Shown here one piece after another: positions 1 through 64,000 of a DNA stretch of 64,000 nt (position 1 is the stretch's first letter; every line of letters begins with the position of its first letter). The notes below the pieces were generated by a model, which saw only the letters and a program-made list of their open reading frames with translations, had not been told where the DNA came from and did not search any database. The stretch is from positions 1 through 64,000 of the forward strand of contig NZ_JAUOZU010000022.1 in the NCBI RefSeq assembly GCF_030551875.1, in the 5' to 3' direction. A program made the translations under genes and the position numbers. This stretch comes from Fluviirhizobium alvei (lineage in GTDB: Bacteria > Pseudomonadota > Alphaproteobacteria > Rhizobiales > Rhizobiaceae).

Positions 1-600
1 CTAAAGCCTAAAGCCACCGCAGACACCCGCCGTCCACGTCTCTCTTTCTTCCTATCCTACAATCTCAAAGAACTGACGATAAATCGTCCCCAGACCCAAC
101 ATCCCTGTCAAACCCGGCCAAAGCAATCAACCATTTCAGGCAATCACTTCTCTATCTGTTCCCCGGTCAACCAGGCCGAAACCCAATCCCCGGAGCGAGC
201 GCCGCAGCCGCTAGAAGCAACCGCCGCCCCCTTCGATGTCGCGGCTTATAAGACGGGCTCTTTTTGCTGTCAACAACACAATTACAGGAACCGCAAGAAA
301 AATGACATGTTATTGAAATTAAAGAGATATTTTGATGACATTTTCACAAACGCCCGTTTTGGTGGATTTTGCACCGGATAAATCGCGCCTGGGTAGCGAC
401 CATCGACGCTCGTTCCCCCTTGAGCCCGCCTTGTCCAACCAGAGAACTTCCGGCGTCCCGCTAAGCAGGCCGTGATGAGACTGTCGAGATCTCTATAAGG
501 GGCCGCCCGAGAGAGCTCCGAACACAGCGTTCAACCCCTTCCCAATCCCCGGCCACACCCCATCTGTGCTAGGAAGACACGAACAACAAAGGTACCTTAC
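1..600. other. Gene-free leader region
   Basis: I find no convincing gene here. An open frame on the minus strand reaches 1596 but only mirrors the flavin monooxygenase gene. Positions 285-365 are distinctly AT-rich compared with the surroundings and could hold a promoter. The last bases before 601 contain AAAGG, the likely ribosome binding site of the first gene. Confidence 0.5.
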
Positions 601-1623
601 ATGAAGAAAATCGGATTTCTGTCCTTCGGGCACTGGACCCCTTCCCCACAATCGCAAACCCGTTCGGCGGCCGATGCGCTGCTGCAATCGATCGATCTGG
701 CTGTCGCCGCCGAAGAACTCGGCGCCGATGGCGCCTATTTCCGCGTCCATCACTTCGCCCGCCAGCTCGCCTCGCCCTTTCCGCTGCTTGCGGCTGTTGG
801 CGCCAAGACCAAGAAGATCGAGATCGGCACCGGTGTTATCGACATGCGCTATGAGAACCCGCTTTATATGGCGGAAGATGCCGGCGCGGCCGATCTGATC
901 GCCGGCGGACGCCTGCAGCTCGGCATCAGCCGTGGTTCGCCAGAACAGGTGATCGATGGCTGGCGCTATTTCGGCTATCAGCCCGCAGAGGGTGAAAGCG
1001 ACGCCGATATGGGCCGCGGCCATGCCGAAGTCTTTCTCGAAGCTCTGACAGGCCAGGGTTTCGCCCAGCCCAATCCGCGACCGATGTTTCCCAACCCGCC
1101 CGGCCTTCTCCGGCTCGAGCCCTATTCGGAAGGATTGCGCGAGCGGATCTGGTGGGGTGCCGGCTCGGATGCCACCGCCATCTGGGCCGCTCGGCTCGGT
1201 ATGCATCTGCAGAGTTCCACATTGAAGAACGACGAAACGGGTGAGCCTTTCCACATCCAGCAGGCCAAGCAGATCCGCGCCTATCGTGAGGCCTGGAAGG
1301 AAGCCGGTCACACGCGCACGCCGCGCGTCTCTGTGAGCCGCAGCATCTTCGCGCTCGTCGACGATCGCGACCGGGCCTATTTCGGCCGCGGCGGCAAGGA
1401 GCAGGATTCGATCGGCTATATCGATGACAAGACGAGAGCCATCTTCGGCCGATCCTATGCAGCCGAACCGGAAGAGCTGATCCGTCAGCTCAAGGAGGAC
1501 GAGGGCATCGCGGAAGCCGATACGCTGCTTCTCACCGTTCCTAACCAGCTCGGCGTCGATTACAATGCCCATGTGATCGAGGCGATCCTCAAGCATGTCG
1601 CGCCAGCGCTCGGCTGGCGCTGA
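601..1623 (+). CDS. LLM-class flavin-dependent oxidoreductase
   Basis: The 340-aa product belongs to the bacterial luciferase-like (LLM) flavin monooxygenases: the start MKKIGFLSFGHW is the first strand of the TIM barrel, and the LAVAAEELGADGAYFRVHH and IEIGTGVIDMRYENP segments are typical of the flavin-binding core. Such enzymes use reduced FMN or F420 to oxygenate a small organic substrate; nothing here identifies the substrate. The length is normal for the family. The ATG follows AAAGG at a suitable distance. The gene appears to stand alone and is followed by a perfect hairpin at 1655-1677. Family is confident, function is open. Confidence 0.85.
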   Translation: MKKIGFLSFGHWTPSPQSQTRSAADALLQSIDLAVAAEELGADGAYFRVHHFARQLASPFPLLAAVGAKTKKIEIGTGVIDMRYENPLYMAEDAGAADLIAGGRLQLGISRGSPEQVIDGWRYFGYQPAEGESDADMGRGHAEVFLEALTGQGFAQPNPRPMFPNPPGLLRLEPYSEGLRERIWWGAGSDATAIWAARLGMHLQSSTLKNDETGEPFHIQQAKQIRAYREAWKEAGHTRTPRVSVSRSIFALVDDRDRAYFGRGGKEQDSIGYIDDKTRAIFGRSYAAEPEELIRQLKEDEGIAEADTLLLTVPNQLGVDYNAHVIEAILKHVAPALGWR

Positions 1624-1654
1624 TCGTTCGGAACGAGCCTTTATGATTGCCGGA

Positions 1655-1677
1655 CCCGGAGGTCAAATGCCTCCGGG
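1655..1677. terminator. Perfect 8-bp hairpin after the LLM gene
   Basis: CCCGGAGG and CCTCCGGG form an 8-bp stem around a 7-nt loop, 31 bases after the stop codon at 1623. There is no T-run after it, so it is either a weak terminator or an mRNA-stabilising hairpin. Confidence 0.45.
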
Positions 1678-1699
1678 ATGCAGCGACCCTCGCAAATGG

Positions 1700-1734
1700 T
1701 TTGACTTTTTCTAATGCCCTCGACTATTGTCAAA
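1700..1734. promoter_or_regulatory. Candidate operator/promoter of the SorC regulator
   Basis: TTTGAC (1700-1705) and GTCAAA (1729-1734) are inverted half-sites flanking the region just upstream of the regulator start at 1757. TTGACT (1701-1706) could also serve as a -35 box with ACTATT (1723-1728) as a weak -10. The same half-sites occur in the large palindrome at 12569-12597, although there in the opposite order. Autoregulation is inferred. Confidence 0.4.
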
Positions 1735-1756
1735 ATGAGGAACGAGGGAGGGAACG

Positions 1757-2698
1757 GTGCGCCCAAGCGACCAGATCATGCACAAGGCGGCATGGCTCTA
1801 CTATATGCATGGTTTGCGCCAGGACGAAGTGGCCAAACAGCTGGATATATCGCGGGCCTCCGTGGCGCTCTATCTCAGGCGCGCCCGCGAATCCGGCATC
1901 GTCAACATTACCACGTCGACCTCGCTCTTTCAGCATGAGACGCTGGCCCGCGAGCTTGAGGATCTGCTTGGCCTCAAATCGGTCTGGATCGTTCCGGAAG
2001 ACCGCCAGGCGCTCGATCCCGCGTCCGAAATGCCGGTTCTTGCCGCCACCGTCTTTCTCGACCTGATCGAAAAGGGCGATCGCGTCGGTGTGGCCTGGGG
2101 CCGCACGGTCTATCATATCGCCGATGTGATGCCCTTTGCCGATCTGCATGGCGTCACCGTCGTCCAGCTCTGCGGCAATCTTGGCGCCCCTTACGATTAC
2201 CGCCCCGACCAGTGCACGACGGAAATTGCCCGCCGGCTGAATGCCGAGGGTATCAACATCTATGCACCGCTGGTCTTGAGTTCCGAACGGCTGGCCGCCG
2301 AACTGCGCGCCGAACCGGTGATCCAGGAACAGCTCGCCTCGATTGCCGATTGCCAGCTGGCGCTCTATTCCGTGGGCGGCATCGAGGATGACAGCCATCT
2401 TGTCAAATGCGGCGCGCTTTCGGCCGCCGAAATGCAGGAAATGGGCCGCCTCGGCGCCGCCGGCGTCATTGCCGGCCAGCTGATCGACGGCGATGGCCAG
2501 CCGATGGATTGTGCCCACAATCGCCGCTGCATTTCTGCTGATCTCTCTTCCATTCGCGCCATCCCCAAGCGGATGATGGTGGTGCAGGAAGAGTCCAAAT
2601 TCGAACCGCTGGTCGCCGCCATCAGGGGCGGGCTGGCCTCGCATCTGATCGTGACCGCCTCGATGGGCCAGCGGCTGATGCAACGTTTCCAAAGCTGA
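1757..2698 (+). CDS. SorC/DeoR-type sugar-binding transcriptional regulator
   Basis: The 313-aa protein has an N-terminal helix-turn-helix (about residues 20-50, with QDEVAKQLDISRASVALYL) followed by a SorC-type sugar-phosphate-binding domain that resembles a sugar isomerase fold. Members are tetrameric regulators that respond to phosphorylated sugars. A GTG start is chosen because GGAGGG lies five bases upstream and the HTH begins soon after. The gene precedes the aldolase/dehydrogenase fusion by 60 bases, so it probably controls it. An inverted TTTGAC/GTCAAA pair lies in its promoter, and related half-sites at 12569-12597 suggest it may also control the mtnK/RLP locus (inference). Confidence 0.88.
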   Translation: MRPSDQIMHKAAWLYYMHGLRQDEVAKQLDISRASVALYLRRARESGIVNITTSTSLFQHETLARELEDLLGLKSVWIVPEDRQALDPASEMPVLAATVFLDLIEKGDRVGVAWGRTVYHIADVMPFADLHGVTVVQLCGNLGAPYDYRPDQCTTEIARRLNAEGINIYAPLVLSSERLAAELRAEPVIQEQLASIADCQLALYSVGGIEDDSHLVKCGALSAAEMQEMGRLGAAGVIAGQLIDGDGQPMDCAHNRRCISADLSSIRAIPKRMMVVQEESKFEPLVAAIRGGLASHLIVTASMGQRLMQRFQS

Positions 2699-2758
2699 AC
2701 CCGGTCACTTGACCGCACAACCGGGCCATTGCCCGGACGAATTCTCATGGAGGAATGG

Positions 2759-4813
2759 ATGGACAATCTCTGGCGCGACGATGAAGCCGAAGCCTATGTC
2801 GAAAAATACGGCAAGCTCGGCATCAACCGCGATCTGGCCCTGCGTACCTATACGACGCGGCTGCTGGGCGGCGAACCGCGGCTGGTGCTGCATGGCGGCG
2901 GCAACACATCCGTCAAGACCACCGTCACCGATCTGGTCGGCGACGTGCATGAGGTTCTCTGCGTCAAGGGGTCTGGCTGGGACATGGGTACGATCGAACC
3001 GGCAGGCCTGCCGGCGGTGAAGATCGCGCCTCTTCTCAAGGCCCGCAAGCTCGACCGGCTCTCGGACGAGGATATGGTGACGCTCCAGCGCGCCAACCTT
3101 GTCGATCCCGCCTCCCCCAACCCGTCGGTCGAGGCGCTGCTGCATGCATTCATCCCGCACAAGTTCGTCGATCACACCCATTCGACCGGCGTGCTGGCGA
3201 TCGCCGATCTTGCCGACAGCATCGAACGCAGCAAGGCGGTTTTCGGCCCGAAGATGGGCTATGTGCCCTATGTGATGCCGGGCTTCGACCTCGCCAAGCT
3301 GGCTGCCGACGTCTATGATCAGGATCCGAGCGTCGAAGGCCTGATCCTCGACAAGCACGGCATCTTCACCTTCGGCGCCACCGCGCGCGAAGCCTATGAC
3401 CGGATGATCCATTATGTCACGCTGGCGGAGGACTATGTCCGCACACATGGCAAGAACCCGTTCACGCCCGTGACCCTGCCCGCAACGCTTGCAAAGCCCG
3501 AGGAGATCGCGCCGATGCTGCGCGGTGCGGTGGCCGTGGCCAAGGGTGCCGGCAGTTTCGACCGGATGGTGAGCGAATTCCGCAGTTCGCCGGAGATCCT
3601 CGCCTTCGTCAATGCCGTCGAGGTCGAAGACATGGCCCGCCGTGGCGTGTCGACGCCCGATCTTTCGATCCGCATCAAGACCGGACCGATGGTACTTCCC
3701 GCACCCGATGCGTCGAAGCTCGACACTTACGGTGCGGAAATCGATGCCCGCGTTGCCGGCTTCATCGAGGATTACACCGCCTATTTCAACGCCAATGACG
3801 GCCGCGATGGTGTGAAGAAAATCATGCTCGACCCGATGCCGCGGCTGACGCTGGTGCCGGGGCTTGGCCTCTTCGGCCATGGCCGCACGTTGAAAGACGC
3901 GAAAATCGCCGCCGACGTTGCCGAGACCTGGATCGAGACCGCCCGCGATGCGGAATCGATCGGCCGTTTCGAGCCGGTAAGCAAGCCTGATCTCTTCGAC
4001 CTCGAATATTGGTCGCTCGAACAGGCGAAACTCGCCGGCGCCAAGCCCAAACCCTTCACCGGTCAGGTCGCGGTCGTCACCGGCGGCGCCGGCGCCATCG
4101 GGGCTGCCGTGGCCAAGGCCTTCGCCCGCGAAGGCGCCCATGTCGTGGTGCTCGATCTCGATGGCGAGAAGGCTGCCGCCGTTGCCAAGGCCGCCGGCAA
4201 CCTGTCGATAGGGCTCGCCTCGGATGTCACCGATCCTGCATCGGTGCGGGCCGCCTTCAATCACGCCGTCCGCACCTATGGCGGTGTCGATATCGTGATT
4301 TCCAATGCCGGAGCCGCCTGGGAAGGCGCGATTGCGACGCTCGACGAGGCAACGCTGCGCAAGAGTTTCGAGCTCAACTTCTTCAGCCACCAGACCGTGG
4401 CGCAGAATGCCGTGCGCATCATGAAAGCGCAGAAGACCGGCGGCTGCCTGTTGTTCAACGTCTCCAAGCAGGCGGTCAATCCGGGCCCGAATTTCGGCGC
4501 CTATGGCCTGCCGAAGGCCGCCCTTCTGTTCCTGTCGCGGCAATATGCGCTCGAGCACGGCAAGGATGGCATCCGCGTTAACGCCGTCAACCCCGACCGT
4601 ATCCGCTCCGGCCTGCTCAATGACGAGATGATCGGTTCGCGCTCGAAATCCCGCGGCGTTTCGGTGGAAGACTATATGGCGGGCAACCTGCTGCATCAGG
4701 AAGTCACCGCCGACCATGTCGCCCAGGCCTTCGTGCATCAGGCGCTTGCCGAACGCACGACCGGCGACGTGACGACGGTCGATGGCGGCAATATCGCAGC
4801 CGTGTTGCGGTAG
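2759..4813 (+). CDS. Bifunctional class II aldolase / short-chain dehydrogenase
   Basis: This 684-aa fusion has an N-terminal class II aldolase/adducin domain (about residues 20-400; HGGGNTSVK, the metal-ligand region DHTHSTGVLA and DKHGIFTFG) and a C-terminal SDR domain (about 430-684; NAD(P) motif TGGAGAIG, catalytic Tyr-Lys in AYGLPK). The architecture matches RhaD-like proteins that split a 1-phospho-ketose to DHAP and an aldehyde and then act on the aldehyde. No rhamnose isomerase, kinase or transporter is nearby, and the N-terminus (HGGGNTS) differs from the rhamnose enzyme as I recall it, so I do not call it rhaD. The ATG at 2759 is preferred because GGAGG lies five bases upstream; a TTG start 30 bases earlier has no such site. 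The gene follows the SorC regulator. A substrate such as 5-deoxyribulose 1-phosphate is possible (inference). Confidence 0.8.
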   Translation: MDNLWRDDEAEAYVEKYGKLGINRDLALRTYTTRLLGGEPRLVLHGGGNTSVKTTVTDLVGDVHEVLCVKGSGWDMGTIEPAGLPAVKIAPLLKARKLDRLSDEDMVTLQRANLVDPASPNPSVEALLHAFIPHKFVDHTHSTGVLAIADLADSIERSKAVFGPKMGYVPYVMPGFDLAKLAADVYDQDPSVEGLILDKHGIFTFGATAREAYDRMIHYVTLAEDYVRTHGKNPFTPVTLPATLAKPEEIAPMLRGAVAVAKGAGSFDRMVSEFRSSPEILAFVNAVEVEDMARRGVSTPDLSIRIKTGPMVLPAPDASKLDTYGAEIDARVAGFIEDYTAYFNANDGRDGVKKIMLDPMPRLTLVPGLGLFGHGRTLKDAKIAADVAETWIETARDAESIGRFEPVSKPDLFDLEYWSLEQAKLAGAKPKPFTGQVAVVTGGAGAIGAAVAKAFAREGAHVVVLDLDGEKAAAVAKAAGNLSIGLASDVTDPASVRAAFNHAVRTYGGVDIVISNAGAAWEGAIATLDEATLRKSFELNFFSHQTVAQNAVRIMKAQKTGGCLLFNVSKQAVNPGPNFGAYGLPKAALLFLSRQYALEHGKDGIRVNAVNPDRIRSGLLNDEMIGSRSKSRGVSVEDYMAGNLLHQEVTADHVAQAFVHQALAERTTGDVTTVDGGNIAAVLR

Positions 4814-4828
4814 GGGGCGGCACACGCC

Positions 4829-5060
4829 CTCTTCTCCCCTTGGGGAGAAGGTGGCCCGGAGGGCCGGATGAGGGGTTTTCATGTTGCTATGAGTGAACCC
4901 TTCACCCCCCTCTGCCCTGCCGGACATCTCCCCCTCAAGGGGAGAGATTACATAGCCGCGCCGGCTTCCCAAGGCAGCAACGTCAATGGCTGGGCGAGGA
5001 TCGTGACCCCGGCCGATCTCCCCCCTCAAGAGGGAGATTCCCGGCAGGGCAGAGGGGGTG
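4829..5060. repeat. Rhizobial-type intergenic palindromic repeats
   Basis: The stretch between 4814 and 5090 has no gene and is made of palindromic units. CTTCTCCCC and GGGGAGAAG (4831-4850) form a 9-bp stem, followed by GGCCCGGAGGGCC and GGATGAGGGG. A second unit around 4905-4950 contains CCCTCTGCCCTGCCGG and a CTCCCC/GGGGAG palindrome; a third around 5016-5058 carries the same sequence in inverse orientation. Such units are common between genes in Rhizobiaceae (RIME-like). They may act as transcription barriers or non-autonomous mobile elements. Confidence 0.75.
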
Positions 5061-5090
5061 CCACGGGCACGCCTGCGCGCCGACGACCCA

Positions 5091-5504
5091 TCAGGCCAGA
5101 TCAGTCAAGGCAAAGTCATTGCCCTTGTAGCCCAGCGCAACCTGCTGTGCCTTGGCACAGGCATAGCTGAAGCAATCACCGAAATTGAGCGCCGCCGGAT
5201 GGTTGACAACTTTTCCATAGGTCATCGCTGCATCGACCGCCAATCGACCCACGTCCGGCGTTATGCCTGCCTCAACCGCCTGAATGGCTGTAAGGAACTC
5301 ATCGACCGCCAGCCCTGAGGCCTCGATCGCCTGCCGCTTCGTACCACCGGCGCTGAATTTCCTGGCCAGACCGAGAACCGCTTCAAATCGCACAATGGGA
5401 GAAATGGTAAAGCCACCATCCACTGTTTCCAATAGTTTGACGATCTCCTCCCATCCTTCCTCTCTGGCGATGACAGCAACGATGATGGAAGCGTCGAGAA
5501 ACAT
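5091..5504 (-). CDS. vapC: VapC-family PIN-domain toxin ribonuclease
   Basis: The 137-aa protein starts MFLDASIIVAVIAREEGW, the first PIN-domain strand with its acidic metal ligand (D4); further acidic positions (E in RFEAVLGLAR, D in NFGDCFSYACAKA, D in GNDFALTDL) complete the usual four-residue site. VapC proteins are Mg-dependent endoribonucleases that cleave tRNA or rRNA. The ATG at 5504 overlaps the antitoxin stop as TGATG, showing translational coupling; a GTG 15 bases upstream is possible but unnecessary. Its 3-prime end lies close to the palindromic repeats. Confidence 0.85.
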   Translation of the reverse strand: MFLDASIIVAVIAREEGWEEIVKLLETVDGGFTISPIVRFEAVLGLARKFSAGGTKRQAIEASGLAVDEFLTAIQAVEAGITPDVGRLAVDAAMTYGKVVNHPAALNFGDCFSYACAKAQQVALGYKGNDFALTDLA

Positions 5505-5749
5505 CAGTCGTCGCCCCACATTTCATCCGAAAATGCCTTGAGATCGAAATCAGGATCGACCTCACCGATAGCGGCAGCCATAGCCTGCGATTTTGCAATC
5601 CTCTGGCGCAACGGAAGCTTTTGCCTCGACCGGGCAAGCTCATTGGCCAACGCCTGCCGCACGGCAGCTGTCTTTGACGGTGTTTTCAGTGCCTTTTGCA
5701 GCTCGGAGGCAAGAGCATCAACGGCATCATCGCGGATGAAGAGAGGCAT
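5504..5749 (-). CDS. vapB: VapB-family antitoxin
   Basis: The 81-aa product (MPLFIRDDAVDALASELQ...) resembles the PSK-type VapB antitoxins: a short N-terminal strand-helix-helix DNA-binding part and a C-terminal tail rich in acidic and aromatic residues (DLKAFSDEMW) that would fill the VapC active site. It lies directly upstream of vapC with a TGATG junction. The ATG at 5749 has GGAG six bases upstream; earlier in-frame ATGs at 5761 and 5782 are less well placed. Autorepression with VapC through the AT-rich palindrome just upstream is expected from the family. Confidence 0.82.
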   Translation of the reverse strand: MPLFIRDDAVDALASELQKALKTPSKTAAVRQALANELARSRQKLPLRQRIAKSQAMAAAIGEVDPDFDLKAFSDEMWGDD

Positions 5750-5763
5750 GGATATCTCCATGA

Positions 5764-5777
5764 GATATATTGATATC
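5764..5777. promoter_or_regulatory. Candidate VapBC operator palindrome
   Basis: GATAT and ATATC form a perfect inverted repeat around ATTG, 15 bases upstream of the vapB start. The surrounding 30 bases are AT-rich with further GATATC-like words. The position suits autoregulation by the VapBC complex. Confidence 0.4.
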
Positions 5778-5971
5778 ATCATTGTATATCTTGGGTATCA
5801 AGGAGGCAAGCAGCAAGGTCGATCGCAACACCAAGGAGGGGAAGACATTGGATGGGGGAACATTGAGGAGGTGATGCGGTAGGGAGCAATCTGCTCAGAG
5901 GGTCGCAAAAACAGATAGCAACCGAAGATAGAGCAAAGCTGCGGCTGTGAAGCAAGCTCAGCTATCGGATC

Positions 5972-6601
5972 TCAACCGCCGCAGGACTGCAGATAAGACA
6001 AGCACATCGCTATGAGCTGTTCGCGGATCGCCGCCTGTTCTTTGACAGGCAGATTGCGCTCAAAAACGTTCCGAACAGTCCCGAAAATCACGGACAGCAG
6101 CGTAATTTCTATAAGCTGGATGTCCTTATATTGCGCAGATGGAGCGCTCCGCAGCATTTCCTGGGTCGCCGCGTCCATCCGCTTGGCAAAAGCGTCGATC
6201 AGCGCCTCGTTATCAAGTTCAACTGCGGAACTGTAAAGCGCCCGCGTCACATCGCTCCGCTCCGTCTTTGCCTCCCAATAGGCGTTAACGAGCGCCTCGA
6301 TCATTTCCCTCGATGTTTTCCCATGTTGACTGCGGCATACGTTCTCCATGCGTTCGGCCAACAGATCGAGATATCGTTCGTTAAGCGCATAAAGAAGGGC
6401 CTGCTTGTGCGGAAAATACTGGTACATCGTGCCGACGGAAACGCCGGCCCGCTCCGCCACCCGCGTGGTGGTTAGCCGTTGGGTCCCGCCACTGATCAAA
6501 ACCTGAATAGTCGCCTCAAAAATGGCGTCCACCGTCGAGGCTGAGCGCGCCTGACGCGGTCTTTTGCGGGCTTTCAGATGTCGAGGGGCTGTGATGTCCA
6601 T
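5972..6601 (-). CDS. TetR/AcrR-family transcriptional regulator
   Basis: The 209-aa protein has a typical TetR N-terminal HTH (about residues 22-65: ATIQVLISGGTQRLTTTRVAE, then AGVSVGTMYQYFPHK) and a helical ligand-binding C-terminal domain. It is divergent from the SDR gene at 6674 with 72 bases between, so it most likely represses that gene and itself. The ATG at 6601 (MDITAPRH) is chosen; an ATG at 6625 has AGG immediately adjacent and is a weaker choice. The inducer is unknown. Confidence 0.85.
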   Translation of the reverse strand: MDITAPRHLKARKRPRQARSASTVDAIFEATIQVLISGGTQRLTTTRVAERAGVSVGTMYQYFPHKQALLYALNERYLDLLAERMENVCRSQHGKTSREMIEALVNAYWEAKTERSDVTRALYSSAVELDNEALIDAFAKRMDAATQEMLRSAPSAQYKDIQLIEITLLSVIFGTVRNVFERNLPVKEQAAIREQLIAMCLSYLQSCGG

Positions 6602-6673
6602 ATGCGAATCCAAAATGCGAAGCATCCTTCATATATTTTCTTAGGCAATACGCCAACATAAGGAAGGACAACA

Positions 6674-7405
6674 ATGGATAACATAACGAAGATTGCCTTG
6701 GTCACCGGCGCTAACAAGGGCATTGGGCGCGAGATTGCGCGCCAACTTGCCGAAGCAGGCGTTACCGTCATCATGGGCGCGCGTGTTTTGCGCCTCGGCC
6801 AAGCGGCGACAAGAGAGCTGACTGAAGCTGGATTGAAGGCCGAATCCATCGAGTTGGATATCAACAAGGAAAACACTATCGCTTCGGCTGCCAACACGAT
6901 TCTCGCGAAGTATGGTCGCCTCGATATTCTTGTAAACAATGCGGGAATTGTCGATGCCGAGGATGGCCCCCCGTCAAAGGCGACTGCCGCCGCAGTTCGG
7001 CGGCTCATCGAAACGAACTTCATCGGGACCCTGTGTGTGACACAGGCCATGCTTCCGTTGCTGCGATTGTCGAAAGCCGGCCGCATCGTTAACTTGTCAA
7101 CGACCCTTGCGTCTTTGACAGTAAACGGTGATCCGACGTCGCCCTACTATGAGGCACGTCTCATTGGATATAACGCTTCGAAGGCCGCACTCAACATGCT
7201 GACAGTACAGCTGGCAGCGGAGTTGAAGAACACACAGATCGTCGTCAACGCGGTTGCGCCCGGCTACGTGAGAACGGATCTTACAGGCGGACAGGGCTTC
7301 ATGACCCCAGCCGAAGGTGCGCGGCTGCCTGTGCAGTATGCCCTGCTTGGCGATGATGCGGTTTCGGGTCGCTTCGTCGAACCGCAGGGCGAAGTCGCCT
7401 GGTAA
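6674..7405 (+). CDS. SDR-family NAD(P)-dependent oxidoreductase
   Basis: The 243-aa protein is a classical short-chain dehydrogenase: TGANKGIG cofactor loop near the N-terminus, LVNNAG in the fourth strand region, and the catalytic Tyr-Lys pair in GYNASKAAL, followed by VNAVAPGYVRTDLTG. An AAGGA ribosome site precedes the ATG. It resembles carbonyl reductase-like SDRs; the substrate is not deducible. The divergent TetR gene is the likely local regulator. Confidence 0.87.
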   Translation: MDNITKIALVTGANKGIGREIARQLAEAGVTVIMGARVLRLGQAATRELTEAGLKAESIELDINKENTIASAANTILAKYGRLDILVNNAGIVDAEDGPPSKATAAAVRRLIETNFIGTLCVTQAMLPLLRLSKAGRIVNLSTTLASLTVNGDPTSPYYEARLIGYNASKAALNMLTVQLAAELKNTQIVVNAVAPGYVRTDLTGGQGFMTPAEGARLPVQYALLGDDAVSGRFVEPQGEVAW

Positions 7406-7537
7406 TCAATCCTGCCCGTCATGGGTGGGGCACCCCACCCATGGCGCAAGCGGATACCTTGGGTCGGCATACCAACGAACTCGTGGTCGTCGCAGTACCC
7501 GTCAATTGCAGCGATCCATGCTTTGCGGGGTGATCAT

Positions 7538-7939
7538 CTACGGGATTAAGACGTCTAGAGTGATCTCTCCGAAACGTTCAAGAAGCAGGCTCTCTGCACG
7601 CAGCAAGGTGCTTGAGAGCGCGGAATTTACATTTTGTTCGATCACGCAGTCCGGGTGCCTGCTACGAGAGCCAATTGCGAATAGGGTTGGCCGGTTGAGG
7701 GCTTCGTAGACATTCAGCAAGGTGATTTCGCGAAGTGGTCGGTTAAGCTGCCAGCCACCACCGTGACCCTTGAAGGATTTGACATAACCCGCCTTGCGAA
7801 GCCCGGCCATAGTTCGTCGGAATACCGCCGGGTTTGTTCCCATTGTCTTGGCCAGTTCTTCCGAGGTGAGCGCTCCATCAACCTGTCCCATGTGCAACAG
7901 CACATGCAGTACGTCCGACAATCTTGTGTCTTTGTTCAT
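7538..7939 (-). CDS. Rrf2-family transcriptional regulator
   Basis: The 133-aa protein has the Rrf2 winged-helix layout: MNKDTRLSDVLHVLLHM, the recognition region LAKTMGTNPAVFRRTMAGLRKAGYV and the wing FKGHGGGWQL. It has one Cys (HPDCVIEQN), not the three-cysteine Fe-S cluster set of IscR/NsrR, so it is more like the cluster-free YwnA/CymR type. The start at 7939 has AGGGG eight bases upstream and is better than the earlier ATG at 7981. It is divergent from the methyltransferase gene, which it probably represses. Confidence 0.85.
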   Translation of the reverse strand: MNKDTRLSDVLHVLLHMGQVDGALTSEELAKTMGTNPAVFRRTMAGLRKAGYVKSFKGHGGGWQLNRPLREITLLNVYEALNRPTLFAIGSRSRHPDCVIEQNVNSALSSTLLRAESLLLERFGEITLDVLIP

Positions 7940-7959
7940 CGCTTGCCCCTGCATCTGTC

Positions 7960-8001
7960 GCAACAAGTTATGCAGATTCATGTATCATTTGTTGCTACAT
8001 G
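7960..8001. promoter_or_regulatory. Nested inverted repeats between the Rrf2 and methyltransferase genes
   Basis: GCAACAA (7960-7966) and TTGTTGC (7989-7995) are perfect 7-bp inverted arms 22 bases apart. CATGTA (7979-7984) and TACATG (7996-8001) are a second perfect pair 11 bases apart. They sit in the 114-base divergent control region and are the likely Rrf2 operator. Confidence 0.45.
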
Positions 8002-8053
8002 AAACCACATCATGTTATGTATCTTCATCTGTTACATAAGGCTACTCGTTGGC

Positions 8054-8737
8054 ATGGACACCAAATTCACCCCATTTACAGACCCCGGCTCTGTTTCGGC
8101 CTATGTGCTCGACACGCCGCGCAAAGTCCCGGCTTTGGCGGCGCTTCACGACATGACCACACAGCTCGTTTCGGAGCGCGCATCGGCATCTTCAACTATA
8201 CTCGTCATCGGAGCGGGAGGCGGTCTGGAAATCCAGGCGATGGCAATCGCTCGTCCAAACTGGCAGTTCATCGGCGTAGACCCCTCACCGAACATGTTGG
8301 AAGTTGCACGGAATACAACGTCACCTTACGCCGCGCGAACCGATCTTATACTTGGAACAGCAGTGGATGCCCCGCCCGGTCCCTTTGATGGCGCGGTTTG
8401 CCTCCTCACCCTTCACTTCCTCAACAGAGAAGAAAGATTACAGACGCTTGTCGAGATTCGCAGGCGGTTGAAGCCAGGCAGTGTCTTCGTTGCGGCTCAT
8501 CACACTGCACCCAATGGCGAGGCAGAAAAATGGCTGGCGCGCTCTGCAGCATATTCCGGGGTTGCCGGGAGAAATGCGGACACGATTGCAGCATCGGCCA
8601 AAACGATGGCGCAGCTGCTGCCGCTCCTCACACCGGGTGAGGAGGAAGCGGGGTTTCTGGCGGCGGGGTTCCGTGCCCCCGAAATGTTTTTTGCCGCATT
8701 TTCATTTCGCGGCTGGGTCATGACTGCCCCCTATTGA
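8054..8737 (+). CDS. SAM-dependent class I methyltransferase
   Basis: The 227-aa protein carries the Rossmann methyltransferase motif I (ILVIGAGGGLEIQ), the acidic end of strand 2 (FIGVDPSPNML), and a motif IV/post region (PFDGAVCLLTLHFL, LKPGSVFVAAHH). It is a small-molecule-type methyltransferase of unknown substrate. The ATG at 8054 is taken because the protein starts there in register with the family; the 14 upstream in-frame codons look non-coding. The divergent Rrf2 gene is the probable regulator. Confidence 0.82.
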   Translation: MDTKFTPFTDPGSVSAYVLDTPRKVPALAALHDMTTQLVSERASASSTILVIGAGGGLEIQAMAIARPNWQFIGVDPSPNMLEVARNTTSPYAARTDLILGTAVDAPPGPFDGAVCLLTLHFLNREERLQTLVEIRRRLKPGSVFVAAHHTAPNGEAEKWLARSAAYSGVAGRNADTIAASAKTMAQLLPLLTPGEEEAGFLAAGFRAPEMFFAAFSFRGWVMTAPY

Positions 8738-8820
8738 CGCTGTCCTGATTACTCGAAGGGGCCGAATTCCGACAACCTTTCGCGATTGGTTTGATCATGG
8801 ACTCGGGAGCCCCCCAAACG

Positions 8821-8846
8821 AAAAAAGGCGGCTCCGAAGAGCCGCC
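8821..8846 (-). terminator. Rho-independent terminator of the pentose ABC operon
   Basis: GGCGGCTC and GAGCCGCC form a perfect 8-bp stem with a four-base loop; on the minus strand it is followed by TTTTTT. It lies 22 bases beyond the stop codon of the substrate-binding protein gene. Confidence 0.85.
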
Positions 8847-8868
8847 AGTCCTAGGGAAAACCCTATGA

Positions 8869-9936
8869 TCACTTGCCCGGCAGCGGCATCCAGGCGGGAA
8901 CGGCCACATCGGCATGGGCGAACTGCGGCAGCTTGGCCGAGAGTTCTTCCATGTTCTTGATGTCGTTGTCGTTCAGGTCCTTCTGGGTGATCAGCGTCGG
9001 CGGAACCACCACATTGTGGCCCGGATCTTCACCGGCCAGCATCATGGCGAGCGCACGCACCGAGACCTGACCGACGACGGCCGGGTTGGTGGCAGCGGTT
9101 GCCGCCCAGGCCGAGCCCGGCTCGCGCATGGCAGCGATGTCGGAGGTCGAAATGTCGGCCGAATAGATCTTCACGCTCGAAGAGAGGCCAGCTTCATCGA
9201 CGGCGATCTTCACGCCCTTGGCGAATTCGTCATAGGGGGCGAACATCACCGTGATATCCGGATTGGCCGAGATGACCGAACGGGCCTGGTTGGCAACCGA
9301 GTTGGCGATCGGGTTGTCGAGCGTGCCGAACATCGCCTTTTCCTTGATGCCCGGATACTTGGCCTTGAATTCCTTCCAGGTCTCGTCGCGGCGGTCGAGC
9401 GGCGCGATACCGGCAACATAGACATAGCCGGCATTCCAGCTTTCGCCATTGTCCTTGATCGCCTGCTCGAGCGCGAGGCGGGCAAGGTCACGGTCTGACT
9501 GTTCGACCTGCGGGATCTTGTCGTTTTCGACATTGACGTCGAAGGCGACGACCTTGATGCCGGCGTCGACCGCGCGCTGGGCGGCTTCCTTCATCGATTC
9601 CGTCAGGCCGTGCTGGATGATGATGCCGTTGACGCCGAGCGCAATCGCCTGGTCGACCATGTCGGCCTGCAGAGCGGCATCCTGGCGGCTGTCGAGCACG
9701 CGCAGATCGACGCCGAGTGCCTTCGCCTGGGCTTCGACGCCCGAGAGATAGGACTGGAAGAAGTCGCCGGTCGAGAGATAACGCACGAGCGCGATCTTGA
9801 CCTTGCCGGGGTCATTGAACGGCGCCGGCATATCGGCAGCAAGCGCGCTGCCGGCAAAGGCGGTGGCGGCCATCAGGCCGGCGGCAAGCTTGCCGAACGT
9901 TCTACGGGTAAAGGACATGTTTTTAGTCTCCTCCAT
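8869..9936 (-). CDS. Sugar ABC transporter periplasmic substrate-binding protein
   Basis: This 355-aa protein is a type I periplasmic binding protein of the ribose/galactose (RbsB-like) class: after the signal peptide comes KIALVRYLSTGDFFQSYLSG, then DMVDQAIALGVNGIIIQHG and VVAFDVNVEN. The export signal has a TRRTFGK segment and ends ALA-AD, which resembles a twin-arginine signal. Two ATGs (9936 and 9918) each have a GGAGG upstream; the distal one is better spaced. It is the last gene of the operon (ATPase, permease, binding protein), divergent from mtnK. Inference: its ligand is a 5-modified pentose such as 5-methylthioribose or 5-deoxyribose. Confidence 0.85.
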   Translation of the reverse strand: MEETKNMSFTRRTFGKLAAGLMAATAFAGSALAADMPAPFNDPGKVKIALVRYLSTGDFFQSYLSGVEAQAKALGVDLRVLDSRQDAALQADMVDQAIALGVNGIIIQHGLTESMKEAAQRAVDAGIKVVAFDVNVENDKIPQVEQSDRDLARLALEQAIKDNGESWNAGYVYVAGIAPLDRRDETWKEFKAKYPGIKEKAMFGTLDNPIANSVANQARSVISANPDITVMFAPYDEFAKGVKIAVDEAGLSSSVKIYSADISTSDIAAMREPGSAWAATAATNPAVVGQVSVRALAMMLAGEDPGHNVVVPPTLITQKDLNDNDIKNMEELSAKLPQFAHADVAVPAWMPLPGK

Positions 9937-9974
9937 TTGGTTTCCTCCAAGGCATGCGTCGGGGGGCGTGCCCC

Positions 9975-10994
9975 CTATTTCCGGCTGCGTTGCGACAGCG
10001 CGAATGTGAAGACGAGGGCCACGACAAGGACAGCACCCTTGACGAAATCCTGCGTGTAATAGGGGGCGTTCATCATCGTCAGGCCCTGCAGCAGGATGCC
10101 GACGAAGAGCGCACCGATGGCGGTGCCGAAAGCATTGGGCTTGGCCGCGCCGAGAACGGCAAAGCCGATCAGCGCAGCCGCCACGGAATCGAGCAGCAGG
10201 TTATTGCCCGAGGCGATATCGCCGCGGCCGAGACGGGCCGCCATCAGGATGCCGCCGATCGAGGCGAAGACGCCGGAGATCACATAGGCGCCGATCTTGT
10301 AGCGGTTGACCGGCGCACCGGCGAGCTGTGCGGCGCGCTCATTGGACCCCACCGCATACATCATGCGGCCGAAGCGGGTATATTCGAGAAAGAACCAGAT
10401 CAGGATCGCCAGCACGATCAGCACCACCACCGAGACCGGCAGCAGGTTCGGCAGGATGAAATCGAACCGGTGACGGCCCAGCGCCAGAAAGCTCGGGCTG
10501 AAGGTGCCGGTCGCGGCACTGCCGTCAGGCATGGTCATGCCGGTGGCAATCGAGCGGCCTTCGGTCGGAATGCGCTGCAGGCCGACGAGCAAAAACATCA
10601 TGCCGAGCGTCGCCAGAAGATCCGGCACCCGCATATAGACGATGAGCACGCCGTTGATCAGGCCGACAAGGACGCCGATCGCCAGGCACACCAATGTTGC
10701 CGTCAATGCATCGCCGCCCATGACGACCATCACATAGGCCGATGCCATCATGGCGGTGGTCGCGACCGATCCGATCGACAGGTCGAAACCGCCGACGACA
10801 AGCGTCGCGGTGACGCCGAGCGCGAGGATACCGGTGATGGCCACCGACTGCAGGATGAAGACCGCGCTCTGCGGCGAGGCAAATCCGTCCGTCTGGACGC
10901 TGAAGAACAGCACCAGTGCAATCAGGAGAACGAGAAATCCGTAGCGGATCGCCAGCTGGCGCGCGGAATTGTTGTTGTTTGACGGAGCCGACAT
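9975..10994 (-). CDS. Sugar ABC transporter permease (RbsC-like)
   Basis: The 339-aa protein is a hydrophobic inner-membrane permease of the ribose/xylose family, with about eight to ten membrane segments beginning LAIRYGFLVLLIALVLFF. Landmarks are the GGFDLSIGSVA segment and GSNERAAQLAGAPVNRYKI, the coupling-helix region that contacts the ATPase. It begins 5 bases after the ATPase stop and ends 38 bases before the binding-protein start, so the three are one operon. Confidence 0.9.
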   Translation of the reverse strand: MSAPSNNNNSARQLAIRYGFLVLLIALVLFFSVQTDGFASPQSAVFILQSVAITGILALGVTATLVVGGFDLSIGSVATTAMMASAYVMVVMGGDALTATLVCLAIGVLVGLINGVLIVYMRVPDLLATLGMMFLLVGLQRIPTEGRSIATGMTMPDGSAATGTFSPSFLALGRHRFDFILPNLLPVSVVVLIVLAILIWFFLEYTRFGRMMYAVGSNERAAQLAGAPVNRYKIGAYVISGVFASIGGILMAARLGRGDIASGNNLLLDSVAAALIGFAVLGAAKPNAFGTAIGALFVGILLQGLTMMNAPYYTQDFVKGAVLVVALVFTFALSQRSRK

Positions 10995-10999
10995 GATGC

Positions 11000-12529
11000 T
11001 TAAACAAACTCCCTGGAATTCTGCTGTTGCCCGTGGTGATAGCCGGCAATCTGGGCCAGCATTTTTTCGACATCGGGCCTGTCATTGATATGTTCGCCGA
11101 CGATCGTATGTTCCGACATGACGAGGATGCGATCGGCAATTTCAAAAGCTTCATCGAGCTCGGTCAGGAAAACCAGCGTGGCGCGATCGCCGGCCGACTG
11201 GCGCAGCTTGTTGCCGATATCGCGGCGGGCGGCGATATCGACGCCCTGGAACGGTTCATCGAGAATGAGGAGCCGCGAAGCCTTCGACAGCCAGCGCCCC
11301 ACCATGACCTTCTGCTGATTGCCGCCCGACAAGGTCGAAAGCTCGTCATGTTCGGACCGGCAGACGACGCCGAGTTCGGCGATCTGCTGGCGGGCGCTCG
11401 CCTGCTCCTTGCGGCGCGACATGACCGAAAGCCAGGAAAAGTGCCTGAGGAACGGCAGGCTCATATTCTGGTAGATCGGGAAATCCGGCACGATGCCGTT
11501 GATGCCGCGATCCTTGGCGACCATGAAGACGCCGCGATTGATCGCCTCGCGCGGCGTGGCCGGGTGATAGGCTGAGCCATCGAGCGTCATCTGCCCAGCA
11601 ACCGGCGGCGTCAGGCCGAACAGAGCTTCGGCAAGCGCCGATTTTCCGACGCCGACGAGGCCGGTGATGGCCACCACTTCGCCGGCACCAAGCTTAAGCG
11701 AGAAAGGTTGCGCATGCGGCGCGAGCTTCAAGCCCTCGGCAGCAAAGACCGGTGCGGTGCCCGGGCGGACATCGACGCGGTTCTGCGAGGACGAGCGGCC
11801 CAGCATGGCATCGACGGCGCCTTCGTAATCCAGCGTCGGCCCATCGAAGACCCCGGCAATACGTCCATCGCGCAAGGACACGATGCGGTCGGCCAGACGC
11901 CGGATGTCGGACATGCGATGTGAAATATAGAGAATGGCGACGCCACGCGCGCGCAGCGTGTCGATGAAGGCGAACAGCCGGTCAGCTTCTGCCGACGAAA
12001 GCGACGAGGTCGGTTCGTCGAGGATCATCACCCGCGGCTCATGCATCATGGCGCGTGCGATCGCCACCATCTGCCGGTCGGCAAGCGAAAGGTCGGAGAC
12101 ATTGGCGCTCATGTCGAGATTGAGGCCCATGCGCTCTGCCGCCACCTTCGCCTCGCGCCGGACACGGCGCGGATTGAAGAGCGTGCGAGCGCCTTTTCCG
12201 TTGAGACGATCGAGCGTGAGATTGGTGGCGACATCGAGATCGGCCACGACGCCATCATTGATGTTCTGGTGCACGGTCACCACGCCGGCTCGCAGCGCTT
12301 CGGCTGGCGTCTGCGGAAAAAAGGGCTGGCCGTCGAGGAGAATCGATCCGGAATCGGCGGAATAGACGCCCGAGATGATGCGCACGAGCGTCGATTTGCC
12401 AGCACCGTTGGCGCCCATCAGCACGGTCACCTTGCCGGCCGGAATCGTCAGCTCCACCCCGTCCAGAACCCGGACCGGTCCGAACGACTTGCGCACGCCC
12501 TGGATACGAAAAACAGCAGTTTCGTCCAT
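11000..12529 (-). CDS. Sugar ABC transporter ATPase, two ABC domains
   Basis: The 509-aa protein is an RbsA/MglA-type double ATPase. The N-terminal half has a good Walker A (MGANGAGKSTLV), signature (LSLADRQMV, a variant) and Walker B (VMILDEPTSSL). The C-terminal half has a second P-loop-like segment (GLVGVGKSALAEALFG), the signature LSGGNQQKVM and Walker B LLILDEPFQGVD. The ATG at 12529 has GGAGG five bases upstream; the GTG 12 bases earlier lies on that ribosome site. First gene of the importer operon, transcribed away from mtnK. Confidence 0.9.
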   Translation of the reverse strand: MDETAVFRIQGVRKSFGPVRVLDGVELTIPAGKVTVLMGANGAGKSTLVRIISGVYSADSGSILLDGQPFFPQTPAEALRAGVVTVHQNINDGVVADLDVATNLTLDRLNGKGARTLFNPRRVRREAKVAAERMGLNLDMSANVSDLSLADRQMVAIARAMMHEPRVMILDEPTSSLSSAEADRLFAFIDTLRARGVAILYISHRMSDIRRLADRIVSLRDGRIAGVFDGPTLDYEGAVDAMLGRSSSQNRVDVRPGTAPVFAAEGLKLAPHAQPFSLKLGAGEVVAITGLVGVGKSALAEALFGLTPPVAGQMTLDGSAYHPATPREAINRGVFMVAKDRGINGIVPDFPIYQNMSLPFLRHFSWLSVMSRRKEQASARQQIAELGVVCRSEHDELSTLSGGNQQKVMVGRWLSKASRLLILDEPFQGVDIAARRDIGNKLRQSAGDRATLVFLTELDEAFEIADRILVMSEHTIVGEHINDRPDVEKMLAQIAGYHHGQQQNSREFV

Positions 12530-12568
12530 ATTTTCCTCCACCCGAAATCGATGCTATTGCGGATGATC

Positions 12569-12597
12569 GTCAAATGTCAAGCCCATTGACATTTGAC
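12569..12597. promoter_or_regulatory. Perfect 12-bp-arm operator palindrome with divergent promoters
   Basis: GTCAAATGTCAA (12569-12580) and its exact complement (12586-12597) flank a five-base spacer. Each arm holds two GTCAA-type half-sites. The right arm includes TTGACA (12586-12591), a consensus -35, with CATAAC (12608-12613) as a -10 after 16 bases, pointing to mtnK. The left arm gives a TTGACA on the minus strand pointing to the ABC operon. A bound repressor would shut both promoters. Half-sites resemble those before the SorC gene at 1757. Confidence 0.75.
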
Positions 12598-12668
12598 AGA
12601 GTGCGCGCATAACAGAAAGCGAGAAGGGTGTCGGGAGCACCCTTGCAAGCTATTTGGGAGGAAGAGCG

Positions 12669-13928
12669 ATGTCCGCTTTCGAAGCCTTGACCGTCAGTAC
12701 CCTGCCTGTCCGTCTCGGGCAGGAAGCTGCCATCCGGCAGCGCGTCGGCGATGATCCATCCGCATGGTCCGTCGACGAGGTGGGCGATGGCAATCTCAAC
12801 CTTGTCTTCATCGTGCGCGGCGCAGCCGGCGCGGTGATCGTCAAGCAGGCGCTGCCCTATGTGCGGCTGGTCGGCGAAAGCTGGCCTCTACCGCTCAAGC
12901 GGTCGTTTTTCGAATATCATGCCCTGATCCGGCAGGCCGAACGCGACCCTGGAATGGTGCCGGAGATCTTTCATTTCGATGAGGCCCAGGCTATCATCGT
13001 CATGGAATTCCTGTCGCCGCACATCATCCTGCGCCGCGCCCTGATCGAGGGACAGCAGCTGCCGAAGATCGGTCGCGATCTCGGCAATTTCATTGCCCGC
13101 ACCCTCTTTCGCGGTTCCGATCTTGCGATGGAAACACGCAAGCGGAAGGCGGACCTGGCGCTCTTTGCCGACAATGTCGAACTTTGCGACATCACCGAAA
13201 ACCTGGTCTTTTCCGATCCCTATTTCGAGGCGCCGCTCAACCGCCATACGCCGGGGCTTGAAGCCATCGTCACCGAACTGCGCGCCGACCGCGACATGAA
13301 GGTGGAAGCGCAGCGGATGAAGCATCTCTTCGCCGCCAAGGCCGAAACGCTGCTGCATGGCGACCTGCATACCGGCTCGGTGATGGTGACGATGGACGAT
13401 ACCCGCGTCATCGATCCGGAATTCGCCTTCTATGGGCCGATGGCCTTCGATGTCGGCATGCTGATCGCCAATTTCTGGATGAGCTATTTCTCGCAATCGG
13501 GCCATGAGGCCCATGGTCCTCGTGATGCGATGCGGGCCTATCTGCTCGATACGGTCGAGGAAATCTGGACCACATTTACAATCGAGTTCACCCGCCTCTG
13601 GCATGAAGAGCGGCGCGGCATCCTTTATCAGGCAAGCCTGTTTGAGGATCGCAACGATCGCCTCGCATCGGAACAGGCGCTGCATGGTGTGATTCACGAC
13701 ATCTGGACCGACATGCTGGGCTTTGCCGGGGTAGAAATGCACCGCCGTATTCTCGGCCTGGCTCACAATGCCGATTTCGAAACCATTGCCGATGAAGCCA
13801 AACGGGCCGCCTGCGAGACCAAGGCTCTTAAATTCGGCCGTCATATCGCGGTCAATCGCACGCGCATCCATTCGCCCGCCGATCTCGCAACCCTGGCGGA
13901 GCGCCTTGAACAGGAGATCGTCCAATGA
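12669..13928 (+). CDS. mtnK: 5-methylthioribose kinase-like protein
   Basis: The 419-aa protein belongs to the MtnK branch of the APH/choline kinase-like fold. Visible landmarks are the nucleotide-binding N-lobe (residues 38-65, with VKQALP around 58-63), the catalytic HGDLHTGS (230-237) and the metal-binding DPEFAFYG (249-256), all as in MtnK. Family members phosphorylate C1 of 5-methylthioribose; relatives act on 5-deoxyribose. The ATG at 12669 follows GGAGG; an upstream TTG is less likely. It is the first gene of the mtnK-mtnA-transketolase-RLP operon and overlaps mtnA by four bases. Confidence 0.88.
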
Positions 13929-15019
13929 AAGTCGGAAACCGCCATTATCGAACGATCTGGCTGAATGATGACGGTCGCACCATCGACATCATCGACCAGC
14001 GCTGGCTGCCGCATGAATTCCGCATCGTCAACCTGCGCAATGTCGAGCAGGTGGCGGTCGCCATCCGCGACATGTGGGTGCGCGGTGCGCCGCTGATCGG
14101 GGTCACCGCCGCCTATGGCATGGCGATTGCCGCCGCCGAGGATGCTTCCGATGCTCATCTCGAAAAGACCTGGGAATATCTAAACGAGACGCGACCGACT
14201 GCAATCAACCTGCGTTGGGCGCTCAATGAGATGCTGGCGACGCTGAAGCCGCTGGCCGAAGGCGACCGCGCCGCCCGTGCCTATGAACGCGCCTTCGAGA
14301 TTGCCAACGAGGATGTCGAGCTCAACCGTTCGATCGGCCGCAACGGCCTCGAAGTGATCCGCAAGATCGCCGCCACCAAAAAACCCGGCGAACCGGTCAA
14401 TATTCTCACCCATTGCAATGCCGGCTGGCTGGCGACAGTCGATTACGGCACGGCAACGGCGCCGATCTATCTTGCGACAGAGGAAGGCATTCCGGTGCAT
14501 GTCTATGTCGACGAGACACGGCCGCGCAACCAGGGTGCCCAGCTGACCGCATGGGAGCTGAATGGCCATGGCGTGCCGCATACGCTGATCGTCGACAATG
14601 CCGGCGGCCATCTGATGCAGCATGGCGAGGTCGATATGGTGATCGTCGGCACCGACCGCACGACTTCGCGCGGCGATGTCTGCAACAAGATCGGCACCTA
14701 TCTCAAGGCGCTGGCCGCCAAGGACAATGGCGTCCCCTTCTATGTCGCCCTGCCCTCGCCCACCATTGACTGGACCGTGGATGACGGCGTCGCCGAAATC
14801 CCGATCGAGGAGCGTGACGACCGTGAGGTTACCCATGTGCAGGGCAAGACCGAAGACGGAAAGACCGTGAGCGTTCGTATTTCGCCCGAGGGCACGCCCG
14901 GCGCCAACCCGGCCTTCGACGTCACCCCCGCCCGCCTCATCACCGGCCTCATCACCGAGCGTGGCATCGCCGTCGCCTCGACCGAGGGGCTCAAGGCCCT
15001 TTTTCCCGAACGGAGCTGA
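13925..15019 (+). CDS. mtnA: S-methyl-5-thioribose-1-phosphate isomerase
   Basis: The 364-aa protein matches MtnA/eIF2B-like aldose-ketose isomerases. The catalytic cysteine (C164 in THCNAGWLA) and aspartate (D244 in VGTDRTT) are both present, as are the N-terminal [13 protein letters not shown] and the [10 protein letters not shown] loop. MtnA converts methylthioribose 1-phosphate to methylthioribulose 1-phosphate; the related DrdI enzymes use 5-deoxyribose 1-phosphate. It overlaps mtnK by ATGA and is followed 3 bases later by the transketolase N-subunit gene. The classic downstream dehydratase, enolase and dioxygenase (MtnB, MtnC/MtnWX, MtnD) are absent from this window. Confidence 0.93.
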
Positions 15020-15022
15020 TCG

Positions 15023-15970
15023 ATGCCCGCTCTCAATTCCAAGACGACGGAAGAGATCGCACTCGGCATTCGCCGCCGCGTCTTCCTCCACACGATGCGC
15101 CACAATGGCGGCTATCTCAGCCAGGCCTGCTCGGCCGCCGAATCGCTCGCCATTCTCTATAACGAGTTCCTCAATCTCGGCGCCCCCACGCTGCCGGGCA
15201 TTCCGCTGCCGTTCCGGGGCGTGCCTTCGGCAACCAATCCGGATGCCTTCACCGGCGCCGGCTACCATGGACCCTTCGCACCGGACTATGACCGTTTCAT
15301 CATCTCGCCGGCCCACTATGCGCTGGTGATCTATTCGGCGCTGATCGAGATCGGCCGCATGGACGAGAATGCGCTCGATCATTTCAACAAGGACGGATCC
15401 TCCGTCGAAATGATCGGCGCCGAGCACAGCCCCGGCATGGAAGTGACGACGGGCTCACTCGCCCAGGGTCTGTCCATGGCTGCCGGCATCGCCTGGGCTC
15501 GGGCGCGCCGCACGGAACCGGGCAAGGTCTGGGTCTATATGTCCGACGGCGAATTCCAGGAAGGCCAGACCTGGGAAACGCTCGCAGCCATCAGCCATCA
15601 CGGCATCGACAATCTCCGCATCGTCGTCGATGTGAACCGCCAGCAATGCGATGGCGCCATGTCGTCGGTTCTCGATCTCGGCGATCTGCCGGCGCGTGTC
15701 GAAAGCTTTGGCGTTCCGGTTCGCTCGATCGACGGGCACGACCTCGATGCCTTCCGCAAGGCGGTTGCCAGCGCCGAAAGCGGCAAATCGCTGATGATCC
15801 TTGCCAATACATCGCCCTTTCAGGGCATGGATTTCCTCAAGCGCCGCTTCCCGCGCCTGCACTATGTCCGCTTCAAATCCAGGGACGAGCGCGCCGAAAT
15901 GCTTAAGGCGATCGCGGGCGAACTCGGCCTCGATCCCGTCGAAATCGAAAGGAACGCCGCTCATGGTTGA
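15023..15970 (+). CDS. Split transketolase, N-terminal (TPP-binding) subunit
   Basis: The 315-aa protein is the N-terminal half of a transketolase. It has HNGGYLSQACSAAESL, GAEHSPGMEVTTGSLAQGL (residues 132-150) and the diphosphate/Mg motif SDGE (174-177) ending in VVDVN (201-205). Split transketolases of this size often serve special sugars, for example apulose 4-phosphate or sulfofructose pathways, rather than the pentose phosphate pathway. It overlaps the C-subunit gene by eight bases. Within this operon it is likely to cleave a ketose phosphate made by MtnA and the RuBisCO-like protein (inference). Confidence 0.9.
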   Translation: MPALNSKTTEEIALGIRRRVFLHTMRHNGGYLSQACSAAESLAILYNEFLNLGAPTLPGIPLPFRGVPSATNPDAFTGAGYHGPFAPDYDRFIISPAHYALVIYSALIEIGRMDENALDHFNKDGSSVEMIGAEHSPGMEVTTGSLAQGLSMAAGIAWARARRTEPGKVWVYMSDGEFQEGQTWETLAAISHHGIDNLRIVVDVNRQQCDGAMSSVLDLGDLPARVESFGVPVRSIDGHDLDAFRKAVASAESGKSLMILANTSPFQGMDFLKRRFPRLHYVRFKSRDERAEMLKAIAGELGLDPVEIERNAAHG

Positions 15971-16964
15971 GATCGTCACCCGACCCTATGCCCGCGCCTT
16001 CGAAACCTTTGCTGCCGCCCGTCCCGAGGTTCTCTGCCTTTCGGCAGACCTCACCTCGTCCTGCGAGGTCGACGGGTTCCGCGACCGCCATCCGGACCAG
16101 TTCGTCACCCTCGGCATGGCCGAGCAGGCGATGCTGTCCTTCGCCGGCGGTCTGGCCATGCAGGGTTTCCGCCCCTTCATCCACACATTTGCGGTGTTTC
16201 TCTATCGCCGTCCCTATGACCAGCTGATCAATTCGATCGCCTATTCCAACCGCAAGGTGCGGATGATGGGTTTCCTGCCCGGCATCACCACGCCCGGCGG
16301 CATCACCCATCAGGCCATCGAGGATATCGCCGTCATGCGCGCGATCCCCAACATGACCGTGCTCGAATGCGGTGATGCGACCGAAGTTGAAACCGTGCTC
16401 GAGGTGGCCGACGAAATCGACGGTCCGGTTTATGTCCGCATCCTGCGCGGGGAAGTGCCGCGGCTCTTCTCGACGCCGTTTGCCTTCAACAAGCTCAGGA
16501 CCCTGAGCGAGGGCGACGATGTGCTGGTGCTGACCTCCGGCGTCTGCACCGAGGAAGCCCTGCGGGCGCTGGGCCCCTTGAACGAACGCGGCATTTCCGT
16601 GCATCACCTGCATGTTTCGACGCTCAAACCCTTCGATCGCGATGGCTTCATTCGCGCAGCCAAGGGCAAGAAGGGTGTCGTCACGCTCGAGAACCATCTC
16701 ATCAATGGCGGTCTCGGATCGATGGTGGCGGAGATCATGGCCGAGGAAGGCATGGCGATCCGCCTGCGCCGTCTCGGTCTTGACGATACGTTCGCGCATG
16801 GCGCCTCCAAGCCCTATCTGATGCGCAAATATGGACTCGATGCGCTTGCGCTCACCCAGGCCATCGGCCAGGTGTTGGGTCGCAACCTCGATATCACCGA
16901 GACCGAACTTACCCAGGTCCGGCTCGATCTCGTTCATTCCGAACACAAGGCGGAGGCACTGTGA
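15963..16964 (+). CDS. Split transketolase, C-terminal subunit
   Basis: The 333-aa protein supplies the pyrimidine-binding and C-terminal domains. The conserved glutamate that activates the cofactor is E54 in LGMAEQAML; FIHTFAVFLYRRPYDQL and MTVLECGDATEVE follow. The start at 15963 (MVEIVTRPY) has AAAGGA upstream and overlaps the N-subunit; the longer open frame from 15801 merely mirrors that gene. The stop overlaps the RLP start as TGATG, so all five plus-strand genes are translationally coupled or tightly spaced. Confidence 0.9.
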   Translation: MVEIVTRPYARAFETFAAARPEVLCLSADLTSSCEVDGFRDRHPDQFVTLGMAEQAMLSFAGGLAMQGFRPFIHTFAVFLYRRPYDQLINSIAYSNRKVRMMGFLPGITTPGGITHQAIEDIAVMRAIPNMTVLECGDATEVETVLEVADEIDGPVYVRILRGEVPRLFSTPFAFNKLRTLSEGDDVLVLTSGVCTEEALRALGPLNERGISVHHLHVSTLKPFDRDGFIRAAKGKKGVVTLENHLINGGLGSMVAEIMAEEGMAIRLRRLGLDDTFAHGASKPYLMRKYGLDALALTQAIGQVLGRNLDITETELTQVRLDLVHSEHKAEAL

Positions 16965-18079
16965 TGGATCGTTTCAGCGTCCGCTACCGGATCGTGGCGA
17001 ACGACCTTTCCGACGCACGCGCCCAGGCACTCGACATCGCGCTCGAACAGACGCTCGAAATCCCCCGCGATGCGGTGCCCAAGGGTTATGTCGAGGATGT
17101 GATGCTTGGCCGGCTGGAACATCTGGAACCTGCCGGCGACAATCGCGCCTATCTCGCCGATATCTCCTACAGTGACGACGATATCGGCGGCGATTTCCTG
17201 CAGCTTCTCAATGTCATTTTCGGCAATTCGTCGATCAAGGCCGGGGTGAAGGCATTGTCGCTTGGCCTTTCGGATGGGATCCGGGCGATCTGCCCGGGTC
17301 CGCGCTTCGGCGCAAACGGGCTCAGGGCGCGGGCCGGCATTTCGGCAGGGCCGCTTTTGATGTCGGCGATCAAGCCGGTTGGCCTTTCGACTGCGGAACT
17401 CGCCAAACTGGCGGGAGAATTCGCGCTCGGCGGCATGCATTATGTCAAGGACGATCACGGCCTCGCCAATCAGAAGACAGCACCATTCGATGAGCGCCTG
17501 AAAGCCTGTATCACAGCAATCGCGGAGGCGAATGCAACGACCGGCGGCGCCTGCTCCTTCGTTCCGAACGTGACAGCATCCGGCGGTCGGACGATCGAGA
17601 ATGCCTGGAAGGCAAAGGAGGCGGGCGCCGGCGCCATCATGGTCGCTCCCGCTCTTGCCGGGATGGATGTAACTTACCAGCTGGCAACGGACCCGGATTT
17701 CGATCTGCCGATCGTTACCCATCCGGCCTTCGGCGGCGCCAATGTGGTCGGGCCAGACTGCGGCTTTTCGCATGCGCTCTATTACGGCCATCTTCATCGC
17801 CTGATGGGTGCGGATGCCGTGGTGTTTCCGAATTTTGGTGGCCGTTTCGGTTTCACCCGCGAGGAATGCCAGTCGATCGCCCGCGCCGGTCTCGACCCGT
17901 TCGGCGATCTTGAGACGACACTGCCGGCCCCAGGTGGCGGCATGTCGATCGAGCGGGTGGAGGCCATGCAATCGGCCTATGGCGATGACATCATGTACCT
18001 GATCGGTGGCGCGCTCTTGAGGGCCCCGGAAGGTGTGGTCGCGGCCACGCGAGCGCTCGTGGAAAAGACAAGAGCCTGA
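16964..18079 (+). CDS. RuBisCO-like protein (form IV), probable ketose-phosphate isomerase
   Basis: The 371-aa protein has the RuBisCO large-subunit fold. K137 (SAIKPVG) matches the catalytic lysine and K162 (HYVKDDHG) the carbamylated lysine. The metal ligands after it read D-D-H, so the usual Glu is His165. H253 lies in THPAFGG, and the loop-6 lysine is replaced (GGRFGF, R294). Phosphate-binding glycines remain (PAPGGGM 322-328, GGAL 348-351). It therefore cannot be a carboxylase. The length fits the DeepYkr RLPs such as that of Rhodospirillum rubrum, which converts methylthioribulose 1-phosphate to methylthioxylulose 5-phosphate; no MTXu-5-P methylsulfurylase cupin lies here. ATG at 16964 is preferred over GTG 16961 because GGAGG is seven bases away. 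Confidence 0.88.
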   Translation: MDRFSVRYRIVANDLSDARAQALDIALEQTLEIPRDAVPKGYVEDVMLGRLEHLEPAGDNRAYLADISYSDDDIGGDFLQLLNVIFGNSSIKAGVKALSLGLSDGIRAICPGPRFGANGLRARAGISAGPLLMSAIKPVGLSTAELAKLAGEFALGGMHYVKDDHGLANQKTAPFDERLKACITAIAEANATTGGACSFVPNVTASGGRTIENAWKAKEAGAGAIMVAPALAGMDVTYQLATDPDFDLPIVTHPAFGGANVVGPDCGFSHALYYGHLHRLMGADAVVFPNFGGRFGFTREECQSIARAGLDPFGDLETTLPAPGGGMSIERVEAMQSAYGDDIMYLIGGALLRAPEGVVAATRALVEKTRA

Positions 18080-18095
18080 ACGATCCCGACAGGAA

Positions 18096-18119
18096 AAGGC
18101 CGCCCGAGATGGCGGCCTT
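18096..18119. terminator. Bidirectional terminator between RLP and thiolase genes
   Basis: AAGGCCGCC and GGCGGCCTT form a perfect 9-bp stem with a six-base loop. A T-run follows on the plus strand (CGCATTTTT) and TTTT directly on the minus strand, so it can end both convergent operons. Confidence 0.85.
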
Positions 18120-18142
18120 CGCATTTTTGGAAATCCTCTAGT

Positions 18143-19345
18143 TCAGCAGACCTCGAACAGGCCAGCCGCCCCCATGCCGCCGCCCACGCACATGGTGACG
18201 ACGACATAGCGGGCACCGCGGCGCTTGCCTTCAATCAGCGCATGGCCGACCATGCGGGCGCCGGACATGCCGTACGGATGGCCGACCGAGATGGCACCGC
18301 CGTTGACGTTATAGAGGTCCGGGTCGATGCCCAGGCGATCGCGGCAATAAAGCGCCTGAACGGCAAAGGCCTCGTTGAGCTCCCAGAGACCGATATCCTC
18401 GACCTTGAGACCATGCTTTGAGAGAAGCTTCGGCACCGCGAAGACCGGGCCGATGCCCATCTCGTCGGGATCGCAACCGGCAACAGCAATGCCGCGATAA
18501 ATACCAAGCGGCGCGAGCCCGCGCTTTTCCGCCTCGCGCGAATCCATGAGAACAGCAGCGGACGCACCATCGGAAAGCTGCGAGGCATTGCCGGCGGTGA
18601 TGCACTTGCCGGCACCGAAGCTGATGCCGCCGGTGAAGACCGGATTGAGGCCGGCGAGATCCTCGAGTTTCGTACCCGGACGGTTGCCCTCGTCACGATC
18701 AAGTGTCACTTCGACGCTTTTCTCTTCGCCGGTCACCTTGTCCTTGATCTTCATGACCGACTTCAAAGGCACGATTTCGGCATCGAAACGGCCTGCCGCT
18801 TGCGCTGCTGCGGTGCGCTGCTGCGACTGCAGCGAATAGGCATCCTGCTTTTCGCGCGATATACCGTAGCGATCGGCGACGATTTCGGCGGTTTCCAGCA
18901 TGGTCATGTAGATGTCGGGGCGATGCTCGACGATCCACGGGTCGCGGTAGCGATCGAGATTCATCTTCGGCGTCTGCACGAGCGAGATCGATTCGACACC
19001 ACCCCCGACCGTGATCGTCATACCGTCATGCAGGATCTGCTTGGCGGCGGTGGCGATGGCCATCAGGCCGGACGCGCATTGGCGATCGAGCGACATGCCG
19101 GCCACCGAGGTCGGCAGGCCGGCCCTGATGGCGCACTGGCGGGCGACATTCATATGGGTCGAGCCCTGCTGCAGGGCCGCACCCATGATCACATCGTCGA
19201 TTTCGGCGGGATCGACGCCGGCGCGGGCCACGGCATGCTGGATGGCATGGCCGCCCAGCGTCTGCGCCTGGGTATCATTGAAGGCACCGCGATAGGCCTT
19301 GCCGATCGGCGTGCGCGCGGTGGATACGATTACAGCATCTGCCAT
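18143..19345 (-). CDS. Acetyl-CoA acetyltransferase (thiolase)
   Basis: The 400-aa protein is a thiolase: the acyl-accepting cysteine lies in [11 protein letters not shown], the active-site histidine in [11 protein letters not shown] and the second cysteine in TMCVGGGMG. The start at 19345 ([18 protein letters not shown]) has AGGAGGAGG upstream; the open frame beyond it mirrors the neighbouring gene. It would cleave a 3-ketoacyl-CoA. It is the last gene of a four-gene beta-oxidation-like operon (acyl-CoA dehydrogenase, MaoC hydratase, SDR, thiolase). Confidence 0.93.
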
Positions 19346-19358
19346 GTCAGTCCTCCTC

Positions 19359-20249
19359 CTAGTTTTTTCCGGCCGCAAGGGCGCGGGCGGCAATATCGAC
19401 GAATTTGCGGGTCTGGTCGAATGCATTGACGATCGGCTGGGCATTCGCCTGGCTCGCGATCGCCTCGATATGACGGGCAATGCCCTCCACCGTCCGTTCG
19501 GATTCCGGCAGGAAGACACCTTCGGATTCTGAGATCTGAGTGACGGCGAAGACACCGGCGCCCGCGCCCATGATCATCCGCGATGGCGCATTTTCGCTGA
19601 CCAGATAGAGCACGGCCGGCGTAACGGTTTCCGGTGACAGAAGGGCAGCTGCCTCATCCGGAATGAGGCCGGCCGTCATTTGGGTCGCGGCCGTCGGCGC
19701 CAGCGTATTGACACGGATATTGTATTTGGCGCCTTCGAGATGCAGGCAGTTCATCATCCCCACCATGGCGGCCTTCGCCGCGCCATAGTTGGTCTGGCCG
19801 AAATTGCCATAAATGCCCGAAGCCGACGAGGTGAAGACGATGCGACCGTAATTGCGCTCGCGCATCTGGTCCCACACCGCCTTGGTGCAGTTGTAGCTGC
19901 CGATGAGATGAACCTTGATGACGAGTTCGAAATCGCCCGGCTCAAGCTTGCCGAAGCTCTTGTCGCGCAGGATGCCGGCATTGTTGACGAGAATGTCGAC
20001 GCCGCCCCATTCCTTGCCGACCCGCTCGACCAGCGCCTTGACCTGGTCGATATTGGCGACATCGGCGGCACTGGCGATCGCCTGGCCACCGAGCGAACGG
20101 ATCTCTTCAACTACCTGTTCGGCCGCCGCCTGGCTGATGTCGCTCACGACAACGCGGGCGCCACCCTTGGCGAGGCCCATCGCATGGCTGCGTCCCAATC
20201 CGTTGCCGGCACCCGTCACGATGGCCACACGGCCGTTGAAATCCGTCAT
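19359..20249 (-). CDS. SDR-family 3-hydroxyacyl-CoA dehydrogenase-like protein
   Basis: The 296-aa protein has TGAGNGLG near its N-terminus and the catalytic residues in [19 protein letters not shown]. It resembles the (3R)-hydroxyacyl-CoA dehydrogenase domain of peroxisomal multifunctional enzyme 2, including an extra C-terminal segment of about 50 residues. This fits a partner MaoC hydratase, which also uses the (R)-isomer. It overlaps the MaoC gene by four bases and ends 13 bases before the thiolase start. Confidence 0.87.
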
Positions 20250-20752
20250 TCTTCATTCTCCTTGCTGTCGGAAAGCGCCAGGATCAGCCAGTTGGCGGCC
20301 ACCGCCGGGCGCGATGCTCCCTTGATTTCCACATCGACCGAATATTGAAACAGGGTCTGCCCGCCGGCTTTCGGCGTTACCTTGTCGAGCTGGAACTTGC
20401 CCCGGATCTCGGATCCCGCCGGAACCGGCGACAGGAAACGGATCCGGTCGAAGCCATAATTGACGGTCGCAGACGCCTCCGCGATCGCGGGAAGAGCCGT
20501 TTCGGCCATCCGGCTCATCAGCGACAGCGTCAAAAATCCGTGCGCGATCGTGCCGCCGAACGGGCTTTGCGCCGCCCGCACCGGATCGATATGAATGAAC
20601 TGGTGGTCCTCGGTAATATCGGCAAAGGCGTTGATGCGGGCCTGATCGACGCTGATCCAGGGCGAGATGCCCACCACTTGCCCTTCGAGCGCCTGCAATT
20701 CGGCGATCGTTCGGGCGCCGGGCGGGTTTACGGCAACAGTCGACAAATCCAT
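20246..20752 (-). CDS. MaoC-family (R)-enoyl-CoA hydratase
   Basis: The 168-aa protein has the hydratase-2 motif: a catalytic Asp/His pair in DITEDHQFIHIDPVRA, then SPFGGTIAHGFLTLSL. It would hydrate an enoyl-CoA to the (R)-3-hydroxyacyl-CoA. It sits between the acyl-CoA dehydrogenase (31-base gap) and the SDR gene (four-base overlap), giving a complete oxidation round with an (R)-specific middle section. Confidence 0.9.
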   Translation of the reverse strand: MDLSTVAVNPPGARTIAELQALEGQVVGISPWISVDQARINAFADITEDHQFIHIDPVRAAQSPFGGTIAHGFLTLSLMSRMAETALPAIAEASATVNYGFDRIRFLSPVPAGSEIRGKFQLDKVTPKAGGQTLFQYSVDVEIKGASRPAVAANWLILALSDSKENEE

Positions 20753-20782
20753 TCTCCTCTCAGAGTGCGGCCATTGCGGCCG

Positions 20783-22609
20783 TCAGAAGACCGATGACGG
20801 CGTATCGGCAATCACCCGCGGCATCGAGCGGGCCAGTTCGAGAACCTGGGTGATGCGCGGCAGTTCATGATTGTAGAAATAATCGCAGGCCGCCCGTTTG
20901 CCTGCGGCCAGACGGCTTTCGGAGCGGGCTGCGTCACCCATGATCAGGACCGTCTGGTCGAGCCAGATCCAGCCCACCACGATATGGCCGAAAGCGTCGG
21001 TGAGTTCGGTGGCGTTGGAAAGCAGCGCCTCGCGATCGACAGACGGTAACGCCTTCGCGACCGAGTGGAATTGCCGCCACAGCTTCTCAAGCCGGTGGGC
21101 ATGGACGGCAAGCCCGGACAGATCGGACGCGGACCGGCAAGTCGCAAGAACTCGGGATTCGAGCAGATCGAGCGCCCGGTCGCCCTCGCGCATCAGCTTG
21201 CGACCGGCAAAATCGATGCCCTGGATACCGGTCGTGCCTTCGTGGATCGGGTTGAGGCGGTTGTCACGGTAAAGCTGTTCGACATCGAAATCGCGGGTAT
21301 AGCCATAACCGCCATGGATCTGGATGGCGATGTCGCTGGCTTTCACACCCCATTCGGAAGACCAGGTCTTCGCGATGGGCGTGAGCAGCCCGAGCAACAG
21401 GTCCGCATCCTGAAAGGCCGCTTTGTCGGCTGCACCGGTCCGGTCGTCGATTAGGCGCGATGCCAGAAGCACCAGCGAGAATGCCCCCTCCGCATAACAT
21501 TTCTGCGCCAGCAGCATGCGCTTGACATCGGGATGTTCGATGATCGCGGTTGGCGGGGCTTCTTTCGATTGTTGCGACGTCCGCCCCTGGGCGCGTTCAC
21601 GCGCATAGTCGACCGAGAGCGCATGGCTGCGCATGGCAATTGCTGCCGCCCCGAGGCCCACCGCAATGCGCGCCTCGTTCATCATATGGAACATGATGGC
21701 GAGCCCCTGACCGGGCTCCCCGACCAGATAGCCGATCGCGCCGGCCTGCCCTTCCGGCCGGAAGCGTGTTCCTTCGCCAAAATTGAGCAGGCAATTTGAC
21801 GTGCCGCGATAGCCCATCTTGTGATTGAGGCCGGCGACGATCACGTCGTTGCGATCGCCACGTTTGCCTTCGGCATCGATGAGCCATTTGGGCACGATGA
21901 AGAGCGAAATGCCCGCCGTGCCGACCGGCAATGTTCCATCCGCTTCCGGGATTTTCGCCAGCACAAGATGGACGATATTGTCAGTGATGTCGTGATCGCC
22001 ACCGGAGATCCACATCTTGTTGCCGATGATCCGAAAGCGCGCGCCGAGCGCGTCGGATCCATCCGGCACGGCGCGGGTTCGGATATCACCGAGCGACGAA
22101 CCGGCTTGCGGTTCGGAAAGGCACATGGTGCCGGTCGCCTGCCCCGCAAGCTGCGGCCGCACGAAATGCTCGATCTGCAGCGGCGTGCCATATTTCGCCA
22201 ACAGGCGGGCGTTACCGGTGGTCAGCATACCGTAGGCGGAGGCAGCGACATTGGCGGCCATGAATTGCGCCATCGCCGCAGTCTGCACCGTTTCGGGAAC
22301 CTGGAGCCCATCGAGTTCGGCGCTGAACGGGGCGGCAATGAAGCCGGCTTCGGCATAGGCGATATGTGCAGCCGCGATCTCGGGCAGAACGGTCACTTCA
22401 CCATCGCTGAATGCAGGCTCGACCCGGTCGGACAATTTGTAGACCGGCAGGAAACGATCGGCAGCCAGCTTTTCCGCCAGATCCAGCAGCGCTGCGACCG
22501 ACTGGCGATTGTGATCGGCAAACAGGGGCTGCGCAAACAGCGCCTCCAGCCCCAACCAGTCGAAAACGAGGAAATCGAGATTGTCCCGATCGATTGCATT
22601 TTGACCCAT
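20783..22609 (-). CDS. Acyl-CoA dehydrogenase with C-terminal extension
   Basis: The 608-aa protein is an FAD acyl-CoA dehydrogenase of the long type that has an extra C-terminal domain. Landmarks are MCLSEPQAGSSLGDI (FAD/substrate), MGYRGTSNCLLNFG, and the likely catalytic base Glu in NPIHEGTTGIQG. The ATG at 22609 (MGQNAIDRDN) has GGAGG six bases upstream; the nine upstream codons cover this site. First gene of the operon, divergent from the FadR-type regulator. The acyl substrate is unknown. Confidence 0.9.
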   Translation of the reverse strand: MGQNAIDRDNLDFLVFDWLGLEALFAQPLFADHNRQSVAALLDLAEKLAADRFLPVYKLSDRVEPAFSDGEVTVLPEIAAAHIAYAEAGFIAAPFSAELDGLQVPETVQTAAMAQFMAANVAASAYGMLTTGNARLLAKYGTPLQIEHFVRPQLAGQATGTMCLSEPQAGSSLGDIRTRAVPDGSDALGARFRIIGNKMWISGGDHDITDNIVHLVLAKIPEADGTLPVGTAGISLFIVPKWLIDAEGKRGDRNDVIVAGLNHKMGYRGTSNCLLNFGEGTRFRPEGQAGAIGYLVGEPGQGLAIMFHMMNEARIAVGLGAAAIAMRSHALSVDYARERAQGRTSQQSKEAPPTAIIEHPDVKRMLLAQKCYAEGAFSLVLLASRLIDDRTGAADKAAFQDADLLLGLLTPIAKTWSSEWGVKASDIAIQIHGGYGYTRDFDVEQLYRDNRLNPIHEGTTGIQGIDFAGRKLMREGDRALDLLESRVLATCRSASDLSGLAVHAHRLEKLWRQFHSVAKALPSVDREALLSNATELTDAFGHIVVGWIWLDQTVLIMGDAARSESRLAAGKRAACDYFYNHELPRITQVLELARSMPRVIADTPSSVF

Positions 22610-22697
22610 GAACCGCCTCCTCGCGTCGAATGCCACGATACGCCAGGCAATCGATCGCCAATCCTCTCAATGGGAAAAGGTCATAGCCGATGTTCGT

Positions 22698-22708
22698 TTG
22701 TTCAACAA
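22698..22708. promoter_or_regulatory. Candidate FadR-type operator
   Basis: TTGTTCAACAA fits the TNGT-N3-ACNA pattern of FCD/FadR-subfamily GntR regulators. It lies in the 169-base region between the acyl-CoA dehydrogenase and the divergent regulator gene, 71 bases before the regulator start. Confidence 0.55.
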
Positions 22709-22778
22709 GCCAACAATTGCATTTTTGCAACCCGGATGCTATCAGACCCTCAGCCGTCAACAGGAGTGACCCGCCGCA

Positions 22779-23519
22779 ATGTTCGATCGACTGGAGATCG
22801 TGCCCGCCTACCGTACCGTCTGCGAGGCCATCGAAAAGGAGATCATGACCGGCAGGCTGGGTCCCGGCGACCAGCTGCCGACCGAAACCGAGCTGGCGCA
22901 GCAGTTTGGCCTGACGCGCCATACGGTTCGCGAAGGCCTGCGCATCCTCGAAGAAGGCGGACTGGTGGGGCGCGAGGCCGGGCGGCGCCTGTTTGTCAAA
23001 CAGCCGCACTATGCCGAATCCGCACCGCGTGCGACGCGCGCGCTCATCATGCAGCGCGTGACCTTCCGCGAACTCTGGGAAGTGTCGATGTCGCTCGAGC
23101 CGGCCGCAGCAGACCGCGCCGCCAGGCATGTGACCGATGCCGACATCAAGGCGTTGGAAGACAATCTCGCCGCCATGGAAAAGGCTTTCGCCGAGGACAG
23201 GTCGATCATCGCCCTCGATATCGCCTTCCACACTTTGGTGGCCGAGATCGGTGGCAACAAGGCGCTGTTGCTCGCCCGCGAGCCGATATCGCAACTCTTC
23301 TATCCGGCATTGTCGCGGCTGTTCGACCATCCCGGCAACCGGCTGACCGGTCCCCGGCGTCTGATCGATGCGCATCGCAAGATCATCGAGGCGATGAAGC
23401 TGCGCGACGCTGTCGAGGCCGAAGCCTGGATGCGCCGGCATATTGCCGATTTCCGCCGCGGCTATGATCATTGCGGCTTCGATGTCGATGAACCGGTGGC
23501 GCATCGCGAACAGGATTGA
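22779..23519 (+). CDS. GntR-family regulator with FCD domain
   Basis: The 246-aa protein has an N-terminal winged helix (about residues 8-75: YRTVCEAIEKEIMTGRLGPG, TELAQQFGLTRHTVREGLRIL) and a C-terminal all-helical FCD domain with the metal/ligand histidines in DIAFHTLVAEIGGN and LIDAHRKIIEAM. It is divergent from the beta-oxidation operon and most likely represses it until an acyl-CoA or acid intermediate binds. A matching palindrome is at 22698-22708. Confidence 0.9.
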   Translation: MFDRLEIVPAYRTVCEAIEKEIMTGRLGPGDQLPTETELAQQFGLTRHTVREGLRILEEGGLVGREAGRRLFVKQPHYAESAPRATRALIMQRVTFRELWEVSMSLEPAAADRAARHVTDADIKALEDNLAAMEKAFAEDRSIIALDIAFHTLVAEIGGNKALLLAREPISQLFYPALSRLFDHPGNRLTGPRRLIDAHRKIIEAMKLRDAVEAEAWMRRHIADFRRGYDHCGFDVDEPVAHREQD

Positions 23520-23814
23520 GAAGCAGCAAGCGCACACAATTGAATACGCATTCACATCTGTAGTTTCGAGCACTACAGCATCATGAATCTCAAACTTCTC
23601 TGTCGGGAAGGCTTGGCCTCGTCCCGATCCTGCCTTAAAAGAAATGTTCGGAACACCTGGGTGACGATCGCCCATTCCGGCCGGTTTACGCCTTCATCGG
23701 GATCTTCGGATAACAGGCGAAACAGGCTTAGCCGATGCCACCGTTTCTGCGGCGATCCTCGACGGGTTCGTTCATCACGCGGAGTGCTGGTGGACTTCTA
23801 TTGGAGATAAGCAT
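23520..23814. other. Intergenic region with a 7-bp inverted repeat
   Basis: No convincing gene lies here; a 75-codon open frame at 23583-23810 has no family features. CTGTAGT (23558-23564) and ACTACAG (23572-23578) are perfect inverted arms around a seven-base loop, possibly an operator. The region must contain the promoter of the alcohol dehydrogenase gene. Confidence 0.4.
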
Positions 23815-24972
23815 ATGAATTCCTTTAGTTTCAATACCACCAAAAGCATCCAGTTCGGCCATGGCGCGCTCGCAAGACTGGGCGAACTCGTTCTCTCCAG
23901 CATGGGCAAGCGCGTGCTGCTGGTGACTGATCCAGGCATGGTGGCAACCGGCATCGTCGAACGCGCACTCGGCATCCTCAAAGAGGCCGGTGTCGAGCCG
24001 AGCCTTTATGCCGATGTGCAGGCCGATCCGCCGGAAGCAGTGATTGAGGCAGCGACAGAGATTGCATGCGCATACAAAGTCGATGGCGTCATTGGCCTCG
24101 GCGGCGGTTCGTCACTCGATGTCGCGAAACTTGTCGCGCTGCTCGCGGTCGGCAAGGAGACGCTGAAAGACGTCTATGGCGTCGCAAAGGCCAAGGGCCC
24201 GCGTCTGCCGCTGGTTCTCATTCCAACCACATCCGGCACCGGCTCGGAAGTCACGCCGATTTCGATCGTCACCACCGGCACTTCAGAGAAGATGGGTGTA
24301 GTGTCGCCGGTTCTGCTGCCGGATGTCGCCCTTCTCGATCCGGAACTCACATTCGGCCTGCCGCCTCATGTGACGGCAGCGACGGGCATCGATGCCATGG
24401 TGCATGCGATCGAGGCCTATGCCTCGGCAAATGCCAACAACAATCCGCTGTCGCGGACGCTCGCCATCCAGGCACTCGAACTGATGGCACCGGCGCTGCT
24501 GCGCGCTGTCCGCAACGGTCGTGACGAAGCTGCCCGCGGTGACATGCTGCTGGGCTCCATGCTGGCCGGGCAGGCTTTCGCCAATTCGCCGGTGGCGGCT
24601 GTCCATGCGCTCGCCTATCCGCTCGGCGGCCATTTCCACATTCCGCACGGCCTGTCGAATGCGCTCGTTCTGCCGCATGTGCTGCGTTTCAACGCGGTGA
24701 CCGCCCATCAGTCCTATGTCGATCTGGCACCGCATGTCTTCCCCGAGCTTTCAAAGCTTCAGGGTCAGGAGCGGGTTGCCGCCTTCTGCGATGGTCTGGC
24801 GACGCTGTCGAAGGATTGCGGCCTGCCCCAGACGCTGCGCGAGATGAAGATCACCGAGGACTGGCTGCCGAAGCTCGCCCGCGATGCGATGAACCAGACG
24901 CGGTTGCTCGTCAACAATCCGCGCCCGCTCACCGAAGAGGATGCGCTTGCGATCTACCGCGCGGCCTTCTGA
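23815..24972 (+). CDS. Iron-containing alcohol dehydrogenase
   Basis: The 385-aa protein belongs to the group III Fe-dependent alcohol dehydrogenases. The NAD-binding GGGSSLDVAK, the IPTTSGTGSEVTP segment, and metal ligands in GIDAMVHAIEAY, YPLGGHFHIPHGLSNA (two histidines) are all present. These enzymes interconvert small alcohols and aldehydes; the substrate is not evident. GGAGA lies nine bases before the ATG. It is a single-gene unit ending in a strong terminator. Confidence 0.92.
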   Translation: MNSFSFNTTKSIQFGHGALARLGELVLSSMGKRVLLVTDPGMVATGIVERALGILKEAGVEPSLYADVQADPPEAVIEAATEIACAYKVDGVIGLGGGSSLDVAKLVALLAVGKETLKDVYGVAKAKGPRLPLVLIPTTSGTGSEVTPISIVTTGTSEKMGVVSPVLLPDVALLDPELTFGLPPHVTAATGIDAMVHAIEAYASANANNNPLSRTLAIQALELMAPALLRAVRNGRDEAARGDMLLGSMLAGQAFANSPVAAVHALAYPLGGHFHIPHGLSNALVLPHVLRFNAVTAHQSYVDLAPHVFPELSKLQGQERVAAFCDGLATLSKDCGLPQTLREMKITEDWLPKLARDAMNQTRLLVNNPRPLTEEDALAIYRAAF

Positions 24973-24995
24973 TTGCCAGATCCGGAATCATTCTT

Positions 24996-25019
24996 GAAAC
25001 CCGCCAGATGGCGGGTTTC
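24996..25019 (+). terminator. Rho-independent terminator of the Fe-ADH gene
   Basis: GAAACCCGCC and GGCGGGTTTC form a perfect 10-bp stem with a four-base loop, 23 bases after the stop codon, followed by a T-rich stretch. Confidence 0.88.
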
Positions 25020-25104
25020 TTCGTTTCATCCTGACGACAGGATGGACCGAGCGCTGCGCTTGGCTTAGGCATGGACGATTGAATTCGACCCGACCAGCCA
25101 GCCG

Positions 25105-25884
25105 ATGACAGCCATAGCCAACCGACCCGACGAAGAGCACCCGGCCGCAAGCGTGGTGGAGCGCTACCACCAATGCTGGATTGCCCGCGATGTCGAGGGG
25201 ATCCTGGCGCTCTTTCATCCCGAGATCGAGTATTTCGACTTCCACAACAATCGCCAGATTCCACGCGACGACCTGCGCGACTATATACAAAACGCCCTGC
25301 CCGACACCGAAACAGGCCAGTTCGCCTATACCGATCGCATTCGCGTCGATGGCGATACCGCCTTCGTGCAATATCTCGCTCGGCTGCCGCTCAAGCGCGG
25401 ACAGTATGCGACCCTGCGGGTCTGCGAAGCGATCACGATTGCCGACGGTCTCGTCCGCCGCGTCAACGAATATGCGTCACGCATCCAGACCGAGGACGAA
25501 CATCTCGGCGAACCGCGTCTCGGTCTTTCCGGACGCAGCCTCGAACTGATGATGCTCGAACTTAGCCAGTATTTCGAGAAGGACCGTCCCTTCCTCGATC
25601 CGGATCTCGATCTTACGACGGTCGCGCGCGTTTTGGGCTATACCCGGAACCAGGTCTCCTACCTGCTCAACCGCCAGATCGGCCAGAGCTTCTACCAGTT
25701 CCTCAACCATGCTCGTCTCGACGAATTCTGCCAGCGTCTGCGCGCGGGTCCCGAACAGCCGATGAACGAACATGTCTTCGCTTCCGGCTTCAATTCGGTC
25801 TCGGTCTTCTATCGCGCCTTCCGCGACCGGTTCGGAACCACCCCCAAGGCCTGGCTTGCAGGCACGCGCGATCGCGATTCCTGA
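25105..25884 (+). CDS. NTF2/SnoaL-like domain fused to an AraC-type DNA-binding domain
   Basis: The 259-aa protein joins two folds rarely seen together. Residues about 15-130 form an NTF2/SnoaL-like cone (VVERYHQCWIARDVEGILAL, then FHPEIEYFDFHNN). Residues about 155-255 form an AraC-type double HTH, with LTTVARVLGYTRNQVSYLLN and the second HTH FNSVSVFYRAFRDRFGTTP. I infer a transcription regulator that senses a small hydrophobic ligand in the NTF2 pocket. The amine oxidase-like and MBL genes downstream are the probable targets. Confidence 0.8.
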   Translation: MTAIANRPDEEHPAASVVERYHQCWIARDVEGILALFHPEIEYFDFHNNRQIPRDDLRDYIQNALPDTETGQFAYTDRIRVDGDTAFVQYLARLPLKRGQYATLRVCEAITIADGLVRRVNEYASRIQTEDEHLGEPRLGLSGRSLELMMLELSQYFEKDRPFLDPDLDLTTVARVLGYTRNQVSYLLNRQIGQSFYQFLNHARLDEFCQRLRAGPEQPMNEHVFASGFNSVSVFYRAFRDRFGTTPKAWLAGTRDRDS

Positions 25885-25933
25885 CGGACCCGCAGGCAAG
25901 ACAGGAGAGGAAAACCGTTTTATCCTGCCGCCC

Positions 25934-27379
25934 ATGATGAACCAGTATCCTTCCGCACAGAACACACCGGTCAGCCTCTGGATGGAGCAGATGGGCTCCG
26001 ATTTGCCGTCCCGCCCGGCCATCGAGCGCGACATGGAGGTCGATGTCGCCATCATCGGCGCCGGCTATACCGGCCTCTGGACAGCCTATTATCTCAAGCG
26101 CAAGGCACCGCATCTCAGGATCGCGCTTTTTGAAGCACGGCATCTCGGCTTTGGCGCCTCCGGTCGAAATGGCGGCTGGCTGATGGGCCATATGCTGGGC
26201 GAATTCGCCTTCCTTTCAGCGCTGCCGGAAAAAGACCGGCATGCCTTCCATCACCTCGTCAGCTCGATCCCCGATGAGGCCGGCGATGTTTTCGCCCGCG
26301 AAGGCATCGACTGCGGCTTCCGCAAGGGCGGCATGCTGACCTGCGCGGCCCGCTATCCGGAACAGGCCGACAGGCTGGCCGCAGAGCTGGAATTCTATCG
26401 GTCCCGCGGCCTGACCGATGAGGACAACCGCTTCCTGACACCAGCGGAAATCGCCCGCCATGTGCGCATCCACAATGTCGAGGGGGCGATCTTTTCGCCG
26501 CATTGCGCCACGATCCATCCGGCCAAACTCGTGTTCGGTCTCGCCGAAACGCTCGAACGCATGCAGGTGGAGATTTATGAAAACAGCCCCGTCTCCGCCT
26601 GGACATCCGGCGAACTGACGGCACACGACCATCGCGTACGGGCAAAATGGGTCGTACCGTGCGTCGAGGGTCATGCGGCGGAACTTGCGCCGCTCGGTCG
26701 TTACCAGCTCGCCGTCCAGAGCCTGCAGGTGGCAACCGAACCGCTGGGCGCCGATCTCTGGAACGAAATCGGCATGGCGGCAGGCGAGGCCGTGCATGAA
26801 ATGAGCCGGGTCGTGACCTATTTCCATCGTACGCGCGATGACCGGCTGGTGTTCGGTGCCCGCGGCTCCTACCGGTTCGGCGGCAAGTTGCGGCAGGATT
26901 TCACCCTCAGCCAGCAGGAAATCGACTATCGCCGTCGGCTGGTCACCGAACTCTTCCCGCAACTCGCCGGAGTGAAAATCACCCATGGCTGGGGCGGCAA
27001 TCTCGGCATGACGCGTCGTTTCCGCCCCTTCATGCTCGCCGATCACCGATCGGGCATCGCCTCTGCCGGCGGCTATGGCGGCGAAGGAGTCGGCGCATCC
27101 AACCTCGCGGGCCGCACGCTGGCCGATCTGATCCTCGGCGAGGACAGTCTCCTCACGCGAGCGCCCTGGGCAATCCGGAACAAAAGCCTCGATGAGGCCT
27201 TGAAGGCTTGGGAACCCGAACCCTTCCGCTGGCTCGGCTATAGCGCCGTGGTCAATGCCTTCACCTGGGAAGACCGGGTGCTGGCCAATCCCAGAAGCCC
27301 GGCAACCTACCGCAAATTCGCCATTGCGGTTGCCGATGGCGTCAGCCGTGCGGTGGCACCGGAACTCTTGATCGGCTGA
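25934..27379 (+). CDS. FAD-dependent oxidoreductase (DAO family, glutamylputrescine oxidase-like)
   Basis: The 481-aa protein is an FAD amine/amino-acid oxidoreductase: dinucleotide motif IIGAGYTGLWTAYYL, then GASGRNGGWLMG, and the C-terminal GGYGGEGVGASNLAGRTLADL that contacts FAD. It resembles gamma-glutamylputrescine oxidoreductases and similar amine dehydrogenases. The ATG at 25934 (or 25937) begins the conserved part, though the closest GGAGAGG lies 23 bases upstream. It follows the NTF2-AraC gene by about 50 bases. Confidence 0.85.
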   Translation: MMNQYPSAQNTPVSLWMEQMGSDLPSRPAIERDMEVDVAIIGAGYTGLWTAYYLKRKAPHLRIALFEARHLGFGASGRNGGWLMGHMLGEFAFLSALPEKDRHAFHHLVSSIPDEAGDVFAREGIDCGFRKGGMLTCAARYPEQADRLAAELEFYRSRGLTDEDNRFLTPAEIARHVRIHNVEGAIFSPHCATIHPAKLVFGLAETLERMQVEIYENSPVSAWTSGELTAHDHRVRAKWVVPCVEGHAAELAPLGRYQLAVQSLQVATEPLGADLWNEIGMAAGEAVHEMSRVVTYFHRTRDDRLVFGARGSYRFGGKLRQDFTLSQQEIDYRRRLVTELFPQLAGVKITHGWGGNLGMTRRFRPFMLADHRSGIASAGGYGGEGVGASNLAGRTLADLILGEDSLLTRAPWAIRNKSLDEALKAWEPEPFRWLGYSAVVNAFTWEDRVLANPRSPATYRKFAIAVADGVSRAVAPELLIG

Positions 27380-27551
27380 TCCGAACCGACCCCGTTCGAT
27401 GGGGAAACGCTCCAGGTATCGTTGCTTTTACCCGCGAATATGCGGATGGTAGCCCTGAAAACAAGATCCGCCCCGGCCGGAGCGGTCATGAGCCGTGGCA
27501 GGGACGTTTCTCGCCCCTGACCTGACGGCCGCCTTTGGAGAAGGAAACACC

Positions 27552-28604
27552 ATGAGCCAAGGTAAGGTTCCCGATGCTGGACGCGGCCTCGTCTTTCCAC
27601 ATGCCGTCATGCCGGAGTTCGGGAATGTCGTTGAAATCGCAGACGGTATTCTCTGGACCCGGCTTCCGCTGCCGTTCCAGCTCGACCATGTCAATATCTA
27701 CCTGCTCAGGGATGGCGATGGATGGGCGGTGATCGACACCGGCATCAAGACGGAAGCTGCCATGGCAGCCTGGGAGCGGATTTTTGAAGGTCCTCTCAAG
27801 GGCAGCCGCATCAGCCGTGTCATCGTTACCCACTATCATCCCGACCATATCGGCCTTGCGGGCTGGCTCTGCGAACGTTTCGATTGTCCGCTGCTGACCA
27901 GCTATTCGAGCTATGCCGCAAGTCTCCTGATTTCCTTTCCGCGTGACGAAGCCTTCCTGCGCCAGCATTTCGATTTCTACACCAGCCATGGCATGAGCCA
28001 GGAGGGTGCAGGTATCGTCGCCATTCAGGGCAACGACTATCTCAAGATGGTCGACGCCCTGCCCGGCTCGTATCTCCGGCTGCTGATGGCCGACGTGATC
28101 GATATCGGTGGCCGCACCTTTCGCATCCTGAGCGGCGATGGCCATGCGCCTGAGCAGATCATGCTCTATTGCGAGGATGAGAAACTACTGTTTGCCGCCG
28201 ATCAGGTGATCGAAAAGATCTCGCCGAACATCAGCGTCTATGCCAGCGACCCGAATGGCGATCCGCTCGGCCATTTCCTCCGGTCGCTCCGCTTTCTGCG
28301 CGCCAACCTGCCGGAAGATGTGCTCGTCCTGTCAGGGCACCGGCGGCCGTTCATCGGCCTGCAACAGCGTTGCGAGGAACTGGAACGGCACCATGAGGAA
28401 CGCTGCGATGCCATTCGCGCGGCTTGCGCGAAGGCCCCGCACACGGTTGCCGAACTAGTGCCGTTTCTCTTCCATCGCAGCCTCAATCCGCATGAAATGA
28501 GTTTCGCCTTCACCGAGGCGATCGCGCATGTGAACCGGCTGATCCGTCGCGGCGAGATCCGCACGGAACGCAACGGCGCCCGGATCGTCAATTTGTCCGC
28601 CTGA
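27552..28604 (+). CDS. MBL-fold metallo-hydrolase
   Basis: The 350-aa protein is a metallo-beta-lactamase-fold hydrolase. The metal motif THYHPDHIG (HxHxDH), DTGIKTE strand, later histidine in GDGHAPEQ, aspartate in AADQVI and the final histidine in LSGHRRPF are all visible. It has an extra C-terminal winged-helix-like segment, as in the glyoxalase II/LACTB2-like group. A GGAGAAGGA lies upstream of the ATG at 27552. It follows the amine oxidase-like gene and may act on one of its products (inference). Confidence 0.87.
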   Translation: MSQGKVPDAGRGLVFPHAVMPEFGNVVEIADGILWTRLPLPFQLDHVNIYLLRDGDGWAVIDTGIKTEAAMAAWERIFEGPLKGSRISRVIVTHYHPDHIGLAGWLCERFDCPLLTSYSSYAASLLISFPRDEAFLRQHFDFYTSHGMSQEGAGIVAIQGNDYLKMVDALPGSYLRLLMADVIDIGGRTFRILSGDGHAPEQIMLYCEDEKLLFAADQVIEKISPNISVYASDPNGDPLGHFLRSLRFLRANLPEDVLVLSGHRRPFIGLQQRCEELERHHEERCDAIRAACAKAPHTVAELVPFLFHRSLNPHEMSFAFTEAIAHVNRLIRRGEIRTERNGARIVNLSA

Positions 28605-28610
28605 GTGAAA

Positions 28611-28641
28611 ATGCCCGGCCCTCAGACAGGGGGTCGGGCAT
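28611..28641. terminator. Hairpin between the convergent MBL and ALDH genes
   Basis: ATGCCCG and CGGGCAT pair perfectly at the base of a longer imperfect stem (28611-28641). TTTTCA follows it on the minus strand, so it probably ends the long nucleoside operon; it may also stop the MBL transcript. Confidence 0.65.
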
Positions 28642-28666
28642 CATAATGCTTAATCCGCCGATGGTA

Positions 28667-30112
28667 TCAGGCGCCGCGCAGCCGCAATTTGAGATGCTTC
28701 TTCTCAAGGAAGGCGTGCAGGCCTTCCGGGCCGAGTTCGCGGCCGATGCCGCTCATCTTCCAGCCACCGAACGGCGCCTGCAACTCGCTGGTATCGTTGA
28801 CATTGACGCCGATCGCGCCGGCCTCGATCTTTTCAGCCAGCGTCCAGGCCCGTTCGAGATCACCGGAATAGACGTAGGCCGCAAGGCCAAACGGCAGCGC
28901 GTTGGCCACCGAAAGCGCTTCCGCGTCGTTCCGAACCCGGCGGATCGCCGCAAGCGGCCCGAAGGTTTCTTCGGTCACGGCAAGCGCCCCGTCCGGCACA
29001 TCGTCGACGATCGACGGATCGAAGAAGAAGCCGCGATCGAAGGCGTCACCCTTGAGGTTATCGCCGCCGGTCAGGAGTTTCGCGCCGCGATGGACCGCAT
29101 CCTCGACATGGCGCCGGACCCGCTGACGCACGGAATCATTCAAAACCGGACCGTAAAGTACGCCGGGGTCGACGCCATGGCCGGGCTTGATCCTGGCGAC
29201 TTCCGCCACAAGCGCCTCGACGAAACGATCATGGATCTTTTCCGACACCAGGATACGGTTCACGGCAATGCAGATCTGCCCCATGTTGGAATAGGACCGC
29301 CGCGCTGCTGCCGCCGCCGCTTCGACGGGGTCGGCATCGTCGAGAACGATGAACGGGCACTGGCCGCCAAGTTCGAGCGACAGGCGCTTGAGATTGCCAG
29401 CCGCCGCCCGCATGATCGCCTGACCGGCCGGAACCGACGCGGTCGCCGTCATCATATTGACGTCGGGATGCGCCGAAAGGGCCGCACCGACCTCTGGCCC
29501 GGTGCCCGGAATGTCGTTGAGGACGCCCGCCGGAAGGCCGGCCTCCTCGAAGCAACGTACGACCATGCCGATCGCGAGCGGCGTTTCATGCGGCGGCTTG
29601 GCCACGAGAACGCAGCCTGCAGCCAGAACCGGAGCAACCTTCCAAGCATAGAGATCGACCGGATAGTTCCACGGGATGATACCGGCGACAACGCCGACCG
29701 GGTGCGAGGTGACGAGGTTGCGGATATCCCCACGCGAGGCCGGGCGCAGAGAGCCGCCGACGCGGCGGCCTTCCTCGGCATAATAACGGATGACCTCGAC
29801 CCCGAAGGCGATTTCCTTTTTGGAATCCGGCACCGGCTTGCCCTGTTCGCGGGTCAGAATGTCGGCGATCGTATCGATGCGTTCGGCGATCAGATCTGCG
29901 GCGCAATGAAGAATCTCGGCGCGTTTGTCAGGATGCATGGCGGCCCAGGCCGGGAAGGCCTTTCGTGCGGCCTGTACGGCACGGTCAGCGTCGGCAGCGG
30001 ATGCGATCGCACTCGTGCCGACCGGTTGACCGGTGGCCGGATCATGGATCACGGCTGTCTCACCGGAGATGGCATCGCACCAGCGACCATCGATATAAAG
30101 CTTGCGGTCCAT
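28667..30112 (-). CDS. NAD(P)-dependent aldehyde dehydrogenase
   Basis: The 481-aa protein is an ALDH-superfamily enzyme close to succinate-semialdehyde/glycolaldehyde-type dehydrogenases. The catalytic cysteine is in NMGQICIAVNR, the general-base glutamate in LSLELGGQCPF, and the cofactor region in IPWNYPVDLYAWKVAPVL. It is the last gene of the nucleoside-type operon, two bases after the SIS gene, and would oxidise an aldehyde formed from the sugar part (inference). Confidence 0.9.
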   Translation of the reverse strand: MDRKLYIDGRWCDAISGETAVIHDPATGQPVGTSAIASAADADRAVQAARKAFPAWAAMHPDKRAEILHCAADLIAERIDTIADILTREQGKPVPDSKKEIAFGVEVIRYYAEEGRRVGGSLRPASRGDIRNLVTSHPVGVVAGIIPWNYPVDLYAWKVAPVLAAGCVLVAKPPHETPLAIGMVVRCFEEAGLPAGVLNDIPGTGPEVGAALSAHPDVNMMTATASVPAGQAIMRAAAGNLKRLSLELGGQCPFIVLDDADPVEAAAAAARRSYSNMGQICIAVNRILVSEKIHDRFVEALVAEVARIKPGHGVDPGVLYGPVLNDSVRQRVRRHVEDAVHRGAKLLTGGDNLKGDAFDRGFFFDPSIVDDVPDGALAVTEETFGPLAAIRRVRNDAEALSVANALPFGLAAYVYSGDLERAWTLAEKIEAGAIGVNVNDTSELQAPFGGWKMSGIGRELGPEGLHAFLEKKHLKLRLRGA

Positions 30113-30114
30113 GA

Positions 30115-30882
30115 TCAGCGCGCCCTCAACCTGCTCCAGAGAGCCTCGTAATTGGCATCGTTCTGACGGTCGGCTTCGGCCTTTTCCGTCGTGTTGGGGC
30201 TGACCATCACACCGGGGGTAATGCCCTGCTTGACCAGTTTCTCCGCCGTGGTGGAAACGATGGCATGCGCGATCGCGATCGTCACGCTGGTCGAGCTGGC
30301 GCCGACGGGATAATCCAGCCCATCGATATGGATTGCGGCATCGCCCTTGGGAATGCCGGTATCGATGACGACATCCGCAACCTCATAGAGCCGCTTGCCG
30401 GACGAGTGGCGCGAAGGCACGCTCGATGAATGCGGCATGGAGGTGACCGCGATCAGGCCGATGCCGCGGTCCTTGCATTCCATGGCGATATCGAGAATGA
30501 CCGCGTTGATGCCCGAATGCGAAAACAGGATCATCGTATCGGCTGGATCGAGCTGATGCGAACGCATAATCGCCTTGCCATAGCCTTCCTGGGCATGGAT
30601 GAAGCGATACTGGCGAGCGCCCATATCGCCCCATACATGGTGAAACGAAATCATGGTGCTTTCGACGATCGGACGGAAGCCGACGATCGTGCCGGTACGC
30701 GGGAAGCTTTCAAGCGCCGGAATGGCGCCGTGCCCGGTTCCGAAGGTGAAAACCAGTTTTTCGGCTGCAATGGACTTGGCGCAGAGTTCGGCAGCCTTTT
30801 CGATCGCCTCGGCCTGTTCGTCGCGAACCTTGGCAAGACGCTCGATCAGCGTATCGAAATATCGGGTGGATAAAACGGTCAT
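30115..30882 (-). CDS. SIS (sugar isomerase) domain protein
   Basis: The 255-aa protein has a single SIS phosphosugar-binding domain: LVFTFGTGHGAIPALESF, then PADTMILFSHSGINAVILDI (the Ser-rich phosphosugar loop) and GLIAVTSMPHSSSVPSRHSSG. It resembles the UPF0309-like proteins often found with sugar kinases and ABC importers; the reaction is not established to my knowledge. It lies between the phosphorylase and ALDH genes, suggesting isomerisation or binding of a pentose phosphate. Confidence 0.82.
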   Translation of the reverse strand: MTVLSTRYFDTLIERLAKVRDEQAEAIEKAAELCAKSIAAEKLVFTFGTGHGAIPALESFPRTGTIVGFRPIVESTMISFHHVWGDMGARQYRFIHAQEGYGKAIMRSHQLDPADTMILFSHSGINAVILDIAMECKDRGIGLIAVTSMPHSSSVPSRHSSGKRLYEVADVVIDTGIPKGDAAIHIDGLDYPVGASSTSVTIAIAHAIVSTTAEKLVKQGITPGVMVSPNTTEKAEADRQNDANYEALWSRLRAR

Positions 30883-30893
30883 TTCCTACTCCT

Positions 30894-31655
30894 TCAAAGG
30901 CCGCTGATGGTCTGCATCGCGTCGAGCGCGATTTCGAACATTTCGCGTTCCAGCTCGGCCATCAGGGCGTCATCGATTTTCTCCTGGGTCGCCGCATCGA
31001 CGGTTGCGACACAGAGGGTTGAGGCGCGGGCGCCCAGAATGCGGGCAGCCGTCAGCAGCGCCGAGGTTTCCATGTCCGTGCCGATCAGGCCCAGCCGGCG
31101 GATATCGTCCTTGAGCGCGTCGATCATTTCGCGCCGTTCGCCGGAGAGCGCGAACATTTCGGTATAGAACCCGTCATAGGTGCCGAAGATGCCCGCATGC
31201 CAGGCCCGCGTACTGTCTGCCAGCCGCTCCCGAAGCGTGAGATTGAGATCGAAATCGGCAATCGCCGGAAAGCCGAGCGGCGCATAGCTCGGCGAAGTGC
31301 CGTCGGCCCTGAGCGCGCCATCGGCGAGCACGAAATCGCCGAGCTTTGCCGGCGCCACGGCCATGGCCGTGCCGATGCGCAGGAAGTTGCGGATCCCGAG
31401 CGCATTGAGTTCATGCATGACGATGGTGGCGATCGGCGCTCCCATGCCGAAAGCAGTTGCTGTGATGCGACGACCGCCGCGCGTTCCCGTCACCGTCTTG
31501 AGGCCACGCTGTTCGGAAACGAAATGCACATCGCTCATATGTTCGGCAATGCGGGCGATGCGGGCGGGATCGCCGACGAGAATGGCAGCCTCGCCCACCT
31601 CATCGCGCCTTGCGCCGATATACCAGGCACGGTTGGTTTGTTGTTCAGCACTCAT
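30894..31655 (-). CDS. Nucleoside phosphorylase (uridine phosphorylase-like)
   Basis: The 253-aa protein is a PNP/UDP-family nucleoside phosphorylase. It has the phosphate-binding VGDPARIARIAE, GMGAPIATIVMHEL, FLRIGTAMAV and the ribose/base region GTDMETSALLTAARI (conserved Met-Glu). It would release the base and give (deoxy)ribose 1-phosphate. It sits in an operon with a BMP-type nucleoside importer, a PfkB kinase and an SIS protein. Confidence 0.9.
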   Translation of the reverse strand: MSAEQQTNRAWYIGARRDEVGEAAILVGDPARIARIAEHMSDVHFVSEQRGLKTVTGTRGGRRITATAFGMGAPIATIVMHELNALGIRNFLRIGTAMAVAPAKLGDFVLADGALRADGTSPSYAPLGFPAIADFDLNLTLRERLADSTRAWHAGIFGTYDGFYTEMFALSGERREMIDALKDDIRRLGLIGTDMETSALLTAARILGARASTLCVATVDAATQEKIDDALMAELEREMFEIALDAMQTISGL

Positions 31656-31660
31656 GTCGT

Positions 31661-32527
31661 TCAGCTTTCCTCGGATAGGCGTTCGTCGAGAAGGGCGCGG
31701 GCAGCGGCAATGCCGGACCGGCCAAGGCTCTCGAGATCGGTGGAACCATTCATCATGGCGGCAAGAACGCCGCCGGCAAAGGTGTCGCCGGCGCCGGTCG
31801 GATCTGTCACATCCACCGGTTCGGCAGCGACGAAATGGGAAATTCCGTCGCGGTGGAAGGAGGCGCCGCTGCGGCCCTGCGTCTCGACAATCAACTGGCC
31901 GGCGCGGATTGCCTGTCCGGTCGGCCGCGATTGCTCAAGAAAGGCCTTTTCACGACCGTTGCAGAAGATCGCGTCGGCGCGGGCGGCAAGCCATGCGGTC
32001 TGTTCGGGCGTGATCGCACGCGGATCGTTCTTGACGATCCAGACCAAGATCTGACGATCATCGATCAGGTCGATCAGTTCGTCGGTAATCGCCTTCGGAC
32101 CGATGGTGATGCAGACAAAATCGGCTTCGCGCACCAGCCGGCGCTGGTTCTCATCAAGCGTAAGCTCCGCCGGCAAACCGGGATCGTAAAGACAGGCGCA
32201 ATCGCCCTGCGGATCGTAGGCGAGAACCGAAACCGGCGTGCGGGCACCGGGTACCGCGGCAATGCCATCGACCGAAAGGCCCGCCTGCCGCAACTGCTCG
32301 CGATAGACCTCACCCTGATTGTCTTCGCCGACCCAGCTGACGGCGACCACCTTGCCATCATGCCGCGCGGCAATGGCCGCCGCCACATAGGCAGGGCCAC
32401 CGCCGAGCCGGGGCCAGGCCTTTTCCGGTCGCCTCGTGATGGTCGTCGTCCGACCTGACCGGACGTCGCCATCAAGGACGATCACATGGTCGAGGCTGGC
32501 ATAACCGGTGATGACGATGCCGCTCAT
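31661..32527 (-). CDS. PfkB-family carbohydrate kinase
   Basis: The 288-aa protein is a ribokinase/PfkB-type kinase. The N-terminal GYASLDHVIVL and GGGPAYVAAAIAARH are the sugar-binding motif, and DPTGAGDTFAGG (catalytic Asp and anion hole) is the C-terminal signature. It may phosphorylate a pentose, deoxyribose or nucleoside. It overlaps the cysteine hydrolase gene by four bases and is followed 5 bases later by the phosphorylase gene. Confidence 0.88.
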   Translation of the reverse strand: MSGIVITGYASLDHVIVLDGDVRSGRTTTITRRPEKAWPRLGGGPAYVAAAIAARHDGKVVAVSWVGEDNQGEVYREQLRQAGLSVDGIAAVPGARTPVSVLAYDPQGDCACLYDPGLPAELTLDENQRRLVREADFVCITIGPKAITDELIDLIDDRQILVWIVKNDPRAITPEQTAWLAARADAIFCNGREKAFLEQSRPTGQAIRAGQLIVETQGRSGASFHRDGISHFVAAEPVDVTDPTGAGDTFAGGVLAAMMNGSTDLESLGRSGIAAARALLDERLSEES

Positions 32528-33087
32528 GCCAGCAGCTCCAGCCCTTCGGCCAGGCTCACAACCCGGCCCATATAGCGATCGATATCCTCAAGCGAGGCAT
32601 CTGCCAGATGCGGACGGTTGGAGTTGGTCGCCTCGCGCACCACGACAGGCTCGAAACCGTTGGCAAACGCATCCTGCGCCGTGGCGCGGATACAGACATT
32701 GGTCTTGACGCCGGCAATGATCACCCGCTCGATCCGCTGCTCGGTCAGGAGCAGCGCGAGATCGGTGGCGAAAAAGGCGCTGAAACGGCGCTTGAAGACA
32801 GCGGTCTCGTTGTCGCCTTCTGGCCGGAAATCCTCGAAATAATCCGCATCATGGGCCCGCTCGAGATGATGGACCGGCAGTTTGCGCCATTCGAAATCAT
32901 CGACATTCGGCCGGTGGCGCTCGACGGCATGGACCACCAGCGCGCCGCTTTCCTTCGCCTTCCGCCGCAGCGCCCGCATCGGCTCCAGCACGGTTTCGAC
33001 GCCCGGATAATGGTTCGGCAATCCCGGCTCGAAGAAGGAGTTGATCACGTCGACCAAAATCAGCGCGGTTCTGGGTCTCTCAATCAT
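32524..33087 (-). CDS. Isochorismatase-family cysteine hydrolase
   Basis: The 187-aa protein has the amidohydrolase triad: Asp in ALILVDVINSFF, Lys in FKRRFSAFF and the nucleophile Cys in GVKTNVCIRATAQDA. Relatives include nicotinamidase, N-carbamoylsarcosine amidase and ureido-acid hydrolases. In a nucleoside operon it might hydrolyse an amide or ureide from the released base (inference). It overlaps both the upstream permease and the downstream kinase by four bases. Confidence 0.87.
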   Translation of the reverse strand: MIERPRTALILVDVINSFFEPGLPNHYPGVETVLEPMRALRRKAKESGALVVHAVERHRPNVDDFEWRKLPVHHLERAHDADYFEDFRPEGDNETAVFKRRFSAFFATDLALLLTEQRIERVIIAGVKTNVCIRATAQDAFANGFEPVVVREATNSNRPHLADASLEDIDRYMGRVVSLAEGLELLA

Positions 33088-33980
33088 AGGCGTATTCCAC
33101 GTTTCCGGCGGGCCATGATGGCGATGAAGGTGAGGATGACGATGACCATGACATAGGGCAGCGTCTGGACCAGTTCGGCCGGCAGGCCACGTCCCTGAAG
33201 ACGGATCTGGAAGGCATCGAAGAAGCCGAACAGCAGGGCCCCGAAAGCGGTGGCGAGCGGATGATTGCGGCCGAAATAGAAGGCTGCCATGGCTATGAAG
33301 CCACGCCCGGCCGTGATGCCTTCATTGAAGACGCCGACGACCCCGATCGAGAGATAGGCCCCGGCAAGGCCGGACATCATGCCGGCATAGACCGAGGAGG
33401 CGTCGCGGATGCGCAAGGGATCGAGCCCCAGGGCACGCGCGGCCTTCTGACCGGCACCAGCCGCGCGCAAGCGCAATCCCGCCCGGGTCGATGACAAGAA
33501 CCAGATGGTGGCTGGCACCAGCAGCCAGGCCGCCCAGGTGAGGATATCATGACCCGACAGAAGTGCGCCCAGGATGGGGATATCTGCGACCACCGGAATG
33601 TCCCAGCGCGGCAGCCGCGTGACATCGGGAAGGTTGAGGGTGCCGGACGTATCATAGGTCGATTTGAGGAAGAAGCGGACCAGACCCGCCGCGACAATGT
33701 TGAAGCCGAGACCGACGATGATCTCGTTGGCATCGAGCCGGGTGACGACAAGCGACATCAGAAGCCCGAGGATGGCACCCGAAACGCCGGCGGCGGCAAG
33801 CGCCAGCACCCAGCTTCCATTGTGAGCCGCGACGATCAGGCCAACCAGAGCACCGGTCAGCATCATCGAATCGAGCCCGATATTGACGAGCCCGCCGGTT
33901 CGGTTGATGAGGCCGCCGAGGGCTGCCAGCAGCACCGGCGTCGTCATCAGGATGGCGGCATGGAGGATGTTATCGATCAT
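33084..33980 (-). CDS. ABC transporter permease (nucleoside type)
   Basis: The 298-aa protein is an integral membrane permease of the branched-chain/nucleoside (NupQ-like) group: AILMTTPVLLAALGGLINRTG, then VNIGLDSMMLTGALVG, with about eight membrane segments. The true ATG is at 33980 and overlaps the partner permease by ATGA; the open frame extending to 34385 is a mirror of that partner and not coding. Confidence 0.9.
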   Translation of the reverse strand: MIDNILHAAILMTTPVLLAALGGLINRTGGLVNIGLDSMMLTGALVGLIVAAHNGSWVLALAAAGVSGAILGLLMSLVVTRLDANEIIVGLGFNIVAAGLVRFFLKSTYDTSGTLNLPDVTRLPRWDIPVVADIPILGALLSGHDILTWAAWLLVPATIWFLSSTRAGLRLRAAGAGQKAARALGLDPLRIRDASSVYAGMMSGLAGAYLSIGVVGVFNEGITAGRGFIAMAAFYFGRNHPLATAFGALLFGFFDAFQIRLQGRGLPAELVQTLPYVMVIVILTFIAIMARRKRGIRL

Positions 33981-35029
33981 GACGCCTTCCCCACCAGTTT
34001 CGACAGCCGGGCAACGGCGAAGATCATCACCATGCCCTGCAGGATATTGACGATCTCGATCGGAACATCGCTGAAGAGCTGGATCGTCGCGCCCGATGTC
34101 GCCAACGCTCCGAACAGGATCGCCGCAAGCAGCATGCCCCAGGCATTGCCGCGACCGAGCAGCGCCACCGCAATGCCGACGAAACCATAGCCGGGCGAGA
34201 AACCGGAAACGTAACGGAACACGGTTCCCAGCGCATGGACGCCGCCGGCGAGACCGCCGATCAGGCCGGACAGCAGCATCATGCGCAACACGAGACCGGG
34301 CACATTCATGCCGGTGGCGGTGGCGAAACGGCCGTTCAGGCCGGCGATCCTTGTTTCGAAACCAAGGGCTGCATATTTGCCCCACAGCCAGTAGAGGATC
34401 ACCAGCGCCAGCGCGATGAGGAACCCGGCATTGAGCGTCGAGCCGCGCATGAGCTTCGGCAGTCGGGCGGCTTCCGCAATCATTGGCGTGGCGGAATTGG
34501 CCGAGCCGGGTGCCAAGAGCGGTCCATTGACCAGCCAGGCCGCGATGCTGATGGCGATGAAATTCAGCATCAGCGTCGTCACGACTTCATCGACATCGAG
34601 GCGCGATTTGAGCAGTCCCGGCACCACCATCCAGAGCAGGCCGGCGAGTGCCGCCGCAATCAGGGCGGCCGGCACCAGCAGATAGAAGGACAGCGACACG
34701 AAGGTGAAGCCGACAAAGGCCGCCGCCAACCCGCCCATATGGACCGAGCCCTCGACGCCGACATTGAAGGCACCGGTGCGGAAGGCGATCGCGGTCGCAA
34801 GCCCGGTGAAGATCAAGGGCGTTGCCGCGGCCAGTGTCGCCGCAACGCGCTTGGTGGAGCCGAAGGACTCCATCAGCAGAAGCCGATAGACCTCGAGCGG
34901 ATTGTGTCCGGCAATGATGAGAACGATTGCGGCCAGCACGAGCGCAATGACAAGCGGCAGCAGCGCGCCGCCAAAGGCTTTCAAACCTGCCATCAAACGA
35001 TTTCCGGATGAGACGGTGGCGGTGCTCAT
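33977..35029 (-). CDS. ABC transporter permease (nucleoside type)
   Basis: The 350-aa protein is the second permease (NupP-like). It has AFRTGAFNVGVEGSVHMGGL, the family motif in which a new membrane stretch follows the GxEG element, and about nine membrane segments. It overlaps the ATPase gene by four bases and the other permease by four, so the importer is translationally coupled. Confidence 0.9.
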   Translation of the reverse strand: MSTATVSSGNRLMAGLKAFGGALLPLVIALVLAAIVLIIAGHNPLEVYRLLLMESFGSTKRVAATLAAATPLIFTGLATAIAFRTGAFNVGVEGSVHMGGLAAAFVGFTFVSLSFYLLVPAALIAAALAGLLWMVVPGLLKSRLDVDEVVTTLMLNFIAISIAAWLVNGPLLAPGSANSATPMIAEAARLPKLMRGSTLNAGFLIALALVILYWLWGKYAALGFETRIAGLNGRFATATGMNVPGLVLRMMLLSGLIGGLAGGVHALGTVFRYVSGFSPGYGFVGIAVALLGRGNAWGMLLAAILFGALATSGATIQLFSDVPIEIVNILQGMVMIFAVARLSKLVGKAS

Positions 35030-36567
35030 GCCACACCTCCCAGCATCAGCCGGCCGATCAGGTCGATATCGCCGTCACCGCGTGCGATCTCGCCGGTGAT
35101 GGCGCCGTTGTAGATCACGACAATCCGGTCAGCGAGCGTGATGATTTCATCGAGCTCTTCCGACACCAGCAGCACGGCGCCGCCGCGATCGCTATAATCG
35201 AGCAGGCATTGGTGAATGAAGGCGATGCCGCGAATATCGACACCACGGGTCGGCTGGCAGCAGATGAGAGCCGCCGGATCGCCATCGAGTTCGCGACCGA
35301 TCGCCACCCGCTGCTGGTTGCCGCCCGAAAGGCTGCCGATCCGGTCCGACGATGACCCGCGCTTAACCGAATACTGGTCGAGCAGCGCTTCAACATGGCG
35401 ACCGATCGCCGGCAGCGACAGAAATCCCGCCTGGCAATAGGCCGCCTTGCGATGGTGGCCGGCAATGGCATTGTCGGAAATCGAGGCATCAAGGCAAAGC
35501 CCTTCGCCCGCCCGGTCCGGGCTCAGGTAGGACAGGCCGAGTGCACGACGTTCCGAAAGGGTGAGGCCGTCGATCACCTCGCCATTCAGTCGAATCCGAC
35601 CGGCGACAGGCTTTGCAAGCCCGGCGATGGCAGCAACGATTTCATCCTGTCCGTTACCGGCAATCCCGGCCAGCGCAACGATTTCGCCGGCCCGGACCTT
35701 GAGGCTGATCGAACGGGCGCGGACAATGCCGCGCGGATCGGCCACGGCCAGGTCTTCGATGTCGATGATGGTTTTTCCCGGGCTGCCGGTTCGTGCGGTT
35801 GGGTGATCGATCACCGCCCCGATCATCAGTTCGGCCAGGGCCTCTTTCGAGGTTTCGGAAGCCTTGAGACTGGTGACGACGCGGCCCAGCCGCATGACGG
35901 TGATCTCGTCGCTGACGCCGATCACCTCATCGAGCTTGTGGCTGATGAACAGAATGGTGCGACCCTCGTCACGCAGGCGCCTGAGCAGCGCCATCAGTTC
36001 GCGGATCTGGGAGGGCGCGAGCACGGCTGTCGGCTCATCGAGGATCAGCACATCGGCGCCGCGATAGAGAAGCCTCAGGATTTCGACAATCTGGCGGACA
36101 TGGACCGGGGCATTATCGACAGGAAGATCCCAGTCGACCGTCACCCCGGCCTGCTTTTCAAGATCGCGGGCTGCCGCGAGCGCCGTCTTGCGATCGATGC
36201 GCCCGAGCGCGGAAACCGGCTCGCGAGCGAGAATGAGGTTCTCGAGCAGCGTCAGGCCCGGCACCAGCATGAATTCCTGGTGGACCATGCCGATCCCGCG
36301 CCGGAAAGCGTCCGCCGGACCCGAAAGGCTGGCGGGCGCATCATCGATGATCACCGAACCCTCGTCGGGCCGGTCCATGCCCTGCAGCATGCGCATGAGG
36401 GTGGACTTTCCGGCGCCGTTGCCGCCGACGATGGCATGGATCGTGCCCTTGCGGGCCGAAAAATCCACGCCGTCATTGGCAACGACATCGCCGAAGCGGC
36501 GGCAGATGCCGCGTGCGCCGAGGCGCACGACGGGTGCCGTCTGCAGGGAGACAGGGTTCGGTATCAT
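35026..36567 (-). CDS. ABC transporter ATPase, two ABC domains (nucleoside type)
   Basis: The 513-aa protein has an intact first Walker A (VGGNGAGKSTLM), Walker B (LILDEPTAVL) and, in the second domain, LSGGNQQRVAIG with Walker B ALICCQPTRGVD. The second P-loop is degenerate (GIAGNGQDEIV, no GKS/T), as is usual in this subfamily. It begins 16 bases after the BMP binding-protein gene. Confidence 0.9.
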   Translation of the reverse strand: MIPNPVSLQTAPVVRLGARGICRRFGDVVANDGVDFSARKGTIHAIVGGNGAGKSTLMRMLQGMDRPDEGSVIIDDAPASLSGPADAFRRGIGMVHQEFMLVPGLTLLENLILAREPVSALGRIDRKTALAAARDLEKQAGVTVDWDLPVDNAPVHVRQIVEILRLLYRGADVLILDEPTAVLAPSQIRELMALLRRLRDEGRTILFISHKLDEVIGVSDEITVMRLGRVVTSLKASETSKEALAELMIGAVIDHPTARTGSPGKTIIDIEDLAVADPRGIVRARSISLKVRAGEIVALAGIAGNGQDEIVAAIAGLAKPVAGRIRLNGEVIDGLTLSERRALGLSYLSPDRAGEGLCLDASISDNAIAGHHRKAAYCQAGFLSLPAIGRHVEALLDQYSVKRGSSSDRIGSLSGGNQQRVAIGRELDGDPAALICCQPTRGVDIRGIAFIHQCLLDYSDRGGAVLLVSEELDEIITLADRIVVIYNGAITGEIARGDGDIDLIGRLMLGGVA

Positions 36568-36583
36568 GCGGTTGGTCCGGACC

Positions 36584-37615
36584 TTACTTCAGCCAGTCCG
36601 GATAGCCCTGGTCGACGACATTCCAGACCTTGATCTTGCCGGAAATGATATCGGCCTTGGCCTGATCGACCTTTTCAAGATAGGCGGCCGGAATGAGCGA
36701 CTTGGTGTGCTTCATTTCCGAAAGGCCGACGCCATCTTCCTTGAGGCCGACTGCAACGATCGTGCCACCGAGCTTGTCGCCCTTGGCATATTGCTTGACG
36801 ACATTTTCAACGGCGACGTCGGTGCGCTTGATCATCGAGGTCAGAACGTTGCCGGGCGCCAGACCATCCTGGTCGCCATCGACGCCGATGGCATAATGGC
36901 CCTCTTCCTTGGCCGCCTGGATGACGCCGATACCGGTGCCGCCGGCGACCTGATAGATGATGTCGGCGCCTTCCTCGAACATGGCCTTCGCCATCTGCTG
37001 GCCGAGCGCCGGATCACCGAAATTGTTGGAATAGGCAACCTTGACCTCGATGGCCGGATTGACCGCCTTGGCACCTTCGATATAGCCGGCGATGAACTTG
37101 TCGATACCCGACGACTTGGTGCCGCCGATGACGCCGATGATCGGCTTGTCATTGATGCCCTTGATCGACGTATCGGTCGTTACCTGGGCTGCAAGCATGC
37201 CGGCGAGGTAGGAACCTTCCTGCTCCTGGAACAGGACCGAGACGATGTTGTCGCCCTTCTGGACCTGATTGAGGATCGCAAAGGTCGTGTCGGGGTAATC
37301 CTTGGCGACTTCGAGCATCGGTTCGCCATGCGAGTATTCAAGATCGACCACGAGGCCGAAATCGGCATCGGCAGCGCGGCGCAGGATATCGGCCGCCTGG
37401 GCCACGACATCCTTGGATTCGACCGGCTTGCCTTCAAGGCCGGTTTCCTTGAGCGCACGCTCGAAGCCGGCATAGGCGAGGTCGTTGTAGGACTGGTCTC
37501 CCAGACCACCCTGGGCAATGATCAACGCTGCCGGCTTATCCGCTGCGCTGGCCGTCGCCCCAAGGCCCGAGACGAGGGCCGTGGTGATCATCATGCTGTA
37601 AAGAGCTGATTTCAT
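36584..37615 (-). CDS. BMP/PnrA-family ABC transporter substrate-binding protein
   Basis: The 343-aa protein belongs to the BMP family of purine/nucleoside-binding lipoprotein-like receptors (here a periplasmic protein). A signal peptide of about 24 residues ends ATASA before ADKPAALI. Mature landmarks are GLGDQSYNDLAYAGFERAL, NILSVLF-like DNIVSVLFQEQEGSYLAG and GVIGGTKSSGIDKF. The ATG at 37615 has GGAGAACGG upstream. Its first 80 bases overlap the end of the gntR gene in another frame. Confidence 0.9.
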   Translation of the reverse strand: MKSALYSMMITTALVSGLGATASAADKPAALIIAQGGLGDQSYNDLAYAGFERALKETGLEGKPVESKDVVAQAADILRRAADADFGLVVDLEYSHGEPMLEVAKDYPDTTFAILNQVQKGDNIVSVLFQEQEGSYLAGMLAAQVTTDTSIKGINDKPIIGVIGGTKSSGIDKFIAGYIEGAKAVNPAIEVKVAYSNNFGDPALGQQMAKAMFEEGADIIYQVAGGTGIGVIQAAKEEGHYAIGVDGDQDGLAPGNVLTSMIKRTDVAVENVVKQYAKGDKLGGTIVAVGLKEDGVGLSEMKHTKSLIPAAYLEKVDQAKADIISGKIKVWNVVDQGYPDWLK

Positions 37616-38375
37616 TTCCGTTCTCCATTTTGATCTTTTGGTTCCCCAGGTCATGCTGCCGCGAGAGCCGTGCCTCATAGGCGTAGCTTCGGGCGTCATA
37701 GACGGCATTGACGGCATCGAGGACCATGCCATCGGCCGAATAGGTCTGGCGCTGCACGGACACGACGACCGAGCGTTCGTTCAGCGACAAAAGCCGGCGC
37801 TCCTCGGCACTGGCAAGACGCGCAACCAGCCGCTCGCGGGCGGTCGCCACCGTCAGGCCGCACTGTTCGAAGCGGCGATAAAGCGAGAAATCGGCAGTCG
37901 CTGCGAGCTCCTGCGTGAGCCCGATCTCGGCAACAATCCGTGCCGACAGGATCGAGCGGTGGCGCGCGACCGGCACGCCATCGACCAGGCGGAGACGGTC
38001 GAAAAGCAGAAGCGATTCCCCCTCGCCATAGGGCAGGTCCGGCTCCCAGGCTGTCGGCTTCAGCGCCAGCACCTGGTGCGTGGCCTTGTGGCCTGCTGCC
38101 TCGACCGCCTCGGTGAAGGACAGAAGATAACCGGGTTCGCGACGAAGCGGCGCTTCGGCAACAAAGGTCCCGCTGCCCTGCTTGCGCGTAATGAGACCAT
38201 CATTGACGAGCTGCTCCACGGCCTTGGCCACCGTAAAGCGGCTGACGCTGAATTGCTTGGCAAGCTGCGGCTCGCTTGGCAGGCGCTCGCCCGCGCTCAG
38301 TGTGCCGATCAGCTCGCGGAGCCGTTCCGCGATCTGCAGGTAAAAAGGTTCGCCGCTGTCTTTCAAACTCCGCAT
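37536..38375 (-). CDS. GntR/HutC-family regulator with UTRA domain
   Basis: The 279-aa protein has an N-terminal winged helix (FYLQIAERLRELIGT..., LAKQFSVSRFTVAKAVEQLV) and a UTRA ligand-binding domain (about residues 85-245) ending in the usual DARSYAYEARLSRQ. About 35 further residues of low family likeness follow, reading through the ribosome site and signal peptide region of the BMP gene. The ATG at 38375 has GAGGG four bases upstream; a TTG 24 bases earlier is less likely. It is the first gene of the nucleoside operon and probably its repressor. An imperfect GTTG/CAAC repeat lies at 38387-38400. Confidence 0.85.
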   Translation of the reverse strand: MRSLKDSGEPFYLQIAERLRELIGTLSAGERLPSEPQLAKQFSVSRFTVAKAVEQLVNDGLITRKQGSGTFVAEAPLRREPGYLLSFTEAVEAAGHKATHQVLALKPTAWEPDLPYGEGESLLLFDRLRLVDGVPVARHRSILSARIVAEIGLTQELAATADFSLYRRFEQCGLTVATARERLVARLASAEERRLLSLNERSVVVSVQRQTYSADGMVLDAVNAVYDARSYAYEARLSRQHDLGNQKIKMENGNEISSLQHDDHHGPRLGPWGDGQRSG

Positions 38376-38555
38376 GTTGCCCTCATGTTGTCCAGTCAAC
38401 TGTACATATTATCGAATGCGCTGCAAGCGCGATTTTTATCGCCCGCCATGCGGACCATTCCGCGATGCCGGGGTAATGCCTGCCGTTTTCCATCGAACGG
38501 CTGGAAATGTCGAGCTTGCGTCCCCCTGCAAAAAATGTGGACGGCCAAGAAAAAG

Positions 38556-38579
38556 GGCCGCACCCTTTCGGATACGGCC
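38556..38579 (-). terminator. Probable terminator of the RND operon
   Basis: GGCCG and CGGCC bracket an imperfect longer stem; on the minus strand it is followed by CTTTTTC. It lies 57 bases beyond the RND pump stop codon. The remaining 38400-38555 stretch shows no gene. Confidence 0.6.
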
Positions 38580-38636
38580 TCTTGTATTTCGGCATTTGGC
38601 AATGACCTGGCGCGCTCAGATCGCCAGGTCAGCCGT

Positions 38637-41600
38637 CTATTCTGTGGAACCATTCGCGGTGCGCCGGGTCAGCCGCCCGATCGTGACGAAGAATAGCGGC
38701 ACGAAGAATATGCCGAGCAGCGTCGCGAAGATCATCCCGCCCATCACGCCGAAACCGATGGCATTCTGGGCAGCCGATCCTGCACCTGTGGCACGCGCCA
38801 GCGGCAGAACGCCGAGGATGAAGGCAAGCGATGTCATCACGATCGGCCGCAACCGCTGCCGGGCGGCTTCGACCACGGCATCGACCATGCCGGCGCCGCG
38901 ATCGACAAGATCCTTGGCGAATTCGACGATCAGGATCGCATTCTTGGCCGTCAGCCCAATGGTCGTCAGCAACCCGACCTTGAAATAGACATCGTTCGAT
39001 TGCCCGAACAGCTGCGCGAAGAGCAATGCCCCGAGCACGCCAACGGGAACCGCAAGGATGACCGAGAAGGGGATCGACCAGCTTTCATAGAGAGCGGCCA
39101 GACACAGGAAGACCACGACCATGGAGACAGCGTAAAGCATCGCCTCCTGCGAGCCGGCGAGCCGCTCCTGATAGGAAAGACCGGTCCAGCCTGCCGTATA
39201 GCCACCGTCGAGCCCACTCACCAGCCGTTCGGCCTCCGTCATCGCATCGCCGGAACTTGCGCCCGGTGCGGCCACACCATTGATCGCGATTGCCGCCGTT
39301 CCGTTGAACCGTTCGAGCGAAGGCGAACCCTGCACCCATTCGGTGGTGGCAAAGGCCGAGAACGGCACCATATCACCGCTCGAATTCTTCACGGACCAGC
39401 GGTTGATGTCACTTGGCTGCATGCGGAACGGCGCATCCGCCTGGACATAGACCGGCTTGATCTCGCCCTTGTAGACGAAGTCATTGACCTGTGAGCCCGA
39501 AAAGGCCGTCGTGATCAGACTGTTGATGTCGCCAAGGCCGATACCGAGCGAACTTGCCTTCTCCTGATCGATATTGATCTTGAGCTGGGCTTCGAGCGTG
39601 CGGCTGTTGCCACGAATATCGGCAACGATACTGTTGCCCTGAGCACTGTCGGCCAGTTTGTTGCTGGTTGCGATCAGAGCATTGCGTCCCTTGTTGCCGG
39701 TATCCTCAAGATACATCGAGAAACCGCTGGTCATGCCGAGACCCTGGATGGCCGGCGGCGCAAGCACGAAAACCTGCGCATCGCGAATCTTGCGGAAATA
39801 GGCCGACGCGCGCTGCTGAATGGCCGACGCTGATAGATTGCTGTCCGTTCGAAGATCGAAATCCTTGAGGCGGACAAAACCCATGGCAACATTTTCGCCG
39901 CTGCCGCTGAAACCGAAACCGAGCGTCATGAACACGCTCTGGACTCCATCCTTCTCCTGGTTGAGATAATAATCCTGCACCATGGAGATCACCGCCTTGG
40001 TGCGGGCCGCATTGGCACCGGCCGGCAGCGTGATCTGGGTTATCAGCACACCCTGGTCTTCCTGCGGCAGGAAGGACGTTGGCAGTTTCGAATAGAGCCC
40101 GTAGGCCGAACCGAGCAGGACAGCAAATAGCACCAGCATGCGGAGTGGCCGCACCACCAGCCTTGCGACCCACCCGCCATAACCGTTGGTGAGCCTGTCG
40201 AACCCACGGTCGAACCATCCCAGCAGGCGGTTGAGAACGCCGCCATGGCTCGGCTTCAGCATGAGGGCGCAGAGCGCCGGTGTCAAAATGATTGCGACCA
40301 GCACCGATAGCAGCATGGCGCTCGCAATCGTGACCGAGAATTGCCGATAGATAACGCCGACCGAGCCGGAGAAGAAGGCCATGGGAATGAAGACGGCGGT
40401 GAGGACGAGCGCGATGCCGATCAAGGCGCCGGTAATCTCGCCCATCGATTTTTCGGTCGCCTCGCGTGCCGAGAGCTTTTCATCCCGCATGATGCGCTCG
40501 ACATTCTCGACGACGACGATCGCGTCATCAACAAGCAGGCCGATGGCCAGCACCATCGCGAACATGGTGAGCATGTTGATGGAATAACCGAGCGCCGCAA
40601 GCACCCCGAACGTGCCGGCGAGCACCACCGGAACGGCAACCATCGGAATGAGGGTGGCCCGGAAATTCTGCAGGAAAAGCAGAAGCACGACGAACACCAG
40701 CACGATCGCTTCGATCAGAGTGTGGATGACCTTTTCGATCGACAGTTCCACGAACGGCGTGGTTTCGTAGGAATAGGCGATCTCCACCCCTTCCGGAAGC
40801 GAGCCTGCCAGACTGTCGAGCTCGGCATGGACAAGATTTGCGGTGGTGATCGCATTGGCCCCGGAAGCGAGCTGGACGCCGAAACCCGCCGCCGGCATAC
40901 CGTTATAGGTCGAGCTCTGGCCATAGGATTCAAGGCCGATTTCCACCCGAGCCACATCGGCAAGCCGCACCACGGCACCATCGCTCGCGGTCTTGAGAAT
41001 GATCCGGCGGAACTCGTCGACCGAAGTCATCTGGGTACGCGCTATGATGCTGGCCTTGAGCTGCTGGCCCTTGACCACCGGCGTCGCGCCAATCGAACCG
41101 GCAGCGATCTGGACATTCTGCGCCGAGATCGACGCCGTTACATCCGACGGCTGCAACTGGTATTTTTCCATCAGCGCGGGATCGAGCCAGATGCGCATTG
41201 CATAGCCGGACCCGAAGGATTGCACCGAGCCGACGCCATCGAGACGTTCGATCCGCTCCTCGATCTGGCTCGCCATGATGTCGGACAGCTGATCGGACGT
41301 GTAACGACCATCGCGCGAAACGATGTTGCCGATCATCAGGATGCCGGAAGGCGAACGGTTGACGCGGACACCGGCATCCTGCACCGCTTCCGGTAACTGC
41401 GATTCAACGCGCGCCAGCTTGTTCTGCACTTCGACCTGCGCCAGTTCCGGATCGGTTCCGTTCGCGAATGTCAGCGAGATCGAGCTTGATCCCGTGCTGG
41501 AGGTCGATTCCATGTAGAGAAGACCGTTGAGACCGGTCATGGCGCTTTCGATCTTCTTGGTAACCGAATTTTCGACTGCTTCCGCCGTCGCACCGGTATA

Positions 41601-41771
41601 GGTCGCGTTGATACGGACCGTGACGGGAGAGATTTCCGGATATTGCGAGATCGATAGCGAATAGATGCCCATCACGCCGGCAAGCAGCGTCGAAATCGCC
41701 AACACGATCGCGAAGACGGGGCGCGCGATGAAGAAGCTTGCAAGCGCGTTGCGCGGTGATGGAAGCGTCAT
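38637..41771 (-). CDS. RND efflux pump inner-membrane transporter (HAE1/AcrB type)
   Basis: The 1044-aa protein has the full AcrB architecture: 12 membrane segments with two large periplasmic loops. The proton-relay aspartates are in LAIGLLVDDAIVVVENVER and the lysine in TIGLTAKNAILIVEFAKD. It starts MTLPSPRNALASFFIARPVFAIV and overlaps the adaptor gene by four bases. It would export drugs or plant compounds from the periplasm and membrane. No outer-membrane factor gene lies in the window, so it must use one encoded elsewhere. Confidence 0.95.
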   Translation of the reverse strand: MTLPSPRNALASFFIARPVFAIVLAISTLLAGVMGIYSLSISQYPEISPVTVRINATYTGATAEAVENSVTKKIESAMTGLNGLLYMESTSSTGSSSISLTFANGTDPELAQVEVQNKLARVESQLPEAVQDAGVRVNRSPSGILMIGNIVSRDGRYTSDQLSDIMASQIEERIERLDGVGSVQSFGSGYAMRIWLDPALMEKYQLQPSDVTASISAQNVQIAAGSIGATPVVKGQQLKASIIARTQMTSVDEFRRIILKTASDGAVVRLADVARVEIGLESYGQSSTYNGMPAAGFGVQLASGANAITTANLVHAELDSLAGSLPEGVEIAYSYETTPFVELSIEKVIHTLIEAIVLVFVVLLLFLQNFRATLIPMVAVPVVLAGTFGVLAALGYSINMLTMFAMVLAIGLLVDDAIVVVENVERIMRDEKLSAREATEKSMGEITGALIGIALVLTAVFIPMAFFSGSVGVIYRQFSVTIASAMLLSVLVAIILTPALCALMLKPSHGGVLNRLLGWFDRGFDRLTNGYGGWVARLVVRPLRMLVLFAVLLGSAYGLYSKLPTSFLPQEDQGVLITQITLPAGANAARTKAVISMVQDYYLNQEKDGVQSVFMTLGFGFSGSGENVAMGFVRLKDFDLRTDSNLSASAIQQRASAYFRKIRDAQVFVLAPPAIQGLGMTSGFSMYLEDTGNKGRNALIATSNKLADSAQGNSIVADIRGNSRTLEAQLKINIDQEKASSLGIGLGDINSLITTAFSGSQVNDFVYKGEIKPVYVQADAPFRMQPSDINRWSVKNSSGDMVPFSAFATTEWVQGSPSLERFNGTAAIAINGVAAPGASSGDAMTEAERLVSGLDGGYTAGWTGLSYQERLAGSQEAMLYAVSMVVVFLCLAALYESWSIPFSVILAVPVGVLGALLFAQLFGQSNDVYFKVGLLTTIGLTAKNAILIVEFAKDLVDRGAGMVDAVVEAARQRLRPIVMTSLAFILGVLPLARATGAGSAAQNAIGFGVMGGMIFATLLGIFFVPLFFVTIGRLTRRTANGSTE

Positions 41772-42961
41772 TTGCCGGCCTCCGGCGCAGTCTCCGTCGC
41801 AAGCTTCTGTTCCACCACTCCGTCACTGTCGATCGTGGCAAGTACGGGCGTCACGGCAAGTCCATCCGAGAGGCTCTGGAACCCGTCAACGATCAGCCGA
41901 TCTCCCGCCTTGATGCCTGCCGTAACGATCCAGTCATTGCCCGATGTACCGTCGGTGTCGATTTCGGTACGGACCGCCTTCTCATCGGCCGAAACGATGA
42001 AGACGGTCGCCTTGCCGTCATCGCCACGCGTCACAGCCCGTTGCGGCACCAGGAAGGCATTCGCCAGCGTTCCGAGTTCGATCGAGGCGGAAACGAACAT
42101 GCCGGGGATGAGAATCCGTTCCGGGTTTGCGAATTTGGCGCGCACGGTAAAAGTTCCGGTTGTCTGGCCGACGACCATGTCAGCCAGCGAGACTTCGCCT
42201 TTCGGCTTGTATGGGGTGCCATTTTCAAGCGTGAGGCCGGCGCTCATCGGCACCCCCTGCTTGCGCTCTAGCCGGCCGGTTTCGAAAGCCTCGCGGATGC
42301 GCAGGAAGTTGGCACTCGTATCGACAAGATCGACATAGACGGGATCGATCTGGCGGATGGTCGCCAGAGCAGCGGTCTGGTTTGCGGTCACCAGCGCTCC
42401 GACACTGACGGACGAGACCCCGATCATGCCGCCAATCGGCGCACGGATCGTTGCATTGCCGAGATCGATACGGGCGATCTCCAGATCGGCTTTCGCAGCT
42501 TCTTCGCTCGCCTGGGCCTGCAACAGGGTCGACCGCGCATCCTCGACGGTCTGCTCGCTCACTGCCTTGGTTTCGGCAAGGGCCTTGTTGCGCTCGTAGG
42601 TCGTCTTCGCGCTGACGGTCGCCGCCTCCGCTTTCTTGACGGCGGCTTCGGCCGCGGCAACGGTTGCGCGGAAGGTCGCATCGTCGATCTGGTAGAGGAT
42701 ATCGCCCGCCTTCACTTCGCGCCCTTCGGCAAAGGCGATGCTACGGACGATGCCGTTGACCTGCGGCCGCACTTCGGCTGTCGCGAAAGCCACCACTCGC
42801 CCGCGTAGCTCCAGCGTCTGCGGTACCGGCTGCGACTTGAGTTCGATATAGCCGACCTCGATCTTTGCTGCCGCACGCGGCCCTGTCGGCTGCTGTTCCT
42901 GACTGCAGGCTGCGAGGAGCACAACAAGGGTGAAGACGCCGATTTTTCTGACCCAGTTCAT
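41768..42961 (-). CDS. RND efflux periplasmic adaptor (membrane fusion protein)
   Basis: The 397-aa protein is an AcrA-type adaptor with a lipoprotein signal (VVLLAAC lipobox). The lipoyl halves are VVAFATAEVRPQVNGIVRSI and the later ATIRAPIGGMIGVSSVSVG, flanking a coiled-coil hairpin rich in Ala, Glu and Lys (about residues 95-165). The ATG at 42961 has GAGG eight bases upstream; the open frame starting at 43018 is not needed. First gene of the pump operon, divergent from the tetR gene. Confidence 0.92.
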   Translation of the reverse strand: MNWVRKIGVFTLVVLLAACSQEQQPTGPRAAAKIEVGYIELKSQPVPQTLELRGRVVAFATAEVRPQVNGIVRSIAFAEGREVKAGDILYQIDDATFRATVAAAEAAVKKAEAATVSAKTTYERNKALAETKAVSEQTVEDARSTLLQAQASEEAAKADLEIARIDLGNATIRAPIGGMIGVSSVSVGALVTANQTAALATIRQIDPVYVDLVDTSANFLRIREAFETGRLERKQGVPMSAGLTLENGTPYKPKGEVSLADMVVGQTTGTFTVRAKFANPERILIPGMFVSASIELGTLANAFLVPQRAVTRGDDGKATVFIVSADEKAVRTEIDTDGTSGNDWIVTAGIKAGDRLIVDGFQSLSDGLAVTPVLATIDSDGVVEQKLATETAPEAGK

Positions 42962-43027
42962 GGGTACAACCTCATTCTTTCCGATTTTCACCGCTGGCAA
43001 ATCGACGCGGAGACGCAACCATGATTT

Positions 43028-43047
43028 ACAGTAACCGTAATTACTGT
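43028..43047. promoter_or_regulatory. Candidate TetR operator
   Basis: ACAGTAA and TTACTGT form a perfect 7-bp inverted repeat around six bases, in the 118-base region between the adaptor gene and the divergent tetR gene. It is the natural operator for the pump repressor. Confidence 0.65.
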
Positions 43048-43079
43048 TATTTTGCGAACTGTCTTATGTCAATTGTGAA

Positions 43080-43730
43080 ATGCTGATGGACGACGAACGA
43101 AAGCCGATGCGGCTCCGCGGCCGGCCCAAGACCGCCAATGACGATGCACATCGCGACCAGATTACACAGGTTGCGGCCGAACTCATCCGCGTGAATGGCT
43201 ATGCCGGAACATCGATGAACGATGTCGCAACTGCGGCGCGCGTTTCGCTCAGCACCATCTACCGGCTGTTTTCCAGCAAATCCGAGCTTTTTGGGGCTGT
43301 GGTCGCACTGCATCGCTTCAGCATTCTCGCACTGCCCGGCGATTACGACGGTCTGCCGATCGAAGACGCCCTGATGCGCATCTTCGGTATCGAAGAGGAT
43401 GATCAGCAAAGCCAGACGCGCCATGAACTTCTGGACCGTCTGATTGCGGCCACCCGCCAGTTTCCGGAACTCGAACCGGTTCTGTTCGAAAATGGCCCGC
43501 GTCAGGCCAAATCCCTGCTTGCAGGATGGCTGGAGCAGCAACGGGCGCAAGGTCGAATGACGATCACCGACAGCACGGTTGCCGCTTCGATGTTGATGGA
43601 TGTGGTCTTCGGCGCCCGGCCTCCGAACGATGATGGCGCGCCGCCAAAGCCGCGATTCCCGGACCGCGCACCCTATCTGCGGCAGTGCTTCCGGATGCTG
43701 GCCGATGGCTTGAAGCCGCGCACCGGCTGA
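43080..43730 (+). CDS. TetR/AcrR-family repressor of the RND pump
   Basis: The 216-aa protein has the TetR HTH in residues about 22-65 (ITQVAAELIRVNGYAGTSM, VATAARVSLSTIYRLFSSK) and a C-terminal domain of the TetR_C type with PRQAKSLLAGWLEQQRAQG. Its position divergent from the adaptor gene and the palindrome at 43028-43047 point to control of the pump. ATGs at 43080 and 43086 are both possible; no strong ribosome site is visible. Confidence 0.88.
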   Translation: MLMDDERKPMRLRGRPKTANDDAHRDQITQVAAELIRVNGYAGTSMNDVATAARVSLSTIYRLFSSKSELFGAVVALHRFSILALPGDYDGLPIEDALMRIFGIEEDDQQSQTRHELLDRLIAATRQFPELEPVLFENGPRQAKSLLAGWLEQQRAQGRMTITDSTVAASMLMDVVFGARPPNDDGAPPKPRFPDRAPYLRQCFRMLADGLKPRTG

Positions 43731-43840
43731 ATTTGCGGACAATCAGGACTTCATGAAGCAGATCGGGCTTGCACAGTAATCTGGAGCATCTGCGCGACGG
43801 CACCCCTTTCGCGGAGATGCCGTCGCCCGTAACCGGCAAA

Positions 43841-45106
43841 TCAGAGCGCGTGTGTCAGAGCCGCACCGAACTCGTAACAGGCAGCTTTGATCCCGGTGAA
43901 GCGCTCGGAATAGTGTTTGATCGGGGCGACCGGAAGCGCTTCTTCATTGCCATCGAGCAGCGCGATCGCCGCTTGCGTACCGAAAACGGTACCCGGACCG
44001 ATGCCGCGACCGGAATAGCCGAAGCAGGCATAGGCGCCCGGGCCGAATTCGACGATCTTCGGCACATGATCGGCGGTCATGGCAATACGACCGCTCCAGC
44101 CATGCTCGATCGGCAGATCGGCGATCGACGGGAAGAGTGCCTTCAGCTTCTTGCGTCCCCAGGCATAGTGAATACCCGAAGCCGGACCATCCGAATTGCC
44201 GACACCGCCGACGATCATCCGGCCGGCCTGATCGACCCGGAACGAGGACATGACGAGTGCGGTATCCCAGCAGCCTTCGCCACCGGCAAGGATCTGCCGC
44301 CGAGCGGCTTCCGGCATCGGGGCGGTGGCGAACTGGCAATAATGCATGGCGGTATATTCGGGCTTGAACGGCGTCTCGATACCATGCTGGTAAGCATTGG
44401 TTGCCAGAATGAGCTTGCGGGCCCGCACGCTATGTCCGTTTGCCGTTACGATCCAGTCCTCGCCGGAACGCGTTATCGCCGTCACCGGCGAGCGTTCGCA
44501 AATCATGGCGCCCTTGGCGATAGCGGCCGCAGCCAGGCCGCGGCAATAGGCGAAAGGCTGGATGGTGCCGGCGCGCGGATCAAAGAGCGATCCGTAATAG
44601 GCCGAAGTACCAGTGCGGCGCGCCGTCTCTGCCGCATCGATGACCGTCAACGGTGCACCGAACCGGTTGCCCTGCCGACAGCGCTCCTCGAGATCCTTGA
44701 GGCCGGACGGCGAATGGGCCAGATGCAGCGTTCCCTTGCGGGTCGCCTCGCAATCGATGCCTTCGCGTTCGACGATTTCGAACACGCGGCGCGGTGCCTC
44801 GCCAAGAACTTCGACCAGCTTGCTGCCGGCAGCTTCGCCCATCTGCGCCAGCACCGTATCGGGCGGCAACCACAATCCGGCATTGACGAGACCGACATTG
44901 CGGCCCGAACCGCCATGGCCGATGATGTCGGATTCGAGCAGGCAGACCGAGGCCCCCTTGCCCGCAGCCGCCAGCGCCGCCGCCGAACCGGTAAAGCCGC
45001 CGCCGATGATCGCGAGATCCACAGACAGATCATTGTTGAGAGGAGCCGCCTCGAAGGGCGTGCGTGCACTGGCCCGCCAGAGGATGGAAGCGCGATTGTT
45101 CGCCAT
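43841..45106 (-). CDS. amaA: FAD-dependent oxidase, probable L-pipecolate oxidase
   Basis: The 421-aa protein is a DAO-family FAD enzyme: IIGGGFTGSAAALAAAGKGA, GGSGRNVGLVNAGLW near the flavin attachment region, and YACFGYSGRGIGPGTVFG at the C-terminus. In Pseudomonas putida the lysine-catabolic AmaA of similar size oxidises L-pipecolate to piperideine-6-carboxylate. The same product is taken up by the AmaB-like dehydrogenase encoded next to it, so the symbol is assigned by context and family. Other amine oxidases of this family are possible. Confidence 0.72.
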   Translation of the reverse strand: MANNRASILWRASARTPFEAAPLNNDLSVDLAIIGGGFTGSAAALAAAGKGASVCLLESDIIGHGGSGRNVGLVNAGLWLPPDTVLAQMGEAAGSKLVEVLGEAPRRVFEIVEREGIDCEATRKGTLHLAHSPSGLKDLEERCRQGNRFGAPLTVIDAAETARRTGTSAYYGSLFDPRAGTIQPFAYCRGLAAAAIAKGAMICERSPVTAITRSGEDWIVTANGHSVRARKLILATNAYQHGIETPFKPEYTAMHYCQFATAPMPEAARRQILAGGEGCWDTALVMSSFRVDQAGRMIVGGVGNSDGPASGIHYAWGRKKLKALFPSIADLPIEHGWSGRIAMTADHVPKIVEFGPGAYACFGYSGRGIGPGTVFGTQAAIALLDGNEEALPVAPIKHYSERFTGIKAACYEFGAALTHAL

Positions 45107-45226
45107 GGGTCACCTGTTCCGGATCGTTGGTTCGCTGAATGCTAAAGACTTAGAGTATCGTCGGAAAGAGCGCGAAGGGACGCAGGGAAGGTCCGGACAT
45201 TGACGCTGCTTCCGCGGAACGATCGA

Positions 45227-45249
45227 AAGGCGGGTCGAAAACCCGCCTT
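45227..45249 (-). terminator. Hairpin downstream of the amaB-like gene
   Basis: AAGGCGGGT and ACCCGCCTT form a perfect 9-bp stem with a five-base loop, 30 bases after the stop of the aldehyde dehydrogenase gene. The T-run on the minus strand is short, so it may only attenuate transcription into the oxidase gene. Confidence 0.55.
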
Positions 45250-45278
45250 CCAGTGTGTTCAAATGAGCTCCGCCGGCA

Positions 45279-46814
45279 TCAATCGATGTCGAAGGAGACG
45301 CCCTGGGCCAGCGGCAACGCCTTGGAATAGTTCACCGTGTTGGTGGCGCGGCGCATATAGGCCTTCCAGGCATCGGAGCCGGACTCGCGGCCACCGCCGG
45401 TTTCCTTTTCGCCACCGAAGGCACCGCCGATTTCCGCACCCGACGTGCCGATATTGACATTGGCGATACCGCAATCGGAGCCATCAGCGGCGAGGAACCG
45501 CTCGGCTTCGCGCATGTCGAGCGTGAAGATCGAGGAAGACAGGCCGGCGGCAACCGCATTGTGATCGTCGAGCACCGCATCGAAATCGGTGTATTTCATC
45601 ACATAGAGGATCGGCGCGAAGGTTTCTTCGAGAACCGGACCGCACTGGCTCGGCATTTCCACGAGCGCCGGCTTGACATAGTAAGCCGTCGCCTTGCCGG
45701 CGTCTTCGACCCGGTGACCGCCGGTAACGACACCGCCTTCCGCCTTGGCAGCGGCGATGGCCTTCTGCATGGCGTCGAAGGCCTGCTTGTCGACGAGCGG
45801 GCCAACGAGGGCAGACGTTTCGAGCGGATTGCCGACCGAAACGCTCTCATAGGCCTTCTTCAGGCGCGGCACGATCTGGTCATAGACGCTTTCATGCACG
45901 AAGAGACGGCGAAGCGTCGTACAGCGCTGGCCGGCGGTGCCCATGGCGCCGAAGGCAATGGCGCGCAACGCCATGTCGAGATCGGCCGAGGGGCAGACGA
46001 TGCCGGCATTGTTGCCGCCGAGCTCGAGGATCGAACGGGCAAAGCGCTTGGCCAGACGCGGGCCGACTTCGCGACCCATCCGGGTCGAACCAGTTGCCGA
46101 GACGAGTGCCACCTTCGGATGATCGACAAGCGCTTCACCGATGGCACGATCGCCGATCAGCACCTGGCTCAGGCCCTCCGGCGCATCGCCGAAGCGGGCG
46201 ATGGCGCGTTCGAGGATCGCCTGCGAGGCGAGCGCGGTGAGCGGCGTCTTTTCCGACGGCTTCCAGACCACGGAATTGCCGGCGACCAGCGCAAGCGCTG
46301 CATTCCAGGACCAGACGGCGACCGGGAAGTTGAAGGCCGAAATGATGCCGACGACGCCGAGCGGATGCCAGGTTTCCATCATACGGTGGCCGGGGCGTTC
46401 GGTGGCGATGGTCAGGCCGTAAAGCTGGCGCGAGAGACCGACGGCGAAATCGCAGATATCGATCATTTCCTGCACTTCGCCGAGGCCTTCGGAGGCAATC
46501 TTGCCGGCTTCGATCGACACGAGACGGCCGAGATCGGCCTTGGCGGCGCGCAATTCTTCGCCGAGCAGACGGACGAGTTCACCGCGCTTGGGTGCCGGCA
46601 CCAGCCGCCAGGCGCGGAATGCCTTGTCAGCCGTTTCGATGACCTTGGCGGCGTCCGCAGCCGAAACGGTCTTCAGCGCCCCGATCTGTTCGCCGCTGAC
46701 CGGCGAGAAGGAGGCCATGTCGCCACCGGTATAGAGCGCCTTGTCGACGCCGAGCTTTGCGAGGATTGCTGCGGCTTCGGCCGCGACATCCACCTTGTTG
46801 GCTGCATTTGTCAT
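45279..46814 (-). CDS. amaB: ALDH7-type L-2-aminoadipate semialdehyde dehydrogenase
   Basis: The 511-aa protein is of the antiquitin (ALDH7) subgroup: SAFNFPVAVWSWNAALALVAG, the general base Glu in ILELGGNNAGIVCP, and the catalytic Cys in GTAGQRCTTLRRLFVHE. ALDH7 enzymes oxidise 2-aminoadipate 6-semialdehyde, in equilibrium with piperideine-6-carboxylate, to 2-aminoadipate. It lies between the pipecolate oxidase-like gene and the D-2-hydroxyglutarate dehydrogenase/HglS pair, matching the order of the lysine route. Confidence 0.85.
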   Translation of the reverse strand: MTNAANKVDVAAEAAAILAKLGVDKALYTGGDMASFSPVSGEQIGALKTVSAADAAKVIETADKAFRAWRLVPAPKRGELVRLLGEELRAAKADLGRLVSIEAGKIASEGLGEVQEMIDICDFAVGLSRQLYGLTIATERPGHRMMETWHPLGVVGIISAFNFPVAVWSWNAALALVAGNSVVWKPSEKTPLTALASQAILERAIARFGDAPEGLSQVLIGDRAIGEALVDHPKVALVSATGSTRMGREVGPRLAKRFARSILELGGNNAGIVCPSADLDMALRAIAFGAMGTAGQRCTTLRRLFVHESVYDQIVPRLKKAYESVSVGNPLETSALVGPLVDKQAFDAMQKAIAAAKAEGGVVTGGHRVEDAGKATAYYVKPALVEMPSQCGPVLEETFAPILYVMKYTDFDAVLDDHNAVAAGLSSSIFTLDMREAERFLAADGSDCGIANVNIGTSGAEIGGAFGGEKETGGGRESGSDAWKAYMRRATNTVNYSKALPLAQGVSFDID

Positions 46815-46946
46815 GTAAAACTCCTGTCCTGTTCGGTCGAATTCTTGAGCATTTCCGGCGAAAACAGAGTCGCCTTCAATCCTCTATCTCTTTGTTTTCA
46901 CGCAATTCCGGACGCAAAACCGCTTCACACTTTTGCTGGAATTGCA

Positions 46947-48365
46947 CTAGAAGCGCATGGCGCCCAGCGGGCCGGGAGATGTGATGGCCTTCAGGCCCGA
47001 TGCCATCTCACGAATCCGGGTGGGCGTATAGTGGTCGTAATAGGTCTGGTTCTTGCGGCCGATCCCGTGTTCGGCGCTGAAACTGCCGCCAAACCGTTCG
47101 ACGGCCACCTTAAACACATAATCGCGCAGCTGACCCTCGAAGGCGACATCCTTCGCATCCGGTCCATCAGGATCGATGACGAGGTTGAAATGGACACCGC
47201 CATCGCCGATATGGCCGAAATCGCAGATGGTGACGCCCGGGAACTGCGCCGGCATTTCCGCCTTCATATGGTCGCAAAAGGCCATGATATCGCCGCGCCG
47301 GAAGGAAAGGTCGAAGGCAATCAGCCGGCCGCTATGCTTGACGCCTTCCGAGAGCGCATGGCGGAGCGACCACATTTCGGCAGCGGGACCAACGAAGGCA
47401 TCGGCAAGCGGTGCATCGTCCGTTTCGAAGACCTCGGCCAGCACGCTTTCGAGCACGGCATCAAGGCTCTGTTCGCCCTCGCGTGGCTGCCAGCTGCGGC
47501 TGACTTCGGCGAGGATGACATAATCGGGAATGTTGCCGTTCTGGAACGGATTGCGCAGCGACGGCACATGCGAGAATGTTGCGGCAACCGCATTGCGCGA
47601 CATGCCTTCGAATGCCGAAAGATAGGAACCCAGCCGCTCTTCCATGGCCCGGAGCAGCGGCATCACATGGGCCCCGCTCGCCGGCACGAGATAGGCTGTC
47701 GCCGTCTGGGCCGGCAGCCGTTCGAGATTGATCGTGCATTCGGCCACGATGCCGAAGGCACCGGAGGTGCCGATGAAGATCTGCTTGAAATCGACGCCGG
47801 TATTGTTCTTGCGCAGGCTGCCGCCGAGTTCGAGCACCGTGCCGGCCTCGTCGGCCAGCACCACGGTCAGCCCAAGCACGTTGCTCCGTACATCGCCATA
47901 GCGCAGGAAGCGCGATCCACCTGTATTGGTCGCCACCATGCCGCCGATGCAGGGATCGGCCCCGAGATCGATGGGGAAGAACAACCCGTGCGGCTCAAGC
48001 CGGCGGTTGATGTCCGACAGGCGTAGACCGGCGCTCAACTTCAGCGAGCGATTGTCGAGATCGAGCTCGAAGGTCTCCGTGAGCCGATCGAGACTGACGA
48101 CCAGCTGGGCGCCGCTCTGATCCGGCGTCGAACCGGAAACAAGACCGGTATTGCCGGATTGCGGCACCAGCGCCAACCCGTTCTGGACGCAATAGGCTAC
48201 CGCCGCCGAAAGGTCGGCAACGGAAGCCGGGCGCAGGACGAGTGCTGCCTGACCGCGATCGTAGCGGGCGCCAGTCGCATAGGACTGCATGTCGCTCGGG
48301 TCTGAAAGCACAGCCTTCGGACCCAGCAACGTTTCCAGCGCTTCGCGGTGGCGAGGTTCGATCAT
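46947..48365 (-). CDS. FAD-linked D-2-hydroxyglutarate dehydrogenase-like protein
   Basis: The 472-aa protein has an N-terminal FAD-binding domain of the vanillyl alcohol oxidase type (LVPQSGNTGLVSGSTPDQSG; NTGGSRFLRYGDVRSNVLG) and a C-terminal cap with the conserved HIGDGGVHFNL and SAEHGIGRKN. It would oxidise D-2-hydroxyglutarate, the product of the adjacent HglS enzyme, to 2-oxoglutarate. The start at 48365 has GGAG five bases upstream and lies 2 bases after the HglS stop. The C-terminus (SPGPLGAMRF) is unusual compared with the common NPGK ending. Confidence 0.85.
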   Translation of the reverse strand: MIEPRHREALETLLGPKAVLSDPSDMQSYATGARYDRGQAALVLRPASVADLSAAVAYCVQNGLALVPQSGNTGLVSGSTPDQSGAQLVVSLDRLTETFELDLDNRSLKLSAGLRLSDINRRLEPHGLFFPIDLGADPCIGGMVATNTGGSRFLRYGDVRSNVLGLTVVLADEAGTVLELGGSLRKNNTGVDFKQIFIGTSGAFGIVAECTINLERLPAQTATAYLVPASGAHVMPLLRAMEERLGSYLSAFEGMSRNAVAATFSHVPSLRNPFQNGNIPDYVILAEVSRSWQPREGEQSLDAVLESVLAEVFETDDAPLADAFVGPAAEMWSLRHALSEGVKHSGRLIAFDLSFRRGDIMAFCDHMKAEMPAQFPGVTICDFGHIGDGGVHFNLVIDPDGPDAKDVAFEGQLRDYVFKVAVERFGGSFSAEHGIGRKNQTYYDHYTPTRIREMASGLKAITSPGPLGAMRF

Positions 48366-48367
48366 TG

Positions 48368-49750
48368 TCACTCCGCAGCAGCCAGGCGCCCCAGCGCCAT
48401 CAGGCAATCGTCGATCGAGGCTTTCTCAATGCCGGCATAATGGGCGAACTCATCGAGCACCGAAGCACCGAGATCGCGCTCGAACATGACCTGGTTGGGG
48501 CTCGCCGTAAATTCCTGCGTCGCATCGTCGCCGAGGTTGGACTGGAAGATGCCGGCCGCGCTGACCGGCAGGAAATCTTCGTAAACCAGCGGATCGAACT
48601 GGACGAGGCCTTCGGCGATCGCCGTCTCGATATCCGTGGCCCTGCCCTTCTTGCCGGTGAGAGAATAGCTGAAATAACCGAGCCCCGCCTTGCGGATTTC
48701 GTTCCAGCCATCCGGAAAGGCCGCAAAGACTTCGGCCAGTGCCGCTTCATAGGCGCTTGCGTTGGAACCGTCAGCGGCCGGTACGATGCGCGCGCGCGTT
48801 TGATCCAGGAGCCGGTCGTAGAGGGCACGGCCCTTTGGCGTCAGCGCAATACCGCGCTGCTCGATCTCGCCGAAACGGGCAGTATGGGATCCCTCCTGCC
48901 AGGAACCGTCCTCAGCCTTGAAAGACACGGCTTCTTCAAGCGCCTTGAATGAGGTCTGGCGCAGCAGGATCGGGCACTGGCGCGTCGGCGGTCCTTCGAC
49001 GATCGCCTTCGGCGCGATGCCATAGGCGGGCATCCGGGCCTGGACCAGATCGATATCGAGGGTGCGCGGTGTCAGGTGGTTGATATGCGGACCCTTGAAG
49101 GACACGACATCGGCGACCAGCCGGTGGGCGGCATGCAGCCGCTTGTACATGTCGGCGCTGACAATTGCCTGATCATGCCAGCGGAAGGTTTCGAGCACTT
49201 CCGTGACGAACCGGTCGGCATCGTCGGCTTTGAGACCGCCGTCACGCTCTGCTTTTTCAACGAGAGCGACGGCACCCGGCGTGAAGATCTCGCGCGCTTC
49301 GAGAACGGCACGCGCCTCCTCGCGCAATCCGGCATCGGCAATCAGATCGAGACGGAGAAGCGAGGTGAAGACGCGGAACGGGTTGCGCTTCAGGCTCTCA
49401 TCGCCAACCGGGCGGAAGGCGGTGGAATGCACCGGTACCCCGGCCGTCGACAGATCGTAATAACCGACCGGGAACATGCCCATGACGGCAAAGACACGCC
49501 GCATCATGGCAAGCTCGCGCGGCAGGCCGAGCCGGATCGCACCATGGCGCTCCTCGGTAATACGGCTGAGCGAGTCCGTCGCATCCAGCCGCTCATGCAG
49601 CGCCGGGTTTGCAGCAAGCGTCTCTTCATTGACGGTCGAAACCAGCTCCATCAGCGTGCCATAGGCCGGCACTTCGGTGCGGTACATGTCCGACATGGCG
49701 GCGGAAAAGGCGGAGCGGATCTGGTCGGGGGAGCGGAAAACGTCAGCCAC
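48368..49750 (-). CDS. hglS: 2-oxoadipate dioxygenase/decarboxylase (HglS, DUF1338)
   Basis: The 460-aa protein is of the DUF1338/YdcJ family. In P. putida HglS, an Fe(II) enzyme, converts 2-oxoadipate to D-2-hydroxyglutarate. The metal and substrate residues are visible: His69 and Arg73 in ERHGAIRLG (H70/R74 in the Pseudomonas enzyme), the second His in GPHINHLTPR, and a Glu in the EIEQRGIALTPKG region. A GTG start at 49750 (MADVFRSPDQ) fits the numbering and the family N-terminus; an ATG at 49774 would add eight residues. It is the first gene of the lysine-type operon. Confidence 0.85.
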   Translation of the reverse strand: MADVFRSPDQIRSAFSAAMSDMYRTEVPAYGTLMELVSTVNEETLAANPALHERLDATDSLSRITEERHGAIRLGLPRELAMMRRVFAVMGMFPVGYYDLSTAGVPVHSTAFRPVGDESLKRNPFRVFTSLLRLDLIADAGLREEARAVLEAREIFTPGAVALVEKAERDGGLKADDADRFVTEVLETFRWHDQAIVSADMYKRLHAAHRLVADVVSFKGPHINHLTPRTLDIDLVQARMPAYGIAPKAIVEGPPTRQCPILLRQTSFKALEEAVSFKAEDGSWQEGSHTARFGEIEQRGIALTPKGRALYDRLLDQTRARIVPAADGSNASAYEAALAEVFAAFPDGWNEIRKAGLGYFSYSLTGKKGRATDIETAIAEGLVQFDPLVYEDFLPVSAAGIFQSNLGDDATQEFTASPNQVMFERDLGASVLDEFAHYAGIEKASIDDCLMALGRLAAAE

Positions 49751-49807
49751 GTCTGTCTCTTTTCTCAAGTTCATTCCTGATTTGCACCATATCGCTTGAA
49801 TATCGGC

Positions 49808-49838
49808 TTGTCTCATGACAACATCACCTAAGTTGATG
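49808..49838. promoter_or_regulatory. Two adjacent inverted repeats between hglS and the LysR gene
   Basis: TTGTC and GACAA (49808-49821) form one perfect pair around TCAT; CATCA and TGATG (49822-49838) form a second. They fill the 98-base divergent control region and are the likely LysR recognition and activation sites. Confidence 0.5.
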
Positions 49839-49848
49839 CGGAAATGGA

Positions 49849-50754
49849 ATGAACATGCGTCGAAGCCTGGTGCCGGACCTCGCCAATCTGCAAGCATTCG
49901 AATGTGCGGCCCGCCATGGCAATTTCACGCGCGCAGCAGAAGAACTGAACCTGACCCAGAGCGCGATCAGCCGTCAGATCCGCGATCTCGAACAGCAGAC
50001 GGGCCTGCTTCTGTTCGAACGGGTGCGGCAGCGGGTGCTGCTGTCGGATGCCGGCAAGCGGTTGCTGCCGGAAGTTCGCCGGTTGCTCGCCCAGTCCGAA
50101 CAGCTGATGATACGTGCCGTCGCTTCGGCAGAGAAGGAGGAATCGCTCAGCATTGCCACGCTGCCGACCTTCGGCTCACGCTGGCTGATGCCGCGCCTGC
50201 CGGGTTTTCTGGCCGAACGGCCATCGGTGGCACTGCATGTCGAATCGCGTTCCGATACGTTCGATTTCCACGAAGAGGGGCTCGACCTCGCCATCCATTA
50301 TGGCCAGCCGACCTGGGCGAAGGCTATCTCCACCTTTCTCTGCAGCGAGATCGTGTTGCCCGTGGCCAATGCGTCGGTGGCGGCAAATCTCAGGATCGAA
50401 AACCCGTCCGATCTGCTTGGCGCGCCGCTTCTGCATCTGACGACGCGGCCGCGCCTCTGGTCGCAATGGTTTTCGGCGCAGGGGCTCAAGGTGGACAATA
50501 GTTTTCGCGGCAACCGCTTCGACCAGTTCTCGATGGTGATCGGTGCCGTACTTGCCGGCATGGGTGTCGCCCTTCTTCCGTCCTACCTGATCGAAGAGGA
50601 TATGCGCAGCGGTGCACTGGTGCCGGTGCTTGGCCTGCCGATGGCGACGGAATTCGGCTATTACGTGGTCATGCCCGAAGACCGCCAGCACAACCATGTC
50701 GCCATGGCGTTCCAGCAGTGGCTGCTCGGACAGGTCAGCCGGCCCCGCGCTTGA
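49849..50754 (+). CDS. LysR-family regulator (GcvA-like) of the lysine/2-oxoadipate operon
   Basis: The 301-aa protein has the LysR HTH (LQAFECAARHGNFTRAAEEL, LNLTQSAISRQIRDLE) and a periplasmic-binding-protein-like effector domain (LSIATLPTFGSRWLMPRL..., VIGAVLAGMGVALLPSYLI) of the GcvA/AmpR-like group. It is divergent from hglS and most likely activates the operon with 2-oxoadipate, aminoadipate or pipecolate as effector (inference). ATGs at 49849 and 49855 are both possible. Confidence 0.9.
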   Translation: MNMRRSLVPDLANLQAFECAARHGNFTRAAEELNLTQSAISRQIRDLEQQTGLLLFERVRQRVLLSDAGKRLLPEVRRLLAQSEQLMIRAVASAEKEESLSIATLPTFGSRWLMPRLPGFLAERPSVALHVESRSDTFDFHEEGLDLAIHYGQPTWAKAISTFLCSEIVLPVANASVAANLRIENPSDLLGAPLLHLTTRPRLWSQWFSAQGLKVDNSFRGNRFDQFSMVIGAVLAGMGVALLPSYLIEEDMRSGALVPVLGLPMATEFGYYVVMPEDRQHNHVAMAFQQWLLGQVSRPRA

Positions 50755-50823
50755 AATCCGCCTGACCGGACGGCTTGTCTGGGGGCGGCCGGGGCGTATA
50801 GACAGAAGCGGGAGGACCCATTC

Positions 50824-51219
50824 ATGGCGCAGATCGATGACAAGGCCGCAATCTCAAGCGTGATTGCAGACTATTTCCAGGCGCTCTACGTAGGCGACAG
50901 CGCGCTGTTTGCCGCGATTTTCCACCCTATGGCGCGGCTCTATACCGTGCCGAAGGATCAGCCGGACGGCAGCGTAACCGTGATCGAGATCCCCGATTAT
51001 CTCAGGATCGTGGCCAATCGCGCTGCCCCGGCTGCAAGCAAGGCGCCACGCGACGAACAGATCCTGTCGATCGACATTCCGACGCCGACGACCGCCCATG
51101 TCCGCGTGCGGGAACGCTTCTTCGACCGCATGTTCACCGACGAACTGGTGCTGGTGAAGGCGGGCGACGACTGGAAGATCGTCTCCAAGGTCTGGGATTT
51201 CGAGTTGATAGCCGATTGA
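50824..51219 (+). CDS. NTF2/lumazine-binding-like family protein
   Basis: The 131-aa protein has the NTF2/SnoaL-like cone fold: ISSVIADYFQALYVGDSALF, FHPMARLYTV, and a final strand DDWKIVSKVWDFEL. The family includes small hydrolases and isomerases but most members are of unknown role. GGGAGG lies upstream of the ATG. It sits 69 bases after the LysR gene and converges on the next LysR gene, 11 bases apart at their ends. Confidence 0.78.
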   Translation: MAQIDDKAAISSVIADYFQALYVGDSALFAAIFHPMARLYTVPKDQPDGSVTVIEIPDYLRIVANRAAPAASKAPRDEQILSIDIPTPTTAHVRVRERFFDRMFTDELVLVKAGDDWKIVSKVWDFELIAD

Positions 51220-51230
51220 ACCCGACCCCG

Positions 51231-52145
51231 TCAGGTTCCTGCCATACCACCGCCGAAGGACAGGCTGAGAAATTCCGAGAAGGTCCGTGTGGCTTGCGAC
51301 TGGGGGATCGACCTATTCCAGGTCACTCCGATATCCATGGTCGGGATATCGGCAACGACATTGCGAAGTTCGATCCGCTGGCCATCGAGCGACCAGGGGC
51401 GATAGACCATATCGGACAGGATGGTGATGCCGACCCCATCGGCAACGAAACTGCGTACGGCCTCGACCGAGGATGTCTTGAAAATTACCCGCGGTTCGAG
51501 CCCGACATTGTGCCAGTAACGGCCCGCCGTTTCGCTCGCCTCATCGACGGTCAGCATCACATAGGGTTCGTTGGCGACATCCTCGAGCGTGATGGTTTCC
51601 TTGGAAAGCAGCGGATGCTCGGCCGGCAGCCACAAGCGTCTTCGCGACCGCAGCAAAGTTTCAAACGCCAGATGCGTCTTGTCCCTCAGGTTGGACACCA
51701 GCATCACCGCCATATCGAGCGAACCATCGTTCAACCGTTCTTCGAGCAGATGGCGCGGCAACTCCTGCAATTCGACATTGATCTTGGGATAGGTACGGGC
51801 AAAGCGCGCATGAAGCCGCGGCAGGAAGTAGCCCAGCACGGTGTAGGTGACACCGACCCTGACCGTACCCGTATGGGCGGTATCTTCGGTCAGCGGCGCC
51901 CGTTCCGCCGAGTTGACGGCCGCCATGACGTTGCGCGCATGATAGAGAAATCGGGTGCCTTCGGCCGTCAGCACCATGCCGGTGGCGAGCCGCCGGAACA
52001 GGCTGACGCCGAGATTGTCCTCGAGCTGCTTGATGGCGGCAGTAACCGCTGATTGCGACACATTGAGCGCGATCGCGGCCTGGGAAACCTGGCCGGAATC
52101 AGCGGTTGCGATGAAGTAGCGGACCTGTTTGATCGAAAGGGGCAT
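51231..52145 (-). CDS. LysR-family regulator of the pxp operon
   Basis: The 304-aa protein has a classical LysR N-terminus (RYFIATADSGQVSQAAIALN, VSQSAVTAAIKQLEDNLG) and an effector domain (VRVGVTYTVLGYFLPRLHAR, LRDKTHLAFETLLRSRRRLW). It is divergent from pxpA with 121 bases between the starts, so it probably regulates the pxpA-pxpC operon. The AT-rich part of that region (52150-52235) likely holds both promoters. Confidence 0.9.
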   Translation of the reverse strand: MPLSIKQVRYFIATADSGQVSQAAIALNVSQSAVTAAIKQLEDNLGVSLFRRLATGMVLTAEGTRFLYHARNVMAAVNSAERAPLTEDTAHTGTVRVGVTYTVLGYFLPRLHARFARTYPKINVELQELPRHLLEERLNDGSLDMAVMLVSNLRDKTHLAFETLLRSRRRLWLPAEHPLLSKETITLEDVANEPYVMLTVDEASETAGRYWHNVGLEPRVIFKTSSVEAVRSFVADGVGITILSDMVYRPWSLDGQRIELRNVVADIPTMDIGVTWNRSIPQSQATRTFSEFLSLSFGGGMAGT

Positions 52146-52266
52146 TATCTGTTTTTTTGATACGCGTGATTAGTTCTTCATATTTTACTATGTTTCGCAC
52201 TTGCGGCAAGCTCCAAAAAAAGCCGAAAAAAATACGGCGGGAACCTAAAATCTGCGGAGGTTGACT

Positions 52267-52980
52267 GTGGCAATTCTCAATTGCGACATGGGCGAAGCTT
52301 TTGGCCTTTACAAGATGGGCGATGACGAAGGTCTGATGCCCCTGATCGATATTGCCAATGTGGCCTGCGGCTTTCACGCTTCGGATTTCAACCATATGCG
52401 CTCCACCGTCCGGCTTGCCCGAAAGCATGGCGTCCGCGTCGGTGCGCACCCGTCATTGCCTGATTTGCAGGGCTTTGGCCGCCGTGAAATGAAGATCGGC
52501 CGCGAGGAACTGGCTAACTGCATCATCTATCAGGTCGGCGCGCTCAAGGGCTTCCTCGATGCCGAGGGGCTGACGCTCAACCATATCAAGCCGCACGGCT
52601 CGCTCTACGGCATGTCGGCGCGCATGGAGGATGTCGCCCATGCCGTGTGCGATGCAGCAGACGTGTTCCGCGTGCCGCTGGTCGGCATGATCAATACGCT
52701 GCACGAGACGATCTATACCGAGCGCGGCCACACGTTCATGGCCGAGTTCTATGCCGATCTCGATTACAACGATCAGGGGGGGCTGATCATCACCCGCGAG
52801 CATGAGGCGAAGGATGCGGCCAAAGCCGCCGAAATCTGCCGCAGAGCTGTGACGGAGGGGCTGGTGAAAAGCGTGGGAGGCGTCGACATCGAGGTCAAGG
52901 CGGATACGATCTGCGTCCATTCGGATACGCCGAATGCCGTCGAGATCGCGAGCGCGGTGCGTAACGTCCTCAAGAACTGA
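52267..52980 (+). CDS. pxpA: LamB/YcsF-family protein (5-oxoprolinase subunit A-like)
   Basis: The 237-aa protein is a PxpA-type TIM-barrel-like protein: ILNCDMGEAFGLYKMGDDEG, ANVACGFHASDFNHMR, GAHPSLPDLQGFGRREM, and HIKPHGSLYG are the family blocks. In bacteria PxpA works with PxpB and PxpC as an ATP-dependent 5-oxoprolinase. A GTG start at 52267 is preferred because GGAGG lies six bases upstream; the TTG at 52261 abuts that site. First gene of an operon with biotin carboxylase genes. Confidence 0.87.
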   Translation: MAILNCDMGEAFGLYKMGDDEGLMPLIDIANVACGFHASDFNHMRSTVRLARKHGVRVGAHPSLPDLQGFGRREMKIGREELANCIIYQVGALKGFLDAEGLTLNHIKPHGSLYGMSARMEDVAHAVCDAADVFRVPLVGMINTLHETIYTERGHTFMAEFYADLDYNDQGGLIITREHEAKDAAKAAEICRRAVTEGLVKSVGGVDIEVKADTICVHSDTPNAVEIASAVRNVLKN

Positions 52981-53008
52981 ACGAACGAAAACCAAAAAGG
53001 GGTCCATC

Positions 53009-53245
53009 ATGTCCAAGCAACTTCTCTCCCCGCTGCCCGGCACATTCTACCGCAAGCCCTCGCCCGATGCCGCACCTTACAAGAATGTCGGCGATCCGGT
53101 CGCCGTTGGCGATGTCATCGGCCTGATCGAGGTGATGAAGAGCTTCAACGAGGTTCATGCCGATCAGGCGGGCACGATCAAGGCCTTTGCCGCCGACGAC
53201 GAAGAACCGGTGATGGCCGGCCAGCCGCTTGCCGAACTGGAATAG
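53009..53245 (+). CDS. Stand-alone biotin carboxyl carrier protein
   Basis: The 78-aa protein is a single biotinyl domain. The modified lysine is K44 in LIEVMKSFNEVH. It lacks the Pro/Ala-rich linker of AccB, so it is only the carrier domain. The ATG at 53009 has AAAAGGGG upstream. It lies between pxpA and the biotin carboxylase gene, which starts 4 bases after its stop. Confidence 0.9.
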   Translation: MSKQLLSPLPGTFYRKPSPDAAPYKNVGDPVAVGDVIGLIEVMKSFNEVHADQAGTIKAFAADDEEPVMAGQPLAELE

Positions 53246-53249
53246 GCCG

Positions 53250-54635
53250 ATGGCAATCCGGAAGCTTCTGATTGCCAACCGGGGTGAGATTGCAGTCCGC
53301 ATCATCCGTGCAGCGCGCGAACTCGGCATCGAGACAGTGCAGGTCCACAGCGCCGCCGATACCGAAATGCTGGCCGTGAAGATGGCCGACGAGGCCGTCA
53401 ATATCGGCCCACCCCATGCCGCCAAATCCTATCTCAACATCGATGCCATTCTTGCCGCTGCCAAAGCGACGGGTGCGGATGCCATCCACCCCGGCTATGG
53501 TTTCCTGGCCGAAAATGCCGGCTTTGCCGATGCTGTGGAAGCTGCGGGCCTGATCTTCGTCGGCCCCACCGGCGAGCAGATCCGCACCATGGGCGACAAG
53601 GCCATGGCGCGGACCGCAGCCCTGGCCGCAGGCGTCCCTTGCGTGCCCGGTTCGGATGGCCGCATCGACAGTGCCGAGGAAGCACGCGAAGTCGCTGCCC
53701 GCATTGGCTTTCCGCTGATGATCAAGGCCGCTGCCGGCGGTGGTGGGCGCGGCATCCGCATTGCCGCAACGCCGGAGGAATTTGAACATCTGATGGCGCA
53801 GGCAAGTGCGGAAGCCAAGGCCGCATTCGGCGATGGCGGCCTCTATGTCGAAAAGGTCATCCAGCGCGCCCGCCATATCGAGGTGCAGATCCTTGCCGAT
53901 GGCGACAATGCCATCCATTGCTATGAGCGCGAATGCTCGCTGCAGCGACGTCGCCAGAAGGTCTGGGAGGAAGCGCCCTCCGCCACCCTGCCCGCCGATA
54001 TCCGCGAAAAGCTCTGCGCTTCCGCAGTGGCTCTGGCAAAGGCGGTGCATTATCGCGGCGCCGGCACGATCGAATATCTCTATGACGACCAGTCGGGCGA
54101 GTTCTACTTCATCGAGATGAACACCCGCATCCAGGTCGAGCATCCCGTCACCGAAATGGTGACCGGCATCGATCTGGTGCGCGAGATGATCAAGATCGCC
54201 GGCGGCGCCAAGCTGGCGCTCCGCCAGGAAGACGTTCGGCTCAAGGGCGCCGCGATCGAGGTTCGCATCAATGCCGAGGACCCGGCGAAGAACTTCCAGC
54301 CGGGGCCCGGCACGATCAGCCAGCTCTCGGTGCCGGGTGGCGCCGGCACTCGCTTCGATACGATGCTCTATCAGGGATACACGGTTCCGCCCTTCTACGA
54401 TTCCCTGCTCGGCAAGCTGATCGTCTGGGACGAGACGCGCGGAGCGGCGATCGAGCGGCTGAAACGGGCACTTGGCGAACTTGAAGTCGGCGGCATGAAG
54501 ACGACCAAGCCGCTCTTTGCCCTGCTGGCCGCGGATCCGGATGTCCGGGCGGGCGCCGTGCACACGCGCTGGTTGGAGCCCTGGCTGGAAATCAATGCTG
54601 CAAAAATGCAAGAACAAGAGGGAACAGGTTCATGA
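53250..54635 (+). CDS. Biotin carboxylase subunit
   Basis: The 461-aa protein has the full biotin carboxylase set: N-terminal LIANRGEIAVRIIRAARELG, ATP-grasp glycine loop KAAAGGGGRGIRI, RHIEVQILAD and the catalytic EMNTRIQVEHPVTEM. It would carboxylate biotin on the neighbouring carrier protein. Size matches AccC-type single subunits. It overlaps the pxpB-like gene by four bases, so it is expected to act with it and not only in fatty-acid synthesis. Confidence 0.92.
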   Translation: MAIRKLLIANRGEIAVRIIRAARELGIETVQVHSAADTEMLAVKMADEAVNIGPPHAAKSYLNIDAILAAAKATGADAIHPGYGFLAENAGFADAVEAAGLIFVGPTGEQIRTMGDKAMARTAALAAGVPCVPGSDGRIDSAEEAREVAARIGFPLMIKAAAGGGGRGIRIAATPEEFEHLMAQASAEAKAAFGDGGLYVEKVIQRARHIEVQILADGDNAIHCYERECSLQRRRQKVWEEAPSATLPADIREKLCASAVALAKAVHYRGAGTIEYLYDDQSGEFYFIEMNTRIQVEHPVTEMVTGIDLVREMIKIAGGAKLALRQEDVRLKGAAIEVRINAEDPAKNFQPGPGTISQLSVPGGAGTRFDTMLYQGYTVPPFYDSLLGKLIVWDETRGAAIERLKRALGELEVGGMKTTKPLFALLAADPDVRAGAVHTRWLEPWLEINAAKMQEQEGTGS

Positions 54636-55501
54636 AGACACGCTACTCCTTTGGGGGTGACGAGCATATCTTCGTCGAATGCGACGAGGAAATGTCACTC
54701 GAAGCCTTCTTCAAATCGCTTTCCATCACCACGGCGGTCAAGGAAGCGCAGATCAAGGGCGTCACCGAGATCTGCCCGGCCAATGCCTCCTTCCAGATCA
54801 AGTTCAATCCGGATGTCATTTCGCCTGACGACATGCTGCGCGAACTGAAATCGATCGAAGCCTCGGCCGCCAGCGGCGAATCCTCGATCAAGACGCGCAT
54901 CATCGAGATCCCGGTCTATTACAACGATCCCTGGACCCATGAGACGCTGATGCGTTTCCGCGAACGCCATCAGGATCCGAGCTCCACCGATATCGAATAT
55001 ACCGCCCGCATCAACAATCTCGACGGCGTCGACGGCTTCATCAAGGCGCATTCGGGTGCGCCCTGGTTCGTCTCGATGGTCGGCTTCGTCGCCGGCCTGC
55101 CGTTCCTCTACCAGATGGTCGACCGCTCGCGGCAGATCCAGTCGCCGAAATATCTGCGTCCCCGCACCGATACGCCGCGCCTCACCGTCGGCCATGGCGG
55201 CTGCTTCGGCTGCATCTATTCGGTGCGCGGTGCCGGCGGCTACCAGATGTTCGGCATCACGCCGATGCCGATCTACGATCCCAACCAGACGATCAAGTAT
55301 CTCCGCGACTTCATGTGCCTGTTCAAGCCGGGTGACATCGTCAAGTGGAAGCCGATCGGCCGCGATGAATATGACGCGACCGTCGCCGATGTCGACCAGG
55401 GCAAGTTTGCGCCGACTATCCGCGAAGTGCCCTTCTCGCTCACGGAATTCCAGGCAGACATGGATGGCTACAACACCAAACTGATGGGGGCGCTGAAATG
55501 A
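54632..55501 (+). CDS. pxpB: KipI/AHS1-type carboxyltransferase subunit (pxpB-like)
   Basis: The 289-aa protein belongs to the allophanate hydrolase subunit 1/KipI family, with the conserved VGHGGCFGCIYSVRGAGGYQ, FGITPMPIYDP and PGDIVKWKPIG regions. It is about 70 residues longer than E. coli PxpB (218 aa) and closer in size to the AHS1 part of urea carboxylase. With the pxpC-like product it would form the biotin-dependent carboxyltransferase. It overlaps the biotin carboxylase and pxpC-like genes by four bases each. Confidence 0.85.
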   Translation: MKTRYSFGGDEHIFVECDEEMSLEAFFKSLSITTAVKEAQIKGVTEICPANASFQIKFNPDVISPDDMLRELKSIEASAASGESSIKTRIIEIPVYYNDPWTHETLMRFRERHQDPSSTDIEYTARINNLDGVDGFIKAHSGAPWFVSMVGFVAGLPFLYQMVDRSRQIQSPKYLRPRTDTPRLTVGHGGCFGCIYSVRGAGGYQMFGITPMPIYDPNQTIKYLRDFMCLFKPGDIVKWKPIGRDEYDATVADVDQGKFAPTIREVPFSLTEFQADMDGYNTKLMGALK

Positions 55502-56469
55502 GCATCCGGATCATCACACCTGGCCTGTCCACCACCGTGCAGGATCTCGGCCGCCCCGGCTACTATCACATCGGCATTCCGATCTCGGGCGCCATGGACC
55601 GGCTCGCCGCCCGCGCCGCCAACCTGCTTGTCGGCAACGACGAGAGTGATGCACTTCTCGAAGTCGTCTTCATGGGTCCGGAAATCGAGTTTCGCAAGGC
55701 CGCCACTGTAGCCGTCACCGGCGCCGAACTACCGCCGAAGGTCAATGGCGAGGAGCGCCCGACCTGGACATCCTTCACCGTCAAGGCCGGCGACACGCTC
55801 TCCTTCGCCTTTCTGAAGAAGGGGGCCCGTGCCTATGTGGCGATCTCCGGCGGCATCGATGTGCCGGTCGTTCTCGGTTCGCGTTCGACCTACACGCTGG
55901 GCGCCCTCGGCGGCCATGAAGGGCGCAAGCTTGCGGCAGGCGATGTGCTGCTTCTGGGCGACGGCAAGGGTGCCGCCGCCGGTCGCACCGTTCCGGAAGC
56001 CCTGAGACGCGCGCCGGGGGCGCCGGCTGAACTGAGGATGCTGCCGGGCCTCTACTGGCACCGCATAACCGAAGCCGCCGGCAAACAGTTCCTTGAAGAT
56101 ACCTGGAAGGTGGCGCCGGAAGCCGACCGGATCGGTTACCGTTTCCGCGGCGGCAAGCCGCTCGAGTTTGTGCCACGCGAACCGCCTTTCGGAGCCGGAT
56201 CGGACCCGTCCAACATCGTCGATGCCTGCTATCCCTACGGATCGATCCAGGTTCCGAGCGGCACCGAGCCGATCGTGCTCCATCGCGATGCCGTCTCTGG
56301 CGGCGGCTATTTCATGGTCGGTGCGGTGATTTCCGCCGACATGGACCTGATCGGGCAGTTGCAGCCGCATACGCCGGCCAAGTTCGTCGAAGTCACGATG
56401 GATGAGGCTCTTGCCGCCCGCCGCGAACGTGCGGCGCTGATCGACCGCATACGTGAGGCACTGGTCTGA
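55498..56469 (+). CDS. pxpC: KipA/AHS2-type carboxyltransferase subunit (pxpC-like)
   Basis: The 323-aa protein is of the AHS2/KipA family: ITPGLSTTVQDLGRPGYYHI, PISGAMDRLAARAANLLVGN, VAISGGIDVPVVLGSRSTY and a C-terminal GYFMVGAVISADMDLIGQL. In urea carboxylase AHS1 and AHS2 form the carboxyltransferase; in 5-oxoprolinase PxpB and PxpC do the ATP-dependent step. Last gene of the operon, followed by a perfect hairpin. Confidence 0.88.
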   Translation: MSIRIITPGLSTTVQDLGRPGYYHIGIPISGAMDRLAARAANLLVGNDESDALLEVVFMGPEIEFRKAATVAVTGAELPPKVNGEERPTWTSFTVKAGDTLSFAFLKKGARAYVAISGGIDVPVVLGSRSTYTLGALGGHEGRKLAAGDVLLLGDGKGAAAGRTVPEALRRAPGAPAELRMLPGLYWHRITEAAGKQFLEDTWKVAPEADRIGYRFRGGKPLEFVPREPPFGAGSDPSNIVDACYPYGSIQVPSGTEPIVLHRDAVSGGGYFMVGAVISADMDLIGQLQPHTPAKFVEVTMDEALAARRERAALIDRIREALV

Positions 56470-56478
56470 AACCAAAAT

Positions 56479-56499
56479 GGCCACGCCGATGGCGTGGCC
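56479..56499. terminator. Hairpin between the pxp operon and the AraC gene
   Basis: GGCCACGCC and GGCGTGGCC form a perfect 9-bp stem with a three-base loop. On the minus strand ATTTTGG follows, so it can terminate the araC transcript; on the plus strand it lies 10 bases after the pxpC-like stop. Confidence 0.75.
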
Positions 56500-56526
56500 T
56501 CTGCCTGACGGGATCGCAAGCAAGCA

Positions 56527-57495
56527 TCAGTTTGCCGTGCGCATTCGTGCGCGCGTCTGATCCCGGAATTCCTTGGGCGTGATGCTGTAGTGCGCCTTGA
56601 ATGCACGCGAGAACTGGGCATGGTCACTGAAACCGAAACGATAGGCGATTTCCGCCACCGTCTGCCTGTTGGAAGGATCGGCCAACGCCGACCGGCACGC
56701 CATCAGTCGCTGGTCGCGTACCCAGCTGCCCAGCGTCTGGTTGGTGTCGCGGAACAGTTCATGCAGGTAACGGACGGACAGGCCGCAGGCGCGCGCCACC
56801 GTTTCGGGATCAAGCTCGGCATTATGCAGATTGCGGCGAACGAAAGCTTCGATGCGCGTCAGATGCGCCGTCCGCACGGACGAGCTGCCCGCCGTCAAGG
56901 TGCGTTCGTCGGCCTTCAGCGACAGGACAAGCAGATCGACGAGCTGTTTTCCGACCGCGCGCCGCACCTCTTCCGACATAGCATCGAACCGGGCCGGAAT
57001 ATGCTGCAGCATGTCGGTGAAGAGGCCGCCCGCACCTTCGGTGGCATTGAACTGCATCGAGCAGAACCGGTCCGGCTGGCGGATCTCGGCGGCGAGTTCG
57101 CTCGATTCCACCTTCATCACCCAGAGATCGGCAAAGTCGTCGTGCCAGAATTCGTAAGGCTCGTGGCTGCGTTCAAGAAAGAAGCCGCCCGGCTGGCATT
57201 GAACCTCCTTGCCGCATTGGGAGAAGTTGACCTGCGAGCGGATCGGAACCGTGACCAGAAAATGCTCGTCGCGTTCTGCCTTCATGTGCTTCGGCAGCCG
57301 ACGGTATTGCAGCGATTCCGAGGCGAGCCGCGACAGCGAGACATCTCCAAGCGTCCAGATCATCAGGTCTCCGGCAAAATTGTCGGTGTTGCGGAAGGTC
57401 AGATCGAGCGGGAAATAGGCGCTGGCGATCGCCTCATGCCAGTGACGGCTGCGGTCATGACGCGGGGTCTCCTCGGTCGTAATGATGGACTTCAT
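56527..57495 (-). CDS. AraC-family regulator of the hyu-liv operon
   Basis: The 322-aa protein has an N-terminal AraC-binding-like domain (about residues 20-185) and a C-terminal double HTH: LDPETVARACGLSVRYLHEL, then VAEIAYRFGFSDHAQFSRAF and STPKEFR-like ITPKEFRDQ. The ATG at 57495 has AGGGGAA upstream; the longer open frame to 57600 is not supported. It is divergent from hyuB, so it probably activates the hyu-liv operon. An inverted CCAAGC/GCTTGG pair at 57569-57586 is a possible site. Confidence 0.87.
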   Translation of the reverse strand: MKSIITTEETPRHDRSRHWHEAIASAYFPLDLTFRNTDNFAGDLMIWTLGDVSLSRLASESLQYRRLPKHMKAERDEHFLVTVPIRSQVNFSQCGKEVQCQPGGFFLERSHEPYEFWHDDFADLWVMKVESSELAAEIRQPDRFCSMQFNATEGAGGLFTDMLQHIPARFDAMSEEVRRAVGKQLVDLLVLSLKADERTLTAGSSSVRTAHLTRIEAFVRRNLHNAELDPETVARACGLSVRYLHELFRDTNQTLGSWVRDQRLMACRSALADPSNRQTVAEIAYRFGFSDHAQFSRAFKAHYSITPKEFRDQTRARMRTAN

Positions 57496-57677
57496 GTGTC
57501 GTTCCCCTTTTTTTTCCATGAAAAGGTATGGAAGGGCCGCTCGTCCAGCGAAATCTTGAGAATCTGCGCCAAGCGTCAAGGCTTGGTGCGCCGGATGCAA
57601 AGACCGGCGACGAGATCCGGCCTTAGGCTTTCCTCCATCAGCAGAACCCGCATTGCCGGGTCAGAAAAGAGGGAGCT

Positions 57678-59438
57678 ATGACCAAGCCACACAAACCGAA
57701 AGTCGACCCGATCACGCTCTCCGTGGTCCGTGGCGTGCTCGAGACCACCCAGCGCGAAATGACGCTGTCGCTCGAAAAGACAGCACGTTCCTCGGTGTTC
57801 AACCTTGCCCACGATTACTCGACCGCGCTGTTCAACGGCCGGCCCGAAATGATCCTGCAGGGCCAGGACATCCCGATCCATCTCGGCTCGCTCATCCCGG
57901 CCATGAAATCGGTTGCGCGCTATTTCGAAGGCGACATCCATGACGGCGACCTGATCCTGCACAACGACCCGGCCTTCGGTGGCAGCCACGCCATCGATAC
58001 CTGCATGTACAAGCCGGTCTTCTACAAGGGCGAACTGGTCTACTGGACGGTCTGCAAAGGCCATCTCACCGATATCGGCGGCCCGGTGCCGGCCGGCTAC
58101 AACCCCAACGCCACCGAAATCTATGCCGAATGCCTGCGCATTCCGCCGGTCAAGATCTGGGACAAGGGCCGTCCGCGCAATGACGTGCTCAACCTCATCT
58201 ACACCAACATGCGCGCCCGCCGCGACCAGGAGGGCGATTTCAACGCGCTCATCGGCGCCTGCCAGGTCGGCGAACGCAACCTGATCGCGCTGCTCGACAA
58301 ATATGGCAAGGAAACCGTCGATGCCTGCGTCGACGAACTGCTCGACATGGCCGAAAAGCATATGCGCGATCTCATGCGCACTGTGCCGGACGGAACCTAT
58401 GAAGGTGCTGCCATTCTCGAGGATGCCGGCCACGGTTTCGGCGATTTCGAGATCAAGGCCACGGTCAAGATCGAAGGGGACAGCTGCCACATCACCATCC
58501 AGAGCCCGCCGCAGATTCCCTATTTCATCAATTCCTACGAGGGCAATTCGCATTCGGGCGTCTATCTCGGCCTGATGATGTTTGCGGCCCTGCCCCCACC
58601 CTACAATGAAGGGCTCTATCGCTGCGTCTCGATCGATTTCGGACCTAAAGGCACGATCTGCAATGCGCAGGAACCGGCCCCGCACATGAACTGCACCACC
58701 ACCCCGATGGAAACACTGACCGATGCGGTGCGCCTCGCCTTCGAAAAGGCGATGCCGTCGAAGGTTGCCGCCTCCTGGGGCCATGCCAACGGGCTGAACA
58801 TTGCCGGCTGGGACAAGCGCACCAACGAGGAATATGTGACGATGGTGCTCGCCACCATCATTTCCGGCGGTGGTGCGACACCGCAGCAGGATGGCTGGCA
58901 CGCGGTCGGCCCGGAATGCTGCTTCGGCGCCCTCACCTCGGGTGATGTCGAACTGCTCGAATACTCCTATCCGATCATCATTCATCGCTATTCGCTGATG
59001 GCCGATAGCGGCGGCGCGGGCAAGTTCCGTGGCGGTTCCGGTACCGCCTGGGAAGTCGAGCCGCTCGATGGCGACATGCTCTGCATCGGCTTCGGCGAAG
59101 GTCGCCGCATTCCGGCCATGGGTGCCGCCGGCGCCTATTCTTCCGACGTCGACACCAAGGTCGGTCGTGTCGAACTCAAGCGTGGCGGCGAAGTCGATGT
59201 CCGCCGCACCAACATCATGGAGACGATCAAGCCCGGCGACACCGTGACCAACATGAACCCCGGCGGCGGCGGCTATGGCAACCCGCATGAACGACCGATC
59301 GAACGCGTCCTCTGGGACGTCAAGAACGGCCTCGTTTCCATCGAAGGTGCCAAGCGCGACTATGGCGTCGTGATCACCGATCCCGAAACCCTCACCGTGG
59401 ACCAGGCGGCAACGCGGGCCCTCCGGTCGGCTGCGTGA
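57678..59438 (+). CDS. hyuB: Hydantoinase B/oxoprolinase-family subunit
   Basis: The 586-aa protein matches HyuB: LEKTARSSVFNLAHDYSTAL, IPIHLGSLIPAM, LHNDPAFGGSHAIDTCMY and NPGGGGYGNPHERP. With HyuA it forms an ATP-dependent amidohydrolase that opens hydantoin, N-methylhydantoin or 5-oxoproline rings, or an acetone-carboxylase-like enzyme. GAGGGAGC precedes the ATG. It is followed 14 bases later by hyuA and then by transporter genes, so the operon takes up and opens a cyclic amide-type compound (inference). Confidence 0.9.
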   Translation: MTKPHKPKVDPITLSVVRGVLETTQREMTLSLEKTARSSVFNLAHDYSTALFNGRPEMILQGQDIPIHLGSLIPAMKSVARYFEGDIHDGDLILHNDPAFGGSHAIDTCMYKPVFYKGELVYWTVCKGHLTDIGGPVPAGYNPNATEIYAECLRIPPVKIWDKGRPRNDVLNLIYTNMRARRDQEGDFNALIGACQVGERNLIALLDKYGKETVDACVDELLDMAEKHMRDLMRTVPDGTYEGAAILEDAGHGFGDFEIKATVKIEGDSCHITIQSPPQIPYFINSYEGNSHSGVYLGLMMFAALPPPYNEGLYRCVSIDFGPKGTICNAQEPAPHMNCTTTPMETLTDAVRLAFEKAMPSKVAASWGHANGLNIAGWDKRTNEEYVTMVLATIISGGGATPQQDGWHAVGPECCFGALTSGDVELLEYSYPIIIHRYSLMADSGGAGKFRGGSGTAWEVEPLDGDMLCIGFGEGRRIPAMGAAGAYSSDVDTKVGRVELKRGGEVDVRRTNIMETIKPGDTVTNMNPGGGGYGNPHERPIERVLWDVKNGLVSIEGAKRDYGVVITDPETLTVDQAATRALRSAA

Positions 59439-59452
59439 AAGGAGACATGATC

Positions 59453-61540
59453 ATGACCAGCAACAAGAACCGTTATCGCCTCGGCATCGACGCCGGCGGC
59501 ACCTTCACCGACTTCGTTGTCGCAGACCGCGAGAGCGGTGAGATCAAGCTCTTCAAGGCGCTCTCGACACCGACGGACCCGACGAAGGCAATCCGCAACG
59601 GCCTGAAACTGATCCATGAAGCGATCGGCGTCTCGCCGGAAGAACTCGTCTCCCAGAGCGATCTCTGCATCAACGGCACCACCGTGGGCCTCAATGCGCT
59701 GATCACCCATCGCGGCGGCAAGACCGGCCTCATTGCCACAGCCGGCCACGAGGATTCGATCGAGATCCGCAACGGCCACAAGGAAGACGGCTTCCGCTAT
59801 GACCCGGAATATCCGGCTGCGACCATGCTCGTGCCGCGCTATCTTCGCAAGGGCGTGCGCGAACGCGTGCTGTCCGATGGCTCAGTGCGCACCCCGATCC
59901 ATGAAGAGGATGTGCGGGCGGCTTGCGAACTCTTCCTCAAGGAAGGCATCGAGACCGTTGCCATCTCCTTTGTCTGGTCGGTCCTCAACCCGGCCCATGA
60001 ACGCCGGGCTGCCGAAATCGTCCGCGAAATGATGCCGGATGCGATCCTGACCGTCGGTTCGGAACTCTATCCGCAGGTGCGCGAATATACCCGCACTTCG
60101 ACGGCGGTGGTGAATGCCTATCTCGCCCCGGTGATGCGTCGCTATGTGCGGGCCGTGGACGCCTATTTCCGCGATCTCGGCGCCGCCCAGCCGGTGCGTT
60201 ACTTCCAGTCGAACGGTGGCCTTGCCATCGGCCAGGTGATGACCGACCGCTCAGTCTATGCCATCAATTCCGGCCCGGCTTCGGCGCCGCAGGCCGGTCT
60301 CTATGTCGGCGCTCCGTTCGGCAAGAAGAACGTCATCACCGTCGATATGGGCGGCACATCCTTCGACATTACCCTGACCAAGGATGGCCAGACCAACCTC
60401 AACAAGAATATCGACTTCCTGCGTTACCGCATCGGCGTGCCGATGATCCAGGTCGAAACGCTCGGCGCCGGCGGCGGTTCGATCGGCTGGATCGATCCGC
60501 TCGGCATCATCCAGGTCGGTCCGCAGTCGGCCGGTTCAGAACCCGGCCCGGCCTGCTACGGCCAGGGCGGCACCGAACCGACCACGTCGGATGCCAACCT
60601 GGTGCTCGGCTATCTCTCGCCGGACGGGCTTCTTGGCGGCAAGCTGCCGCTCGATATCGAACGGGCACGCGCAGCCATGCGCCGGGTTGCCGATCCGCTC
60701 GGCATCTCGATCGAACGCGCCGCCTACGGCATGTACACGATCGTCAACAACAACATGGTCAACGGCATCCGCCGCGTTTCGGTGGAACGCGGTTACGATC
60801 CGCGCGACTTCGTGCTGGTCGGTGCCGGTGGCGCCACTGCCGCCCATATCACGGCGCTTGCCCGTGAAATCGGCATCGACACGATCATCCTGCCCAAGCT
60901 CGCCTCCGGCCTCTGCGCCTTCGGCCAGATCATCTCGGATGTGAAATACAACTACATGGCCACCGCCCCGGTGCGGCTCGACAACGATGCCGCCTACAAG
61001 CGGATCGACGATCTCTACAAGCAGGTGGAGGCCGAAGGCCGCCAGCATCTGGTGTCCGACGGTTTCACCGACGAAACCATCGAGATTCGCCGCTCGCTCG
61101 ACATGCGTTATGTCGGGCAGGTGCATGAATGCACCGTCGATATCGACATGTTCGATATCGACGAGACGACGATCGACCGGGTCAAGGAAGCCTTCCACCG
61201 CCGGCACAAGGAACTCTACACCTATGCCGAGCCGCACAATCCGGTCGAGGTGGTGAATATCGAATCCACCCTCTATGGCCGGATCGAAAAGCCGAAATTG
61301 CCGGAAAAGCCGAAGGCGGGTGCTGTCGGCGGAGCGATCAAGGATCATCGCGACGCTATCTTCGACGCATCCGGCAAAGCCACCCGCACGCCCGTCTATG
61401 ACGGCGAGAAGATCGGTACGGGAGAGCCGATCAAGGGGCCGGCGATCATTGAGGAGGTTACGACCACCATCGTCATCGAGCCCGGCTGGACCGCCGTTCT
61501 CGACAAGACCAACTCCTACCTCATCACGCGCGACCAGTAA
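59453..61540 (+). CDS. hyuA: Hydantoinase A/oxoprolinase-family subunit
   Basis: The 695-aa protein matches HyuA: LGIDAGGTFTDFVVADRESG is the nucleotide-binding segment at the N-terminus, and ITVDMGGTSFDITL and LVGAGGATAAHITALAREIG are further actin-like phosphate loops. The start at 59453 (MTSNKN) has GGAG eight bases upstream; ATG at 59447 is too close and GTG at 59435 precedes the site. It couples ATP use to ring opening with HyuB. Confidence 0.9.
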   Translation: MTSNKNRYRLGIDAGGTFTDFVVADRESGEIKLFKALSTPTDPTKAIRNGLKLIHEAIGVSPEELVSQSDLCINGTTVGLNALITHRGGKTGLIATAGHEDSIEIRNGHKEDGFRYDPEYPAATMLVPRYLRKGVRERVLSDGSVRTPIHEEDVRAACELFLKEGIETVAISFVWSVLNPAHERRAAEIVREMMPDAILTVGSELYPQVREYTRTSTAVVNAYLAPVMRRYVRAVDAYFRDLGAAQPVRYFQSNGGLAIGQVMTDRSVYAINSGPASAPQAGLYVGAPFGKKNVITVDMGGTSFDITLTKDGQTNLNKNIDFLRYRIGVPMIQVETLGAGGGSIGWIDPLGIIQVGPQSAGSEPGPACYGQGGTEPTTSDANLVLGYLSPDGLLGGKLPLDIERARAAMRRVADPLGISIERAAYGMYTIVNNNMVNGIRRVSVERGYDPRDFVLVGAGGATAAHITALAREIGIDTIILPKLASGLCAFGQIISDVKYNYMATAPVRLDNDAAYKRIDDLYKQVEAEGRQHLVSDGFTDETIEIRRSLDMRYVGQVHECTVDIDMFDIDETTIDRVKEAFHRRHKELYTYAEPHNPVEVVNIESTLYGRIEKPKLPEKPKAGAVGGAIKDHRDAIFDASGKATRTPVYDGEKIGTGEPIKGPAIIEEVTTTIVIEPGWTAVLDKTNSYLITRDQ

Positions 61541-61550
61541 GAAGGGAAGC

Positions 61551-62294
61551 ATGGCTCAGACACTCTCGGCAGATATGGTTTCGGTGGCCTTCGAGGGCTT
61601 GCGGGCTCTTTCGGACGTCACGCTGGAGATACCCGCCGGGCGGGTAACGGGCCTGATCGGTCCCAACGGTGCGGGCAAGACCACATGCGTCAATGTCCTC
61701 ACCGGCTTTCAAAAACCGTCCGCGGGCCGCGTGCTGCTCGACGGGCGCGACATTGGCGGTCTGCCGGCGCATCGCGTCCGGCAGGCCGGCATCGCCCGGA
61801 CCTTCCAGTCGGGCCGGCTGTTCGCCGACCTGACGGTCCATGAAAATCTCGAAGTGACCGGCGTCGGACTTGGCCTGTCGCGTCGCGAATCCGCCCGCAA
61901 GGCCGATGCCATGCTGGACTGGATCGGCATTTCACCGCTCGCCGACCGGCTGGCCGGCGGCCTTCCCTATACAGACGAGCGTCGGGTCGCGATCGGCCGG
62001 GCACTGATGCTCGAACCCGCCTTCCTGCTTCTCGACGAGCCGGCCGCCGGCATGTCGGCGGAAGAGGCGGACGACCTTTCCCGCCTCATTCACCGCATCA
62101 CCAACGAGGTGAAATGCGGCGTGCTGCTGATCGAGCACAATGTCGGCCTCGTCCTGTCGACCTGCCACGAGATCTATGTGCTCGACAGCGGCGCCATCAT
62201 CGAATCCGGCACGCCCGAGGCGATCAAGGCCAGTGAGAAAGTCCGCCACGCCTATATGGGCACCCAGGCCGACGAGGAAGGAGAGATCCTGTGA
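61551..62294 (+). CDS. Branched-chain-type ABC transporter ATPase (LivG-like)
   Basis: The 247-aa protein has Walker A (GPNGAGKTTCVNVL), a Q-loop GIARTFQSGRLFADLTV, Walker B (FLLLDEPAAGM) and the C-terminal LivG-type tail; the signature is degenerate (ADRLAGGLPYTDERR instead of LSGGQ). The start at 61551 follows GAAGGGAAG; the open frame beginning at 61275 mirrors hyuA. It sits 10 bases after hyuA, so the importer is co-transcribed with the hydrolase. Confidence 0.88.
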   Translation: MAQTLSADMVSVAFEGLRALSDVTLEIPAGRVTGLIGPNGAGKTTCVNVLTGFQKPSAGRVLLDGRDIGGLPAHRVRQAGIARTFQSGRLFADLTVHENLEVTGVGLGLSRRESARKADAMLDWIGISPLADRLAGGLPYTDERRVAIGRALMLEPAFLLLDEPAAGMSAEEADDLSRLIHRITNEVKCGVLLIEHNVGLVLSTCHEIYVLDSGAIIESGTPEAIKASEKVRHAYMGTQADEEGEIL

Positions 62295-63019
62295 CCCTGC
62301 TTTCCGTCAAGGACATCACCGTTCGCTATGGCCGCCTGACGGCGCTGCGCGGCGTTTCGCTTTCGCTCAACGAGGGCGAGATCCTGTTTGTGACCGGACC
62401 CAATGGCGCCGGCAAATCTACGCTCATGAAGGCGATCGCCGGCGTCGTCAAACCGGTCAGCGGCACGATTTCCTATCGCGGCAACGAAATTGCCGGTCGC
62501 CCGCCCGAAGATATCGCGCGCCTCGGCTTTTCCATGGTGCCGGAAGGTCGTGATGTGTTCAGCGCGCTGACGATCGAGGAGAACCTTCGCCTCGGCATCG
62601 GCATGCGTGCCGACAAGGACCAGGCCGCCCGCGACCTCGAGATGGTCTATTCGATCTTCCCGATCCTCGACAGCCGCAAGCACCAGCATGCTGGAGCCCT
62701 GTCGGGCGGCCAGCAGCAGATGCTGGTCATCGGCCGCGCCCTGATGGCCGGGCCGAAGCTGATCGCCATCGACGAACCGTCGCTCGGTCTCGCACCCAAG
62801 GTCATCGACGATGTCTATGCGACGCTCGTGCGGCTGCGCGACACGATCGGGCTCACGCTGCTGATCGTCGAACAGAGCGCCACCCGCGCCAAACTGACCG
62901 GCGGCCGCATGATCCTGATGCGGACCGGCGAAGTCGCACTCGAGGGTGATGCCCGCGAGCTCGCCAGCAGCGACGCCTTGAAACAGGCCTATTTCGGTTA
63001 CGGGGAGCAGGGCAAATGA
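62291..63019 (+). CDS. Branched-chain-type ABC transporter ATPase (LivF-like)
   Basis: The 242-aa protein has Walker A (GPNGAGKSTLMKAIAG), signature LSGGQQQMLVIG and Walker B (KLIAIDEPSLGL), with the LivF-type GFSMVPEGRDVFSALTIEEN. It starts at a GTG overlapping the LivG-like stop by four bases and ends overlapping the permease by four. Confidence 0.92.
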   Translation: MTLLSVKDITVRYGRLTALRGVSLSLNEGEILFVTGPNGAGKSTLMKAIAGVVKPVSGTISYRGNEIAGRPPEDIARLGFSMVPEGRDVFSALTIEENLRLGIGMRADKDQAARDLEMVYSIFPILDSRKHQHAGALSGGQQQMLVIGRALMAGPKLIAIDEPSLGLAPKVIDDVYATLVRLRDTIGLTLLIVEQSATRAKLTGGRMILMRTGEVALEGDARELASSDALKQAYFGYGEQGK

Positions 63020-63930
63020 CAGCGATCCTTCAGGTCATCTTCGACGCGTTGAGCCTCGGCAGCCTCTATGCGCTCGGCGCGCTCGGCATTGCGCTGATCT
63101 TCGGCGTCATGCGGCTGGTCAACTTTGCCCACGGCGACACGATGGCCTTCTGCGTTTTCGCACTTCTCTGGCCCTCGGTCGATGCGGCGGCCATCGTGTT
63201 TGCTGGCAACCTGCCAGCCTGGCTGCTCGTTCCCTTCATCCTCGCCGTTGGTGCCGGCCTTTCGGTCGCATCCGAAATCATCGTCTTCCGGCGGTTCCGC
63301 AACACCAATCCGGCCACGATGATGATCGCCTCCTTCGCGCTCGGTTTCGTGATCCGCTATTTCCTGCTGATGCTCTATTCGAGCCGGCCGAAGAGCATCG
63401 ATCTCTTCTCCAATCTCGGCCTGCCGGTCGAGATCCTCGGAGCGCGCATTCCGCTTCTGCAGGTCATCACCATCGTCACGGCCGTCGTGATCCTGCTGGC
63501 GCTCACCTACTTCCTCAAGCGCACCCGTTTCGGGCTGGAAATGCGGGCGGCAGCGGAGAACTTCACCATGGCGCGCATGCTAGGCGTGCGCGCCAACCGG
63601 GTGATCATGCTGGCCTTTGCGCTGTCCGGCATGCTGGCGGCGGCGGTCGCCCTCATTCTCGTCACCCAGACTGGTACTGCCGATATCCAGATGGGCGGCA
63701 ACATCATGCTGATCGCCTTCATCGCCACCGTCATCGGCGGGCTCGGTTCGCTGCCTGGGGCGGTGTTCGCCGGCTTCCTGATCGGCGCCATCGCCGTGAC
63801 CATGCAGGTGGTGCTGCCGCCGGAAGCACGGCCCTTCCGCGATGCCTTCGTCTATGCCGCCGTGATCGCGACGCTGATCTGGCGCCCCAATGGCATCTTC
63901 ATGCCGAAATCCGCCAAGCAGAGGGTGTAA
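63016..63930 (+). CDS. Branched-chain-type ABC transporter permease (LivH-like)
   Basis: The 304-aa protein is a hydrophobic permease with about eight membrane segments; SLGSLYALGALGIALIFGVM at the N-terminus and GGLGSLPGAVFAGFLIGAI near the C-terminus are family hallmarks. It overlaps the LivF-like gene by four bases. The periplasmic binding protein for this importer is not in the window. Confidence 0.9.
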   Translation: MTAILQVIFDALSLGSLYALGALGIALIFGVMRLVNFAHGDTMAFCVFALLWPSVDAAAIVFAGNLPAWLLVPFILAVGAGLSVASEIIVFRRFRNTNPATMMIASFALGFVIRYFLLMLYSSRPKSIDLFSNLGLPVEILGARIPLLQVITIVTAVVILLALTYFLKRTRFGLEMRAAAENFTMARMLGVRANRVIMLAFALSGMLAAAVALILVTQTGTADIQMGGNIMLIAFIATVIGGLGSLPGAVFAGFLIGAIAVTMQVVLPPEARPFRDAFVYAAVIATLIWRPNGIFMPKSAKQRV

Positions 63931-63933
63931 TCC

Positions 63934-64000
63934 ATGGCCGAACGCGCTTCCATCCTGTCCCGCACCATCTCGACACCGGTCATCCTTGGTCTTCTGCTGG
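63934..64000 (+). CDS. Branched-chain-type ABC transporter permease (LivM-like), partial
   Basis: An ATG at 63934, 3 bases after the LivH-like stop, opens a frame (MAERASILSRTISTPVILGL...) that starts like a LivM permease and runs off the window end. Only 22 codons are visible, so the call rests mostly on operon order. Confidence 0.6.
   Translation, partial: MAERASILSRTISTPVILGLLL

Follow-up and report, generated by a model that had tools for sequence, protein, structure and literature searches.

A candidate biotin-dependent lactam hydrolase encoded by a conserved five-gene operon of Fluviirhizobium alvei

What a PxpA hydrolase does beside all the parts of a biotin-dependent carboxylase is the question raised by an operon on the + strand (52267–56469) of the window, a 64,000-nt stretch of Fluviirhizobium alvei DNA. 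The five genes, which have no internal stops, are pxpA and those for a biotin carrier, a biotin carboxylase (BC) and the carboxyltransferase subunits AHS1 and AHS2. The first (52267–52980, GTG start) encodes a 237-aa PxpA/LamB-YcsF family protein (LamB_YcsF, PF03746, 293.6 bits), our proposed lactam-opening hydrolase, which exceeds the cut-off of the subfamily model NF003814 (266.8 bits, cut-off 226) and reaches none of the three PxpA equivalog models tried. It is followed by the 78-aa carrier (53009–53245; Biotin_lipoyl, PF00364) with K44 in an EVMKSF motif, and by the 461-aa BC (53250–54635), which contains three biotin-carboxylase domains (Pfam) and is apparently dedicated to the operon. 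AHS1 (54632–55501, 289 aa; CT_C_D, PF02682) supplies subdomains C and D with K173, and AHS2 (55498–56469, 323 aa; CT_A_B, PF02626) subdomains A and B with Q251. The insertion of the carrier and BC genes between pxpA and the pxpB-like gene, described in an earlier note on this DNA, is borne out by exact coordinates and matching domains. The overlaps it reported are limited to BC/AHS1 and AHS1/AHS2 (4 bases each), gaps of 28 and 4 bases separating pxpA from the carrier gene and the carrier gene from that for BC. BC aligns over its full length with solved biotin carboxylases, its motifs having been judged by eye; with a K44 predicted to be biotinylatable and a BC that appears intact, the set has the general features expected of a biotin-dependent carboxylase. 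Recent import of the operon was considered and rejected, its G+C content (0.621 vs. 0.614 for the window) giving no sign of it.

A scan of species genomes gave at least 585 stretches with some AHS1 relative, of which the best-scoring 80, and hence a set biased to close relatives, were examined as named loci. All parts occur together in 97 of the 101 loci with enough flank (window counted), which argues that the arrangement is not due to chance: the operon is a conserved five-gene unit. PxpA lies within the scanned distance in 100 of these loci and about 7 kb away in the remaining one, and the biotin-accepting Lys is present in all 104 carriers read (window counted). A divergent LysR-type regulator (51231–52145, − strand; PF03466, PF00126) precedes the operon, with a LysR match in 61 of the 80 named relative loci. 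BC is absent from three of the 101 loci (L106, L192 and L194), the latter two of which lack the carrier as well, and from L054, a shorter contig with both flanking genes present; genomes G504 and G604 have no carrier over the operon-carrier cut-off, and their best BC is just 54% identical. Dedicated biotin proteins are thus not strictly needed.

These few exceptions would suit an ordinary phosphorylating 5-oxoprolinase PxpABC, with the carrier and BC as hitch-hikers or extra acetyl-CoA carboxylase parts. The same holds for the NCBIfam models that the two proteins match, both of which are named as acetyl-CoA carboxylase parts (carrier, NF005457, 122.5 bits, cut-off 87; BC, NF009471, 760.8 bits, cut-off 686), and for the substrate-site residues that AHS1 and AHS2 have in common with PxpB and PxpC. 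We nonetheless regard this explanation as improbable. AHS1 fails to reach the PxpB model TIGR00370 (67.6 bits, cut-off 145.55), whereas a urea carboxylase model gives 120 bits, and AHS2 does not reach the PxpC equivalog model NF045499 (215.7 bits, cut-off 500). At 71 residues more than E. coli YbgJ (the 218-residue chain 5dud_B), AHS1 is indeed longer than E. coli PxpB by the roughly 70 residues of the earlier estimate, and its residues 2–275 align with the urea carboxylase domain. In the AHS1 tree, the operon proteins cluster in a single group (SH-aLRT 100), and a branch with full support places them with the urea carboxylases; the same genome encodes a separate canonical-type PxpB and PxpA.

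The biotin proteins tell a similar story. In the BC tree, 22 operon BCs, including that of the window, form one group (98) separate from AccC; outside the 22 are a haloarchaeal BC, placed apart from the main group, and a 697-aa entry of locus L195 that is labelled dedicated and represents a second, different BC-containing protein there. Biotin-linked PxpAs also separate from canonical PxpAs. AHS1, BC and PxpA are thus largely distinct in their trees from their canonical relatives, and for AHS1 and BC this supports co-inheritance. Elsewhere in the genome there is an AccB-type carrier (C23:30627) with an accC-type BC (C23:30868). The operon genes as the genome's sole acetyl-CoA carboxylase parts were rejected on this basis, and since a separate accB-accC-type pair exists, a role in acetyl-CoA carboxylase alone, the alternative set against the earlier proposal, is unlikely. 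No AccA/AccD-type carboxyltransferase was found among the nine proteins scanned between 51.2 and 61.5 kb. Genes for biotin supply occur close to the operon in relatives: 8 of the 35 bioY (biotin uptake) genes in 30 operon-bearing genomes lie less than 7 kb from AHS1 (about 0.1 by chance), and on an Acidiphilium plasmid bioB comes after the operon.

Structure prediction yielded folds that could be used for comparison. The AHS1 structure model is closest to urea carboxylase structures (TM 0.75–0.78 by query; 5i8i, 3va7), whereas a fold search with the AHS2 model did not discriminate, E. coli YbgK and urea carboxylase scoring much alike. Near the active site, confidence in the AHS1 model is low (pLDDT <50 at 151–155 and 175–203), so we base no residue-level claim on the models.

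We compared aligned active-site positions, with functional meanings taken from PMC5770610 and PMC11410670, in 110 operon AHS1s (window counted; 109 distinct, with L102 and L187 sharing an identical AHS1; 86 clusters at 95% identity) and in the 109 scorable AHS2s, one truncated locus being a gap for AHS2. The position of K1605 in KlUA, the proposed general base, is Lys in all 110 operon AHS1s (K173 in the window) and in 12/12 urea/guanidine carboxylases, vs. Arg in 23/23 canonical PxpBs. The recognition residue D1584, present in 12/12 urea/guanidine carboxylases, is missing from all 110. At the N/D1330 position, every scorable operon AHS2 has Gln (109/109; Q251 in the window), as do 23/23 PxpCs, whereas the urea/guanidine carboxylases have Asp (11) or Asn (1). 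This pattern suggests a hybrid active site, with the general base of urea carboxylase and substrate-recognition positions like those of PxpBC; K173 would act as the base by analogy with urea carboxylase. Among the intermediates, Leu replaces Lys at the base position in 2 of 10.

The earlier note had equated the four parts with urea carboxylase, which holds for domain content and not for specificity, the urea/guanidine recognition residues having been replaced. Like the urea/guanidine carboxylases (TIGR02712; K. lactis urea amidolyase 5i8i, urea carboxylase 3va7), the operon has all four domain types and keeps the general-base Lys, which is what a split urea or guanidine carboxylase would require; unlike them, it encodes four separate proteins, has PxpA in place of allophanate hydrolase, and lacks both the recognition Asp and the Asn/Asp. 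The absence of allophanate hydrolase was correctly noted and extends to the whole genome, in which no protein exceeds the cut-off of 511 (eight weaker matches, the best at 192 bits); none was found in 19 of 30 operon-bearing genomes. We rejected a urea or guanidine carboxylase on these two grounds, and consider it very improbable.

Whether Lys at the base position marks biotin use in general is less clear-cut. A Lactiplantibacillus plasmid operon has an Arg-type PxpB alongside BC and BCCP, and entry 9yx5, by its title, shows a PxpBC-like pair of M. smegmatis, likewise with Arg, attached to an acyl-CoA carboxylase complex; because of these two cases, the Lys/Arg difference does not cleanly indicate whether biotin is used.

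We propose that the five proteins probably form a biotin-dependent lactam hydrolase, in which N-carboxylation is followed by ring opening by PxpA and loss of CO2. By analogy with the family, BC would charge the carrier biotin with a carboxyl group from bicarbonate at the expense of ATP, and the AHS1–AHS2 carboxyltransferase would transfer it to the ring nitrogen of the lactam with K173 as base. N-carboxylation would weaken the ring amide for hydrolysis by PxpA, and the resulting N-carboxy amino acid would shed CO2, so that bicarbonate would be catalytic and the net reaction an ATP-driven lactam opening. As substrate we consider a gamma- to epsilon-lactam most likely, for example 5-oxoproline, 2-pyrrolidone or a caprolactam-like compound. 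The earlier suggestion, that a lactam, amide or related compound is carboxylated and then hydrolysed by PxpA, is partly supported as the best reading of the sequences, favoured because of the retained Lys, the PxpBC pattern at the recognition positions, the operon-specific BC and carrier, and the biotin and caprolactamase genes found next to this operon or to those of relatives.

The caprolactamase genes lie downstream, beyond an AraC-type regulator (56527–57600, − strand; PF14525, PF12833). They encode the beta subunit CapB (57678–59438, + strand; NF050157, 1099.8 bits, cut-off 1000) and the alpha subunit CapA (59435–61540, + strand; NF050156, 1237.4 bits, cut-off 1000; 879.8 bits to chain 6yra_A), both possible functional partners, and are followed by the start of a branched-chain-amino-acid-type ABC transporter (61557–63930, + strand; ATPase, ATPase and permease, ORFs named by eye). 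Operon-side transporters vary by lineage and include branched-chain-amino-acid and sugar types. In a class sample with up to three candidates scored per genome, which leaves lower-ranked CapA copies uncounted, CapA scores above the cut-off in 3 of the 16 genomes that carry the operon and in 0 of 273 others (Fisher p = 1.4e-4), or in 2 of 15 when the genome of the window is left out (p = 0.0025). The adjacency of CapAB points to a lactam substrate. As CapA exceeds 600 bits in just 28/80, 1/15 and 0/14 relative loci of three sets, this falls short of proof that all these operons act on lactams.

A carboxylase of the same build could also act on a linear amide, hydantoin, ureide or carbon acid, with PxpA processing the carboxylated product or acting on a related compound. 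The differing transporter types would fit this, as would a more distant AHS1–AHS2 pair (L065) that lies near an amidase and an allantoinase; both hint that the wider family may not share one substrate. We judge such a non-lactam enzyme fairly unlikely, given the PxpBC pattern at both positions that mark urea and guanidine enzymes, the near-constant company of PxpA and the lactams favoured by CapAB.

The proposed lactam hydrolase can be set against several known systems. The prokaryotic 5-oxoprolinase PxpABC likewise has PxpA, PxpB-like and PxpC-like genes together and similar recognition residues; the operon differs in its two added biotin proteins, in a longer AHS1 with Lys instead of Arg, and in the position of AHS1 in the tree. 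Aspergillus nidulans LamA is a urea-carboxylase-like biotin enzyme. The lamA/lamB genes of that fungus function in lactam catabolism, and B. subtilis pxpA (ycsF) has been related to lamB, its lactam-utilisation gene; the parallel with the operon is a lead only. Closer in composition are the Bacillota pxp-accBC operons, with pxpABC, carrier and BC. That of S. aureus, compared here by its description, is a six-gene operon including pxpA, pxpB, pxpC, biotin carrier and biotin carboxylase, the accBC genes being listed under fatty-acid synthesis (PMC11315280); the Lactiplantibacillus plasmid pKM2-5 differs from the F. alvei operon in its Arg-type PxpB and its EAMKM carrier motif. Caprolactamase CapAB, of the hydantoinase/oxoprolinase family, shares with our proposal an ATP- and bicarbonate-dependent lactam opening, which in its case is published, with carboxylation of the lactim as one option discussed for the bicarbonate requirement (PMC8453981); unlike the operon enzyme, it consists of hydantoinase A and B families, in which no biotin domain was found. 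In the literature searched, we found no description of a five-part biotin-dependent lactam-opening enzyme.

Related enzymes are thought to activate the ring amide by phosphorylation. More broadly, but only tentatively, biotin carboxylation with CO2 regained may be a second lactam-opening chemistry, the PxpBC fold may originally have been that of a biotin carboxyltransferase, and biotin carriers may even now supply carboxyl groups to some PxpBC pairs of canonical appearance (Lactiplantibacillus, mycobacteria); we hold this combination to be possible though doubtful. The plasmid records consulted give each part a separate name, the annotations being acetyl-CoA carboxylase, carboxyltransferase or allophanate hydrolase, and 5-oxoprolinase. 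If our proposal is correct, many genes annotated in this way would belong to one uncharacterised lactam-degrading enzyme, which would provide a second bicarbonate-dependent route of lactam opening besides caprolactamase and possibly a biocatalyst that would use biotin to act on nylon monomers, 2-pyrrolidone and caprolactam among them.

The operon proposed at 52267-56469 of the window, in which pxpA is followed by the parts of a urea carboxylase-like enzyme, is borne out. The pxpA gene (52267-52980), a biotin carrier (53009-53245), a biotin carboxylase (BC; 53250-54635) and the PxpB-like and PxpC-like carboxyltransferase subunits AHS1 (54632-55501) and AHS2 (55498-56469) all have intact frames, and Pfam confirms each family. 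The gene overlaps described in the earlier note exist between BC and AHS1 and between AHS1 and AHS2 (four bases each), whereas the genes at the two junctions upstream are separated by short gaps. The carrier is a biotinyl domain only (78 residues), with K44 within the motif EVMKSF. A divergent LysR gene lies upstream; downstream, an AraC gene precedes the caprolactamase subunit genes capB and capA (1099.8 and 1237.4 bits; NCBI cut-off 1000), and an ABC transporter of the branched-chain-amino-acid type, as judged by eye, is also present.

One question is whether the biotin genes serve only acetyl-CoA carboxylase. A biotin-carboxylase C-terminal domain occurs in four proteins of the window's genome: the operon BC, a protein on contig C23 that adjoins an AccB-type carrier, and frames of 695 and 1164 residues. 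The operon BC and carrier are therefore not the only acetyl-CoA carboxylase candidates, which speaks against that role as their sole function. The earlier note saw no allophanate hydrolase; in the whole genome none exceeds the curated cut-off. One further pxpA and one further pxpB form a canonical-type pair on contig C8. There (L039:10970-12183), pxpA leads directly into a 149-aa AccB-like carrier (TIGR00531, 102 bits, below the cut-off of 115.2), pxpB and pxpC are divergent, and no BC match occurs within the 20 kb read.

To compare active sites we aligned 110 operon AHS1s (109 distinct; 86 clusters at 95% identity) with 12 urea/guanidine carboxylases, 23 PxpBs of the canonical type and 10 proteins classed as intermediates. 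K. lactis positions were mapped by counting along chain 5i8i_A within the alignments, a count that reaches Lys 1605, Asp 1584 and Asn 1330, matching the published residues. K1605, the proposed general base (PMC5770610), corresponds to K173 of the window's AHS1; the position is Lys in all 110 operon AHS1s, 12/12 carboxylases and 8/10 intermediates, and Arg in 23/23 PxpBs. D1584 and N/D1330 are used to recognise guanidine carboxylase and separate it from urea carboxylase (PMC11410670). The D1584 Asp is absent from 110/110 operon AHS1s; two alignments differ as to whether it is an insertion or a substitution, and both show the operon proteins without an Asp at this place. Position 1330 is Gln in all 109 scorable operon AHS2s, as in 23/23 PxpCs. 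With the base Lys kept and the recognition residues replaced, the operon protein is, judged by these residues, a hybrid of a carboxyltransferase base and a PxpBC-like substrate site.

The gene set is well conserved. The 110 loci comprise the window, 15 from a class sample, 80 named loci and 14 from a phylum sample, and 101 of them, in which the sequence upstream of AHS1 is 3.4 kb or longer and that downstream 1.2 kb or longer, were scored for content: pxpA is present in 100, the carrier in 99, BC in 98 and AHS2 in 101, with all four partners within 5.5 kb on the same strand in 97. Among the exceptions, pxpA of L047 is ~7 kb away, L106 has no BC, and L192 and L194 have neither BC nor carrier; L054, one of nine loci that are shorter, has a carrier immediately before AHS1 and no BC. 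The four loci without BC are still pxpA-AHS1-AHS2 units, and their AHS1 keeps the Lys. Because the genomes of L192 and L194 have no carrier up to the operon-carrier cut-off and a closest BC only 54% identical, these systems may borrow housekeeping biotin parts. The biotin-attachment Lys is found in all 104 carriers read, mostly within VMKSF or VMKTF.

In rapidly built trees, where the PxpBs include long branches, operon AHS1s form a single group (SH-aLRT 100; 74 rows, 28 operon type) that joins the urea carboxylases and intermediates on one fully supported branch and is separated from PxpB. The BC tree has 24 rows labelled as operon BC, 22 of which group together (98) and separately from AccC, and 32 biotin-linked PxpA rows group with one intermediate (97), separate from 20 canonical rows and one Lactiplantibacillus row. 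Together, the three trees indicate that the operon parts travel as a set. The predicted AHS1 model (mean pLDDT 77) is closest to the urea amidolyase and carboxylase of K. lactis (TM 0.75-0.78 by query), with a weaker match to E. coli YbgJ (0.45-0.52); since the active-site region is poorly modelled, this speaks for the overall fold only. The match list includes entry 9yx5, titled as a mycobacterial PxpBC-like pair bound to a long-chain acyl-CoA carboxylase complex, a hint that biotin carboxylases of other systems can serve as docking partners for PxpBC-type proteins; a literature search by its locus names found no paper on the complex.

Counting the window, 16 of 289 class-sample genomes carry the operon-type AHS1 (relatives 69-76% identical; next match only 38%), and 16 of 398 phylum-sample genomes have one at E < 1e-140, plus one intermediate; the samples share two genomes, the window's and one other. 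A species-genome scan confirmed at least 585 stretches encoding some AHS1 relative, the best 80 of which include Rhizobiales, Rhodobacterales, Dongia, Marinobacter and an Arenimonas bin. Plasmid-borne members extend to haloarchaea: a Natrinema plasmid clusters all five genes in a different order, and a Natrialba plasmid has AHS1, AHS2 and carrier together, with neither BC nor pxpA among the genes listed nearby. On an Agrobacterium rubi plasmid (L221:3038-12858), the genes after a divergent operon version encode an LLM-class oxidoreductase and the F420 functions cofD, cofC and cofH. Two genomes of one family have several AHS1 genes that are more distant, five in G196 (L062-L066) and four in G081 (L040-L042). 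Some of these are accompanied by BC and carrier genes, and one by pxpA; at L065 the neighbours include an amidase and an allantoinase.

Several operons adjoin the biotin-uptake gene bioY (PF02632). In 30 operon-bearing genomes, 8 of 35 bioY genes lie within 7 kb of AHS1, vs. ~0.1 expected from scatter over 4.7 Mb genomes; two of these eight genomes are from one genus, and bioY lies only elsewhere in 12 genomes and is wholly absent from 10. On an Acidiphilium plasmid, bioB is the next gene listed after the operon. With up to three candidates scored per genome, CapA exceeds the cut-off in 3/289 class genomes, all among the 16 with the operon (Fisher p 1.4e-4; 0.0025 without the window's genome); two of the genes adjoin the operon and one is ~14 kb off. 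CapA above 600 bits occurs at 28 of the 80 named loci and is rare in the other samples (1/15 and 0/14). In the named loci it takes at least three positions (behind AHS2, directly before pxpA, before the LysR gene), a variety that points to a functional link more than to descent of a single gene order.

Related gene sets are in print. S. aureus has pxp genes, accB and accC in one operon, with accBC listed under fatty-acid synthesis (PMC11315280), and extra BCCP and BC genes of L. pentosus were interpreted as one more copy of acetyl-CoA carboxylase, with pxpB and pxpC reported separately (PMC12427679). We saw a pxp-BCCP-BC operon directly on a Lactiplantibacillus plasmid, but its PxpB is of the Arg type, unlike the window's operon. 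A literature search covering partial texts and little subscription material found no description of a lactam hydrolase that depends on biotin.

Biotin carboxylase forms carboxybiotin from ATP and bicarbonate, the carboxyltransferase of urea carboxylase passes the carboxyl group to nitrogen, and PxpA is a hydrolase. In the operon system, BC would form carboxybiotin with ATP and bicarbonate, the carboxyltransferase would transfer the carboxyl group to nitrogen as urea carboxylase does, the ring amide of a lactam would be activated by N-carboxylation, and PxpA would hydrolyse the activated substrate to a carbamate that would release CO2. Gene content, residue conservation and linkage are observed; the chemistry of each step and the identity of the substrate are inferred. 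The caprolactamase encoded nearby is a useful parallel, as it likewise requires bicarbonate (PMC8453981). The system is real and conserved, is probably mis-annotated and is most likely a biotin-dependent lactam-opening enzyme.
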